Assembly (NCBI GenBank): GCA_024734495.1 | Contig: JALMQS010000880.1 | Coordinates: 452,781-516,780 of the forward strand | Direction: 5' to 3' | Origin: Forficula auricularia | Lineage: Eukaryota > Arthropoda > Insecta > Dermaptera > Forficulidae | Length of the DNA: 64,000 nt | Part shown: one piece after another, positions 1 to 64,000 of the stretch | Numbering within the stretch: position 1 is the first letter of the stretch | How the letters are laid out: each line of letters opens with the position of its first letter | Program-made: the position numbers and the translations under genes | Notes under the pieces: model-generated | The model's database searches: none | Told to the model about the DNA's origin: nothing | What the model saw: only the letters and a program-made list of their open reading frames with translations

Positions 1-241
1 TTCATTTTTTTTCATTCTTTCTCCGGAAATTTAATTTAAAAAAAAAATCTGTATTAGGCGAGAAATTTGCAATATTTGACAAAAAATCCTTCAATATGCA
101 ATTGTATGCAATATTACTCAAATATGCAGTATAAAATTTAACCCACATTATCCTAGATGCATGATTCGGATAGATAATTGATCCCCTGAGTCGTATATGG
201 CGGCAAACAAAATATGCAATTGCATTGGAATCCGGTCTCTA
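1..241. repeat. Right end of a truncated hAT-like non-autonomous element
   Basis: This segment matches the right part of the complete element at 564-1565: the same run of ATATGCA-type motifs, the same 'cccac..tatcctagatgcatgattcgg' block, and the same terminus TCCGGTCTCTA ending at 241. Its left part lies outside the window. It also serves as the 'empty site' showing that the complete copy received a small insertion at 1416-1498. Confidence 0.75.
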
Positions 242-563
242 CTCATTACTAATCTGCTACATATTTATTTAGAAATTATCAGGTGCAACAGCAAAGAGCA
301 ACTATGTCTTTTTTATTCAAAATAAGTTTAATTATATCAAAAAGGTTTTTGGTGTCTAGAATAACAGAATTCTTCACATTTTTCTGAGTTGAACAATCCA
401 TAGTGAAATTAGAAATTTTTAACAATTTTTTTGAAGAAAATGGAAAAATTTATAGTGAACAAAAATGTAATGCCTATGTTTAAGAGTAGAATGCACCGGG
501 AGTTTGCTGTTGAAGGGTCGAGAGAGGCAGCAGGATGAGGATGTCAGCGCTACTCCTCATAAG

Positions 564-1565
564 TAGAGACCGGATTTTTATGCAGTAAATAGTACCAAAA
601 TATGCAGTTAAAAATGCTGAAATATGCAAGCAATATGCAGAATTGGTTGAAATATGCAAATTTATGCAGTAAAAGATGGCAAAATAAATTTTTTTATGCA
701 CTAAAAAATTAAAATTGAAAATTGAAATGACTATATATTTGAAGGAGTGCTATGAGGAATAAAATGATAAAGTAAGCTATAGACAATTGCACCAAATTCT
801 CGTTACATTATTATTAAAAAATCTTTAAACTCAAAGAATAATAGTTACACCTGATTAAAATAAACATAATAAATATAATTGTGTTTCAAAGATGTGAACG
901 AAAAAATACGCGGGGGGGGAGTAGTTTTATTTAACAGACACGATTGTATTGTATTGCTTTGATTTTTTACCATATATTAACAAGCTTTTCTTATTGACGT
1001 ACAAATAATAAACTAATAAAATAATGGAAATATTTGACCGGCTATAATAATCTGATCTAATTTACACACGAACTCTCAATGTACAAAATGGGCTATAGTT
1101 CCCGAAGGCAGTTAAAAAATAAATAAATAAAGTAATAATTAACAAATGCTCTCAGAAATAATTAAAATTTGATTGTAATTGTGAATAATTTATGTTCACA
1201 AGTGTCCTCCTGTTTTATTTCTCCTTTTTTTTTAATTCTTTCTCCGAAAAGTTGCTTTTAAAATATTTGTATTTGGCACGAAATGTGCATTATTTGACAA
1301 AAAATCCTTCAAATATGCAATTTTATGCAATATTACTCAAATATGCAAAAATATGCAGTATAAAATTTAACCCACAGTATCCTAGATGCATGATTCGGAT
1401 AGATAAATAATTGATTAGTTTTTAAAGAATTTGGTGTTGATACTTGGTGAAACATTTTTTAAAATTATTGGATAAAAAATACTTGGTAGGTTTCACATTA
1501 ATTGATTTCCTGGGTCGTATGTGTCGGCGAACAAAATATGCAATTGCATAGGAATCCGGTCTCTA
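564..1565. mobile_element. hAT-like non-autonomous element with TIRs and 8-bp target duplication
   Basis: Terminal inverted repeats start TAGAGACCGGATT at 564 and end with the complementary TCCGGTCTCTA at 1565. The flanking 8-mers CTCATAAG (556-563) and CTTATAAG (1566-1573) match at 7 of 8 positions, the duplication length of hAT transposons. Both ends carry many copies of ATATGCA-type motifs, which in hAT elements usually serve as subterminal transposase-binding sites (inference). There is no transposase ORF, so it would depend on an autonomous partner. Confidence 0.75.
1416..1498. mobile_element. 83-bp insertion nested in the hAT-like element
   Basis: Compared with the copy at 1-241, an extra 83 bp sits here, flanked by the 8-bp direct repeat TAATTGAT (1408-1415 and 1499-1506). 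The insert carries 'ttggtgaaac' and 'aggtttcac' near its ends. The same words border foldback repeats near 20.45-20.70 kb and 37.86-37.92 kb, so it looks like a minimal member of that family. Confidence 0.6.
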
Positions 1566-1634
1566 CTTATAAGGAACGAACAGAACGAGAACTAATGCTT
1601 GATGGTGGAGAATGAGGTCAGGACTGGGGCTCCA

Positions 1635-1900
1635 TCTATATATATAAAATTAAGGTTTTGTCTGTACATTGCTCCAAATCACGCCAAATTTTGGTTGCAC
1701 ACGTTTCAAGCAAAGTTATGAACGAAAACACCCTCAACAAAATTCCTGTATGTCTGTCTGTATGTTTCCGTGCTTTCCGCGAAAAGTTGCTCACGATTCA
1801 CGTAAAATTTTTATCACAATAAAGGGGAAATGACTCAATGGAGGGGAAATAAGAGACAAGCCCTGAGTCCGAGAAAGGAAGAATGTGTTGAGTGTCTAGA
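1635..1900 (+). mobile_element. Helitron-like 5' end and body, 3' end not identified
   Basis: It begins after an A with TCTATATATATAAAATTAAG, the usual 5' start of canonical Helitrons (A^TC...). It continues through a body block ('aaaggggaaatgactcaat...gaggggaaataagagacaagcc') that recurs at 21.76 and 54.20 kb. I see no convincing hairpin plus CTRR terminus, so the right border is approximate. Confidence 0.5.
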
Positions 1901-2013
1901 TGAGTCTCAGCACATGCATAGAGTGCGATTTTTTAAGGGGGATAAACTTTTTGGCCTTATTATATACAAATAACATCTACAGAAGTTTCACTTTCCTCGT
2001 GAGCTTATGTGGA

Positions 2014-2341
2014 CCCAGGCAGTACAAGAGATTTTCTACGAATATTCACTAAATATATTAAAAGTTCATATAGGTATATTCCAATTATCCTCAGGAGATT
2101 CTTAGAATATATGCACTGGAAAAATTCTTGTATAAATCTTCCGGGAATATCCTTTGGTGGATAATCTAAGAATGTTCAAATAAGAATATTCTAGTAAATT
2201 GAATTAAATGTCCTACACGAATATTTTAGTTCTAAGAAAATCCCCAGAATATCTACGAACATTGAAAAATTATTCACATGATATTCCAATGTCCAGAAAA
2301 GATATCAGAATATTTATAGATTATTCTTGTGCTACCTGGGG
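2014..2341. mobile_element. MITE built of repeated GAATATTC-like words
   Basis: Imperfect terminal inverted repeats are CCCAGGCAGTACAAGAG at 2014 and its counterpart ending CTTGTGCTACCTGGGG at 2341. The interior is an array of GAATATTC-like words in both orientations, for example 'agaatattct' and 'cgaatattca', roughly every 20-40 bp. No ORF is present. The TIRs suggest a DNA transposon relic; the superfamily is not clear. Confidence 0.6.
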
Positions 2342-3871
2342 ATGAGACTCACGAATTTTTTTTAAGATCTGTCCAGATAGAAAAAAGATTGTTAATGGCG
2401 TTGAACCTATAAGATGCAAGCAAGACTGACAACCTCCATCTGCGCTAAGCAAACAAACTATTCTGAAAATTAAAAAGGTCGATATCCACCCTCGTTAGTG
2501 TCCCTCCTTGCACTGCTCACCTATATAAGTTAAATTTGTCTTAATTAATAATTTTTTTTTAAAAATTAAGACTACAAATTCTTATGCGGTAGAGTAAATG
2601 ATGGTGATGCTTGGATAGTTTTATTGTTTCTTTATTTTAGACTTTTTAGATCTAATTTTGGGTGTCGGAACTTTGTAGGAGAAAAAAAAGTTTATTTATT
2701 TAAATTTTTGTTTTAATGTAAAGTCTTCTTGAAAATAGTTTACAATGTTTATGTTTTTATAATAATGTTTATACACGAGATTTTTTAGAAGTAGACACAG
2801 CACAGTTTGAATTTTAGACACAGCGAGATTTGAACTTTGAGAGAGGAGGGTTTTGTAAAGTTAAATATAAAATTATAAAATTATACTGGGTTAGATGGAG
2901 GGTATTACGGGTCGACCGTTTAGTGTCACACGAAATGATGACAACCCAGGAGAACGAAGTGAAGTACGCGGTGTTAAATACTACGGGTTATACCGTTCGG
3001 TTGGTCCACTTAGCGTGACCAGTACTCACTGTTGTTCAGGCAGAGATTTACTAATACTGTAGTGAGGAGACCTATTAAAGTCTAGCCTAGGAAGTATAGT
3101 TAGTCTCCTCGCGAACCATTCTAAAGCGAGAAGTCTAGCGCGACCGCCCGCCCGAATCATTCTAAATTCTATGTCTGCGAACAGCCCTTCTTATATGAAT
3201 CTGCTATGCTGATACTGCATAAGCTTGTGGGCTAGCGGAGGAAGAGGAAGAATGCAGCCGCACCGTGGGAAAGCGATTCAGCATATTGCTAGTTGCTACA
3301 GGGGGGAAGTGGAAGAAATGAGAATCTTTAACTTATATGACTTGATTGCTTTGTTTCTTCATCTATCTGCGCACTCAGTCTCAAGCGTTAGCCTCTCGCC
3401 GCGTTCTGCTCTTATCCATACCACGAGAGAACTCTAAGCCATTTCTTCATAAAAACTTACTCATTTTAATAGATATTTCCTTAGTTGATACCATTATCTA
3501 TTATTACTTGAAAATGGCTTCAGAACAGGATGCCAAAACATCGTGAATCAACAAGGAGATTTTAACCGATTTTCTATTTTCATCATGGGTAGTCCAATTC
3601 AAAAGAATTCTCCAGTTTATCAATCTGACCATAAAAAAGCAAATCACATCTATAGTTATATTTTCTATTGAAAATTGATTAGTCTTATTTTGAAGATTAA
3701 AAAGATTTAGAATAAAGGAATGGCTTTTTTAGTTGCAACCCGAGTCACTCATGCAACCTCATTTCTCTATAGAAATTCCTTTGATCTATTGACTTTCTAT
3801 GTATATTGTATAGTATAATCAAGCAAGCTAATAATATAAATTAAGAATTACTAATTCTTCCACATTTTTAG
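2342..3871. other. Non-coding stretch upstream of the SMC5 exons, with a GC-richer block
   Basis: I find no exon that continues SMC5 upstream of 3872, so this is probably intron. Around 2890-3430 the base composition is clearly less AT-rich than its surroundings, and it loosely resembles in word order the provirus LTR at 5523-6190 (for example 'tttacaatgttta' and 'accgttcg'). That could mean a diverged solo LTR, but I could not define termini. Short ORFs here have no recognisable content. Confidence 0.3.
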
Positions 3872-5128
3872 AACTCTTGGGTTGAAAATGTTACCATAAT
3901 TATAAATAAACTTAATCAATCTTTCTGTCAATATTTCGCTGAAATAAAATGTGCTGGAGAAATTCAGCTTTATATTTCCCCCGAAAAGGTATTTTTATAA
4001 AAGCATTGTTTAATTATTTCATAAATATATAATTTAATTAATTATATATAATTTTAGCCAAATGATGCCCGTGAATATGGTCTTAAAATTCTTGTGAAAT
4101 TTCGGGACAATGAAATTCTTCAAGAACTCAATCGATTCACTCAATCAGGAGGAGAACGAGCCATTTCTACCGCAATATATATTATCGCAATGCAGTCTTC
4201 CCTAAAAGTTCCATTTGTTGCGGTTGATGAAATCAATCAAGTAGGTTCCAACTTACTATAAATATATATTAATTTATTTAAGCAACAAAACTAAATCAGA
4301 AATAAAGATCGAATTGTATTTTAATTAAAATTTACCATTTACCTATGAACTTATTTTCTTTAAAAAAGTTTAATACATAATCACAAGAGGGTGTTATCTA
4401 TTAAATCCAAGATGGAATAGATTATATTTTTTAATTATATGTCAGAAGGTTTGTTTTTATCTTCTCGGGAATTCAACCCGAGTGCCAAAATAAGCAATCC
4501 GAGCCAATCTGTGACATTATTAAAAATAATCCATTTCCCAGATCTAATAGGTGACACTCTCCTGTGATTTTCTTAGAAAATTTAAAATTTATTAAATTAG
4601 GGAACGAAGAAAAGGATTTTTATATTATATACAAAAGGATCAGCCGGGATCTTCGCATGTGCGCTGCGACGCCTTTATAAGAACCCCTCGACCAGTGATC
4701 CCCGAACCCAAGCTGATACTTAATGTCTATATGAATTTGGAATTTCATTTTTATTTAATCTTTTCCTCGTTCATTTTTCACAGCTGTGTAGTTGGCTTGA
4801 CTTTGGTTATATTTTAAAATTTATTTTTATCGGCAACTTGAATTCTTATAAATCTAATCTATTTTAACAGGGTATGGACGTAGACAACGAAAGACACGTG
4901 ATGAATCTTTTAGTAAAGATAGCCAGTGAGGGAACCACAGGCCAATATTTTCTACTTACACCTAAAGTAAGAATATTTAATCTACACTCCTTTTATCCTA
5001 TGATCGTTATATTAATCTATTTTATTTTGTAGCTAATTCCTTCAATCACTTATAATGGATTTGTCGATGTTATCATTATTCACAACGGAGCCATCGTTGG
5101 AAACTCTTCATTACTATTTACTAATTAA
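3872..5128 (+). CDS. SMC5: SMC5, C-terminal exons (partial, four exons)
   Basis: Four exons join in phase 0: 3872-3988, 4058-4240, 4871-4966 and 5033-5128 (stop TAA at 5126-5128). Each is bounded by AG and GT, for example 'ttttta|g' before 3872 and GTAGGT after 4240. Together they encode 163 residues matching the C-terminal head of SMC5, the ATPase partner of SMC6 in the DNA repair and chromosome-maintenance complex of the nucleus. Visible motifs: CAGE in exon 1, the ABC signature QSGGERAIST in exon 2, and the Walker B/D-loop VAVDEINQ-GMD split by the third intron, then QYFLLTPK. The hinge, coiled coils and N-terminal Walker A head are not seen and should lie upstream of the window. A possible poly(A) signal ATTAAA is at 5230. 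The intron before 4871 is 630 bp; the others are 66-69 bp. Confidence 0.92.
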
Positions 5129-5287
5129 TCTGAAAATATATTTTCTGTGATCTTATTAATTTATTTATTGTATTATTAAGAATATATATATTTATATATT
5201 AAGAATATGAACTATTTACGTATAAAATCATTAAAAAAAAATATTCGTTTTATGAAATTATAATGTATTTTATTTTTATATCTTTTT

Positions 5288-5522
5288 TACTTTATCCAAT
5301 GCAAAGCATGGGTAAAGTATTGTAATCGCTCTCGGGGCAAGCGTGGCTTCAAAGAGTCCTCAGGTAAAGACTACGGAACCCATGGACTCAATTAAAGTCA
5401 CAAATTGTAGTATTCAATTAGGTTGAATTTTAGCACGTGACGGTTTTGCCAAAAATTACAAGGGGTCTCGTCGAGAGGCCAAAAAGTGCGATTTTTTCAT
5501 TTAGTGCGTGCGGATGTATGTA
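5288..5522 (+). mobile_element. Helentron-like repeat, 5' part with terminal hairpin
   Basis: It opens with a hairpin at 5288-5319: TACTTTATCCAATGC, loop AAA, then GCATGGGTAAAGTA. The following ~200 bp are nearly identical to 21158-21395. The match stops where the provirus LTR starts at 5523, so the LTR apparently inserted into this copy. Confidence 0.65.
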
Positions 5523-6190
5523 AGTTATATTTTACGTGTCCGGACTCTTTAAAAAAAAGAAATCGTTTCTAGACAAACACGTAAAATATTTGAGGAATTT
5601 GGCAGAGCTGGGTTTGTTACGCGCTGGATAGTTTGAATTTAGATTTTAGACTTTTGACGGGTTTACTGGAAAATATAGTGGTACGGTTTTAAGTTTAAAA
5701 TGAAATAGAATGTTTATAGTCTTTTAAGATACGATTCCTTTTCTTTTATATATTTATTTATTTATTTGAAAATTAAATGTTTTACAATGTTTATTACACT
5801 TGGAGTTACAAAGTTAAATTGTCGTGAGAAAATATATATTAAGGGGACACACGCTTGTTGTAAGTTGAAAACATAAATTTTTATAACCGGTTTTAAAGTT
5901 CCGAAAAGTTAGTATAGTTACCGGGAGCTGCGCTAAGGTGATAGTGATGTAGTTTCTTCACGGGTTAACCGTTCGTGCCTGAGTCACTGTTTGGACTAGG
6001 ACCACCGAAATTTAGCTGGGGCCGAGGGGTGCACCTGTTAGGGTAGAGTCACCGGGCAGTATTTCCAAATGAGCGCTGAACTGCTTTGCCTAGCCGAGCG
6101 GCTGGCTTTTATACCTATTTTACTGTTGCTGTGTCAGCGAAAGTCGCTAGACACAAGGAGGGAAGAAGAGGGTAGTTAGAATATATAACT
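5523..6190 (-). repeat. 3' LTR of the errantivirus-like provirus
   Basis: The segment is bounded by short inverted repeats AGTTATAT (5523) and ATATAACT (to 6190), the AGTTA...TAACT style of gypsy-group LTRs. It lies directly downstream of a polypurine tract on the minus strand. On that strand a TATA box (TATAAAAG, complement of 6106-6113) is followed within about 40 bases by an initiator-like TCAGCGCTCATTT, which fits a U3/R promoter layout. The matching 5' LTR is not in the window. Confidence 0.7.
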
Positions 6191-6201
6191 CCTCCCCCCT
6201 T
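6191..6201 (-). other. Polypurine tract of the provirus
   Basis: On the minus strand this reads AAGGGGGGAGG, directly adjoining the LTR start at 6190 and overlapping the env stop codon. Plus-strand priming from such a tract is standard for LTR retroelements. Confidence 0.75.
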
Positions 6202-7894
6202 AAGATTGAGGTTCATCCGGAGAAATGGAATTTTCCGGCTGAGCCTCAACATTTGGGACCGGTAAGCTAGTGGTTTCAAGTTCAAATTTAGTTTCCTTTT
6301 TATTATTAGTTTTCCTTAACTTAGTAGGGAGTCGAAAATTATATTGGTTCCGATATTTATTTATGATATAGGCCACAAAGGCACATGTTACAATTAGTAA
6401 TATTATAATGATTAAAGTGTTTAAATAGTTTTTTACAGGGGTCGGATACCAGTTTATTTCACTTATTTCGCTCCCTTTTATGTTATTCACATCTATTTTA
6501 CTTAATGAGTGTATTATGGTAGCCTTATTACTTAATATATATTTAAAATCTTTGTTGGCTAGTAAAGGAATATTTAAAGAATAGTTGAAGTTTGAAACCA
6601 TTAACCTATTATTTAAGTAACAGTTATTTATGTTTTCAATTTTATACAGTCCTACTCTTAGGTATTTATGGGTGTCTCCGCATTTATACAGTAATACATT
6701 GTTTTGTTTAATATTTATAATAGTAGTATCTGTATTAGGAATTCTTATAATTACAGGATACTGGATTAGATCATTAAATTTACAATAATTGTTTTCTTTA
6801 TTTAACATTAAGTTATTTATGCAATTTGATGCTATTACATTGCTTGTTTTGCAAAAGAATTTATGATTAATATTAAAACAATAGTCGATTTTTACAATGC
6901 TACTGTTCACTACTATTAAATTTTGAAATGTTTCGTCTAATATAATTTGTTGATTTAATTTATTAGATACGGGAAGTGGAATGAACTGAACGATAGTTAA
7001 ATTTGATGGTTTGTAATTAGCAATTTCTAAAACGATGTCGATGTACCCATAATGAACTCGGCAGATTGGTTTAATGAATAAAGTGGCTTCCCAATAATTT
7101 TCAAAATTAATTTCTAAATTGTTTATTTTAAATAATTTTATCAATTCCTTCATTGAGATGATACTCTCGTGAAGTATGTTTAAATTACAGAAAGTGAGTG
7201 AATTTTCAATGTTTTCTAAAATATTGGTGAACGAATTTGATAATAAGGTTAGTTGGGCCAAATTTTGAATAAGTAGAGTTTCAGAGTTTTTCGCAACTTC
7301 GTGTTTCATAGCCGAAAGACTGCTGGCCAAATTTCGTTCATTTATTTGTATATTCTCTAATTGGTGGTTAATTTTGTTGATTAACTCATCGTGAGTTCGA
7401 GAAATTATTTGATTTTGACTTTGAAGTTTTCTCTGATTCTGGGAGAGTTGGTTGAGAAGATGATCGTATTTGTCACGGTCTTCATCATCCATTGTCCCAG
7501 TGATAAATTTTAATACCGAACCTAAACCATTCACTAACCCTCTTTTGTTTCGTTTATGGGTAGCCAGGTTATTTATTTTTTCATTTTGTGTTTCTAGAGT
7601 GAAGTTAAGTAATCGAAAATAAGTATTATGTTCTTTATTGAATTTGGAACCGGGGGGAATGATAGCTATTAATTTGTTTACGGCATTATTAATGTCGAAA
7701 TGCGTTTGGTGGGTAAAATTTAGGTTGTAATAGTAATGGATATAATAGTTATCTGAAAAAAGAAAGGGAGTTTTGAATTTTGTCAAGAGGAAGCCGGCGT
7801 TGTCAGTTATGTCTTCGAGGTTGTCTGCGTGTGTTGACCCAATTGCCAAGGCTAAGGTCAAGCTGAAAAAGTCAGTCATTTGGAGAGTAGACAA
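6200..7894 (-). CDS. env: Errantivirus-like envelope glycoprotein (env), intact ORF
   Basis: A 564-residue ORF without internal stops. Features by residue: a hydrophobic N-terminal signal at about 9-23; a furin-like site RNKR at 115-118; right after it a glycine-rich hydrophobic fusion-peptide-like stretch starting GLVNGLGSV; a heptad-rich, Asn/Gln-rich segment at about 140-260; scattered cysteines at about 278-425; a transmembrane helix at about 491-511; and a basic-then-acidic cytoplasmic tail. This is the layout of gypsy/errantivirus and baculovirus F-type class I fusion proteins, which act at the membrane in cell entry (family knowledge). It overlaps the end of the upstream pol ORF by 23 bases in another frame, and in the family is usually made from a spliced message. 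Several N-X-S/T glycosylation sites are present. It is the best preserved gene of the provirus. Confidence 0.88.
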   Translation of the reverse strand: MSTLQMTDFFSLTLALAIGSTHADNLEDITDNAGFLLTKFKTPFLFSDNYYIHYYYNLNFTHQTHFDINNAVNKLIAIIPPGSKFNKEHNTYFRLLNFTLETQNEKINNLATHKRNKRGLVNGLGSVLKFITGTMDDEDRDKYDHLLNQLSQNQRKLQSQNQIISRTHDELINKINHQLENIQINERNLASSLSAMKHEVAKNSETLLIQNLAQLTLLSNSFTNILENIENSLTFCNLNILHESIISMKELIKLFKINNLEINFENYWEATLFIKPICRVHYGYIDIVLEIANYKPSNLTIVQFIPLPVSNKLNQQIILDETFQNLIVVNSSIVKIDYCFNINHKFFCKTSNVIASNCINNLMLNKENNYCKFNDLIQYPVIIRIPNTDTTIINIKQNNVLLYKCGDTHKYLRVGLYKIENINNCYLNNRLMVSNFNYSLNIPLLANKDFKYILSNKATIIHSLSKIDVNNIKGSEISEINWYPTPVKNYLNTLIIIILLIVTCAFVAYIINKYRNQYNFRLPTKLRKTNNKKETKFELETTSLPVPNVEAQPENSISPDEPQS

Positions 7895-8885
7895 GGAATT
7901 TAATTTTTGTGTTTCTAAAGATAGTATTAATAAGTTGCTCTACGTCGCACCAATTTAGTTTGTCAAGTCCACAACCAATTTTTGGGATGGCTAATTTAGT
8001 AATATTATTAGTCATGCAGTGTCTTTTCAATTTAATTAGGCATGATTTTAGATCTTCTAACTTTGGTTTATCGTGGCTAACTTGTTTAGTTACAAGGTAA
8101 TAGGTAAAATTTTTATTTTGTTTGAGGATTCCAATACCACCTACTTCAATTTTTTGTTTTCGTAATATTTCTATATTATTAAACTTTTGCCTAAAAGTTA
8201 CCGCTATTCCTGCACTCATTTTCAGGTCGGCTGCGACACAGTGAGCTAGGGAATAGTTAGGGGGTGCGTTAAATAAGTTGCCTCGTTTATACGTAATAAT
8301 TTTGTCTTGTTCTGAAGTTAAAATGTTAGTCGAATGAATGGGGGCAGTTTTTTCGGGAGTTCTTAATTTTCGAGGTCTTTTGATGTTCGAAAGATGAATT
8401 TTTCTCAGTTTTGTTTTCGGAGTGCGTGGAACAATTTTGCCTGTTTTTAATTTAGTGTCCACTACTTTCAAAGTTTCATGGTCGTACCGATTTTTCGTTT
8501 TAATACATTTTTGTTTGTTCTTTACGAATACTTTTTCTGGGATTTCTGGTAATTTTTCGCGTTTTTCGTTGAAAGTGGAAATTACTTTCGCTTTGCCGGT
8601 GTCTAAAGTTTTATGAATATTTTCATACATTAATTTGGAATTTTCTTTATGCACTTGACAGTAATCGGAAATAAGGGGTTCGTTGGAGAGAATTTCTAGC
8701 GGGGTATCATCATCGATGTGTCCGCTTTTGATTTCGAAAGGGGTGAGTTTGGTAGCCGAATGTTTTGTATTGTTATAAGCTATTAAAGCGTATAAGACTT
8801 TAGTTGCTATAGGTTGATTTTTAAAAGTTCTCTCTGTTATTGAACAGTCGAATATGTTCAATAAGAGTAGAGTGAAAACGCTCAC
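7872..8885 (-). CDS. Pol C-terminus: integrase tail fused to a TARG1/OARD1-like macrodomain
   Basis: A 337-residue open frame; the first Met is only where the frame opens after a frameshift, not a true start. Residues about 20-180 are the end of a gypsy-type integrase (ALIAYNNTKHSATKLTPFE is its signature) plus a basic linker. Residues about 195-337 form a macrodomain of the TARG1/OARD1 type: AHCVAADLKMSAGIAV (glycine loop region), YYLVTK with Lys267, and IGCGLD with Asp308. Human TARG1 removes ADP-ribose from acidic residues through a Lys and an Asp in these same two motifs, so an active hydrolase is plausible (inference). The ORF stops 23 bases inside env. I see no stop between integrase tail and macrodomain, so the fusion is real as sequenced. 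It could counter host ADP-ribosylation, as macrodomains of some RNA viruses do. Confidence 0.85.
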   Translation of the reverse strand: MSVFTLLLLNIFDCSITERTFKNQPIATKVLYALIAYNNTKHSATKLTPFEIKSGHIDDDTPLEILSNEPLISDYCQVHKENSKLMYENIHKTLDTGKAKVISTFNEKREKLPEIPEKVFVKNKQKCIKTKNRYDHETLKVVDTKLKTGKIVPRTPKTKLRKIHLSNIKRPRKLRTPEKTAPIHSTNILTSEQDKIITYKRGNLFNAPPNYSLAHCVAADLKMSAGIAVTFRQKFNNIEILRKQKIEVGGIGILKQNKNFTYYLVTKQVSHDKPKLEDLKSCLIKLKRHCMTNNITKLAIPKIGCGLDKLNWCDVEQLINTIFRNTKIKFLVYSPND

Positions 8886-9431
8886 AATTCCGTTAGAAGA
8901 TGGGTTTTGTGGGCAAGTGAATCTAATATCAATTTTGTGGAGTTTGAGGAACTCTTGGAGGGGTTATTTCTTGAACTCTCCACCGTTATCGAAATGATTA
9001 ATTTAGGTATATTATTTAGCGAAAAGTGACCTAGTTTGTATCGACGATTTCGGTCAGTTTGAAGTGATTTTAGTGGATAAGCTTGGGCTTGAATTTTGAA
9101 AATGAGTCCACTGTTATTTAGAAATTTCTGGTTTTCCATCTTGAGGCTGTCCAGATGTATAATTTCGAACGGGCGTTTTGCCGTCGGACTAAATTTAATT
9201 CTAGTTTCGGGGGTGTCTATCGTATTTAAGATTTTTGACATATATATCGCAGTTATTCCCGTATTCTGTTAGATATCCTCCTTCCCGGCCTTGGGCGCAA
9301 AAGCATTTATCTTCCAATTTCTCGTGGGTTTCCGATATCCCACGATGATTTGTTTTACCGGAGATGGTAATTTTCCATTGTCTCGGTCGCTTTCCTCAGG
9401 ATCCTCGATATCTTTCAATAGTTTATTTGTT
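8886..9431 (-). pseudogene. Integrase zinc-binding region and catalytic core, frameshifted
   Basis: Both segments of an errantivirus-type integrase are visible but spread over several frames. The 119-codon ORF 8882-9241 carries FEIIHLDSLKMENQKF (first catalytic Asp region) and AQAYPLKSLQT. A different frame near 8960-9000 carries the second Asp region, and a third carries the remains of the His/Cys zinc-binding motif at about 9240-9400. At least three small indels are needed, one close to 8880 at the join with the downstream ORF. The breaks sit at short homopolymers, so either decay or consensus error could explain them. Confidence 0.75.
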
Positions 9432-9899
9432 TTAAAGATTTTTAGACCTGTGAAGTGCGTAAAGGATAATTGGTTCTAATTTTTCTAGAACGCGTGCGTC
9501 CGAGTAAATATAATAGTTACACGAAGGCACGGTATATTGTTTTAAGAAAGTTATTATATCGGATTCGAAATTTTGTTCGGATACGTTAACAATGAATCTT
9601 TGAAGTTTTTTGTTGAATAATTTTTTAATTTGAATTGAAGTAGTCGGAAGTGAAATAATTTTGAGATGAATTTGGTTCTGGAAGTAATTTAGAGGTTTAT
9701 TGGTTAATTTTATGGTGGAGTTTGACGGAAGATTTTGTGCTAATTGTTGGTCTAATTCGTCTAGAAGGTCGGGGTCGATTGATACTGGTGACTCATAATT
9801 TTGATTAAGGAGTTCAATGGGATCTAGGGTTGAAGTTGATGGTGAGGCCGTGGGTGGATTTTGTGTTTGTAGTTCTCGTTCCAAGTTTTGTATTTCCAT
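9432..9899 (-). CDS. Pol segment between RNase H and integrase
   Basis: A 155-codon open frame rich in Asn, Gln, Ser and Thr in its first third (ELDQQLAQNLPSNS), then a mixed alpha/beta-like part (NYYIYSDARVLEKLEPI). It lies exactly between the RNase H remnant and the integrase, so I assign it to the pol linker by position. On its own I do not recognise a domain. The chosen Met is the first in the open frame and need not be used. Confidence 0.5.
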   Translation of the reverse strand: MEIQNLERELQTQNPPTASPSTSTLDPIELLNQNYESPVSIDPDLLDELDQQLAQNLPSNSTIKLTNKPLNYFQNQIHLKIISLPTTSIQIKKLFNKKLQRFIVNVSEQNFESDIITFLKQYTVPSCNYYIYSDARVLEKLEPIILYALHRSKNL

Positions 9900-9970
9900 A
9901 GGATCTATTGGATTTGTTAAATTTTGAGGATTATTAATCCACTCGTAGAGATCAATGGTTTTCCGAACAT

Positions 9971-10355
9971 TTACATTGATTTCTGCGGGGTTCCGAATAA
10001 AGAATCGGCTACGTAATTTGTCGAACCTTTCTTATAATTGATGTCGAAGTCATACTCACTTAGTTTTGTTCTCCATCTAATGAATTTTGAGTTGGGATCT
10101 TTCATATTAAACAACCACTGGAGAGGTTTTGCTGGTCGCTGAGATATGTCGAATTTTCTGCCGAAAATGTACGGTCTGCAAGTACTTCTCGTGGCGTGGG
10201 CCATGGCCCCAGGAAGCTCCTTCTCTATCGTACTATAGTTAATTTCTGCTGGGTTTTTAATGTCCGACTCGCGTATGCGATAGGTTTGTCTTGACCCATT
10301 GGTCCTTGTGACACTGCTCCTATAGCATAATCGAAGCGTCTGTCACGTGATATTA
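9971..10355 (-). pseudogene. RNase H domain of pol, fragmentary
   Basis: Two overlapping pieces in different frames: 10225-10355 encodes [20 protein letters not shown], and 9971-10204 encodes GRKFDIS...[10 protein letters not shown] and [13 protein letters not shown]. These are hallmarks of gypsy-type RNase H with the connection after reverse transcriptase. The reverse transcriptase itself is absent: immediately upstream (about 10356) the sequence switches to a duplicated env block. Confidence 0.75.
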
Positions 10356-11350
10356 AACTTTTATCAGTTCCTTCATCGAGATGATACTCTCGTGTGAGTA
10401 TGTTTAAATTACAGAAAGTGAGTGAATTTTCAATGTTTTCTAAAATATTGGTGAACGAATTTGATAATAAGGTTAGTTGGGCCAAATTTTGAATAAGTAG
10501 AGTTTCAGAGTTTCTCGCAACTTCGAAGTTTCATAGCCGAAAGACATGCTGGCAACAAATTGCGTCCATTTGTCTGAAAGTATTCTCTAATTGGTGAGTT
10601 AGTTTGTATGATTAACTCACTCGTGAAAGTCTCGAGAAATTATTTGGATTTTGACTTTGAAGTTTTCTCTGATTCTGGGAGAGTTGGTTGAGAAGATTGA
10701 TCGCATTTGTCACGGTCTTCAATTTCCATCTCATTGTCCCAAGAGAGCGGGCTTTAATACCGAACTCTGAACCATCTCACTAACCTCTCTTTTGTTTCGT
10801 TTATGGGTAGCCAGGTTATTTATTTTTTCATTTTGTGTTTCTAGAGTGAAGCTAAGTAATCGAAAATAAGTGCATTATGTTCTTTTTATTGAATTTGGAA
10901 CCAGGGGGAATGATAGCTTATTAATTTGTTTACGGCATTATTAATAAATGCAATGCGTTTGGTGGAGTAAAAATTAGCTTGTAATAGTAATGAGATATAG
11001 TAGTCATCTGAAAAAGAAAGGGAGTTTTGAATTTTGTCAAGAGAAGCCGGCGTTGTCAGTTATGTCTCCGAGGTTGTCTGCGTGTGTTGACCCAATTGCC
11101 GGCAGCCAAGGTCAAGCTGAAAAGTCAGTCATTTGGAGAGTAGACAAGGAATTTAATTTTTGTGTTTCTAAAGATAGTGAGTTTAATAAGCTGCTTCCAC
11201 GTCTTGCATCCAGTCTTAGTAAGTCACTGTCCACAACCGAATTTTTGGGATGGCTAATTTAGTAATATTATTAGTCATGCAGTGTCTTTTCAATTTTAAT
11301 TAGGCATGATTTTAGATCTTCTAACTTTGGTTTATCGTGGCTAACTTGTT
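10356..11350 (-). pseudogene. Duplicated, error-rich copy of the macrodomain end and env 5' half
   Basis: This block is a second copy of about 7130-8098 (end of the macrodomain plus the first ~250 env codons) in the same orientation. It carries many scattered one- to few-base insertions and deletions that destroy the frame. It sits where reverse transcriptase should be and ends at the assembly gap. The density of small indels with little base substitution is typical of unpolished long-read sequence, so a misassembly is at least as likely as a tandem rearrangement. Confidence 0.75.
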
Positions 11351-11450
11351 NNNNNNNNNNNNNNNNNNNNNNNNNNNNNNNNNNNNNNNNNNNNNNNNNN
11401 NNNNNNNNNNNNNNNNNNNNNNNNNNNNNNNNNNNNNNNNNNNNNNNNNN
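11351..11450. other. Assembly gap (100 N)
   Basis: A run of exactly 100 N, a conventional placeholder of unknown true length, so linkage of the two sides is only as good as the scaffolding. Confidence 0.99.
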
Positions 11451-11454
11451 TGGT

Positions 11455-11750
11455 TACGATTACGATAACGGTTTCTTTCGGGATTTCTGTTGAGCAAAAT
11501 CTTCTATTATCCTTAAAGTCAATTTTTTGAAGGATATCCGTTTCTATGCACATAATTGACCAATTACTCAGTCGTTCTTGTAACATTGTTATTCGCAATT
11601 CATTTTTTATTCTCTTTAAGCTGCGAAAATGACCGCTCTCCACTACAATTGGTAACCATTAGGCAGGCAAAGGAATATTCTTGTAGCAATTTCTACAGTT
11701 TGGCAAAGGTTTCTTCCAATTCATCTGATTTTAAGAAGCGCGTGTTATGT
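11455..11750 (-). pseudogene. hAT transposase C-terminal dimerisation region, frameshifted
   Basis: On the minus strand, frames between 11700 and 11470 carry MVTNCSGERSFSQLK, then RIKNELRITMLQERLSN and SIMCIETDIL. This is the C-terminal dimerisation block typical of hAT transposases and their domesticated relatives (52-kDa repressor / THAP12-like). A one-base shift separates the first two motifs near 11617-11622 and another occurs near 11510. The rest of the gene would lie in or beyond the gap or is lost. Confidence 0.75.
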
Positions 11751-11901
11751 ACAGGTTGAGATATTTAAATCCGCTGATTGCTTTGCTATGTTTTTTAAAT
11801 ATTGGCTTAAATGAAAGCATTCTTTAATTTTTACCAAGCCAGTACATCTTTTTGTATTTTAAGTTAAATTCATTTCTTTTTTTTAATTATGTGCTCTTTA
11901 A

Positions 11902-12199
11902 TAAAGATAAGAGTAAATAAATTTGATATGTAATATTCATTTACTATGAGTTAAGGATTCTTGGTCACTTGTTTCACATTAAAATTAAAAAAATTAAAAG
12001 ATGTAAAATATTTTTCAATATATATATTTCAGGCTATCAACCCATCTTCAGGAAGTACAGAAAATAGGTTGATGGCTGAAATATATATGTTGAAAACATT
12101 TACATCTTTTAACTTTTTGATTTTAATGTGAAATAGGTGACCAACTCCTAGCTCATAGAATATTACATATAATATTTATTTACTCTTATCTTTATGTAT
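11902..12199. repeat. Foldback repeat of hammerhead-like family B
   Basis: Two arms of about 130-150 bp (11902-12052 and 12064-12199) are inverted copies of each other, centred near 12058. Each arm contains a 'ttcaggctatcaacccatc' type block that on the other strand resembles a CTGAAGA...GAAATATA hammerhead-like core. Parts recur at 1.44, 20.5, 23.1, 37.9 and 39.2 kb. Confidence 0.65.
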
Positions 12200-12325
12200 A
12201 GTAATAGTTGACATATCTTCTATAATAAATTTATATAAATTATTATAGTTAACTGAAGACATAACCTGAGAACTGATGTAATAGTTCAAATATATCTACA
12301 TGAATTTATATAAATTATTATTTTT

Positions 12326-12650
12326 GCAACGAAATTTTCTCTGGAGAGAGACGGGCTGGTAGAAATTTTAATTGAATGTAATGGAAGGCAGCCCAGAGGA
12401 AAAAAAATGTTTTTCTATGCCTTTGTTAAAAATGAAAAAAGTTTTTGAATACTACTGTGGAGAGAAGAAGGAAACATTTTATTTGTTTCATTCATTGACC
12501 CTTTGAAACCCTGAAGAAGGAGGGAAAAATCCTCCAAAACGTCGGTTTGAAAGGAAAGGAGGAAGGATTCCAATAAATTACACCTTATTTGATATGTGCT
12601 AATTTTTTCTTTCCTCACTACCTCTGGGCTGCCTTCCATTACATTCAATT
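12326..12650 (+). repeat. Repeat family A, copy 1 (TIRs, hammerhead-like motif inside)
   Basis: Perfect 30-bp inverted repeats at 12370-12399 and 12621-12650 contain GGAAGGCAGCCCAGAGG. The conserved leftward extension 'ctctggagagagacggGctggtag' is shared with the copy at 23201. The interior holds the hammerhead-like segment at 12505-12546. No ORF is credible; the block is non-coding. Confidence 0.7.
12505..12546 (+). ncRNA. Hammerhead-like motif, family A copy 1 (core mutated)
   Basis: The layout is AAACC, CTGAAGA, a GGAGG/CCTCC hairpin, AAAACGTC, GGTTT. Flanks AAACC and GGTTT would form helix I, and ACGT is self-complementary, as in hammerheads that cleave as dimers. Here the conserved G before AAA is replaced by A, so this copy should be inactive. 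Confidence 0.35.
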
Positions 12651-13412
12651 ATAAATTATTATATTGAAAAGAAAAATTGATTTTTGATTGTTAATATAAT
12701 AAAAATAATCTTATAACGTTTTATTTAGAAACCAGACGTTGTTACAAGATTGTTTTATAAAGATTTGTATTTTTTTTAATTATTATAGTTATAGTATAGC
12801 TCGACAATCCAATGCAAATACACGGTCGTGAAAAAAAAATTGATTTACTTACTAATTTTCTCTTGTGAACATCGATCACCACAGAAGAGAGAAAGATCCT
12901 AATGTTTTTTCTTTTATATAAATTATTTTTTCTTGTCTCTTCATCTCTTCTGATGCGAAGGTCAGGTAAATCTGAAACAAAATATTTTGTTAATCCTAAA
13001 TATTTAGATATATTTATCAATTGCTCTTTTAAAATATTAGCCTTTTGTCTTATCTATGAAAAGAAAAAGACAACACATAAAGTTCTGCCATATTTTTAAA
13101 TCTTTACTCATTGGTAGGCTCGATTGCGGCCGTTTCGGTTCTTTTGAAGGCTCCTTTGTCCCTTTCGGATAACAAATAAACGGCTCGCAACGACTGCCAA
13201 CATTAACAAGCCAGGCCAAAACTGTACGACGGACATTACAGTGATTTATACTATCCTCTGGTGGCTGCGAATAAATCTCCAGCCCTCCAATCACCCTCTC
13301 CCTTTGCCTCTCCCTTTATCTTGTAGTCTTTGTCTTTGCGCAGTAAAAATTTTTTCAAGTAAATATTGTCTTAATTATACACTATAGTTATGTTTGTAAA
13401 TTGTATGTATAA
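12651..13412. other. Non-coding stretch with a GC-richer patch at 13110-13340
   Basis: Mostly AT-rich. At 13110-13340 composition becomes balanced ('gattgcggccgtttcggttcttttg') without matching any repeat family I recognise here. The minus-strand ORF across it (85 codons) has no recognisable domain. It could be a promoter, an exon or an old transposon piece. Confidence 0.25.
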
Positions 13413-13915
13413 ATGTTGCATGTTTCAAGCATTACTCATAAGTTTAAAATAAATTATACTTTAAAAATACTAAAAAAACACGCATTTGTCAGTAATGAAC
13501 ATGGTCACATTCTTGGGGGAGAAAATCAGCCCTGTTGCATCCCCTGTGATCAATTAGTCAATATAACTCATATACTGTTCGAATGTCCTTTATATTGAAA
13601 ATGACATTTTTTCAAGGGATATTTTAGAAGGGGAAGATTATATAAGTAACATAAAAATTATCTCTCAGAGATAGACCTATTAAAGTACATTTGAAGGGTG
13701 CTTATCCAAGGCTTTCAGACATATATTTCTATTCCTGTTTTGTTTTGTTTTTTGTTTTTTATATTTGTTGTATTTATTTATTTACCTATTTATCTATTAG
13801 CTATCTAATAATCTATTAATCTTGAGCTGTTTAGCTAAAACAAGAATAGTGGCGTCAATGGCCTCGTAGTCGACACGCCAATAATAATTAAAAAATAATA
13901 ATAAAAAGTACAAAA
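13413..13915 (+). mobile_element. 3' end of a non-LTR retrotransposon (LINE)
   Basis: The ORF at 13413-13598 ends with HGHILGGENQP then CCIPCDQLVNITHILFECPLY, the Cys/His-bearing C-terminal region that follows RNase H in jockey/R1-type LINEs. The homologous reading continues in a second frame (ENDIFSRDILEGEDYISN) to about 13670. The 3' UTR ends in an (AAT)n tail at about 13890-13915, a usual LINE terminus. It is 5'-truncated and frameshifted. Confidence 0.65.
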
Positions 13916-14029
13916 TAATGTAATGAACTTTTTTATTAAATTGAAGTTTTTGTCGAGAGTGGCAGAATTTTTATATATTGAAGGAAATACGTACATGACA
14001 TGACTATATATAACCACATGAAAGATGTT

Positions 14030-14215
14030 AAGCTTTCATTCATAAATTAATTCCTGTAGATCCATTGTAATAGACTGATGAACACGGCAACGCCCTCGAA
14101 GCTATAGTGCCTCGTTGTAAACCAATAAAATTTATAAATTCCAGCCCAAGACGCTCTTCCATTGTCTCCTTCAACCTATGTAAAGTCTTGCTTGCTCTCG
14201 GCAAAAGCTTTCAAT
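14030..14215 (+). repeat. Repeat family C, right half
   Basis: It aligns to the right arm of the foldback at 53697-53960: 'attgtaatagactgatga', then a GC hairpin, 'ctatag', then 'aattccag...aagac' and 'ttgtctccttcaa', ending with the 'ctctcggcaaaagctttca' word shared by both. It contains a mutated hammerhead-like core near 14073-14109 (CTGATGA followed by CGAAGCTATAG). Confidence 0.6.
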
Positions 14216-14379
14216 TTAATAGCAAGATCAATAGATCGTCAATCTAATTGTAAAGAACTTTTTTATGTCCAAGAACTATACCAAAAGCGTGGGGCACTTT
14301 TTTTGAGAAGCAAGTACTTTTAATTAATTTCGACAAAATATCTCCCTTTTTTACTTTACCATATGTCATTTCCGTCTAC

Positions 14380-14612
14380 AAAAAAACCCTAATAAGTGAA
14401 TATCGAAAAATTATATTTTTCGAGATAATAACTCTTTTGTCAAAATGTCTGTTTGTATATTAGTTAGTCTGTGTGTTTTCAAATTCAAAGTCAAAGAACT
14501 TACTTAGGGAGAGGCAACTCCCAATAAAAACTAGGCGGTTTTGCTACACTCAGATCGAGCGTAAAGCTTGTATATAGTATGTTTACTTGGCTGCGAAGCA
14601 GCCAAGTAAACA
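14380..14612 (-). mobile_element. Helentron-like fragment with perfect terminal hairpin
   Basis: At 14580-14612 the arms TGTTTACTTGGCTGC and its exact complement form a 15-bp stem with the loop GAA, the same architecture as the hairpins at 5288 and 21158 but a different sequence. On the minus strand it is followed by the low-complexity body typical of Helitron-class elements. The far border is not defined. Confidence 0.45.
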
Positions 14613-14789
14613 TATAATCCAAGTTTCTTATGCGAAGAAGAATTGTGCTTCTTTTTTTCATTAGAATCTTAATTTATTATTTTTGTTTTATCTAGATGTC
14701 TTATTATAATATTCTTCTCCCTGTTGAATGGAAGCAAATCATGACTAGGATGTTTTTTTTACGGAGTGAGCTTGTTAGCCTCACATCCA

Positions 14790-14862
14790 ACCCCTTTTAG
14801 TCGCCTTTTACGACAAGCAGAGGATACTATGGACCTATTCTACCCCGGTCCATAGGGGTCTC
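14790..14862 (+). repeat. Dispersed block 'GTCGCCTTTTACGACAAGCAG', copy 1
   Basis: A compact, conserved block (TCGCCTTTTACGACAAGC, then 'atactatggacctattctaccccggtccataggggtc') that recurs at 36885-36960. The end GGTCCATAGGGG pairs with upstream GGACC, giving a stem. Related blocks are known in 3' UTRs of arthropod LINEs (recollection, not checked). Confidence 0.55.
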
Positions 14863-14869
14863 AGTGTTC

Positions 14870-16419
14870 AATATTTGTTTTTATAATTAGCAGTTATTGG
14901 TAGAGAGTCGGGAAATTTCGTACCTATATCAACTGGTGTGGTCACCAGACGACTTTCACATTCTCACTTATTTGAAATCATCGCGGCACTCCTAATTTAC
15001 ACCCTCCTTCCTTTATTTCAATCGGGTTTAAATTTATACACGACTAATAACTACTAATAATAAAAAAAAAAATCGTTAGTGCCTTTTTGAGTAAATAAAA
15101 ACAACAAAAAATCTCTCCCTCTCTCTTTTTCATGTAAATGTCAATTTCCGGTGCTCCTATTTCACCCAAAAGCTTGCTGTACTCTTTCTAGCATATATCC
15201 AGCTTAAGTTTCGTAGTTCTGAGATTTATTATGGTTGGGAAACGCAGGCGGGGTACATACGTACATACGCACTGATCAATGGATTTTTGGCCCCTTTTTG
15301 GGCTCTGGAGACCGCAATATCACAATATAATAGTTTTAATTCCTAAATCCGGTTTCCAACTATTAAGATCATCGATTTCTTCCACCTAGAAGTTACAAAA
15401 TGAAATTAACCTATTTCATTTCTGAGATAGAAGCTCTCAAAGTGACAGGACCCAGACAGGCAATATTAAATTAAGATTTTTAAAAGAAACATTACTTTAA
15501 TTACAAATCAACGTTTTAATTAAAGATTTTTTCAAATTTTAATATATAAAATTAGAAAAAAAACTAAACTCTTTTAAGACTTGACACAGCAGTTTATTTT
15601 GATTGCCAATTTCCTTATATAAAAAAAATTATGGCATTGTAAAACCATAGTTTTTTTTTTTTTTTTTTTTTTAATAATTTTTCAATAAAACGATGAATAA
15701 CAGCTTATTTAGAAATCAAAAAATAAATTAGTATAAAGTAATTTAACACAAACCATTTATGAACCGTCTAGCTTAGAATGCAATCAATTTATCTTTAAAG
15801 TGTGAACTATTGGATCTGAAAAACTGAAACCGTTCGTAAGGGTTAATCTTATCAAAACAAGTTTTATTGTCAAATTTCGGCTCTCAAGCTTAATCGGTTA
15901 TTTAGCTCTTCAGTCTATAAAATTTTTTGACGTTATTTCAATTGATATTGATAATAAATGAAAAAAAAAGAAAATTATTTTGTTATTTGATAATGATTTC
16001 CGTTAAAAATATATAATACAATGATAATTTTAATCGTTTTTCTATAATTTCATCTTTTGCCAATCAATTTCATAAGACTTTTACTATTCGATTAATATTC
16101 GACTATTCGCAATTAAATTGGCACCTAAGAATCCAAGAATCCGCATACTGATATATAAAAATTGGCTGGTATAATACTAAGTATTCGAAACATTTATTGC
16201 TATTATTTAAATTCTGTAAAACCAAATCACAAAGCCCCTGTTAGTTGGCAACCAGCAGCACGGAGTTTATTTTAGATTCAGAGTCTCTAAATATTATGAT
16301 CTTGACGTTGTCTTACAATTCGAAATGATATTAGAAAACTTTTACTTTAATTAGATGAAAAAAGTTATAGATTTATGTTTATACCCTATTTATAGATTAT
16401 TATACTGAACAATAGCGTG
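14870..16419. other. AT-rich stretch without a supportable gene
   Basis: It contains a pure T run at about 15651-15672, a CT-rich patch at 15110-15130, and a TACGTACATACG word near 15255 followed by a body resembling Helitron-class repeats. I see no coding signal. Confidence 0.4.
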
Positions 16420-16565
16420 CGGTCCATGGATGTTGTGCATCCCTAAAATTTCAAACATTTAGAGAATTTTCATAAATATATAAGGTCAACTTCAAAATTT
16501 CAGGAGGATTTTTAAATTTTCAAATTATTATCCTTTATTTCAAATATTTTTTATAGGACAGTCTG
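16420..16565. repeat. Dispersed repeat shared with 60117-60262
   Basis: The block 'catccctaaaatttcaaacatttagag' and 'ttaaattttcaaattatta' is common to both copies. The 60-kb copy starts CAGTGGCGTGGGG, a hAT-type terminus, so both are probably ends of one hAT family. This copy has lost that terminus. Confidence 0.55.
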
Positions 16566-17514
16566 ATTCATTGTGCAAGATGGTCGATTTTCATCTCAGG
16601 GACTGTGGAGTTTAAGTCACAAGAATTAATTTCTGACTTTTACCCTCACTCACACAAAACAGTATCCATTTGGGTCGAAGGTCCTAAAAAATATATATAT
16701 ATTTTTTTTAATTTAATGTTAAATTTGAAAAATAACTAAATTGATACCGTATTCGATTAAATTTGCAAAAAAAAGCAAAGATTAAAAAAAATTTCATAAA
16801 ATGAAGGGTACATTTTTGGACAGCATCCCCTGGTTGAATATTCACCAATCGCCACTGATACTGAACTTAAAGTGATATATAAGATAATTTTTGTCTAAAT
16901 TAAAATACAATAATAGACCATACCCCGTGTTGTTGATTCTTATTCAATGTTGCCAGTGTAGTATTTGAAGACCCCTGTTCCAAATGTTAAATTTGGGCAT
17001 CCTAAGCTGCCGAATTGTTATTTCTATGTATCCTGAACATCGCCTTCCTTAATAATTTAATTTCATTATTAAATAATAGTTTCATTATATAGCAATTTAA
17101 TTTTTAACCATTTAAAGTATACGTTTTTGTTTTATCTAAAAAGCTTTTTCAGAGCTCTTTGTGGTGGTTCACCTGTTGAACTAGATACGGAGATAGATAC
17201 GGCAATGGCTTTTGCAATAAAATATAGTTTGGACCATAGCTTAAAAAAATAAAGTAAATAGATGTGTGGTACTCGGGGACTGCCGCGGTAAAGCTATTGC
17301 ATAGCATTTTTTATCAACTTATGCAATTATAATATTTATGCAATATTTTTTTTTCTTTGATATTAATTCAAGTTTTTTCTTTGATATTAATTCAAGTTAC
17401 ACTTTTTGAGCGTGGGGACCGATAAGAAAACAATGTTTTTTCTTTTTCTTTTATTGAATAAATGAGAAGTTAATATTGTTTAAAATATTTTTATTATCTT
17501 ACAATACATGTAGG
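16566..17514. other. AT-rich stretch without a supportable gene
   Basis: Only short AT repeats (16695-16710), a tandem doublet 'tttctttgatattaattcaagtt' at about 17352-17399, and no credible ORF. Its right part probably belongs to the 3' side of the endonuclease-bearing element that follows on the minus strand. Confidence 0.35.
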
Positions 17515-18096
17515 TTATTCAGGAATTTTAATCATTGTAACTATAGGTTTATGGTAACTGAAATAAGAAACATAAGTTTGAGACTTGATATCCTCTAAAT
17601 ATCTGGAAAATATTGCGTCAATGGTGGTCCCATATTTTTTTGTGGATTCTTGTGGATCATTATTTATTTTCAAATTCAATTTTTCCGAAAGAAAAGTTGT
17701 CAACCGCTCTGAATTTTTATCAGTGAAGTTGATGTTGAAATCGCCAGCCAAGATAGGTGGAAATTTATTACCATTTGTACCAAGTATTTTCGACCCTTCT
17801 TCAGTGTACTCCAGTAAAGTGCGATGAATAAAATGCTCTACCTCGTCCAATTTTGGATTCGGAGAAATGTAAATTGCTACCATGACTATGTGTAGGCCAT
17901 TTCTAAGTTTGCATAAGCACGCACAAATATCTCCAACAAATGGGCGCCTAACATGAACATCGCTAACGTGTGCAATATTTATTTCAATATTCGGAGTCAT
18001 AATATTAGTAACATTATTATTATTTTGGTAAATAGCTACCCCACCTTTTGGAACAGTATCTCGTTTGAATTGAACAATACAATTAAATGAGGTGTT
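17515..18096 (-). CDS. Endonuclease/exonuclease/phosphatase (EEP) domain of a Helentron- or LINE-type element, partial
   Basis: The frame is open from 18096 to the stop at 17515. An upstream Met at 18000 exists, but conserved-looking sequence (PKGGVAIYQ) precedes it, so the true protein is longer. Motifs of the EEP nuclease fold: GGVAIY, LAGDFNINF (metal/catalytic GDFN), GTTIDAIFSR, and a final SYHKPI carrying the catalytic His. The C-terminal two thirds of the fold are intact and the protein ends soon after the last motif, suggesting a domain at the end of a polyprotein. EEP domains sit at the C-terminus of Helentron Rep/helicase proteins and at the N-terminus of LINE ORF2; ending right after the domain favours the former. 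A stop at 18097-18099 cuts off the rest. Confidence 0.7.
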   Translation of the reverse strand, partial: NTSFNCIVQFKRDTVPKGGVAIYQNNNNVTNIMTPNIEINIAHVSDVHVRRPFVGDICACLCKLRNGLHIVMVAIYISPNPKLDEVEHFIHRTLLEYTEEGSKILGTNGNKFPPILAGDFNINFTDKNSERLTTFLSEKLNLKINNDPQESTKKYGTTIDAIFSRYLEDIKSQTYVSYFSYHKPIVTMIKIPE

Positions 18097-18299
18097 TCAA
18101 TCGGATTATCACGCGTCATGCAAGTTTCCTCTGCCCGAGCCGCCTCTCCGCCAAGAGTCGATTAAAATATGTTTCACCAAGAACCTACACCATTCTCCCT
18201 TAACAAGTTTAAAAAAATGTTCATGAATATTACCGAGTAGATTACTCTTGAATAGGAGGTCTCTTTAAATACTAATAAACATATTAATATGTAATTTTT

Positions 18300-18720
18300 A
18301 CTTTGACTCATGAGTCACTTGCTACGAGCCAACACTACTTTACTATATGAGCGCGAGCCAGACTCACACTTGTCCGCTTCATTTTTCATTCCAGTTGATA
18401 TGAATTTAGCTTTACAACTCTTGACATTCGTTAGAAGTTAAATCTCAATCTTGCTTTGCCTGTTAGGCACGCAGCACTCTCAGTACGTGATGCTGCATCT
18501 ATATGTATATGTGTGTGTGTACTCTGCGATGATGTTGAGCCACTCAGCTGACTCCAGACTCCAACCTCCATATAAGCCAAACCACTTGTCTCTATATAAA
18601 GCCTGCTGGCTGCAGAAACGTCCCAGGCCTAATCGCGATGCTAATCAACTCAATCGAAACCTCGGCACTCCTTTATCTCCCTGCCAATGATTAATTAGCC
18701 AATTCCATTTCATTAGCTGC
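18300..18720 (+). promoter_or_regulatory. GC-richer, repeat-free block with TATA box and homeodomain-like sites
   Basis: A rare non-repetitive block. A TATA box (TATATAAAG at about 18594) is followed at about +25-30 by 'gcagaaacgtcc'. Beyond lies a cluster of TAAT words (GATTAATTAG, CATTAG) near 18688-18715. A short CA/GT microsatellite is at 18500-18520. I cannot identify a gene that would be driven. It could be an enhancer or promoter, or simply unique sequence. Confidence 0.25.
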
Positions 18721-18990
18721 CATTATAGACGAAAATAGGAAAAAAATTGCTAGACAAACCATTGTGAAATTCTTGCCAAGGGAAACGGAAGGTAAATAAT
18801 GACTTTAAAAATATTGATGATGATTGAAGGTTAAATGAAGATGTATTTAATTAAAAGTAAAAAAAATTCAAACATGGGGACCCTCATCAGGAACGAAGTT
18901 TCTAGCGTTATTTTAAAAATATTAGAGTTTATAAAATACGGGCAAAAATATCTCCCTTAAAAAATCACACTCCATAAATACTGGCTATTA

Positions 18991-19526
18991 TCTATATAAA
19001 TAAAAATCTACTGTTACGCTTAAGTGATACGTTGAAGGATCTACAAAAGTTCTTGACCGATTTCTTTGAAATTTTCACACAACATTCCATTCAAATACAC
19101 GAGTGTTTTTATATATAGTGTTTTTATAGATATCACACCTGTGGCATGTAAAAAAATATTTTTTTTTCGAGGAAACAACGACAGCGCCTCTCTGGGGGAG
19201 GTAAAAGCAAACAAAAAAGATGGCCGATAATAGCTTTTTGGAAATCTTTCAACTGTCAAAATTATTTTTGGTTAAGGGAACAATTTTGACAAGTAATATA
19301 TAATTCATTTACTGTTTTAATACCTATTCTATAATTATTTGCATTTTCAGTTTATGTTCAAAACTATTATTATTTTTTAAATATATTAAGATTTTTGATC
19401 AAATCAATTTTGACAGATAAGCAATATATAATCATTTATCATTTTTTTTATAAATTTTAACCATAAAACGAAACGCTCTCCGCCAGTTGCTAGTGACGCA
19501 GGGCCGAAGGCCCGGGCTTCAGCTAG
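18991..19526 (+). mobile_element. Non-autonomous Helitron (complete, 536 bp)
   Basis: The 5' end TCTATATAAATAAAAATCTA follows an A (18990). The 3' end is CTAG (19523-19526), followed by T. Ten bases before it is a short hairpin (GGGCC, loop GAA, GGCCC at 19501-19513). These are the defining features of canonical Helitrons inserting between A and T. No Rep/helicase ORF is present. The body has the usual 'gaccgatttctttgaaattt' phrase. Confidence 0.85.
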
Positions 19527-20440
19527 TATTATATAAAAATCTTACTATATCTAATCAAAATAAATCAATAACTATTTTATGATTAAAATGGCATTTTTTT
19601 TTTTAGTTTTATAGAGCCTTCAGGTTCGAATCCCGCTAAGGTTTTGTTTTTTTCTAAATATTTATTTAATACAGTCTAACACATTCTTCCTTTCTCTCTC
19701 TCTCTTATTTTCCCTTCATTGAATCGGGTCGCCTGGAGGGGGCATTTCCGTTACGTGACGATTTCTGCCAGTTAGTTCCTACCGCAAGCCTTGAACTTCG
19801 TTCTCATAAAAATCTGTTAATATTTAATTGATTTTTTCTACAAATATTTTAAAATTTGTTCAAGTGGTAGGGTGGTAAAAGTATTTTTTAAGGCCAAGGT
19901 TAATTCCAGTAGTAGATCCAATCGATGACTACAATATTATCCGAGATCAGTAATTCCATTAACCCTCCTTGTGCTGCTTATTATATTTTATTCACGATTC
20001 ATTCAAAATAAAACAAATAAATATGGAATTTCCTCTTGAAATTTTGATTGGTTTTTGAGTTATAGCGTACATCTTTGATCATTAACATATTCACATATAG
20101 ACAGAAAAACATTTTTTAAATCCTCGAAACGTAAAGATCTGCGAAAATTTAGAGTTGTTTTTTTCACAATTAAAATTTAAAATACTTTTCCATACTACGA
20201 GTGGTAATGTAAAAACTTTAGGCCAGAGCTTTTTTCATCTCCTGAACTTAAAAATCTTAATAATCATAAAATAAATAATATATATCCATTATACATATAT
20301 ATATTTGATATATATGTGTGTATGTTTATTTGCATCAAGCAGAGGACAACCACTTAAACCACATAAATATCAGCATACGACATAGACAAGGAAACCCAAA
20401 TCCTCAGGTAAAAAGTTAGCGAAAATTTCTTAATATTCCA
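19527..20440. other. AT-rich stretch without a supportable gene
   Basis: It holds a CT microsatellite at about 19691-19705, an isolated 'GGTTCGAATCC' word at 19624, and at 20320-20350 a fragment of the 'gtttatttgcatcaagcagaggacaacc' repeat also found at 24.85 and 63.87 kb. Confidence 0.4.
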
Positions 20441-20720
20441 TGTTTCCAATAATTAGGAAGAATAGTGTAGGTTTAGGTCCTTGGTGAAACATTTTAAATA
20501 AAGAAAAGAAAATTTTTGAAAATTTTTTTGGAAACTTTTTAAAATTTATCTCCTCCTTCCCTTATTGTTAAAATTAGGAAATTAACTTCTAAAAAAATTT
20601 TGTATTTTTGTGAACTCCTGAAGATGGGCTTATACCCCCGAAATATATATAGAGTCGTGCTAAACAAGCATCTGATCTTTTATATATGTGAAACCTACCT
20701 AGTATTTTATATTTTAAATT
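20441..20720 (+). repeat. Repeat family B copy with hammerhead-like core
   Basis: The borders carry 'ccttggtgaaac' (about 20478) and 'gtgaaacctacctag' (about 20688), the same words as at 1.44 and 37.9 kb. The interior at 20611-20656 shows CTGAAGA, a TGGG...CCCC hairpin, then CGAAATATATATAG. The inner arms at 20500-20560 and 20720-20760 are partly complementary. Confidence 0.55.
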
Positions 20721-21116
20721 TTAAAAAGTTTCTAAAAAATTTTTAAAATTTTCTTTACTTTAATTATAAAGTCAACTTTTTTTATCAAAAGAATTTAATA
20801 ATGATGGAACATAGGATCATTATATTGAAGACTATAAAGTTTATAATTTTCGTTGGGATTTTTAACTCTCTATTAGAGAGTAGATCTATTTCTGTCCAAA
20901 TTCATTTTCAAATTGAATTTGTCCCACAGGAAGTCTATCAGTGGTTGAGCTTCCGGAGAGGTACTATTAACCTTAAAATCTTTGTTCACGATCATCGATA
21001 AAAGACGAGAGCTTTTTTAAAGAATCCTTGAAATCACTCCAGGGAGGAAAAATAAAAACCTGATTATCTTTTCGAAAGTTATCATTTTTCAAAACGGTTT
21101 TTTTTTTTCTAGTTTT

Positions 21117-21795
21117 TTTGAAGTGAAACTTCTTTAGCGACATATCTGTTTAATTTTTACTTTATCCAATGCAAAGCATGGGTAAAGTATTGTAATCGCT
21201 CTCGGGGCAAGCGTGGCTTCAAAGGGTCCTCAGGTAAAAACTACGGAACCCATGGACTCAATTAAAGTCACAAATTGTAGTATTCAATTAGGTTGAATTT
21301 TAGCACGTGACGGTTTTGCCAAAAATTACAAGGGGTCTCGTCGAGAGGCCAAAAAGTGCGATTTTTTCATTTAGTGCGTGCGGATGGATGGATGTATGTA
21401 TGTTATCGTTTTTTTGGCCCACGATTTTTTCCACACCGTTGCACCGATTGAAATGAAATTAAAAACCTAGCATTCTTTTAACAAAATGAAGCGCTGATTA
21501 GTTTTTGGTACATATCGGTCCACAAACATTAGTACTTTATTTCAGTACTTTTTTAGTTTTTTCTAAATATCTTGAAAATGACTTAACCAATTTTGATGAA
21601 ATTTAATATCCTAATTAAGTACCTTGGGGACCACAAAAAAGGTTAAATAAAGTTTTTAGTAAAATTATATTTTAAAGTACTTTACTCTAGAACATATTAA
21701 TATTTCAAATGAATTTGGATAAAGTTTAGCAACGATCCGTTGCAGTTTATTTTGTTACAGAAACGAGGAAATGACTCAATAGAGGGGAAATAATT
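21117..21795 (+). mobile_element. Helitron-type repeat interrupted by a Helentron-like insertion
   Basis: The uninterrupted sequence at 54148-54258 matches 21117-21155 on the left and 21750-21795 on the right. The 600 bp in between are therefore an insertion, listed separately. The target spot is a T/A-rich 'aattatt'. Confidence 0.65.
21158..21743 (+). mobile_element. Helentron-like non-autonomous element, probably complete
   Basis: It starts with the hairpin TACTTTATCCAATGC / GCATGGGTAAAGTA (loop AAA; 21158-21189) and ends with a small hairpin GCAACG-ATC-CGTTGC (21729-21743). The first ~235 bp are shared with 5288-5518. The body has the 'ccgattgaaatgaaatt' phrase common in Helitron-class elements. 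Its borders are supported by the empty site at 54148-54258. Assignment to Helentrons rather than another class is inference from the hairpins and T-rich target. Confidence 0.6.
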
Positions 21796-22210
21796 TTTTT
21801 AAAATCCACTAATATTTAATGACAAATAAAACTTATTAAAATTAGGAAATTTAAATTATTATTTTAAAACCCACTAATAATTGATGACAAATATAAATTT
21901 ATTAAAATTAGGAAATTTAAATTATTTCAAGGAATTAGACTGGATTGATTAAATCGGAAAAGGGGTTTTTTTATTTAATTAGTTTTTCCTCTTATTAAAA
22001 ACAAGGACTAAAAAGTTGTTGGCAAGCTCAAGATGATCAAGGACAGTCGATGGTGGGGAAGTAACCTCCGAAGTCGAAGCTCAAATACAATGTTTACATT
22101 AATTCATCTAAAATAATTGGTTCAATAAAATTTAAAAAAAAAAAAAATATTTCAATAACATATACGGCTAAAGATTCAGCTTATGTGGATGAGGCACATT
22201 TATTTTTTTT

Positions 22211-22450
22211 TCTAATCATATACTACTAAAGAGCATTTGTGCCTGCCTCTGTATGTACCTATGTACCTATGTATGCCCCCCCCCCCCCCCCCCAAAAAAA
22301 AAAAAAAAAAACAGTCGTCATGGTTACCAATTTAAATAAAATTATATGTCTGTATATTGTGGTGGTGGTGGGGGTGGGTATCGGGGGGGGGGTCGGGGGG
22401 GCGAGCCCCCTGGCTAGCAAGAGGGCACCGAAGGCGGGCCTTGCAGCTAG
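22211..22450 (+). mobile_element. Helitron-like short element with homopolymer core
   Basis: It ends GCAGCTAG (22443-22450) followed by T, with a GC-rich, weakly paired segment (GGGCACCGAAGGCGGGCC) about 10 bases before, like the Helitron at 18991-19526. A likely 5' start is TCTAATCATATACTACTAAA at 22211. The core contains a C run (about 22267-22293) directly followed by an A run, then GT-rich and G-rich tracts. Confidence 0.5.
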
Positions 22451-23050
22451 TATATTACTAAAGGTATAGGTCTATTTCTTTTAGGGCGTGCGGACTAGGA
22501 TGTTTACACATTAAAAACTTTAGAACAGAAGCATCGAATTGTTTCGATGGCTGCATCAGACTACCTCTTTAAACTAGTGGATATCTTCTAATTTTGTACT
22601 AGAGTTAATAGGGAAAACACAAACACTTTTTACCTTCCCTTAAAGGGTTTTTAAATTCCTCTCCATGTTCCTGGGAATTGTTCAAGACTAATAGGGGAGA
22701 GAGAATAACTACGTAGTGATGACTGTAGAATGTTTGCTATTATGCGCACTCTTAAGTGACAAAAAAGGCATTAATCATTTATAGAGGAATATTCACAATT
22801 CATTTACAATTTTTTTTTCTAAAATTATCTATTTTTGCGAAACATTAAAATTAGATATAGAGTGTCAGGCTGTCCGAGAAGGTAGAATCTAGTATAAGTT
22901 CAGGGAACTCCCATTATCCCAATACATAGAAAAATGTTAAATGAGTCTATCCATTAAAAATATCTGTTAAAATATTATAAAAAAATTCCCTTGTAAAGAT
23001 ATGTGTGCTTTCTGAACACATATACACGATGGCATCCTAAAGATGAATTA

Positions 23051-23165
23051 GTTATATATTCTGTATCTTCCGATGATGGGTTGACAGCCCGAAATATATA
23101 TTGAGAAAACTCTCTCTTTTATTTCTTACTTGTGAAACAAGTGACCTAGTAAATAACTCATGGTA
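23051..23165 (+). repeat. Repeat family B fragment with degenerate hammerhead-like core
   Basis: At 23070-23100: CCGATGA, a TGGGTTGACAGCCC hairpin, GAAATATATATTG. The first U of the core is mutated. It is followed by 'cttgtgaaacaagtgacctagtaaat', which resembles the arms of the foldback at 11902-12199. Confidence 0.5.
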
Positions 23166-23200
23166 AATAATTATTTTCCAAAATATATTTTTACTTTTTT

Positions 23201-23447
23201 GCAACAAATTTTCTCTGGAGAGAGACGGACTGGTAGAAATTTTAATTGAAAGTAATGGAAGGCAGCCCAGAGGCATTTTTGTTTCATTCATTGACCCTTT
23301 GAAACCCTGAAGAAGGAGGAAAAATCCAAACCGAAACGTCGGTTTGAAGGGAAAGGGAGGAAGGATTCCAATAAATTACACCTTATTTTATATGTGTTAA
23401 TTTTTTCTTTCCTCACTACCTCTGGGCTGCCTTCCATTACTTTCAAA
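23201..23447 (+). repeat. Repeat family A, copy 2
   Basis: It shares the start 'gcaacaaattttctctggagagagacgg' with copy 1, the GGAAGGCAGCCCAGAGG inverted repeats, and the hammerhead-like segment at 23302-23345 (AAACC, CTGAAGA, imperfect hairpin, GAAACGTC, GGTTT). Relative to copy 1 it lacks about 95 bp between the left TIR and the 'tttgtttcattc' word. Confidence 0.65.
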
Positions 23448-24318
23448 TATATTTTTACTTTTTTCTTTTATTAAACGCACCAACACTAGACTCTCTAATA
23501 AATAGAATCTAGTATGTCTTTATAGGAAGCCCGGGCTAATGTCCGGCTATAATCTAACCCCTACAGCAATTTACACACACTCATATACACATTTATATAA
23601 TCACATACATAAAATAACAATAATCACATAGGATCTAACTAAATGGGCTTTATTATTACTGTAGAAGGGGCGGGGGTTCACCCCCTTCGCTCATAGGGGT
23701 GAAGTAACACACTTATTTGTTCTTTATATATATATATTTATTTACAAAAAGGGGGTGGATACATTTTCGTGTCTAGGGGTCATCGTCAAACGTCATAATA
23801 CACATCATCTTAATATTAACGTATCATCTTAAGCACCACTGGCTTTCAACTATATCAAATCGACAAGCATGTCTTAACCATCACTCGTTTTTCAACCAAC
23901 TGCCTGCAGTTGCAACTAACGTTCCTTCAGCACACATATACATACACATACACATAAGTGGGGTGAGGGTGTCGGCAGCTGACAGCCCTTGGACACAAGT
24001 TGTCATAATAATATTTATTACATGCTTTTAGCCTGAACATAAAGATCTTCGGGACAATACCCGGCCAAGAAGAAAGAGAGCGACCTCCCACCATACAAGG
24101 GCAGGAAGTCAGCCACACATTTGCTAAACATGTGATCTTAAACAGAAATCAATAAAATTACTAAATTAAACACTTAATTTCCCACATTACTCATATATAA
24201 AATAAATAAATAAATAAAAGAGAAAAGATTTTTCTAAATTGATTGTTGCACTAGCCACCTGTGACAGATGCACTAAAAATGGGACTGAATTTTCATTTAA
24301 TCTCAATATAAAATTAAA

Positions 24319-24600
24319 GAGGCGACTGTGGGTCAGTGGTTAGAGTGTCGGGCCCCTGGCCTGAGGTACGCTGGTTCGGGTCTCGGCAGATATTTGCATT
24401 AGCACCCTCTTGGAAAGCATTGGCAAACTACCAAGAGTATAATTGCCTAGTCAACCTCTCCAAACTTGCCGTTCGGAACCGGCGTTAAAAAGTAGGTCCC
24501 GTATATCTGTGTAAAACAGCTAAACACACTCATCCCAGGTATATTTGGAGATGAGCCGAAACGTCAGGGAGACCTGATATGGCACTTAAAGAAGAAGAAG
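24319..24600 (+). mobile_element. tRNA-derived SINE with perfect 11-bp target duplication
   Basis: The head carries an A box (GTCAGTGGTTAGAG) and a B box (GGTTCGGGTCT), spaced as in a tRNA. The unit ends with (GAA)n at 24589-24600. Direct repeats ATAAAATTAAA flank it exactly (24308-24318 and 24601-24611), showing retrotransposition. Near 24545-24566 it contains GATGAGCCGAAACGTC, which resembles a minimal hammerhead 3' core. Confidence 0.85.
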
Positions 24601-24839
24601 ATAAAATTAAAACAAAAATATTTAAATATTGTATGAATTTATATCATTAATAATAGATTTTGGACCGAAAAGTCACTGTTCAAATCATGAGTTCAATTAC
24701 CAAATTAGATACCTAAACCATAGATAGATCAATTCGTTTTGTTGTTATGGCAAGCTTAACACAACTATAAATTCTTGATGATGAAAGTCAAACCTAAACT
24801 AAAGTGTCTAACAAATAAATTATATAAATATATATTTTA

Positions 24840-24975
24840 TTTGGCATTGAGTATATGTTTATTTTCATCAAGCAGAAGACAACCTCATTATGAATCAACA
24901 GCTCTGCTACTTTCGGTAAAACAAAATTCAAACTAGTAATTTATTTATTTTTCACACTGTGTTGATTTATTTTAT
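24840..24975. repeat. Dispersed repeat family D, copy
   Basis: The block 'tatgtttattttcatcaagcagaagacaacc', with 'tatgaatcaac' and 'tctgctactttcgg', is shared with 63869-63975 and, in part, with 20320-20350 and 62330-62350. The words 'ctctcggcaaaa' link it to repeat family C ends at 14.2 and 53.9 kb. Confidence 0.5.
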
Positions 24976-25541
24976 TTTTTCGTAAATTGAACGAGAACCC
25001 TATTACATGAAGAGGGTGCATCTGTCAATTTCGACGATATATTCCCTAACCAAGTTTAGTAAATCACCCCTGGGGATATGTGGGTACGCTGTCTGACCGT
25101 TCTGATTGTTCGTCTGTTTTTCGGAGCAAATCCTTTCTTTATTGAAACAATAATTTACCAGGTGACGTGAGACAGGCCGCAGGATCTCAATTGAATCACA
25201 AAATATGATCGAATATCGGTTAATAAGAGTCCACGTTCTATTCAGATTATTTATTCAAAATATATACTAGTAATAAATTAACTAAGAACCATAGTAATAA
25301 AATGCATCGTAATAAAAGCCTGAATTTACATTATGAAAGTTTCATGGTGAGAACATTAAATCAAATCTATTTTAATCTTGGATTCTCATAATTTATTTTA
25401 AGAATAAGGGCTCTTATTGATGAGAACTATCTATGGACATCACACAAATAATATATATAAAATTTCTGCGTATAATCACACTTGGAAAGTTTTTTTACTC
25501 ATATTTTATATTTCGATATACATTTATATATGTATATAGTA

Positions 25542-26550
25542 TAATAGAATCCCGATTTATCGTAAGAAAGTGCTGGTCCCTTGGAAAAATCTCGTTAATT
25601 CATATAAAACAACGCATTTTAGTCCCCTCTGTATAATGTATTTTTTTCCACTCCAAGATCGACAAAACATCTCATAATTTGTATTTTTCCGTTGAATTAG
25701 AGTCGTGTTTTGGAAAAATCTTGTTAATTCATAAAACCAATCAATATTTCTAAAAAAAAATAATAGTACAAAATCTCGACTTAGGTCGACCTTCACCTAT
25801 CGAGTTTCATGATGAAATTAATATTTTGATAATATAATCTATTAATGGACAAGGCTTGATGGGGTCGACATCCAATTTTCCTGCATAGCTATTTTTGATA
25901 AAAAATAAAATAAAAAAAAAAAATAATTAATTGATTCGCAATAAAATTATCTACATTTTCATATATAACAATAAAGGAAACTCTATAACTACAAAATACT
26001 AATTCGGAGTTACCTGATACCCTGTCTACCTAGACTTATGCCGGGAAAAAAGATGGCGACCAAACTTTGGCATTTTATATACATATTTTACTCTCGATTG
26101 GTAATATATTTATCAGGAAACTCGATAACTACATTTATGTAATAAAATCAACAACTTTAATTTTTGTATTAAAATACCTTTGCAGGGAAATTGGATGTCG
26201 ACCTTATCATGTTTTGTTTATTAATTCATTATATTATCAAAATATTGATTTCATTAGGAAGCTCGATAGGTGAAGGTCGACCTAAGTCTTAGACTATAAG
26301 GTTTATAAAAATATGTACATCTTTATGTAGTTTTAATTTACTGTAGTACAATCAAAAATATTGTAAAATTCATACTTATGTATTTAAATACAGTATTTTT
26401 ATGTATATATATGTATGTATGATTGTATGAACATATTTATAAAAAAATAAAAATAAATTTAAAATTTAGATATCTCGATATAGCGAACGTGTCGATATAT
26501 CGTACTTATCCTTTGTCCCCTTGAAGATACGATATATCGGGATTCTACTG
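25542..26550. mobile_element. pogo/Tc1-mariner-like non-autonomous element (1 kb) with nested inverted repeat
   Basis: TIRs are CAGTAGAATCCCGA at the right end (to 26550, followed by TA) and the mutated TAATAGAATCCCGA at 25542 (preceded by TA). Inside, a second inverted pair lies at about 25780-25895 and 26185-26295 ('aggtcgaccttcacctatcgag' type blocks), suggesting another element inserted in the first. No transposase ORF is seen. Confidence 0.6.
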
Positions 26551-26559
26551 TAGTTTAAG

Positions 26560-28160
26560 GAGGTTCTTTCGCGACAATCCACACAAAATTTTTTATCCTC
26601 GTTACCACTCTATTAATATGAACGGAACTAAAATTTTAGGTTATGTTTTTTTAACGTGACTGTCCACTCACACTACGAAATCTCACATATACTTGCCGAT
26701 CGTTTCCAAGCCATTGTGTTTATATCCCCTCCACTAAAAACAATCGCCCAAATATGTTTTTTTTTGTTTTATATCAAAACTACATGGTAAATAATTTCAA
26801 TTTTTTTTTTAAGTTACTCCAAATATATTATTCTAACAAATATTAGTTTTTCATCAAGATGTTGAAAGTCCTTCAATAAAAAAATAAAATAATGATCATA
26901 TCCCCACCCTTTCCCTATCTAAAATGTCATTTTTAATTGCAATTATTTCAAGTTTGGTGTGGTAATTCCTTTTCAAATTTTAACAGTTATACATTTATAT
27001 TCCAAGTTTCAAAGACTTCTTGAATTTTTGCATTTGTGAAAGAACTACCTTAAGTTCATGATTTTGGAGAAAGCCTGAGTCCCAGATCTCCCTGGGTACC
27101 TATTGGTCTTATAAAGAAACATGCAGTTGTCCCGTCTTTAGCTGGCCAATGTACAATATATTATATAAATAGATAAATAGATTATAGGTGAAAGTAATTA
27201 ATCAAATCCACGCCAAATTATACAATAACTAAGCATTAGTTCAATTAATCAGCCAGCAGTCCTTAGTTGCTTGCCGTTGGTGCATTTTGTCGTTAATGAC
27301 TTCCTTTTCAATTTGTAGGAAATTGCTTTCATGTTAATAGTTTAATTTTAGAACATTCGGTTATGAATGAACGAAATGAATGAATAGGATTTCTGTTTAA
27401 CTGAAAACTGTATTCGTATTATTCACAAATAGCATTGGATAGAAAATTAGATTAAATAGTAAAAACATATAATGTATATACTAATGTGAATATGTTGAAA
27501 TATTTTATTAGTTTCATTCAAGAGATTTGTTTATTTTTATACAAACCACACTTTGCACATATTTTAGTAAAATTATTCTAGGACATTGAACGCGAAATGT
27601 TGAAGAAAAGAGGGGAGTTACTTAAGAACCTCCTACACTTTATAAATATGTTTTCTTCCTTGAAAGTGAATCATTCAGATTAACACGAGGATTTTGAACA
27701 TAAATATTTTTAAACCATTAATGATCGCGGGGAAGAATTTTTGCCAGCGGGATACTTAGAACCTGAGAACTCAAATCTGGTGTTAGAAAAATACATTAAA
27801 TTAGAATTATACCAATCAAAATACTCACAATGTACACCCAAATTTGGGAAATATGTTCATGCCGAGACCCAAAAAAGCCAAATTTTGTCATTACATTTTT
27901 TTTAAATGAAAGTAAAATATATTTTTAAACTTATTGAAAATAAATCTAGTAAAATATTTGGTTAAAGTTCGCGACCCAAAGAATATGCTTTGCGACCCAT
28001 AAGGTAAGAACTCTACACTATCACTCATAGGCAGTATAACTATTGTCCAGATTTTGTAAGTTTATTTTTCTGTTAAATGCTTTCAGAGTAAATTTCCAAA
28101 GATTTCCATAAACGGGGTTTTCACCCCCTCCCATCCTCTCTATTTGAGACAGAAGCAAAG
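26560..28160. other. AT-rich stretch without a supportable gene
   Basis: Mostly long A/T-rich runs. A less AT-rich 70-bp patch at 27250-27320 matches no other part of the window. I found no exon, RNA gene or clear transposon border. Confidence 0.35.
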
Positions 28161-28390
28161 ATGAAAAGTTTCAGATTTGCAGACAAAAATTCTCAAGTTT
28201 TGGAAGTATCTTATAAAAAAATTGCAAATTCACTAAAATTTGTACAGAGTATATGTACCGAATCTGAAAAAGATTTTCTATTTTTCCTCCAGAATAATTT
28301 TCAAAACAAAAAATTCCTATTTAATATTTTTACATGGACACTCATCCGATTTATCAAATATTTATCTTGATTTATTTATTAGAGGCGCCG

Positions 28391-28488
28391 AATCAATCAA
28401 AAAATTACCATTTAATGTATTAAATCAAAAAAGAAGTACGGAATCTCCATTCTGGCATGTACTGTAAAATTTTAGCCAAATAAATAAA
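28391..28488 (+). mobile_element. 98-bp LINE 3'-end insertion with 14-bp target duplication
   Basis: The direct repeats TATTAGAGGCGCCG (28377-28390 and 28489-28502) flank an insert whose frame ends in STESPFWHVL and whose 3' end is an (AAAT)n tail. This is the profile of a strongly 5'-truncated LINE copy made by target-primed reverse transcription. Confidence 0.65.
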
Positions 28489-28739
28489 TATTAGAGGCGC
28501 CGCCAGAATAGAAACTAGTATTCGACTTCTAATCGCGCTGATTCGGGGTCAAATCGATTTCCGGTAAGAAACTTTAAACATTTGACTGAAATTTAAGGCC
28601 CCACAACATCACAACAATTTTTATAGAGAATTAACATAAAGAGAATAGCTACCCCACCGTGTATTTGTGTATGGCAAACAAAGAGAAATAATATTTATTT
28701 ATTATTTTACTATTTTTTGGTATTAAAACACGCATTTAA

Positions 28740-29060
28740 CTAGAGTTCGGAGAAAAGGTTAATTGCCATTCGATTTCGATTTGTTTGATTTTCTCGTAGA
28801 CTTGTCAGGTTTGTCCCCCCTTCTCTAAGATAAGAGTAATCGATTGGTCTCTCTATTTTCATTGGGGCAGCAGCAGCCCCTAATGTAAAGTCAACACCAC
28901 GACGTAATCTGTCTGGGCGGCTAAGTGCTGCTTTTTATTTAGGGCAGCCGCCGCTTTTTGCCCATTGTACGATGCAAACCATTTTTGTCAGAGGCCAAGG
29001 GATGGGGTGTCGTTTTCAGCTGCGGATTCTCCCATCGAGAGACACTCAACGCCCCACACA
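28740..29060. promoter_or_regulatory. GC-richer unique block, possible regulatory sequence
   Basis: Unlike its flanks, this stretch matches no repeat family in the window and contains AATCGATTGG, 'gataagagtaatcg' and a CAG/GCC-rich part ('gcagcagcagcccc'). The ORF running over its right half is created mainly by a CA repeat at 29096-29112. Function unknown. Confidence 0.2.
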
Positions 29061-29433
29061 CGGATATTTTCTCAAAGAACATATAATATAGTATACACAC
29101 ATACACACACACGCACAATCATCCTTTACAGACACTTGTGCAGAATTATTCGATGGTTGTCGTTACAAGGAGAAAGGAAAGACCACCAGTTTATTTTTTT
29201 GTCATTTGATAACTTATAGACATATATGAATTCATACTTCCGGGGCGGGCCGAAATATTGAATTAACTCGAAAAACTCCATTTTTTTTTTTCGTCGAATC
29301 TACATAATATAAATATGTAAAATAGAAAAATCATTTTCAAGTAGTTTTTTCTGTATTTTTGTTTAAATTAAGAAATCCACGTTAGTTCAATAGGTCGAAA
29401 TGGATTTTTTCTTTATAATGTCAAAATATGCTT

Positions 29434-29880
29434 ATTAGGGGGGTCCTTATTTTGGGTATTTTCGAATTTTTGGGCTTACAAGGACTCATTTGGTTCGAAA
29501 TAAATAAATAAAAATAACCCCCAAGTTTCAAGTCTCTATCTCAATTTTATCCTAGTGCTACACAGCGATTAAGTTACACATCTAATTAGCATGGGGTTTT
29601 TTATTCCACTCAAAGTAATGGTTCAAAAAACTGGAAACTCTGTAGACTTTATCCTTATAATACTAGCTATCCATCAGAATTATTACAGATTTTCAGCTAT
29701 TATAATTTTGGAGTTACAGCTAGATAAAATACTGCTACCTATATCTTAGTGTTACTAAGTTATAGACTCCAAAATTATAATAGCTGAAAATCTGTAAAAA
29801 TTCTGAGGGATAGCTACTATTATAAGAATAAAGTCTTTTTGAACCATTACTTTGGTCGAAATAAAAAATTGATTAGAAAA
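29434..29880. mobile_element. Diverged copy of the palindromic hAT element at 52530
   Basis: It starts TAGGGGGGTCCTTATTTTG and follows the 52.5-kb element through the 'ccccaagtttcaagtctctatctcaa' block and the central inverted repeat ('attactttggtcgaaataaaaaatt'). The outer part of the right arm is missing after about 29875. Confidence 0.65.
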
Positions 29881-29910
29881 ACTGATTAGATTTTCAAATT
29901 TTGAGCTTAG

Positions 29911-30158
29911 AATAATTGAGGCGTTCAAAAGCAGAGTGGGCCAACCCACAAATATCATTTTCGCTGATAAAACTCTATAATCAAGTAGATTTTTGATAAA
30001 CCTAAATAGACAGAGTGGTCTAAACTTAGTATTTAAACGTCCTTCTAGATTACAGTACAGGTACCACTTTTGCCTCGAACCTTTACCTCTATTTTGCTGA
30101 ATTTCTCATAAAAACCCAAAAGTGGGATGGACCTCTGCTTTTGAACGCCTCAATTATT
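29911..30158. mobile_element. MITE with 26-bp terminal inverted repeats
   Basis: The ends are TTGAGGCGTTCAAAAGCAG (from 29915) and the exact complement (to about 30154), within a longer palindromic flank 'aataa...ttatt'. No ORF. Confidence 0.65.
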
Positions 30159-30699
30159 GATTCAAAAATGAAGAAATATCGAAATATATATCGAAATGCT
30201 ATTTGGGAAGCTGTCAAATGAGCTAAAATTCGGCACACAGGCTTGTATTAATAATCAGCACCTCTATCCCAAGTTTTAGCTTGCTAGCTCAAATAATTCG
30301 CTGATACAAAATAGCTAAATTACTGAAATTCGCAAAGAACCTACCGAATTTTGGAAATTTTCATTTTTTTTTTCAAGATGGTATTTCAGCTATAATCAAA
30401 GATTAACTCTCGCACACTAATTCTAAAAGAAAGAGGTCAATATTTATGAAGTTTCGCCTCTAATTTCGAAGTTATTTTCAAGGGAGGATAGATACAGTTC
30501 CAGTCAGTTCAGGTGCGTTTATTGACACTAGTAATGTAAATTCAATACCAGGACATCAATTCTTAGCAGACTCAAAATTAGAAAGCCGAATCTCAGGGAA
30601 TAAGGTAGAGTTTTAACCACTCATCCTCATTTACCCATGGGTATTTATTAAATATTAATGTATTTTAGAAAATTTAAGTAAGACTAAGCAATGCTGTCC

Positions 30700-30970
30700 C
30701 CGAGAGGAGAACCGCGATTAGAATTAGGTGTACACCGTCTTTGGAATTATGTGGAATTATTTTGGAATTCATTAAATAATGACCCTATATTTATTGCCTT
30801 CTACTTGGAAATGGAAGTGGAAGTAGGTGTACATGGTATTAGGTCGCGGTTTACCCCTCGGCTGTTAGTTAATGACCCTACATCTATTGTCTTCTACTTA
30901 GAAATGAAAGTGGAAGTGGAAGTAGGTGTACACGATATTAGGTCGCGGTTCACCCCTCGGCTGTCCCTTA
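30700..30970. repeat. Tandem repeat, about 2.3 units of ~100 bp
   Basis: Two adjacent units (30777-30872 and 30873-30965) share 'atgaccctacat.tattg.cttctactt', 'gtggaagtaggtgtaca' and 'attaggtcgcggttcacccctcggctgt'. A third partial unit precedes. Together they keep one frame open (96 codons), but the peptide is just the repeat and I do not consider it a gene. A minus-strand fragment of the same sequence lies at about 60596-60634. Confidence 0.7.
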
Positions 30971-31460
30971 AGTTTTGTTAGTGAAATATAATTTTTCTCA
31001 AATGTTGATTTTAGCTTAATTTAAGTGCTACGGTAGTTTAAGTTTGGATAGTGAAAACGGGGGTTAGTGATCGTTGTCTACTTGTAAGACACAAATGAGT
31101 TTTTGGAGATTTAATAAATTAAAAATTTTTTAATTCATATTATTCTTTTAAAATGAACGACCAGAATGATAGATCGTTTGGACTAGCTATCGATATGTAA
31201 ATAAAATATTTGTATCAGGAAGTAATTTATTATATAGAAAACAGTTCGGATATAATTTGCTGAAAATAATTTATGGATCATTCATTAAAATTTTCCTGTT
31301 AGCCTATTCATCATTTTCTATATTCTATCTTTGATAACCTGATAAAGATAAACAATTTATAAATTTAAAATTTTCAATTAATTATCTAATCAATAGATAT
31401 ATGAATAGGTATATAATATGAAAGATATTAATTTGCCGATGGTAATAGATTCAAATTTAC

Positions 31461-31596
31461 TAGAAAATCATAGATCAAAGATGGTGTCATTTATTAATTC
31501 CGATGGAGTGAAAAACAACCCCTCTGACATATAATTAAAAATATTCCACTCCATCGGAATTAATAGATGACACCATCTTTGATCTATGATTTTCTA
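31461..31596. repeat. Hairpin with ~52-bp near-perfect arms
   Basis: Arms at 31461-31511 and 31544-31596 ('tagaaaatcatagatcaaag...' and its complement) enclose a ~32-base loop. A very recent or constrained palindrome; short foldback transposon or small-RNA precursor are both possible. Confidence 0.75.
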
Positions 31597-31735
31597 GGTA
31601 TATAATAATATTACGGATCATAAATATTTGTTTTTAATATTTAAAAGATGTAATTGATTTGTAAAAATATTAAAATTCTATGCTATAAATGTAGGAAGTT
31701 AATGTTGTTAAATTTGGGTAGCCTTGGAGCAAAAA

Positions 31736-31772
31736 CTGTAATAAGTCAACAAGTGCTGTTGACTTATTACAG
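31736..31772. repeat. Perfect 16-bp hairpin, 5-base loop
   Basis: CTGTAATAAGTCAACA (31736-31751), loop AGTGC, then the exact complement (31757-31772). Nothing nearby identifies its role. Confidence 0.7.
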
Positions 31773-32904
31773 CCGTCTCTATTTTCTTTATATTGGCTAC
31801 ATCGCGGTGGAATTAATTAGTGTGATGTAAAAAATTCAAATTCCTTTACTGAAATTGCAAAAACATTGTCAACCTAAGTAACAAACTGGGTTATAAATAA
31901 TAAAAGGAATAATTTAAAGAATATGTCTTCTGCTTGATATAATAAACATTTTTATTTATTCTCGACTCTATTACTGTTATTAAGTTTGGAAATTTCAAAT
32001 TGAAATTAAAGTCTTATCTCTCAAGTATAAAAAATGTATTCAAAGTGTGGCCCATAAGCAACTAAAATTAAAACACCAAACAAAGCCCACTGTGACTTCA
32101 ACAAGCACGGCAGAACGATCTTAGACCAGAGGAATCAAAACTTGGAAAGTGATGTAGGGGGTCTGGGGAGGGACTCCCCCAGAAAATTTTGAAGAAAATT
32201 GGTATAATTTAATTAATTTTACAATCAACAGTTTGGCAACAAAGTTGTTTTTGGGTAAAGTAACCGTAAAATGTCTTTCTTTAGGAGGTCCGCTGACCCT
32301 CTGACCCCACGGTTCCGCCGTCTCTGGACTTAAGCACTAATGAAGTCTGTGTGGTCTGAAAGGCACTACTATAGTTAAGTCAAAATAATTGAGAATAATT
32401 CTGATTTTGAGAATGGTGTGTGTAAATATTTTTAAAAATAAAAAATTGCACATATTTGTTAAAAAACACTAAATTAGATTAAAATTTAATATCAATATTC
32501 CAATTGAAAATAGTAATAAATTAAAAAAATATTTAGCTATACAAAAATAATATTTAAGTTTTTGATTGGATATCAGAATTTTGGTATAAAATTGAAATTT
32601 TATAAAGATTATTAATGATTTTTTTAAAGTGAATTTCAGAGAACTACGGTAAAAGCAGTAGTGTGTGCTGTTGTTATGTCAGGAAGCTGTTACTCCAGGG
32701 TCAGACCATCATCAATCATTCCTGTTTCTTTGCGATTCTCCTCTTTAAAGCTTTCCCCATTTTAGCCGAAAATCTTAAAAAAATAAATTTCAGCCTTTGG
32801 AAGAAAAATTGAAATTCCTCATAGGTTTTACTATATCTCAATAGAAATAGTCTTTTCTCTTAATTTTCCAATCAAAAGGAGGGTTTTATTGTTAATATTG
32901 ATGA

Positions 32905-33196
32905 GGTTTTTTTGTCTTTCCTCGACTTCGTACAGTCTGGGGAAGACATTCCTTTGTAACTTTTGCAGTTTTATTATTTTCCATTTGATCTACATATCTT
33001 ACTCTCTTATGCGAATACTGACCCAGTCGACAATATCTTGGATTCCGTTCAGTTTTCTAAGGTGGTAGCTGCGGACTATATCTATCACTGATTTCCTATT
33101 CATCCACCTAATTATTTTCATCTCACTTGTTCGGAGAATTTGTTGAGCACTAATTTTTTCTGCTCTTGTTTCTGTTGCATACTAGTATATATGTCA
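32905..33196 (-). pseudogene. C-terminal fragment of an RTE-like LINE
   Basis: One minus-strand frame reads through ISAQQILRTSEMKIIRWMNR, SVIDIVRSYHLRKLNG and IQDIVDWVSIRIRE before stops appear, followed by a basic tail. This is the usual region downstream of reverse transcriptase in RTE/craniofacial-type LINE ORFs ('...LRRTSEMKTLR...'). Stops and shifts make it a pseudogene. Confidence 0.6.
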
Positions 33197-33248
33197 ACAC
33201 CGGGTGAACACTGGTTTTATAAATGCATAAGGACATAATCTTTGTTTC

Positions 33249-33815
33249 ACATATTATAGTCAGGGGTGCCCACAGGTGGAGGGTTAAGTCCCAGAGTGCG
33301 TCATTGAAATTTCTGGAGGGGGGTGAAAATTGTTTCATTATATCTTATTCTAAAATTAAAAGCGATCAAGTCTTATAACTTCAACAAAAGGTAATGAAAA
33401 GCTCTTTTAATTCTTTAGAACTGAATAAAATGGGGAGTACTTTTCATGAAACTGAGGGGGGGGGTCATGAAGCTAGGGGGCACTCTTATAGTAGATTGTG
33501 CAGCCTGAACTCTCTAGTCAATTGCATTATTTTCACCAATTGCTTCAGGTCAGGGATCTCAGCTCCTAAATAGGTGAATTTTTGGACATATTAGTATATC
33601 TGTTTCAGCATATTATAGTCAGGGATGCCTACAGTGTGTGTATGGGGGGGGGGGGGTTGAAATTTGTGCATTTTTGCTTATTCTAAAAATAAAAGTGGTC
33701 AAGTCTAATAACTTCAACAAAAGGTAATGAAAAGCTCTTCTAATTCTTTAGATCTTAATAAAAATCCTTCAAGTTAGGGATCTCAGCTCCTAAATAGGTG
33801 AATTTCTGGACATCC
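33249..33815. repeat. Tandem duplication with 360-bp period containing a LINE fragment
   Basis: Unit 1 (33249-33590) and unit 2 (33609-33815, internally deleted) share 'atattatagtcagggRtgcc', 'cttcaacaaaaggtaatgaaaagctctt' and 'gggatctcagctcctaaatagg'. The last block encodes, on the minus strand, KFTYLGAEIPDLK, part of the same LINE class as 32905-33196. G homopolymers of different length (about 33458-33470, 33644-33657) sit in both units. Confidence 0.65.
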
Positions 33816-34059
33816 ACCATGAACTATTAAACAATTCGTCGGCTGAGAAATGGAGTAAACCAAGTTCATTTTTAAAAAATTGTAACTCTTAATATATTAT
33901 ACAAGACTTTCTTTTTATAAAATGAACCAAGTACACTTGGTCTCATAGTATTTTTAGTTGTGTATCTTCTAAAAATGTACCTAGTATGTCGATTTAAAAA
34001 CAATGGTCTGAAAACTTTGAATATCAATTTCTCAAAATAAGGATATGTGGACTTGATCA

Positions 34060-35102
34060 CTCTAATTCTCAGCTGACAAATTTCTAGTAAATCTATTTTT
34101 TTTCTGACTAAAAAAATGAATAATCGAAATTTGCTGTATCATGTTCGAACCCTTTCGTTTTATTTTTCTTCCCCGGCGATGATTTCTATATAAAAATTTT
34201 TCAACATCGCCACTCCTTCCTCATATTACTCTCTATTAATCTCCGCCTCTGTGTCATTCTTTTTATTTCTTGTTTTGCGCTTCCTTTCTATCTTTCTCAA
34301 GCGATTTTTATGACTTTTCCTTCTTCTTTCTCTCTTTTAGCTGCGTTCAAAGACTCTCCTTTTTTTCATTATTCTCATCGTTCTTTTTGCTTGGTTTTTC
34401 TTTTCTCCACTCTGTCCTAAATTTAACCTCCCTATTGGTGTGGGGTGCAGCTGGACAAAGGGGTATCGGCTCTAGAAAAATAAACAAGCTCCAAGGCGAG
34501 CTGTTTTGTTTTACGGTAACGAATAACCTTTCTATCAAGGAATGCAACACCCCGTAAAATTTTATTTTATACATCATAAATAAACGCGTTTATAGGATCT
34601 CCGATTTACGGATAACAAACCCATTTTTATAAGAAAACAACTTATTTATTTATTGTTGATATTAAACACCCCCTCTAGTGGTTGGGAAAAAAAGAAATAT
34701 AATGGCATGGTTCTAAAAATAAGTAAACGAATCTTGTAGATGTAGATGGTCAATTGTCAAATATATTTCAAATTTATAGTATTTTCTAAAAGATGATTTA
34801 CACCAAGAGATGAATTTCCATTAGAGAATACGAAATGTAAATGATTTCTTTACCATATAAAACATAATAAACCTACTTAAAAATAATGTCTCGGAAAAAA
34901 TCATTTTTAAGCCATTTATCATTAGAAACTTTTTGTTAGCCTTTAATTTATCTATCAAAATTATTAGAGTAATTTAGTGAAATTAAGCACACATTCTAAA
35001 AACATACATTTTATATTAAAAAAGAAAAATTATTCAACTTCCTTACCTTTTACTCACAACTTCTTTATTTAAGATTCGTAATAATTATTTGGACAACGGT
35101 TT
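34060..35102. other. Stretch without a supportable gene
   Basis: At 34250-34460 a pyrimidine-rich, less AT-rich tract produces overlapping ORFs on both strands without recognisable domains. The rest is AT-rich. Confidence 0.35.
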
Positions 35103-35110
35103 ATCTAGAC

Positions 35111-35931
35111 CAGGGGTTTCAAACCTTATTCCTACATAGACCCCTTTTAAAATAATTATTGTCTTCATCGATCGCCTTACATTTTTTTATAATATACAGC
35201 AAAAAACAATCATGTTACCAATATGTAATTCCACACAAAAACTTCACCTGTATTTGCGTTGTAAGAAATTCCTCTATCACTTCTCCTAATCTTGAGCTAT
35301 AGGTAATATCAAACTTATAACATTCAAATACTGTTCCTAACAAAAATGGATTCATCCAACTGCACAAAAATTCACTAATTAAGGATTTTTTTAGTATCTT
35401 CTGACATTTCATCTCTACGACGTTGTATGAAGTTATTACTGAGCGGAATAGTTTATAAACCTGGTTCAGTATCCATTTTCATAACAGTTTTTATTACCAC
35501 TTGTATTGCTGGTAATAATATTATTATTTTTCCCCCACAGGTATGTGGATATCCGGCTTTTGCAATTAACAAAGAAATATCATAAGGGGTTCTCATCCTC
35601 CTGCATCATTTACAGAAGTAGACGGCTTAAAAAATGATTTAATCTTTGCTTTAAAACGATACATAAATTTTTCTTAAAAATCTTTTTTTAGGATGGATTA
35701 TTTCCATATAATCTTTAATCGTCGATGCTTTCATATAATCATTGCTGAATGTTTTTTCACACTGATATTATTAACTAATAATTACATTCTTTGAAAAATA
35801 AATAAAATTTTAAAACAGAAAAATTTATCATCAACCCCCAATAGACCACTGGAATACTCTAGAGTTAAAGAACCTTTTTAAACTTCCATCAACTCGCAAG
35901 GGACACACCTGGACCACGTTGGGAACTCCTG
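35111..35931 (-). mobile_element. Fossil hAT element with TIRs and 8-bp target duplication
   Basis: TIRs: CAGGGGTTTCAAAC at 35111 and the related complement GTTGGGAACTCCTG ending at 35931. The flanking 8-mers ATCTAGAC (35103-35110) and ATCTAGAA (35932-35939) agree at 7 of 8 positions. A transposase remnant lies inside on the minus strand. Confidence 0.75.
35215..35700 (-). pseudogene. hAT transposase remnant (ZBED5/SCAND3-type)
   Basis: Minus-strand frames carry LLIAKAGYPHTCGG, then TIPLSNNFIQRRRDEMSEDTKK, a signature of the N-terminal half of hAT transposases related to ZBED5/SCAND3/FAM200. The 65-codon ORF at 35215-35412 continues this (KILKKSLISEFLC). Several shifts separate the pieces; the catalytic RNase-H-like part and the C-terminal dimerisation block are missing. 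Confidence 0.75.
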
Positions 35932-35971
35932 ATCTAGAATGTAGATTCTAGAGCTGTGGTTCCCAACATGT

Positions 35972-36649
35972 TGTCTAATTTCTAGGCGCGAAAATAGAGA
36001 TTTCCCTGATATTCACTTCGATTCGAATACCCTGAAAATGTGTGACAGCCTATCCATTTTGGGCGTCTCTGTCGCATCTGACCTGTCTTGGAATGAACAC
36101 ATCTCCTATGTGGCGAAATCTCCAGCAAGGAAGATTGGCTTCTTATTCAGGTCCAAGCGATTTTACAAACCCCCACAACTTCTCACCATCTACAAGGCCC
36201 AAATCCGCCCCTGTCTCGAATACGGCTCTCATCTGTGGAGAGGAGCCTCAAAATATTCTCTTGCTACCCTTGATGCAATTCAGAAACGAGCCGTCAGCCT
36301 AATTGACGATTCTACCCTCACCGACTCCCTCGACTCGCTGGCTCATCGAAGAGATGTCTCTGCCCTTTCCCTTTTCTATAGATACTATCACGGCAGGTGC
36401 TCTGATGAGATAAAATCAATAATTCCCCCCAAAGCATGCTTTGCACGCAGCACACGTTTTGCCGACTCCCAACACTCTTTTGCGGTCAAATTGGAAAAGT
36501 GCCGGACCACTTCATGCGCGAATACATATATCCCCATGACTTCAAGGAACTGGAACTCTCTCCCAGCCTCTATCTTTCCCAGCACCTATGATCTTCAAAC
36601 CTTCAAAACCAGGGTGCATAGACACCTACGTCTACACCCTCTCACTTAA
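35972..36649 (+). pseudogene. C-terminal part of a jockey-type LINE reverse transcriptase, 5'-truncated
   Basis: The frame is open from 35972; the Met at 36038 is internal. Motifs: LGVSVASDLSWNEHI, RKIGFLFRSKRF, YKAQIRPCLEYGSHLWRGA, AHRRDVSALSLFYRYYHGRCS and NSLPASIFP. These form the 'thumb/connection' and end region of jockey/CR1-type ORF2. The catalytic palm (FADD) is absent because of 5' truncation, usual for LINE insertions. The stop is at 36649 and the surviving part has no shifts, so the insertion seems young. Confidence 0.85.
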
Positions 36650-36761
36650 TCAACTTTCCCTTCTCTTCGGTAATGCAAGGGTCTTTCGAGATCCATAGGG
36701 GCTACATCTTTACTGGTGCACCCCTTCTTGCATTCGATTGCATTAAAAAAAAAAAAAAAAA
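36650..36761 (+). mobile_element. 3' UTR and poly(A) tail of the jockey-type LINE
   Basis: The 3' UTR carries 'aggggctacatctttactggtgcaccccttcttgcat' and ends in an A run at 36745-36761. The same end sequence recurs at the tail of the SINE at 57821-58168, showing which LINE could mobilise that SINE. Confidence 0.75.
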
Positions 36762-36884
36762 TGGAACACTGAGGACCATTTTTTAATTCAAGCATGAGAT
36801 ATTAACAATAAACCTAACTTAAACTAAATTAATGATTCTACAGTTGGAAAGTTTTTGACGAAGTGAAGTTGCAGCCCTGCCATT

Positions 36885-36960
36885 CTACCCCTTTTGGTCG
36901 CCTTTTACGTCAAGCAGGAGATACTGTGGACCTATTCTAACCCCGGTCCACAGGGGGATC
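36885..36960 (+). repeat. Dispersed block 'GTCGCCTTTTACG', copy 2
   Basis: It matches 14790-14862 over most of its length (TCGCCTTTTACG, 'caagcag', 'ctattctaaccccggtccacaggggg'). Again GGACC and GGTCC can pair. Confidence 0.55.
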
Positions 36961-37845
36961 AAAATAAGTAAAACATATTTTAAAATAGATCAAATGAAGT
37001 TTAGTACAAGACTATCAAGCATTTATATGATAATCCAAAAATGTAAAATTAATAAGTTTAGTAAAAGTGTTTAAAATAACAATAACGTAAAAATCTAAGC
37101 TTGAAAATTTTCATGAAAACACGATCTCCATTATGTCATAAAGAAGCTTTCTTTTTTAATTTTGATTAATTGAAATAAAACAAAACATGAGTTGTTCAGA
37201 ATATTCAAAATATGCACGATCAATAATAATAGTGCGTAAATCAAAAGATTACGCATATATATCATTTTAAGGAAATAACTTACTCTCCCTTTGTATTAAC
37301 AGAGTTGTGATTTATTCATCTCTTAAATTTTAACTTCATTGTTTGAATATTTAGTTATAAATCTTTGAACTTTCAATAAGGAAAACGGAAGAATATATTA
37401 TATACATTTACGAAAAGCTTAGACACATAAAGATGCTAGAATTTCATTCTTATACATGTTAATAAAAAAGTAATGGTATTAAAATGCAACAAAATTTAAT
37501 AATACCTATAGATATTAGATATACATCTTATCCTGTTTCAAAAACTCTTTTTTCTCTCTTTTGATAAAGGGTGCAAAAAGTGATTTTTTGGAAATCTTTT
37601 GACGAAATTATTTATTAAATAAAATAATTTGTTAATAATAATTAAAAATCTTTGAAAAATTAACTTTTTTCTTGATAAAAAATGAAAATTTTGGAATAGG
37701 GTAGGAATCATTTGGAAAATTCTTGGTCTTAAGAGAGGGCGAAAAAAGTGATTTTTTCGAAATATTTTTACTAAATTATATTTTTTATTACTTTACTCTG
37801 GCACTCCAGTGTTTTGTATAGTAATCTTTTGTATAACTTTTAAGG
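36961..37845. other. AT-rich stretch without a supportable gene
   Basis: It contains only low-complexity AT-rich sequence and 'gggtgcaaaaagtgattttttgg...aaat' phrases that recur at 37740, 60045 and 60890, probably a dispersed repeat. Confidence 0.35.
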
Positions 37846-37859
37846 AGTTAGGTGTTGGT

Positions 37860-38120
37860 TCTAGGTGAAACATTTTAATATAATAATAAAACTTGAGCAA
37901 GATGCGAGGTAGGTTTCACAAAAAAAGAAATAAAGCAAAATTGAGTTTTGAATTCGATATATTTCGGGGGTGAGCCCATCATCAGGAGTCAAAGAAAACT
38001 GAGCTTTCTTTGACTCCTGCTGATGGGATCACCCCCGAAGTGTATCGAATTCACAACTCAATTTTGTTTTGTTTCTTTTTTTGTGAACCCTACCACGCAT
38101 CTTTCTCAAGTTTTATTATT
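37860..38120. repeat. Repeat family B foldback with two hammerhead-like cores
   Basis: Arms at about 37898-37995 and 38010-38115 are inverted copies. On the minus strand of the left arm (37950-37995) the order is GACTC, CTGATGA, TGGG-loop-CCCC, GAAATATATC, GAATTC. The right arm on the plus strand carries a mutated counterpart. Borders 'aggtgaaac' and 'gtaggtttcac' connect it to the 1.44- and 20.5-kb copies. Confidence 0.65.
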
Positions 38121-38263
38121 ATAGTAATCTTTTGGTTTAAATAGGCCCTCTATAGTTCTCCTTTAATTCTAGCGATTTTATAGTTTTTACTGCGAGAAAA
38201 GTTGGTCGGTTGATGATTTCAAAGAAAGGGAGGCTATAAGTGAAGGTCGTGTAGTGTACATAC

Positions 38264-39111
38264 GAGTGGCGCAACCACGTGGAGGGGCTAAGGGGGCTGA
38301 AGCCCCCCCCAGGATAAGGAAAAAAAGAACGTAAAAGTAAAAATTAACAAATTAACAAATGAAAATAATATTTGGTAAATTTTAATCAATATTTTGACTA
38401 TATGGCAAATTAAGACAAAAAATGATTCTATTTTCGTTAAATGTTGGAGAAGTGAGACTGTTTCTTCAGATCGATTTTAACTAGAATAACTATTTGTTAA
38501 GAAACTCACTCACTCACTGACAGGTCATCAAAACCTATAGGGTACTTCCAATCATTCCAGCATCATGAAATTTCGCCTGCTAGTATATTTTGGGATGCAA
38601 ACAAAGGAAAAATTCCAAAAATCCAAACTTTCTATCTTTCAACCATTTCAAAATGAGGGGGAGGGTCAAAAATGAAAATTCGAGCCCGTTGGACCAAACT
38701 CAATTAAATTTTATATACATATTCTGTGGGCCCCATAAGGCTAGAAATGAAAAATGGAGGGGGGGGGTCAAAAATAAAAATTCTAGCCCTTTGGACCAAC
38801 GGGCTTTCTCATAGATTACAAAAAGAAGAGAAATCTCAAACAAAACATTTTGTGAAAAAACAGGCCAAGTTCGAAAAAGGAGTGAAATCTAGTATGTAGC
38901 CAAGTTAAATTCACCAAGAATAATTAAGTTGAGAAAATAGTAGATCTCACGACTTTTTCCGAGCTAGGCCTGTTTTTTCACAGAATGTTTTAGTTGAGAT
39001 ATAATATTAAATTAAATTATTTAATCATGAAATTGTCAAAACATAATTTTTGGAATTTTGCGAACATGTTTATAAATAGTAGCCCCGTCCAAAATCCTGG
39101 TTGCGCCACTG
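38264..39111. mobile_element. hAT-type non-autonomous element with perfect 8-bp target duplication
   Basis: Termini GAGTGGCGCAACCA and TGGTTGCGCCACTG are inverted (CAGTGGCG is a common hAT end). GTACATAC is duplicated exactly at 38256-38263 and 39112-39119. Inside are a duplicated 'ttggaccaa' block (about 38640-38810) and an inverted pair at about 38836-38880 and 38950-38998. No transposase ORF. Confidence 0.85.
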
Positions 39112-39119
39112 GTACATAC

Positions 39120-39619
39120 TATAATATAGATAAGAGTGGGTAAATATTATATTTAATATTGATTTACTATATAATATTAAATATAATATTTATTTGCTCT
39201 TATCTTTATTAAAGATGTTTCACCTTGCACCAACACCACAATCTCTACTAATTACTATAATAACATATTGTCTATATTATCTTTGATTTATGCATCTGTA
39301 TTTTTCTTTGATTTCATCATCGTATTATAAATTTGATTTGAGATATAAAATAAAATTGTCTCAGATAGAAAATGTTCATTGCCTAAATCCATTAAGTCTC
39401 TTTATAATTTTTATGGATCATTATAAAGAATAAGAAGAGATTCATATAAGAGACTCCAAAAAAAAGAAACAAATAGAGAGCATAGATAAGACATCAGATG
39501 AAAAAACACGAGCACAATTCTCTCTCATAATGAGATTTAATGAATCAAATCAAAACTCCTCTTGTGTGGATTTAGAGACAATTTTTTTCAATAAAAAAAG
39601 ATTGAATCACAAAATCCGG
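39120..39619. other. AT-rich stretch between hAT element and BEL element
   Basis: At 39128-39255 a fragment of the 11.9-12.2-kb foldback family appears ('gataagagt..gtaaat', 'tttatttgctcttatctttat'), itself nearly palindromic. No gene seen. Confidence 0.4.
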
Positions 39620-39668
39620 AAAATACTCATACTCGAAAAGATTAAATAAATTTACTATGCTTTGTGCG
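39620..39668. repeat. 49-bp direct repeat flanking the BEL element, left copy
   Basis: It begins 'aaaatactcatactcg' and ends 'ctttgtgcg' just before the LTR; the right copy at 49159-49207 differs at one position. This is far longer than the 4-6 bp duplication expected for BEL/Pao integration. Confidence 0.8.
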
Positions 39669-41376
39669 TGTTCAAACTTAAGAGTTTTCAGCCTTTTTTG
39701 TAGTGTTTAATTTAAAATTAATTAAATAGTTGCAAGTTTTCAATTTATCAAAAAAATATTATGAAATTTGTTTTTCATTTTCCTATTACAAGGATATTTT
39801 AATATCTTTATTTAAAATATTCTGAAAAGAATTCAATTTCACAACAAAACTGATATCTTTTCAATCAAAAGAATTAATTATACTGGCAGTAATTCAATAC
39901 TTTGTCGTTTCAAAGGAGATTTATTTAGAGAAAAATACCGAATTCCAGTCGCTGTTAAGCAAGCCTTTCGAGAGAACAAAAATACAGTCATAAAAAATGT
40001 GTGACGTTCACCAATCAAAATCCTAGTTTTGATCACGTGACCATCTGGGCCCTCTTCACAGCTAGTGGGGGCAGGCGAGCTCAGTTGGTTTTACGCTCTG
40101 CCTTTATGTAGACTGAACTCCGGGTTGCTCTGCTCGTCTTGTTAAGCGAGAGAGAACTCTACTTCCGCAGCCATTGAATGGCCATTATACAGTGGCTGAG
40201 TTCGTTGTGTCCTTCCTCTTACACTGGTCGGACCCATGGGATGCTGTTCTTTGCTTTTAGCGAGAAAGATCTTCATTGCCTTGCGGGAAGCCATTTGAAC
40301 AAGCGTATACGGTAGCTGGTTCATTGCGTTTTTCACCGCTGAAGGTATTATTTTCATCTTTTAAATATCTTGTTTACGATTGAAGGTATACACTTCAATT
40401 ATCAACCTGAGATTGACAGCGGTTCAAAGGCACGAGAGAAAGGATTTACTCAAATTGACTTTGTTGCAGCTAATGCAAGATTTTAGTGTGGAACAAGGAC
40501 GGATACATCCTCTTTAGAGAAGAGGCTTCGGCTAACGTTTTCAATTGACGAAAAATAATTTCTTTTGGAACAATCGTGTTGAAAAACAAGCTAAGTAGTT
40601 TAATAATTATTTGTAAAACTGTTTATATATTAATTCATCAAATATCGGAAATATTTCTCTATTATACCGAAAATAATTCACTCTTCTAATTTCAGAAGCT
40701 CGCATTACTTCAACTGATATAATTATCAATTAATTTACTGAGATCATTTGCTATGTTACAATTAATATATTAATTATATAAAACTCGTATTTATTTTATA
40801 AAACATAATGCTACTATAACATGCGCATTTGATATTTTCCATGCTGATTTATTCAAAGAAAATAGCAAGTTGCTATTTTGTTTTAAATAATAAATTTGAG
40901 GTCTTATATTGCTTCCTCCACCATATTTAGCAAATAAGAAATAATAGGGAGTCTTCATCTTTGAGATATATATTTTATTTTGTTTAATAACCAATCCTGT
41001 TTTTGATTATTAGAAGCAAGAATCACATTTTATTTGAACTCTAAAAAATAGAATACTTTCAGAACATTTACCATTTGCACAAAGTAGTTTTGATTCACTA
41101 GCACATTCTTCCAGAACCTGCGGTCAAACCAGTTCGTCTAACAGTTCCTTTTTTTTTTTGAAGTCTTTGGATTGCGAAGCAAAAAAGCTACTGATGAGGT
41201 GGTACTTCACTAACGCTTCCTGGCCCGGTATACATCCTTCTTAGCAAGGGTTGTGATACCAAGAATCTGTTTGTCAACCAACAAAGCTAGTTCTCGCAGC
41301 TGAGACTTCACGGGAAGCAGGAGCAATCCATTTAGGATCTAAACACGTTCTTCGATCATCAGTCAATTGATTGAAA
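39669..41376 (+). repeat. 5' LTR of BEL/Pao element (right border approximate)
   Basis: It starts TGTTCAAACTTAAGAG like the second LTR at 47419 and aligns with it to the shared 'agtcaattgattgaa'. The two copies differ mostly by small insertions and deletions. Short ORFs within (such as at 40142-40357) are by-products; the same region in the other LTR does not keep them in frame. Confidence 0.75.
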
Positions 41377-41385
41377 AAGTAATTG

Positions 41386-42830
41386 CGCTTTAAAAAAAGA
41401 ATCCCGACCCCCAAGCATACTGGCGACCTGATGTGACAGGGACCAGCCCACAATCACTAACTGACTGCCGTGATTGAACCAACACCCAAGTGGTTCTCAA
41501 GGCAAGGCCGTTGATTGGTATTTTGAAAAATTAGGTTGCAAATTCTGGTGGCGAACCGTTAATAAAGACAAATCCAATGCCTATATCAAATAAACAGCTA
41601 TAAAATAGATATCTCAAAGATGACTCTAGGAGAAGCAAATAAAGCAAATAACTTTACTATGGTGGGCCTTAATGAAATTAAAACAGTGACCTTTAGAATT
41701 CATGTCAGAAAAAGATTCAGCTCTACAGATTCTTGCAACCATAGTATAGAAAAAGTATCAAAACACATTTTGGACATAGACTAATAACTTAAATACATTT
41801 TATGAACACAGATTGCAAATGAAGCAACCATTATTCCGATAATTGCGGAAGATTACCACAACTTACGCGAGCTCAATAATCTTAAACTTAAATTCTTAGA
41901 TAAATTATCTAAATTAAAGGCTTGCTAAACACGTCAAATGATTCAGAAACCAGTTCAGAAGATTCTGAACCAAAAAACATACACATAAATCTTCCAAAAG
42001 TAGAGTTCGGAAAAATTTAATGGTGTACCCACGTCATCCCGCATTCAATACCATCAATTTGCATGCAGCCGGTCGACGTTCAAATGATTCACTCAGCCAA
42101 TGCTCACAAGCTTCAGTGCTTAAAAGTTTTTTGATGGCCAGGACACCTAAACTTAGTTAGGCACTGATATGACCCAATCAGAAGTACCAAAGCTATATGG
42201 ATACCATTATTAGAAAGTAAATGTTATAAGTATAGAAAAATTGACATTGACTCAATAGACAAATTAACAAATTCAAAAAATATCTATCTCTAATTCAAGG
42301 ACTTTATCAAGTTTGACAGCTATGACTGGTCAATCAAACCATTGCACAATTAAAAAATTTAAGTGATCAATACAGATCAATGGAATCCCATACTGGTGAA
42401 GCTGGTATGCTTCCAAATTAGATGCAAAAGTACATGCCAGGACTGGTTACTCCGTTAGAAAAAAACCACATGGCGAAATACCGAAGTCTAGACACACTTT
42501 TAATTTTCAGCAGAAAGAGCAAGGCGGAGATTCTCATAAAGAGTTCACACTTAGATTCTAGCATCAACCAACAAACAAAGTACAATTCAAAGAAAGCAAT
42601 AGTGCAAAATCTTTAAATGCACACGCATCAGTCAGAAGGCTACAGATTCACCCAGCTTTGTTTAAGACGGCATGGCTTGTGGCAAATGTGAAAAATTCCC
42701 CAAAAGCTTTCTTTGAGAAGGTTCAAGGTTATGTAAATCAAACAAATTGTGTAAAGAATGTTTTCTCCTTCTCATGTATGCAGAATGATTGTAAACGCTT
42801 TAATTGTCCGCTGTGGTCTTAACGCTGTCT
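41386..42830 (+). pseudogene. gag: BEL/Pao leader and gag region, heavily frameshifted
   Basis: The first ~230 bp after the LTR have no clear gene; a candidate primer-binding stretch TGGTGGCGAACCG is at about 41549. From about 41620 pieces of a gag-like protein can be followed in several frames. Near 42660-42790 Cys-rich sequence (CGKCEKF in one frame, NDCKRFNCPL in another) stands where BEL gag has its zinc knuckles. No frame stays open for more than about 65 codons. Confidence 0.5.
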
Positions 42831-42839
42831 CCACTTTTT

Positions 42840-44700
42840 ACATTTTTGCAGTAATTCAAAAAACGAACTCTTCCCCCGCTTGCTGAAATCGGAGGGCGGA
42901 GTGGTCCAAAAGACCCAGAGGATAAAAAGGCCGGAGAACAGACTGACACACGAAAGTCTTCCTCCAAGACATCAGGACACTGCGGAGTGGACGGATCCAC
43001 AACGTCCAATAAGCCGAGCTCTCGTCAAAACACAAGACATTTACTGGACTAGCTGGGGTACACATTCGTGCTTTCAATTGATACCGGAGAGTAGATTTCT
43101 CTAATCCTCCGGAGAAATTGTAACAATCAATTAGGTTTAGACTGTAAAACGATACGCCTTTTGAATGTAAAAGGTTTAAGAGGCCAACAACGTAACTTCA
43201 TCTAAAGGTTTAGTAGATTTGAAAATTGGTTTCAATTGCGTCGATGATGGCTATGAATGTGATCACCGTTCCATGTTGTAAACAGCACAAATTTGGACTA
43301 TACTGATCGACCCATTAAAAGAAGTCAATTTACAAAAATTTGTTGGTTGGTTACCGTTATCAGATGGCATGTTTATGCACCCCACACCACTGAGTCCCTA
43401 ATAGGAGCAGATTTATTTTTCAAAATTAATGCTAAACGACATTAGGAAAAGTCAAGATCAAAATCTTGTAGCACAGAATACCTCGTTAGGTTTGGATCCT
43501 GTCTTCGGAAGAGGCCCCAAGCAAAATTATACAAAAACGGGCACAATTTTAATAATAAAAATACTATGTAGCAGCAGCGTTGAGAAGATAATTACCCCCA
43601 ATGTTTTAAAGCTGATGGACTTGGATTCGACGCCAGACCATACACGGCAAGATAGCATCTCAAATGCTCTTTAGAGTTACAATTCCAATTCAGAATTTGA
43701 AACCGAAGAGAATGGAAGTGGCCGATTGCACGTGGCACTACCTTTCAACATTGAGTCCCCAATTTTGGAGTGACTCACGCACTATAAGCTCTTACCATAT
43801 TAAAAAAGGCGAAGTTAAATTGACTCGTTCAATCCTCTATTAAAGGAAGAATATTTTCAGTTACTTCGATGCATCAAAAGAATTAGATTTTATTGGTGCT
43901 AAGACATATTACAATGAGTCATCGATATAAACAAAAAGTACATCAACAATTTTACCTCCCCACATTTCGGGGCACACAAGAGTTTGAAATCTATGCGTCC
44001 CCTAAGAACTCAGTTTCCCAGATGGATCAGCTACAACAGAGGCTAAATCCTCAAAAATATTCGTTGAATGATTGCACTAGAGAGGCCGTGTGACACCTCC
44101 AGAATGGCGCACGTCTAGTTTTTAACCAGGTTTCGCATACAAATTTGTAGTCTGCCTGATATTGCAAAATGTATCTTCAGAGAAGACTACAATCGGTCTG
44201 ACCACCAAATTACTTACGAATTCTGTGGAAAGGCATGCAGGAAGATGTCATAAACATGCCACAGGACTGGATGTTTACCATTTGGATTCAAGCTCAGCAG
44301 CTTACCTAGCGATAAGATGTTTTAATTTGGTTAGCAGAGAAAAATTCTGCAGAGTACCCACAAGTAGAATCCATGAATTAAAAAGAATACTTATCTAGAT
44401 GATTTTTTAATAAGAGAGTGATTCTCCACAAAGCCTTTTAGCTTAATAAAGATTTAAATTATGTTTTAGGTAAAGGTCATTTTAAATTAGATAAATGGGT
44501 TTCTAATTCCCTAATTTTAGATCTTTTGCAAAAAGAAAATATTTTAACTGCTCAGTCTAAATTTATTCCTTTTTGGAGACCATTCTACAGAATCTTGGGT
44601 TTAGTTTGGTTCTCAGATTCAGATCAATTTTTAATTTCACTTCTTTCCAATGAGAATCTCACAAAGAGAAACATTTTGTCAGATCTTAGCTAAGATTTAT
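42840..44700 (+). pseudogene. pol: BEL/Pao protease and reverse transcriptase, frameshifted
   Basis: At 43429-43674 the frame gives SQDQNLVAQNTSLG, the end of a BEL aspartic protease. At about 43720 GRLHVALPF opens the RT region, near 44130 SLPDIAKCIFREDYN is the RT 'A' motif area, and at 44393-44407 TYLDDF is the catalytic Y-x-D-D box. At 44690 ILAKIYDPLG marks the region after RT typical of BEL. Many one-base shifts separate these. Confidence 0.7.
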
Positions 44701-45400
44701 GATCCATTGGGATGATTTCACCATGCATTATAACTTTTAAAATCATATTTAAAGTTTGTGGAAAGCAGGACTCAACTGGGATGATCCCATGTTGCCTGTG
44801 CTTATCAGGAGCTGTCGGTCAGACTTCGAGAGAGATTGACACAAATTTCTTCATTCCAGAATACAAAGATATTTATTGCTACAAATACTTTGTCCAAGTT
44901 TAAGTTATTTGGATATGCAGACTCTAGTGAATTAGCATACATGAGACTGCTCATTTGACTGCGTAAGAGTATGATTCTGCCAAAATAATTATATTGACAT
45001 CAGAAACTGAGTTTGTGCAAAATTTAGGGTAAGCTCCTTTGAAGTCTTTGGCAATTCCAAGGTTAAGTAACTCTTTGCAACTGCTTTGCGTAGCACCTAG
45101 TTAACTCCATAAAATTTAATCTTAAGAGGCCTTTGAAATCAGACTTGAATTCATTTGATCTGCTTTCCCAGACTCTGGTATCACGTTTTGAACTAGTTTC
45201 TCAGCCACCTTACTGAAATTCTAAAACTTTCTAGTTTCTAATGGGATTACTGACACAGGCCACGAGTTTAGATTTCCCTCCTCCTGGTCGCATGTTCCAA
45301 ACGCAGAAAACACTGCGAGCCTTTGGGGACTAGAGGGATTTCAGTAAGAAAAATTTTTAAACACAGAAATTTTGGAAAAAGAGGTTACAAGGCACGCTTT
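44701..45400 (+). pseudogene. BEL/Pao RNase H and linker, frameshifted
   Basis: KLFGYADSSELAY (about 44890-44935) is the RNase H start, and WSHVPNAENTASLWGLEG (about 45275-45335) corresponds to the HVPS.ENPAD-like end of this domain in BEL elements. Intervening sequence jumps among frames. Confidence 0.6.
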
Positions 45401-46600
45401 TTATCAAACCCCACCCCATTTAGAGAATCCTCAGCAGGGAGTTAGGCCCCAGAGGAAGAAAATAAAAAAGACGCCGTGAAGTTTGTGCACTCACTTCTCA
45501 AAAAAAGAAGAAGTAATATGACAATGTCTTGTCTTGCAATTCCTCTTCAGTTGGAAAAGATTGAGTTTCTCACTTTTATTACTCAGGAGTTGTAGCTGTT
45601 TAAAAATAAAAAGGGCCATATCCCGATGATTACAACGAAAAGTTTAAAAATCGCGAAACCGCATCCTTGCTGGATAGAAGAGATGTTATTAATTCGATCA
45701 AATACAGCCAAGTACGGTCTGTGTCACAGAAATAGTTTCATTACCAGCTTGTAGAAAATCAGGAGCCGTTAGATATGAAAATCCTAACATCTAACAAACC
45801 CATTCAACTGGACAGATTCCACTTGGTAAGGGTAGGAGTCGTTTGAGAAGAAGCTACGCATCCCTACAAACAAAAGCATCACTTTAGTCTCGAAAAGTTG
45901 TTACATAACTAAATTATTAGTTAGGTCTTAGGCATTAAATCGCACTTGCGTGCGAGGCCCTAATGTTATTTCGAGCGCCCTTGATAGCTAAAAATTTTGG
46001 ATAGTACAAAGCGAGAAAGGATTCACTAAGAGAAGGTTTGCCATGAAGAATGCGTTAAAACATGCTTCAAACAGAAGCCGCTAACCTACACACCGCTTAG
46101 CGGGACAATATGCCTGGTGCATGAAGTTAATCCTTCACGACCCTTTTGAGAGCCACAGGGTGGGCTGTGTCGGCCCAATCATGGTCCACTTAAATCTGAG
46201 ACGAGGTTCCAAGCCACAAAAGGTTTACGTTTCCACATTTGTGTCTTATCTGCCACTAAAGCTTGTCATTTCAGAAGTTTGTGCCGGATCTCAGTACAGA
46301 ACGTTTCTTAAATGCTTATAAAAAGACAGATAGAACCCGCAGAGGGGTTCCAAAAGGATATGTTCAGATTCAATGGATGCAACATTTGTCTCCGCTTCCA
46401 AAGATGCGTCAGGTCGGAATTGAACCAGGTGATTTCAAAAATGAACGCTAATCAAGTCGTGAAGTTCTTATCAAGAAGGGAATTCAATCTACTTCGTCAT
46501 TTGTCGTCCCCATCCTACAGCCCTCTACTTCGGTGGACTTCTGAGGAATCATCTGTGCGTGTTTGTAAACAAATACCTTAACAAAGATTGTAGGATCAGA
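45401..46600 (+). pseudogene. BEL/Pao integrase, frameshifted
   Basis: A zinc-binding part is recognisable at about 45780-46080 in pieces. The core appears in three successive frames: 46121-46321 (PIMVHLNLRRGSKPQKVYV), 46263-46451 (DLSTERFLNAYK) and 46312-46581 (FRFNGCNIC, FLSRREFNLL). The split of one continuous core over three frames within 450 bp shows several small indels. DNA integration would be its role. Confidence 0.75.
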
Positions 46601-47418
46601 GCTTTGTAGACGTTGTTGGAGCTACAAAGCTCTTTTTGTGTCAAACGTCAGAAAATCAATGTCAAATTGCAGGGCCTTCTAACCCCTCTCACCGATGACA
46701 GTGAAAGTCATTCGACTAGCATCACCTGAACTTCACACCTACTGGTTGGTCCACCTCTTGTGCAATTGCCGTGTAGAACATTGCATCAAGAAGAAATTGT
46801 AAGTCAAATCAAAGATTCTGGAGAATTTGCAGAAAATTTTAGGCGCCTTGAAGATTTGCAGGCTTGGTCAAGTAATCTACATCAAACATACTGTAGCAGT
46901 GATATAAGGTAAAACCGAAATTGTAAACTAACTAGTTGTAACAAATCAGTAGTTCTTATACAAGACTAGAAAATACTGACTAACCAAGTGGAAGTTTAGG
47001 ACGCGTACTGGAAAGTTTGCACGTAGACAAAGAATGGTACCGTGAGGGTTGGTTAAGTTGAAAACCCGGTTGGGAACAACCAACAAGACCAGATTTGATA
47101 AACGGCTGAGAACACCCATTGCCAATAGAAAATTTAAGTTTGCTAAAGTTGATAAGCAAAATGATTTGTCTAAACCAGAACTCCAGACTACACCGAAGTG
47201 ACTAGGCTCAATTAGGTGCAAAGATCATTAAATTTTTTTAAAAAAAAAAACAAGAAATGTTTATCATATGTCGAAAAATTTGACAAAGTCATTATTACAA
47301 CTGAACGCAGCTGCGAAATGTATCAAGACTCACCCAGCTGTCAAAGACACTTTTAAAGACTTTGAGTTTCAATTCGTTTTAAAAGAGGTCAGCTTTTACC
47401 AAGAATCGGGGAGGTCTA
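46601..47418 (+). other. BEL/Pao 3' internal region and polypurine-like tract
   Basis: After the integrase core, fragmentary coding (C-terminal domain) fades by about 46900. 47268-47400 encodes SKNLTKSLLQLNAAAKCIK in one frame without recognisable domain. AAGAATCGGGGAGG at 47401-47414 precedes the 3' LTR by a few bases and is a candidate polypurine tract. Confidence 0.4.
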
Positions 47419-49158
47419 TGTTCAAACTTAAGAGTTTTCTGACACTTTTTACACAATGTTGAATTCATTTAATTAAAATTAATTCAAATAGTTTTAAGCA
47501 TTTCGAATTTATCAAAAAAATATTATAGAAATTTGTTTTTTCATTTTCTATTGTACAGGATATTTTAATATCTTTTTATTTAAAATATTCTATTGCCGAA
47601 AAAGATTCAAATTTCACAACAAAACTGATATCTTTTCAATCAAAAATCAATTACTACTGGCGACTAATTCAATACTTTGTCGTTTCAAAGGAAATTTATT
47701 TAGAGAAAAATACGAATTCCGGTCGACTGTTAAGCAAGCCTTTCGAGAGAGAACAAAAATACATGTCATCCGCAACCCAGTGATGACGTTCACCAATCAA
47801 GGTCCTGAGTTTCGATCACGTGACCGTCTGGGCCCTCTTCACGGCCAAGGTGAAACCGGGCGAACTCCCGGATCGGTTTAAACGCCCTGCCTATGTAAGA
47901 CCCGAACTCCGGTTGCTCTGCTCGTCTTGTTAAGCGAGAGAGAACTCCTACTGCCTGCGCGAAAAGCCCTTCGAACAGCCCATGTACCACAGTGGCCGGT
48001 TCCGTTGTTCGTCCTTCCTCTTAGCTGGTCGGACCCATAGGATGCTGTTCTTTGCTTTTGGCGAGAAAGATCTTCATTGCCTTGCGAAGGCCATTTGGAA
48101 CAGCTCATATGCAGTAGCTGGTTCGTTGCGTTTTTCACTCGCTGGTGTTAATCCGCCATCTTTAAATATCTTGTTTGATTAATTATACGCTAATTATCAA
48201 CCTGAATTGACGGGTTCAAAGGAACTCCAGAGAAAGGATTTCTCAAATTGCTTTGTTTCCAACTAATGCAAGATTTTGAAAATTGTGGAACAGGACGGAT
48301 ACATCCTCTTTAGAGAAAGGCTTCAGCTAATCGTTTTCAATTGACGAAAAATAATTTCTTTTGGAACAATCATGTTGAAAAACAAGCTAAGTAGTTTAAT
48401 AATTATTTAGTAAAACTGTTTATATATTAATCATTAAATATTCGAAATATTTTCTATTAATGAAAATAATTCACTCTTTAATTCAAGTTGTGCATTACTC
48501 AATTAGCGATATAATTATCAATTAATTCATGAAATATTGCTATGTTACAATTAATATATTAATTACATATAAAGCCTGTATTTATTTTATAAAACATAAT
48601 GTTACTATGGCAGCGTATGCATTTTGATATTTTTCCACTGCTGATTTATTAAAGAAAATAAAAAAGTTGTTATTTTGTTTAAATATTAAATTTGAGTTTT
48701 ATATTGCTTCCTCCGCCATATTTAACAAATAATGAAACAATAAGGAGTCTTCCATCTTCGAGTCATATATGTTTATTTTGTTTAATAACCAATCCTGTTT
48801 TTTGATTATTATTAAAACAAAATCATATTTATTTGAACTTTGAAAAATAAGAATATTTTCCAGAACATTTCACCATTTTTCAAAATAGTTTGATTACTAG
48901 CACATTATTCGACCTGCGGTCAAACCAATTCATTTAACGGTTCCTTTTTTTGAAGTCTTTGGATGCGAAGCGCCAGTTAAGTGGTTTTTCACTAGCTGCT
49001 TCCTGGTCCAGCATCGCCATCCTTCTTGCAACGAGGTTGATATCTCATAATGAGATCTGTATTGCATCAAACCAAAGCGTCCTCTTGAGCTAGACTTCAC
49101 GGGAAGCAAGTCCATTTCAGGGTGTAAACACGTTCTTCGATATTAGTCAATTGATTGA
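47419..49158 (+). repeat. 3' LTR of BEL/Pao element
   Basis: It aligns with 39669-41376 over its whole length, starting TGTTCAAACTTAAGAG. It ends at 'agtcaattgattgaa', directly followed by the second copy of the 49-bp flanking repeat. Against the 5' LTR it has dozens of short indels spread evenly, and relatively few substitutions. Confidence 0.75.
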
Positions 49159-49207
49159 AAAATACTCATACTCGAAAAGATTAAATAAATTTACTGTGCT
49201 TTGTGCG
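49159..49207. repeat. 49-bp direct repeat flanking the BEL element, right copy
   Basis: Identical to 39620-39668 except for one A/G difference ('tttactGtgc'). It continues into unrelated flank 'aatatatag'. Confidence 0.8.
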
Positions 49208-49439
49208 AATATATAGAATATACATCATTTTATTATTCTTAAATTTATTTAGCCTATTTCAAGCGTCTTGTTAAGGATGTTCCCTAATATAGCTCAGATG
49301 CAGTTCACTCTTTCCCCTACTCTCACATGCGCAGAAAGGCAAAAATATTTTCACTGCGTCGTTTCTCGGATCTGGCAACATTGAATTCTTACGGACACTA
49401 AAAGAGAAAGAATAATATATTTTTTTTTATCTATCTAAT

Positions 49440-49695
49440 TAAGAAAGGGAGGAAAAAAAAATCTTTTTCTATTCCTTTGCTAAAAAAGAAGTTTTGAACA
49501 CTACTGTGGAGAGAAGAAGGAAACATTTTGTTTCATTCATTGACCCTTTGAAACCCTGAAGAAGGAGGGAAGAATCCTCCGAAACGTCGGTTTGAAAGGA
49601 AAGGAGGAAGGATTCCAATTAATTACACCTTATTTGATATGTGTTAATTTTTTCTTTCCTCACTACCCCTGGGCTGCCTTCCATTAAATTCAAAT
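49440..49695 (+). repeat. Repeat family A, copy 3
   Basis: It shares the interior 'ctactgtggagagaagaagg', 'attgaccctttgaaaccctgaagaagg' and the right inverted repeat 'ctgggctgccttccatta' with copies at 12.3 and 23.2 kb. The left TIR is degraded ('gggaggaaaa'). Confidence 0.65.
49551..49593 (+). ncRNA. Hammerhead-like motif, family A copy 3 (best preserved)
   Basis: Order: AAACC (helix I), CTGAAGA (core), A, GGAGG-loop-CCTCC (helix II), GAA (core), ACGT (self-complementary helix III half), C (cleavage position), GGTTT (helix I partner). All invariant core bases I know are present. One extra A stands between the CTGAAGA box and helix II, which could impair activity. Dimer-type hammerheads with short helix III are known in Penelope-like elements and retrozymes. 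Confidence 0.45.
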
Positions 49696-50091
49696 AAAAA
49701 AAAAACACTTCATGAAACAGCTCAATGCGAAATTCCAGATTAGAACAGTATAGTTAGGTTGAGAGAATTAGCTAAAAATCTCAAATGCACCAGCTGCAGA
49801 AGTTTTTTAGATATGGAAAAATTGAGTGATTTTGGTGAGACGTTGCCAAGTCGCCATCTCTCACTTGCCATGCCATGAGAGAAAAAATGAAAACCATCAA
49901 AATTACCTAACTTTTTACATTTTTCATACAAAACGAATACCTCTTGATACAATTATTTCAACAGAAAAATATTTGTTATATCTTCAGTTCATGATTCTCA
50001 GTTTTTCAAAATAATTTCAAGAAAATTACGATTGTTGTTTAATGAAACAGTCGCTTTCATATCAATCGGAATAGGGTTCGCGTGTTTTTTT

Positions 50092-50287
50092 TTTTTTTTT
50101 TTTTTTTTTGGCTTTTTTGCCTTTTTAGCCATAAGCCTAATTACGATACTAGTTATATTTTTTTTTTTTTTTAATTTGTCTCTAACCCCGGGGGTCAGAT
50201 TTTAGCTCGATGCCTCGAGTCGGATTCGAACCCGGGTCCCCTGGGTAGCTCGCTGTCACGCTACCGCCTAGCCTATCTGACCCCCCA
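50092..50287 (-). mobile_element. tRNA-derived SINE, copy 1
   Basis: On the minus strand: an A-box-like TAGGCGGTAGCGTG near 50270, a B box GGGTTCGAATCCGACTC near 50230, then a body with 'gtatcgtaattaggcttatggctaaaaaggc' and an A-rich tail (T run at 50085-50110 on +). A second copy in the same orientation lies at 62411-62588. Confidence 0.75.
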
Positions 50288-50693
50288 GGGTTCGCGTGTT
50301 AAATATGCAAATTTCAATGGTCAATATTTACAAATTTAGTGCCGCAAGGATTATTGAAAAAAAATGTATACGTATAAAGGACACTTATAAATATGTGTAT
50401 TCAAAGTTTTAAAAGGATTTCAAGAAAATCAATTTATTAGGAAACGTCCTTAAGTAGGTCAAAATTCGACTATAAGTCTACCCTGAGAAAGAAACAGACA
50501 AAGAAATAAAAGCATCTAATAAAAAGCTTATTATTTGAAAAATTGTCATTTCTTAAAATAATACTTTATCGAAATCTTTAGCTATAAATTCAAAAAATTT
50601 TCGCCTAAGAAAAATAGAATATGGCTGGGGAAGCCATATTTACCATTTCTTACAAATTACCCTAAATTTCAATGATAAATAAAGCCAAAAAGA

Positions 50694-50899
50694 GAACTTA
50701 ATGTTGTGTCTCGAAGTGAATTGCCATTGGTAAATGAATCATGGGAGAAGCACAAAAGCATTTTTGGCGTTTGCCAAGAGTTACGAGCACGAAGTCCCCT
50801 CGAGGAGGATGCTGCTGACCCAGAGGTCCACGCTAAGGCCAGGTTATATTTAGCGGAACAAGAAAGGAGAGGAAACGCCGTATGTTCCACACGATAAAT
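50694..50899 (+). CDS. Unrecognised short ORF in a GC-richer patch
   Basis: An open frame without recognised family, ending CQELRARSPLEEDAADPEV and KARLYLAEQERRG. No ATG lies at the start of the good part and no clear acceptor precedes it; a possible donor GTATGT follows at about 50880. Charged, helix-like composition differs from surrounding random frames, and the patch 50690-51290 is less AT-rich than its flanks. A minus-strand frame (50669-50986) is equally open, so coding in either direction is uncertain. Confidence 0.2.
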
Positions 50900-51537
50900 T
50901 ATCGAGCACGTGGTGTTCGGGTGCCATTCGACCAGCCCTTGGCTATCTTTAGTTATCCGTCGAAACTCTAAAGGAAGAGGTGTCAAAGGTTATTTGAGCC
51001 TCAAAAGGAATAATAGGAGAGCGGATTATCGTCTCCAGTCGAGTCAATAGCGGAGATATAGAAATATTGGTCGCGATAAGACACCGACACATGCCAAAAA
51101 GAAGAACGGGCGTGCATCTTGAAAATCCTTGGATATTGCCCTTTGTACAATCAGATTCCGGCCTCGTTTGAATTTGGCTTCGAGTTCTATTGATTTTTTT
51201 CCCCTCGCAAGTGATTATTTTTAATAAAAGCAAAGATGTCAAAAATATCAATAAAATATGACATAGATATTCAAATATACCAAACAACTTCCTCTTATTC
51301 CACTTTCCTAAACAAACTAAAATAAAAATTTGATAATTAAATTAATTTATTTAATTTTAAAAATAAATTGGATGAAAAAGGTTTTCAAGAAACGAAAGAC
51401 TTTCTCCAATATCCGGAAAATCGCTAATTTATTAATATTTTTTCAGCGAATGGTTGAAAATTGAAAGTTGGCAGAAAGATGCAGTAAAACTTGAAAAAAG
51501 AAAATCAAAGAGGGTATCCTCTGCTTGATTACGGGGC

Positions 51538-51736
51538 AGTTATATGTCGGTTTGTAAAGTCTTTGTTAGTTGACAAACGGTCAAACCTTAGTATTCAGCT
51601 TGTGCCCAATCTGATAAAAGTGCGTGTCAGTTGACAAACGGCGAAACCTTAGTATTCACATTGTGCCCGGCCGGATGGACAATCAGATGACAAGCTCTTT
51701 CAACTTTGTCAACTTTACAAACCGACATACAACTGG
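51538..51736. mobile_element. 199-bp MITE with TIRs and an internal duplication
   Basis: TIRs ATGTCGGTTTGTAAAG near both ends, with outer CAGTT. Inside, 'gttgacaaacggYgaaaccttagtattca' occurs twice (51572-51600 and 51632-51660). No ORF. Confidence 0.7.
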
Positions 51737-52529
51737 CACTAAGTCAGCAATTCTTAACCTGTGGGGTAGCCTTCACTAGGAAGATGGTTATGAATATTGG
51801 GATCTAATTTTTCTTTCAGGCTGGTTATTGGGTACTTGGACTTGAAATAAAATTAGAATTTAAATTTTCAAAATATTGCTACGTTTCGTAGTATATTTTT
51901 CTGCTTCCTACAAAACAATAACAACAATATTGTAAACATATTAATCCATTAAACAAAATATAAATAAAATTTTCTCAATATAATATATTCGGAAAAATTT
52001 TGTTACCACACAATATTCATACCACTTTCAAACCATTTCATTCACTTTGATTTATTTTCTCGAATTTAAAAGATAAAGATTCATTTTTACATCAAAATAA
52101 TTTAGTTTACAAAATTAATTGCTTAGATTATGGGAATCCTTAGGACAGACAAAACTAAACTTGTAATCCAGAATTTACTAACACAAATATTAGATCTGAA
52201 CACAAAATTCCGAATGTATCAAGCTAGCTAAGCTAGCCATTCAATTAGCTTGGAATATAGATAATTTTAATTTTTCTAATCCTAAAATTTTAGATGAGGA
52301 ACTAAGTTTAGAAAAAATATTAATTTTGTTAAATGATTGAAATTTTAAGCAACAAATTGATAAAGGGAGAATTTCTCCAGGAATATTTTGGATTTTTATT
52401 AAACATTTTCTGATTGTTTTTATAAAGAATTGTATTTATTTCTTAACACCATATAAAAAATTAAAAATTTTGAGTGAAAAGCTGCACGGGCTCCCTAAGT
52501 ATAATGGTTAATATAATTATACTGAGTAT

Positions 52530-53173
52530 TAGGGTGCTCCTTATTTGGGATATTTTCGAATATTTATGCTGACAAGGGCTCATATGTGTCAAAATAAATA
52601 AAAAAAAATATCTCCCGGGTTTCAGGTCTCTATCTCAATTATAACCTGTACCCCCAGTAATGTAAGTTTCTCATATAAATAACATGGGTTTTTGGCATTG
52701 AACGATCAATTTTTTATTCCGTCCAAAGTAATGGTTCCAAAAATTTGAAACTCTGTACACTGTATCCTTATAATAATAGCTGTCCCTCAGAATTTTTACG
52801 AATTTTTAGCTATTATAATTTTGGAGTTACATCTGAATAAAATACTGCTATTTCTTAGTATTAGTAAGTTATAAACTCCAAAATTATAATAACTAAAAAT
52901 ATGTAAAAATTCTGAGGAATAGCAACTATTATAAGGATGAAGTTTACAGAGTTTCAAATTTTTTGAACCATTACTTTGGACGGAATAAAAAATTTATCGT
53001 TCAATGCCAAAAACCCATGTTATTTAGATGGGAAAATTAATCGCTCCATAGAACTAGGTTAAAATTGAGATAGAGACTTGAAACTTGGGGGATATTTTTA
53101 TTTATTCATTTCTAGCCATATGAGCCCCTGTCAGCGTAAATATTCGAGGGTATTCAGAATAAGGACCACCCTA
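52530..53173. mobile_element. Near-palindromic hAT-like MITE with perfect 8-bp target duplication
   Basis: The termini TAGGGTGCTCCTTATT and AATAAGGACCACCCTA are inverted. The target 8-mer CTGAGTAT is duplicated exactly (52522-52529 and 53174-53181). Both halves (about 320 bp each) are inverted copies meeting near 52850. A diverged copy is at 29434-29880. Confidence 0.85.
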
Positions 53174-53429
53174 CTGAGTATACTGATTAATATGCATACA
53201 ATCATATAAGTACCAACTAAATATACCTATATATATTTTAATAGATTGTTCTTCTTAAATTCTCTTTGAATTCCCGTCATGAAAGGTTAAACATAAAATC
53301 CTGCTACTTTACTTTTGTATTTTCATTTAAACACAATTTTACATAACCTTCTTCTTAAGAAAAAACACCCTCTCAAGATTATACTTGAAGATTATCATAA
53401 TCAAACAAGATTGGATTGCATATTCATCA

Positions 53430-53640
53430 GCCCTTAGCGCCTTTCTTCTTAGCTTTCACTCCTGAACTCCCTTGGGATCTCCCATGATTAATCTGCGTCG
53501 TTAACGCAATGATGTTTGTCGTTTTCAATGGCCGATGGACGACTCAGAGCCATTAATCACCCATGTTGAGGGCAATCACCCTCCTCCCAAGTCAACTCAC
53601 TTAATATTACTACCTTCATACTGGTTATTTCCGCCAACTA
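53430..53640. promoter_or_regulatory. GC-richer unique block, possible conserved non-coding element
   Basis: It matches no repeat in the window. It contains ATGATTAATC, CATTAATCAC and GTTAACGCAATGATG, which resemble homeodomain/PBC-type and related sites. No ORF or known RNA fold. Function is inference only. Confidence 0.2.
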
Positions 53641-53696
53641 TAATTATTTTCTCAAATATACTATACTTTTATGACTATACTATCTATAATTTCACT

Positions 53697-53960
53697 TGAA
53701 GGAGACAATAAAAGAGTGTGTCTTCTGCTGGAATTATAAATTTTATTTATTTATAACGAGACTATAGTTTCGAGGGCTTTGCCCTCATAAATTAAAACCT
53801 GTGAATACATTGTAATAGACTGATGAAGAGGGCAAAGCCCTCGAAACTATAGTCTCGTTATGAATGGATAAAATTTATAATTCCAGCAGAAGACACACTC
53901 TTTTATTGTCTCCTTCAATATATAAAAATTCTGCTACTCTCGGCAAAAACTTTCAATATA
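53697..53960. repeat. Repeat family C foldback element
   Basis: Inverted arms 53697-53790 and 53825-53917 ('ggagacaataaaagagtgtg', 'tcttctgctggaatt', 'cgagactatagtttcgaggg') are nearly identical. A tail 'ctgctactctcggcaaaaactttca' follows, the same word as next to the copy at 14030-14215. The right arm includes the hammerhead-like core. Confidence 0.75.
53820..53853 (+). ncRNA. Hammerhead-like motif, family C
   Basis: CTGATGA, one extra A, the hairpin GAGGGC-AAA-GCCCTC, then GAA and ACTATAGT followed by C. ACTATAGT is fully self-complementary, so two RNAs could build helix III as in dimeric hammerheads; GTC would be the cleavage triplet. Helix I pairing (AATAGA with TCGTTAT) is weak here. 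Confidence 0.35.
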
Positions 53961-54147
53961 ATTTCACTATTTCTTTTATCTTTGTAAGAGGCTCCTCGGA
54001 GGCCTAATAAACAAAATATAGGTACTTGTGATAAAATTCCTAAGATTGTTGATGATAATTCATGTTTTTACATTTTTAATTGAATATGTGAATAAGAATC
54101 TGTTTTAAAAAAATTAAACATAATAATTTTATTAAAAATGTTGATTT

Positions 54148-54258
54148 TTTTTAAGTGAAACTTCTTTAGCGACGTATCTGTTTGAATTATTGTGTTACAA
54201 TAAAGGAGAAATTATTCAATAGAGGGGAAATAAGAGGCAAGCCTTGACACCGAGAAAA
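54148..54258 (+). mobile_element. Helitron-type repeat fragment (uninterrupted reference copy)
   Basis: It contains 'aagtgaaacttctttagcgac' and 'caatagaggggaaataagagg', parts of which occur separated at 21117-21155 and 21750-21795, and the latter again at 1820-1865. Confidence 0.55.
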
Positions 54259-54289
54259 GAATCATGTGTTGGGTACCTACCTTAGTAGC

Positions 54290-54460
54290 ACAACAGTTAC
54301 TATATAGTTTGAAACATTGTGCTACTAGACTTCGAGAATCTATATAGGCACTGTGTAGTTACTATATAGTTTGAAACATTATGCTACTAGATTTCGAGAA
54401 TCTATTGGTAGACACTGTGTAGTTACTATATAGTTTGAAACATTGTGCTACTAGGGTAGT
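54290..54460. repeat. Tandem repeat, three ~65-bp units with internal inverted repeat
   Basis: Each unit has 'gttactatatagtttgaaacattgtgctactag' followed by 'ttcgagaatctat.t..gcactgtgta'. TAGTAGCACAA at the start and TTGTGCTACTA after the first unit form an inverted repeat. Confidence 0.75.
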
Positions 54461-55410
54461 TGTGTGTCAGCGCATGAATACGTGGACAAGTAATCACTTT
54501 CAATAAGTATTTGTATTTGGAATATGAGATAACACATAGGTACTTATAAAATAGTAATAGACAAATTTAATTGGGTTTTTGTATCCTATATGTACACGAA
54601 ATAAGTACTAATTGGCTAGCAAGACAAAATCACATATTGAATCGCTAGAGGTGCAAAGTAGATGATCAGTTGTAATATATATTTTAATTGAAATAAATGC
54701 AATAAAATTCGATTTAGGCTTTGTACAGGGTTTAGTTTAATTGAAATCAAATAAAAAATTGTATTATTTTATAATTGTTACTGATTAATCCCAATTTCTG
54801 ATTGTAATCTTCTTTGTGTTTTATATATAATTATATAGGGAGTAATGAGCACCTCAAAATAAAAGCTGATGTTTTCTTTTAATCTATAGTTTTGGCCTGT
54901 AGGGTAGGCAACCAGGAACGAAGGAGAAGAGAACGCGCTGCTTTGCCTAGTCTAAATAATTCTTCATTTTAGAAAAACAAATAAAATATTTTGGCAGCCG
55001 AAAGAACTTTCTACTGGGTTATCTTAGGTATCTGAGACACACAAACAAACAAACAAACAAACATTCTATTTTTCTCCACGATTCACGATGGTTGCCAAAG
55101 CATCTAATATAATTCTTTATTATTCATTTTAAAATGAGTTCTGTACATTTTTACTTGGGTGAAAAGTTTTTCTATTGACCTCTGAAATTATGCCATTGAT
55201 TTCTTTCAATTAAAACTTTTTTTTTATTTTTCATAACGAAAAATACGCATATGAATTTAAATTTTTTGCACGCATGTGGCACCCGACAAAAATTAACTTT
55301 TATTAAAAAACTAAGATTAAATTAAAAAAATTATAGTGAAAGCAAAGATTTAAGTATCTTTTTTGAAAAAAGATGGAAATTATTTAAAAAATCAACCCAG
55401 ATCTAAAATA

Positions 55411-55550
55411 TTAATAAATGAATTTATCTTTAAGGACCAATCATAGATTTTAGAGAAAATATTTTTACATTGCAACCTCTCTGATATGCAATGTAAAAAT
55501 ATTTTCTTTAAAATCTATGATTGGTCCTTAAAGATAAATTCATTTATTAA
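55411..55550. repeat. Near-perfect 64-bp-arm hairpin with 12-base loop
   Basis: Arms 55411-55474 and 55487-55550 ('ttaataaatgaatttatctt...' and complement) differ at very few positions. Possible small foldback transposon or long-hairpin RNA source. Confidence 0.8.
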
Positions 55551-55839
55551 AAAATTATATTAACAGCTCATTCATTTTTAGTTTATAAGGTTTTAAAGAC
55601 CTTTGAAATTGTAATAAAATTAAAGTGAAATTGTGTGAGTGAAAACGCCTGGAAGTTATTATTGTATTGATGGTAGATTTATTTATACGATGTGATTGAA
55701 ACGTAGTGTATAACTCAATCCGGGAATATAAAAAAATAAGTACTGTTGGATTACTGGATTTTTATGACTATTGAAATTCATTGCAAAATACCTAATAATA
55801 TTTATCACCAGGTTTAGTAAGTAAACCTTACAGATTATA

Positions 55840-56160
55840 CAGTAGAGTCCCAAAACTCGAGACTCGATAACCAGCAGCCTGCATAACTTGGCCACACCTT
55901 GGCAGGGCGAAAAACCCCCATTTTCATGTGGTAAAGGCTCTATGCCTTGATAAAGTACGTACTTTTCCTTTGTTTAAGGGTATTTGGACAGTTTATTCTC
56001 CGTTGTAATCTCAAGCAAACAATACATACAAGTATAGTACTGTATTTTCCTAGGAAACACTCTTACTTATTTTTTTTAACCCCATTCCCGATAACCCGCC
56101 ATTTTCCCAAACTCGGCCACTCTTCGGTCTACATTAGGCCGAATTTTCGGGACTCTACTG
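55840..56160. mobile_element. pogo/Tc1-mariner-like MITE with TA target duplication
   Basis: TIRs CAGTAGAGTCCCAAAACTCG at 55840 and the complement of CAGTAGAGTCCCGAAAATTCG to 56160; TA flanks both ends (55838-55839, 56161-56162). Related in TIR to the 25542-26550 element. No transposase ORF. Confidence 0.85.
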
Positions 56161-56202
56161 TATACTAACAATTTGGCGAGTTTAAGAAAAGATACTATCA
56201 TG

Positions 56203-56850
56203 CATCATCATCATCATCATCATCATTGAGTATACAGTCCTAAGACTGGTTTGATGCAACAATCCGTCTCCACTCGACTCTGTCCCCCGCCAGCTGTTTG
56301 ACCTCTCTAAATGTCTGGCATCCCATATCCCCAATTATTTGGTTGAAATATTCTAATCTGGGTCTTCCCCTTCCCCTTTTCTTTCCCACCTCCCCCTCCA
56401 AGATATCCCTAAGCAGTCCCCTATGTCTCAGTGTGTGCCCCATCATCTGACCTCTTCTCTTCTTCAGACTCTTCCACAAGGTTCTTCTTTCTCCGATTCT
56501 TCCAAGAACTTCTTCATTTGTAATTTTATTCATCCATTTGATATTCATCATTCTTCTGTAGCACCACATTTCGAAAGCCTCTAATCTCTTTCTCTCCGCT
56601 TTTCTAATTGTCCAGGTTTCACACCCGTACATGGCTATGCTCCATACATATGTCTTCAATAGCAACTTCCTGTTTTCTAAGCTGATTGAGGAGGAGCATA
56701 GTAGTTTTTGTTTTGAATTAAACCCCATTTTTGCTTGGGCAATTCTTGATTTAATTTCGTTTTCGCTCCTCACATCCCATGTTATTTTACTTCCTAGGTA
56801 GCGGAATTCCTTAACTCCTTCTAGGTTTTCTTGGTTATCATGCAAATGAC
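56203..56850 (-). mobile_element. 5'-truncated RTE-like LINE with intact C-terminal ORF
   Basis: The minus ORF 56240-56845 (201 codons) is open and carries FRYLGSKITWDVRSENEIKS, WSIAMYGCETWTIRKAERKR, FEMWCYRRMMNI and GRGRPRLEY, the C-terminal region of RTE/craniofacial-type LINE reverse transcriptases. The palm with the catalytic Asp pair is lost by 5' truncation near 56850. The 3' UTR ('gcatcaaaccagtcttagg') runs into a (TGA)n microsatellite (56203-56227), the usual RTE tail. It sits directly against the MITE at 55840-56160. Confidence 0.85.
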
Positions 56851-57820
56851 AATTTCATCATTGGATAATGTATTTATTTTGTTTTTAAACTACAATAATT
56901 TCCTGGTAAATTAGGATAATTAAATTAATATTCCCAAGAAATGATAATTTAGGTTATGTTGACTTTTCCGCTTCTTAAAAAAAAGTTGGCTGAATGCAAA
57001 CATTAAATAAATTAATAACAGATATTTCATCATGTTTCAACAGGAATTTGCTAACCCTTATACCCATATTTCAACAAACTTATTAGCAAAGGATTTTTTT
57101 AATTTTTTTATTTCGATTAAGTGTCTCATTTGTTGTTTGGCGTTGTGCTTTGAACTGAATCAGATGTTGACGATTCCAAATGATCCGCCTTTCCTCGAAG
57201 CGCTTTTCGTATTCGTCACGGAGATTTTTTCTTCTTGACATTAAATAACATAAGATGGAATGCTTCGCAACTAATCAAGAAGTCGAGAGTTCAGTTAATT
57301 ATAAACACCAACGACATTAATTTGATTTTAAAATAACTTCCTATTAATACATGACTATTAAACTATTTTTGAATTATTTCCATTTTTTTTTTTTTTTTTT
57401 TTTTTTTTTATTGAAGATAAATTCACTATTTTTCTTTTTTATGATGAGTGATGTTAAGCTCTTCATTTTAGATTTATTTACAAAACTGATCATTTATTAA
57501 ATTCTAATCTTTACATATAAACAATCGTGAATTGATTTATCTCTGTGATTTTTTTTTCTGTCAAATAAATTTTACCATCCTGTGAAATTTTTATTCTTGT
57601 GTAGAAAATTAAAATCCCAATGAACTTAAACAAGTAGCCCCTGAAATTTCTGTCTTTATTAAACAATCTAAAAAACCGATTAAAGAATAATTAAGTATTT
57701 ATTTGCTTTTTATACATGTTACGTTTTAATGATGATTGAATAAAGTGGTTAGTATAGCAGTTTGATTTAATAAATAGATCGTTAAATTAAAATTAAAACA
57801 CCCGAAAAAGCAAGCCATTG

Positions 57821-58168
57821 TCCGCCTCCCTGGTGTAATGGTCAGTATCTCTGGCTGGCAACCCGGAGGTCTCGGGTTCGATTCCCGGCTATACCCAGAC
57901 ATTTTTTCTGTAAGTATAGGGTCTGGTAATAAAGTGGGAGATAAATTTAACCTGATTTATCGCGCGGAGAATTTACCACTGCTCGAAGCCGTTAAAAAAC
58001 TTAGTAAATTGGATTGTATCTAACTTTCTGAGATTTGCCTCGTGATTCCGGCTTCTTTCCTTCTACTCTGTTCTTTTCACAATGGAGGGGCCATCCCATA
58101 CAGGCCTTTAGGGGATGCACCTTCTGGTGTATCTCCTTCTCACATCAATATCATTTAAAAAAAAAAAA
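57821..58168 (+). mobile_element. tRNA-derived SINE with LINE-like tail
   Basis: The head has an A box (TGGTGTAATGGTCAGTA) and B box (GGGTTCGATTCCCGG). The end 'aggggatgcaccttctggtgtatctccttct' followed by A12 resembles the 3' end of the jockey-type LINE at 36650-36761. A tRNA gene is excluded by the long body and tail. Confidence 0.8.
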
Positions 58169-58654
58169 GCAAAACAAAGAAAGAATAAGCCGGCCTAAAT
58201 TATAACTTACAAAATACTTGAGATATCAAATTTCTTCTTGTTTATCGTTGATAAGAAGAGAATTAGTGAATTTGTGGATTTTTAATAATTGTAGGTTATG
58301 GTATTCCTAAACACTGCCAAGTACAAAAATCATCCAAAAATAGTATCTTTAAGTAAATCCTTAAAACCCATATTGCTTAATATACATACATAATTTTTCA
58401 AAATGAAAATCTAATTAAATAAATTATTATATAGAGTTTAAAAATATTTTGTCATAGAAATAAAATAAAATAAAATATTTCCATTTAATACCATATCTTT
58501 CATTGATAGTTCCATACTTGTAATAAATGAATTAAGGTCGCTTGGCAAGATTTAATTTTCAATAAAAACTAGAAGTATTATTATTTATTATTATAAATAT
58601 TTGAAATAAATTATTGTTTATTTTTGTATTATATAATTACAAATTTTTATATAA

Positions 58655-58800
58655 AATAAACACAAAACGTTTACTAATTATCCAAATGTTTCGGGAGAAA
58701 TTGTTCATTTATAAATTAAAAAAAAATAATCACAAAACGATGATTAATTATCCAAATGTTTCTGGAGAAATTCTTCCTTTATCAATTAAAAAAAATGAAA
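58655..58800. repeat. Tandem duplication, two ~72-bp units
   Basis: 'cacaaaacgtttactaattatccaaatgtttcggga' is repeated as 'cacaaaacgatgattaattatccaaatgtttctgga', each followed by a stretch ending 'ttataaattaaaaaaaa'. The small ORF across is a by-product. Confidence 0.7.
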
Positions 58801-60116
58801 AATGTAGAGCCTTAACAAAGAATAAGACTTAATTTATTCTTCTTCTTCGCTACTATATTTTTCAAATTTTTTCATTGATTAATAGAGAATTTCTTCGAAA
58901 CCTTTGAAAAATTAATACCTACCATACTTACGTAAATATTTTATGTTTTTTTTTTTTGTTTTTTTTTATTCAAAACTGTATTCATTTAATATTTATTTAT
59001 TTTTTCATAAAAAATTATTTTTTCAGATCTTTTATTTCAATAAAATTTGCTATTATAAGTGGGAACTGGAAATATATAATAGCTTTAAAATTACACTTAA
59101 AATTCGCCTTTTGTAGTCTCTAAAGATATATATTTGCTTTTTAATAGAAGCCTATTGATCCCTTTTGCCCCAAATAAAATTGTTTCATTCAGATTTTTCC
59201 TGTTAACGCTTGATATTCAAGAAAAAAAAACCGACAAGCGACCAAAATCCTATACATATATATTCTCAATGATTTATTTATATATTGATTTCTTTTTCAT
59301 GTATAAACACAAATAGAATATCTTTATTTTATTCGCCCACTCTTGTCTTTATTCTCTCTTCAAGTTTTTAGACACATACTATATATAGGAACTCGAGAAT
59401 CTTCTTCTATCTTGGATAAAAATGTGTAAGTAAATATATATTGATAAACTGCCTATTTCGTAATAATAAATTGGATGGTTAAATAATTTGTTATGTTGGA
59501 AAAAACAATTGGACAAATCAACAAACTGGAAAATACGGAAAGATTTATTTATATGTATTCGTTTTCCAATTTTAATCATAAATAAAATATTTTTTATTTT
59601 ATTCGCAACTCTTTTATCTGGCCTTTTTAGTGAAATATATTTGAGAATTTTATATCTATTATATAAATTTTATTTCTTGTTATTAAATTGAATTTTATCA
59701 AAAAAGATGTCCCTAGCTTGATGCAAATAAATGTATGTACCCTTAGTATATAAATAAACACACATAAATTCATACATACATGAATAATTTTATATGTTCT
59801 AGTGTAAAAGGGTTGGTCGAAATTTTATTTTACAAAAAAATAAAAATTATAAAAATGTTTTTATAGAGGAGGCAAAAATGATTTTATCGAGATATTTTAA
59901 GATAATAAGTTCAACTCTATATATAATATTATAGTTAAAAAGTATAATCTCCAGGGGTATGAAAAATATTTATACAAAAAAATAAATAAATAAACCAATT
60001 TTAGATAAAAGGGTACCATTTATAGAATTTTCACTTTTAAAGGAGGGTGCAAAAAAGTGATTTTTTCGAGATTTTTTAAGGAAATTATATTTTTTATTCT
60101 CTACATATATACCTAT
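58801..60116. other. AT-rich stretch without a supportable gene
   Basis: Low-complexity T-rich and A-rich sequence, including 'cttgatgcaaataaatgta' (family D word) near 59718. Short ORFs have no recognisable content. Confidence 0.35.
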
Positions 60117-60262
60117 CAGTGGCGTGGGGTTTATGGATGCTGTGGATGCGGCGCATCCCTAAAATTTCAAACATTTAGAGTATTTTCATCAATTCAGGAG
60201 GATCTTTAAATTTTCAAATTATTATAAGTTATTTCAAATATTTCTATAAAATACATTTTTTG
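60117..60262. repeat. hAT-type end repeat, copy 2
   Basis: Starts CAGTGGCGTGGGG and matches 16420-16565 in 'catccctaaaatttcaaacatttagag' and 'ttaaattttcaaattatta'. Confidence 0.55.
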
Positions 60263-60595
60263 TTTTGAAAAGTATATGGTTCTCTGTTGCATAGATTCAA
60301 GGGGTAATTAAAATGAATGATTTTTCGAAAAAGGGTGCTGATAGAAGGTTTGAATTCTCTGCCTGGTATATCTTCCAGTTGAAGCATGTTTAAGACAAGT
60401 CCAGACTAGTCCGCTGAGGACTATTAAAATAGTAATAATACAAAAAAGGAATAAATAAAGATGGTTGGAGAACCTTTGGACTAATCCATTTCAAAGAACT
60501 TTCACTATATAAGATCGGAAATAACTAAGAGTGCTATGTAGACAAGTCGTAGCTTGCTTCTAGCTATTGTATTAGGAGAAATTTAAAATTTTCCG

Positions 60596-60634
60596 AGGGG
60601 TGATCCGTGACCTAATATCGTGTACATTCTATTG
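60596..60634 (-). repeat. Fragment of the 30.7-kb tandem repeat
   Basis: 'ccgaggggtgatccgtgacctaatatcgtgtaca' is the complement of the repeat unit end at 30.9 kb with few differences. Confidence 0.6.
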
Positions 60635-60639
60635 AAAAT

Positions 60640-62330
60640 ATAATAATAAGTTTAATTCTCAGCTAAATAGAATTTTGTTTTTCTATAAAAATCGAAGGAC
60701 ATTTCATAAGCCATACCCTTTTATAAAAAAGTATCTTCTGAGTGTGATGAGATATTTTAAAGAAATAATAATTTTCATTCTATGTAAAATACTCTATTAA
60801 AAAAGTGTGATTCTCGTGGAAATGAAATTTTATTTTGCATTAAAATCGAAATTTTATTTCAATCATCCTTTCTTCTTTTTTTGAGAATAGTGAAAAAATT
60901 ATTTTTTCGGATTATCTCAAGAAAATTATATTTTTTCAGCTCTTTATAAAATCTTCTATTAAGGTAGTTGTTTCGGGACAATACTAGCAAAAAGTTGATG
61001 CTAGAGAGTATAGAACAGACAATAAGGATTCATAATTCATAAGCCCAAAACTTTTTGCTGTTTATGTACCACTACTAGCCAATCCCGTGCTCGTTTGACA
61101 AATCTGGCAACATTGTTCGAGCTTGTATATATTTTATCATAGAAATATCAGATAAAGTACATTATAAAGGGAGATTTATAAAACAAAAAGTTCTTAATAA
61201 GTGATTGAAAGCTGTTGCGACAATGGTTGAAGTGAAACAAATTAAAAAAAGTACTAAAGTTAAAAGCGATGTTGCCGCCTTGTTTTTAGTGTAAATTTTT
61301 CATTATTTATTCATTAATATCTCAGAAACTGTGTTGTAACTATGAATTAAAATTTTCTTAAAAATGTTTAATGTTGGTTTAGTTTTTTATAACAATGGTA
61401 AGAAGAGTTTCTTAATTATAATTAAATATTAATATCTCCGGAACTACATTGTTCATAAATTTTGTTTTGACACCAATCTATGCAGAAGTATTTAAATATT
61501 AATCTCTCTAAATTTCAAAAAAATCCTAATAAAACCCATAATGGTGAAACAACTACATTAAAAAGAAAATATTAATGGAGCTTGATTTGAGAGATGTCGA
61601 AGCTATTTCATTTATTTGTGCAAATTTCTTGTGTCTGTCTCTTAAACTGACTAAGATATTCTTGTTTGTTTTCTTGTCTCTAAGAGAAAAAAGTTTCATT
61701 TCCAAACATTCTTGAAATACTTTTTTCTTTAGAATCCGGTTTAAAGAAAGTTGTTACACGCTTGAAATATTTAACCTCTGGATATTTTTAAATAAAAAGC
61801 GCTTTAAGGAATATATTTAATGAATACATATCATTTTTTGCCAACTCCTGTTCCACAGTAATTGATTCATAATCAACATCATTGATTTGCATTTTTTCTC
61901 TTAATCATTCTCGAATCCGAAGTTTATGATTCTTTGAGCAGCTATAATTTTTTAACGAGATAGAAATTACCAATTATATTAAAAAACGTTAATCAGATAT
62001 AAAATGAGAATTACAAAAAATGTATCGTAACTGAGATATAAGTTGTTTATTATTTTTTAGAGAATGGTAGTTAATAACGAATCAAACCCTGTCCTTTTGG
62101 AAGTAAAGTAGGTTCGAAAGAATCGGGAAGTAATTGCAATTTAAGAATAGTTGAAATTTGACCACCTTCGATTTTTTTTTTAATCAGGATCAATTAAGAC
62201 AAAGTGAATATATAGCAAAAATCTGAACCTTCAAATATTATAAAATCGGTCTTAAATATTTGGATAAAAAATTTGTTGAGCAGTTTTATCATTAATTTTT
62301 CGTATTGAGAAATCAATGGCGTTGTTCTCT
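60640..62330. other. AT-rich stretch without a supportable gene
   Basis: Only the word 'atctggcaacattg' near 61100, shared with 49370, and AT-rich phrases. No exon, RNA gene or transposon border that I can defend. Confidence 0.35.
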
Positions 62331-62334
62331 GCTT

Positions 62335-62800
62335 GATGCAAATAAACATATATTTGACTCTATAGTTTTGAAGGTTTGAGCTTTATCGTCAGTCTTTTTA
62401 ATTATAAATATATTTTTTTTGGCTTTTCGGCCTTTTTAGCAATAAGCCAATTTACGATACTACTTTGTTTTTTAATTTATCTCTACCCCGGGGTCAGATT
62501 TTAGCCGGATGCCTCGAGTTGAATTTGAACCCGGGTCCACTTGGTTATCAGGCTGGATCGCTACCCCTAGCCTAACCCTACCCCTAGAAATATTTTGATA
62601 TGTTATTTCTCATAGGTTTAATACCCGACAATTGGATTTAGATAAATGCGTTTTGTCGTAATAGTAAGCAGGTTTGTTATTACGTTAAGATGAATTTAAC
62701 TAAATTCAATCTGCTATTTGAACCCATGAGAAAAAGCCGATTAAAATATTTATAATTAAAAAGACTGAAAATGAAGAACAAACCTTCAAAACAGAAGTAT
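62335..62800. repeat. Degenerate family C foldback hosting a SINE
   Basis: Arms about 62355-62406 and 62750-62800 are inverted ('tttgaaggttt', 'agtctttttaattataaat'). The left arm on the minus strand reads CTGACGA ... CAAAACTATAG, a decayed hammerhead-like core. The loop holds the SINE at 62411-62588. Confidence 0.55.
62411..62588 (-). mobile_element. tRNA-derived SINE, copy 2
   Basis: Same family as 50092-50287: body 'ggcttttcggcctttttagcaataagcc', B box on the minus strand near 62528, and an A-box-like part near 62565. The flanks 'aaatat' before and after may be the target duplication. Confidence 0.7.
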
Positions 62801-62842
62801 GAAACAAAGAAATTATATATATACATATTTATATTTGTTTGG

Positions 62843-63101
62843 TATATTGTCGCCTTAGAGTGTAAACCTGCTAAATTTATTTTTTATCATATATGACATA
62901 TTAATACCGTTCGAAAGAAAAAGAGATGCAGAATCGTCCAAGTAAAACTACTACTTAAAATTACGATCGTAAGTTGTAGAAAAAAAAATATGAAAAATAG
63001 ATTCTTTCCATAACAACAATATTTAAATTTTGTTTGTTTTTTCTCTGCTCTGTAAAATTTCCTTGTTGTGAGTGAGGTTTACACTATAAGGCGACGATAT
63101 A
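62843..63101. mobile_element. MITE with ~27-bp TIRs
   Basis: 'tatattgtcgccttagagtg' at 62843 is the inverse of 'cactataaggcgacgatata' ending at 63101. No ORF. Confidence 0.65.
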
Positions 63102-63758
63102 TATTGTGGGCTTCTTGTGAAAAGTCACTAAGTATCTACACTTTTGGTGGATTTTCATCTAATAGTACGTAGTTGTGTGTTTCGATCATATTTATCGATA
63201 TAAAAATACTTTAAGTGAATAAAATAACACAAACCCTAGTAAACGTAAAAAACAATTTCACTAAGTGCAAAATTTTCTGATTTTACAGAGATTAAAAAAA
63301 AATATATATATATATATATAAATGTAAAGTATTTTATTAAATTGTGTGAGGTATGAAACATATTTATAATTACAAAAAACAAAAGCTAAACAATTAAATT
63401 GCTACTTAAGCATTTTTAAAACTAATCGTAAGTTTGAAATTGGGTTATCTCCCCGTATAGAAATAAATAGATTTTCGAAATATGTTTTTCATAAATTTTT
63501 GAAAATATATTAAAAATATAAAATTTTTCTGTTAAATTTATACAAAGTTTATGTTTTCTATAATTTCTTAAAATAAAATTATTTTTATGTCGTTCTAGTA
63601 TAAATTTTATATAAATTTAACACAAAAATTTTATATTTTTGAATATATTTTCAAAAAATATATAAAAAAACATATTTCGAAAATCTATTTATTTCCATAC
63701 GGGTCAAATATAAGAAAATTTTACTTACTGACTTTTCGGAATAAGCCCACGATATGTA
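63102..63758. repeat. Nested palindromes with AT microsatellite
   Basis: Outer arms: 'gtgggcttcttgtgaaaagtca' (63107) and its inverse near 63727-63750. Inner arms: 63453-63550 and 63600-63705 ('gaaataaatagattttcgaa'). An (AT)n run lies at 63301-63320. Confidence 0.65.
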
Positions 63759-63868
63759 AGTACCAATAGGTATGTTTATTTATCATATTGTATAGCCAAA
63801 TAGGATACTATTTACTACTATAATAAATAAATAATAATAGTATATATGTACTATTGTACCTATAGGTA

Positions 63869-63975
63869 TGTTTATTTGCTTCAGGCGGAGAACAACCTTA
63901 TTGATTTCCCTATGAATCAACAACATCTCTGCTACTCTCGACAAAACAAAATCTTTTAAATTATTTATTTTTCGT
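63869..63975. repeat. Dispersed repeat family D, copy at right edge
   Basis: 'tatgtttatttgcttcaggcggagaacaacc' and 'tctgctactctcgacaaaac' match 24840-24975. The window ends in a G run (63988-64000). Confidence 0.5.
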
Positions 63976-64000
63976 TTTAAGAAAGTCTGGGGGGGGGGGG

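What the first reader, a model, noticed from the sequence alone, without database searches (positions are those of the whole stretch)
7872..8885. Errantivirus-like pol ends in a TARG1/OARD1-type macrodomain with both catalytic residues kept
The open frame runs without a stop from a gypsy-type integrase tail into a ~143-residue macrodomain. The lysine motif (YYLVTK, Lys267) and the GCGLD motif (Asp308) that catalyse de-ADP-ribosylation in TARG1 are both present. Classical errantivirus pol ends with integrase. An ADP-ribosyl-hydrolase at this place, made in virions or infected cells, could reverse host PARP-type antiviral ADP-ribosylation, as macrodomains do for some RNA viruses. I do not know of a described example in env-carrying gypsy elements.
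Basis: partly seen in the sequence, partly recalled or inferred. Interest (0 to 1): 0.88.

Follow-up and report, generated by a model that had tools for sequence, protein, structure and literature searches.

The report
Retroelement polymerase carrying an ADP-ribose eraser
A virus-like jumping element in this probably insect genome carries, fused to the end of its polymerase-integrase protein, a domain that looks like the human enzyme TARG1, which removes ADP-ribose tags, and other insect elements carry similar domains at other places in the same protein.

Summary

The fusion is not unique. Other gypsy-type pols carry the domain between RNase H and integrase (P0017, P0035), before the protease (P0036), or after integrase followed by a CCCH-like finger (P0034 type, many copies in two longhorn beetles). 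Both catalytic residues are kept in all 13 non-redundant retroelement domains compared; a second, degenerate domain in P0017 has lost the Lys and was left out of that count.

Most likely it is an active ADP-ribosylhydrolase that travels with the integration machinery and removes host-added ADP-ribose. Activity, substrate and benefit are inferred. A review reports macro domain ORFs in fish retroviruses; my searches found no description in Ty3/gypsy pols.

The parts
7872..8963 (-). Open frame of 363 codons: 3' part of pol (integrase tail) fused to macrodomain, stop TGA at 7872-7874
7884..8312 (-). TARG1/OARD1-type macrodomain (residues 218-360 of the frame)
8085..8087 (-). Codon of the catalytic-type lysine (column of TARG1 K84)
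   Evidence: K84 requirement in TARG1: passages of PMC8501950
7962..7964 (-). Codon of the catalytic-type aspartate of GCGLD (TARG1 D125 column; the number D125 is recalled)
8313..8963 (-). Integrase 3' part and tail; nearly identical to P0014 except a block near 8813-8903 and lesser differences near 8360-8543
8966..9455 (-). Integrase 5' part of pol, out of frame in patches, with in-frame stops (11 between 9434 and 8966)
9432..10031 (-). RNase H to integrase linker piece of pol (199 codons, no Pfam match); its first 180 aligned residues match P0014 28-30 of 30 per block
9971..10342 (-). RNase H fragment (RT_RNaseH 1.3e-9)
6200..7879 (-). Env-type ORF, 559 codons from ATG, with RNKR cleavage-type site at residue 110 and a hydrophobic stretch at residue 488; starts inside the end of the macrodomain frame
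   Evidence: no Pfam or NCBIfam env match, so the naming rests on position and recalled motifs
6191..6201 (-). Polypurine stretch directly after the env stop; the 3' LTR probably begins at about 6190 (inferred)
10359..11350 (-). Second, partial stretch of env 5' part and macrodomain 3' part abutting the 100-N gap; probably a low-quality assembly piece

Best explanation
The element is an env-carrying gypsy (errantivirus-like) retroelement whose pol ends in a captured TARG1-type macrodomain. Made as part of Pol, the domain would be packed with reverse transcriptase and integrase and enter the next cell and nucleus with them. There it most likely acts as an ADP-ribosylhydrolase, using the Lys and Asp, to remove ADP-ribose that host PARP-type enzymes put on the element's own complex: on acidic residues of its proteins, or on single-stranded and terminal DNA of the cDNA and integration gaps. 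Shown: fold, catalytic residues, fusion to pol, an intact fusion in P0014, and similar fusions elsewhere. Inferred: activity, packaging, substrate, benefit.
Against: No activity was measured and no codon-level selection test could be run. The macrodomain changes faster than integrase: in 35 of 36 pairs of P0034-type proteins its identity is lower. P0036 has the domain at the other end of Pol, away from integrase. Insects are said to lack most vertebrate PARPs (passages of PMC10221186). Whether the domain stays attached to integrase or is cut off by the protease is unknown.
Confidence: 0.45

Rival explanations
1. The domain acts in trans as a counter-defence factor: it erases ADP-ribose marks of a host antiviral or anti-transposon response in the cell at large, as macrodomains of RNA viruses do.
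For: The best viral structure match is VP8 of Kadipiro virus, an insect-borne reovirus (50% identity), followed by further insect and invertebrate virus proteins. P0006, the highest identity after P0014 (57% over 84% of the query), joins a dsRNA-binding domain to the same macrodomain. A survey passage links viral macro domains with hosts that have ADP-ribosylation-based immunity (PMC9503650).
Against: Insects are said to lack most antiviral PARPs, and insect-specific alphaviruses lost macrodomain catalysis (passages). A domain locked in Pol at virion dose is a poor choice for cell-wide action. No host pathway is known from any call.
Confidence: 0.27
2. The domain is a reader: it binds ADP-ribosylated chromatin or DNA breaks and steers integration there, like the chromodomain at the integrase end of chromoviruses (the chromodomain position is from a listing abstract and PMC6338049).
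For: C-terminal position after integrase in P0014 and the P0034 type. Some macrodomains act as sensors only (PMC9503650 section 3.4.1).
Against: A reader need not keep the catalytic Lys and Asp, which are invariant in 13 of 13. In P0036 the domain is at the N end before the protease.
Confidence: 0.12
3. Passenger: host or viral mRNA was joined to pol by template switching and is carried along without function.
For: The domain evolves faster than integrase; the closest integrase relative P0002 shows no macrodomain.
Against: It recurs in at least five arrangements in several lineages, stays in frame and keeps the catalytic pair at 48% mean identity.
Confidence: 0.12
4. Assembly artefact: the integrase-macrodomain junction in the window is a misjoin near a gap.
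For: A gap lies at 11351-11450, a second partial stretch with 44 extra and 3 missing bases lies beside it, and pol is broken in patches.
Against: P0014, another record, has the same junction in one protein, with 2 differences in the 157 macrodomain residues.
Confidence: 0.02

Closest known systems
TARG1/OARD1 (C6orf130), human terminal ADP-ribose glycohydrolase
   Different: Stand-alone host enzyme; here a domain of a retroelement Pol
DarG, bacterial antitoxin macrodomain that removes ADP-ribose from DNA
   Different: About 22-27% identity, operon partner of a toxin, not in a retroelement
Macro domain ORFs of fish epsilon-like endogenous retroviruses (Basta et al. 2009, known to me here only through a passage of PMC4977317)
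   Same: Macro domain carried by a retrovirus
   Different: According to that passage additional open reading frames in vertebrate retroviruses; here fused into the Pol of Ty3/gypsy elements
Macrodomain of Kadipiro virus VP8 and other insect RNA virus proteins
   Same: Best viral structure match, 50% identity
   Different: dsRNA or plus-strand RNA viruses, no reverse transcription
Errantivirus / gypsy elements with env
   Same: RT, RNase H, integrase, env after pol, polypurine stretch after env
   Different: Macrodomain between integrase and env
Retrotransposon accessory domains such as chromodomains and virus-derived helicases in insect retrotransposons (PMC6338049, part 1 of 4 read)
   Same: Extra domain fused into a retroelement polyprotein; capture of a virus-type domain by insect LTR elements has a precedent
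   Different: No macro domain is mentioned in that paper (the only 'macro' hit is 'macrophage')

Membership tests
TARG1/OARD1-type macrodomain | Macro fold closest to TARG1 | tested here: met
TARG1/OARD1-type macrodomain | Catalytic Lys and Asp | tested here: met
TARG1/OARD1-type macrodomain | ADP-ribosylhydrolase activity | not testable with these tools
   needs an enzyme assay
DarG | Score above the curated NCBIfam cutoff | tested here: not met
   60.3 bits against 250
Ty3/gypsy errantivirus | Gypsy-type RT, RNase H and integrase | tested here: met
   RNase H in the window; RVT_1, RNase H, H2C2 and rve in P0014; the window itself does not hold the RT core
Ty3/gypsy errantivirus | Env gene after pol | tested here: inconclusive
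   559-codon ORF at the right place with RNKR site and hydrophobic end, but no Pfam or NCBIfam env match
Ty3/gypsy errantivirus | Paired LTRs | tested here: inconclusive
   Probable 3' LTR start after the polypurine stretch; no second LTR recognised in the window by self-comparison of 5001-13500
Ty3/gypsy errantivirus | Clade placement by RT phylogeny with reference errantiviruses | not tested
   no named reference errantivirus RT was compared; P0014 and P0035 RT-RNase H are 68% identical to each other

The most novel reading that the evidence does not exclude
TARG1-type macrodomains are a recurrent, repeatedly captured module of insect Ty3/gypsy retroelements, placed at three different positions of Pol, and so point to an undescribed host ADP-ribosylation that hits retroelement complexes or their cDNA in insects.
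Probability: 0.35. Interest if true: 0.88.

Novelty: new variant of a known kind. Interest (0 to 1): 0.72.

Why it matters
If the domain is active, insect retroelements would carry their own ADP-ribose eraser inside the replication protein. That would make it directly testable whether ADP-ribosylation of proteins or of DNA restricts reverse transcription or integration in insects, which are thought to have few antiviral PARPs. It would also give macrodomain-bearing and macrodomain-free relatives for comparison.

Tried and rejected
So copy number, host and dN/dS in the host remain unknown.

Close relatives in IMG/VR: a scan with the window domain gave 3 pattern matches and no relative. A profile scan (A2) gave 109 pattern matches, 89 relatives, 80 kept; these uncultivated viral contigs were not examined and say nothing about retroelements.

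A single capture of the domain: the macrodomain tree (30 rows, 13 from retroelements) needs 3 changes for the retroelement label, starred branches force 2, and 0% of 200 bootstrap trees have 1; but the AU test does not reject one clade (p 0.244). Pairs of retroelement domains were not rejected as clades either (p 0.127-0.215). The integrase tree (15 rows) joins P0014 with P0002, in which no macrodomain is seen (97/99), while the AU test does not reject one clade of macrodomain-bearing elements (p 0.0905). Thus repeated capture is favoured by placement and trees but not proven; one capture followed by moves remains possible. P0014 and P0035 are 68% identical in RT-RNase H but differ in position of the domain (44% identity).

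P0006 was first taken for a host gene. Its dsRBD, its length of 456 aa (the same as Kadipiro VP8) and its 1520-base contig suggest a viral segment; it was not compared with VP8 directly. P0044 is labelled Erysiphe pulchra, a fungus; I take it for insect contamination, untested.

A hidden macrodomain in the RNase H-integrase linker of errantiviruses in general: P0017's linker is a degenerate macrodomain, but the linkers of P0014 and P0035 match each other and not macrodomains; rejected.

Old decay as cause of the broken frames: sharp patches between nearly identical blocks and an excess of extra bases in the second stretch (44 extra, 3 missing, 45 mismatches) look more like uncorrected read errors than age; not proven.

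Rows left out before counts: and 68 only rows under 80% identity were kept, second copies other than P0017_2 and P0015_2 were dropped, and P0017_2 was left out of the tree and of the 13; P0141, which lost the Asp, was removed as redundant. Of 158 aligned domains, 153 have Lys and Asp; the exceptions are P0017_2, P0023_2, P0024_2, P0029_2 and P0141. One search found 171 proteins and listed 120; the other 51 were not seen.

Pfam Macro is above its cutoff in the window frame and P0014, below it in P0034 and P0035, and not listed at 0.01 for P0017 and P0036; for these four the assignment rests on phmmer with the window domain (E 6.7e-38 to 1.2e-27) and the alignment. The CCCH finger of P0034 is below its Pfam cutoff (26.5 against 31); the same Cys-Cys-Cys-His tail is seen in 9 of 9 tails printed.

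Full report
What is there. On the minus strand, an element reads RNase H piece (9971-10342), linker (9432-10031), integrase (about 9455-8319), macrodomain (8312-7884), env (7879-6200) and a polypurine stretch (6201-6191) after which the 3' LTR probably starts. The frame 7872-8963 is open for 363 codons and joins integrase tail and macrodomain. The env ATG lies at 7877-7879 and the pol stop at 7872-7874, so the two frames overlap by 8 bases. The macrodomain therefore fills the space between integrase and env. The 5' half of the element, including the RT core, gag and 5' LTR, was not recognised in the window; a 100-N gap lies at 11351-11450.

The junction is real. P0014, a 1222-residue protein on a 5492-base record from another source, has RT (146-309), RNase H (398-501), integrase zinc finger (718-774), integrase core (790-881) and, at 1066-1222, the macrodomain with 2 differences in 157 residues from the window. 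Against P0014 the window is nearly identical in most blocks and garbled in a few, with 11 in-frame stops between 9434 and 8966. So this copy's pol is broken as assembled, but the macrodomain end is intact. The second stretch at 10359-11350 repeats 7136-8086 at 90.8% with 44 extra and 3 missing bases next to the gap, which I read as a low-quality assembly piece.

Other fusions. The second protein search (25 proteins, 209 candidates) gave five retroelement proteins: P0014, P0017, P0034, P0035, P0036. Domain order: P0017 RT, RNase H, macrodomain (690-829), a degenerate second macrodomain (from about 863 to 1009), integrase; P0035 (named Rhynchophorus ferrugineus) RT, RNase H, macrodomain (593-739), linker, integrase zinc finger, where the protein ends; P0036 macrodomain (38-169), protease, RT, RNase H, integrase; P0034 (fragment) RNase H, integrase, macrodomain (574-711), CCCH-like finger. 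That is three positions in Pol. Their macrodomains are 40-53% identical to each other. A third search with the P0034 domain gave 171 proteins, 120 listed: 113 from Molorchus minor or Aromia moschata, and P0034, P0038, P0044, P0055, P0058 (Harmonia axyridis), P0059 and P0100 (Callosobruchus maculatus). Many of these are annotated with integrase or gag domains; I did not check each one.

Constraint. Of 158 aligned domains (157 from 151 proteins, plus human TARG1) 153 keep Lys and Asp. In the 13 non-redundant retroelement domains both are invariant, with 22 of 143 full columns invariant and a mean pairwise identity of 0.48; by simple arithmetic two chosen columns would both be invariant with a chance of about 0.02. 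The degenerate copy P0017_2 was not among the 13. Against strong constraint: the macrodomain is less conserved than integrase in 35 of 36 pairs of nine P0034-type proteins. No codon-level test could be made.

Origin. After P0014, the highest identity is P0006 (57% over 84% of the query), a 456-residue protein with a dsRNA-binding domain and the macrodomain. The best viral structure match is Kadipiro virus VP8, also 456 residues; Kadipiro virus is a seadornavirus. P0006 is therefore probably viral, by inference. Insect proteins of unknown kind (aphids, locusts, beetles, sawfly, thrips, a spittlebug) carry the domain too. The tree does not resolve whether retroelements took it from hosts or viruses, nor once or several times. 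The closest integrase relatives (P0002-P0005, P0013, 5 of 5) show no macrodomain, with the caveat of contig ends.

How it most likely works. As part of Pol the domain should enter the particle with RT and integrase. TARG1 removes ADP-ribose from Asp/Glu and, with K84, from thymidine in single-stranded DNA (PMC8501950, PMC11102865). Reverse transcription and integration expose single strands, ends and gaps, which are substrates or triggers of PARP-type enzymes. I therefore favour removal of ADP-ribose from the element's own complex, ahead of a cell-wide counter-defence role. Passages that insects lack most vertebrate PARPs make the cell-wide version less secure, while the presence of related domains in insect viruses speaks for some insect ADP-ribosylation worth erasing. 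A reader role like that of chromodomains is possible but does not explain the kept catalytic pair.

Novelty. Ten searches of the held library showed no description of a macrodomain in Ty3/gypsy Pol; I read listings and the named passages, not all papers. A review passage reports macro domain proteins in fish epsilon-like retroviruses, and a survey of viral NAD+/ADP-ribose systems does not name Metaviridae or errantiviruses (term search). A 2026 paper on insect env-carrying gypsy elements holds none of the terms macro domain, macrodomain or ADP-ribos. Most subscription papers and preprints are not held, so a description elsewhere is possible.

Noticed in passing
10359-11350 and gap 11351-11450: Second partial stretch of macrodomain 3' part and env 5' part in the same orientation, 90.8% identical to 7136-8086 with 44 extra and 3 missing bases, beside the scaffold gap; likely assembly error.
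   Followed up: yes
5284-5534 and 21154-21405: About 250 bases repeated at 97% in the same orientation, close to the expected 3' LTR region; could be LTR remnant or another repeat.
   Followed up: no
P0006 (protein record, contig 1520 bases): dsRNA-binding domain plus TARG1-type macrodomain in one 456-residue protein, probably a segment of a Kadipiro-like insect reovirus: an interesting counter-defence candidate.
   Followed up: partly
P0017 residues 682-833 and 863-1009: Tandem macrodomains inside a retroelement Pol, one with the catalytic pair, one that lost the Lys and the GCG loop.
   Followed up: partly
P0034-type proteins of Molorchus minor and Aromia moschata: High-copy gypsy-type proteins with macrodomain and CCCH-like finger annotated as host genes (C3H1-type or cleavage factor names) in public records.
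   Followed up: partly
17515-18096 (-), 35945-36649 (+), 56240-56854 (-): ORFs that look like pieces of LINE-type elements (endonuclease or reverse transcriptase tails); judged by eye, not searched.
   Followed up: no
12310-12655, 23183-23451, 49449-49700: A repeat family with 91-94% identical stretches in the window.
   Followed up: no
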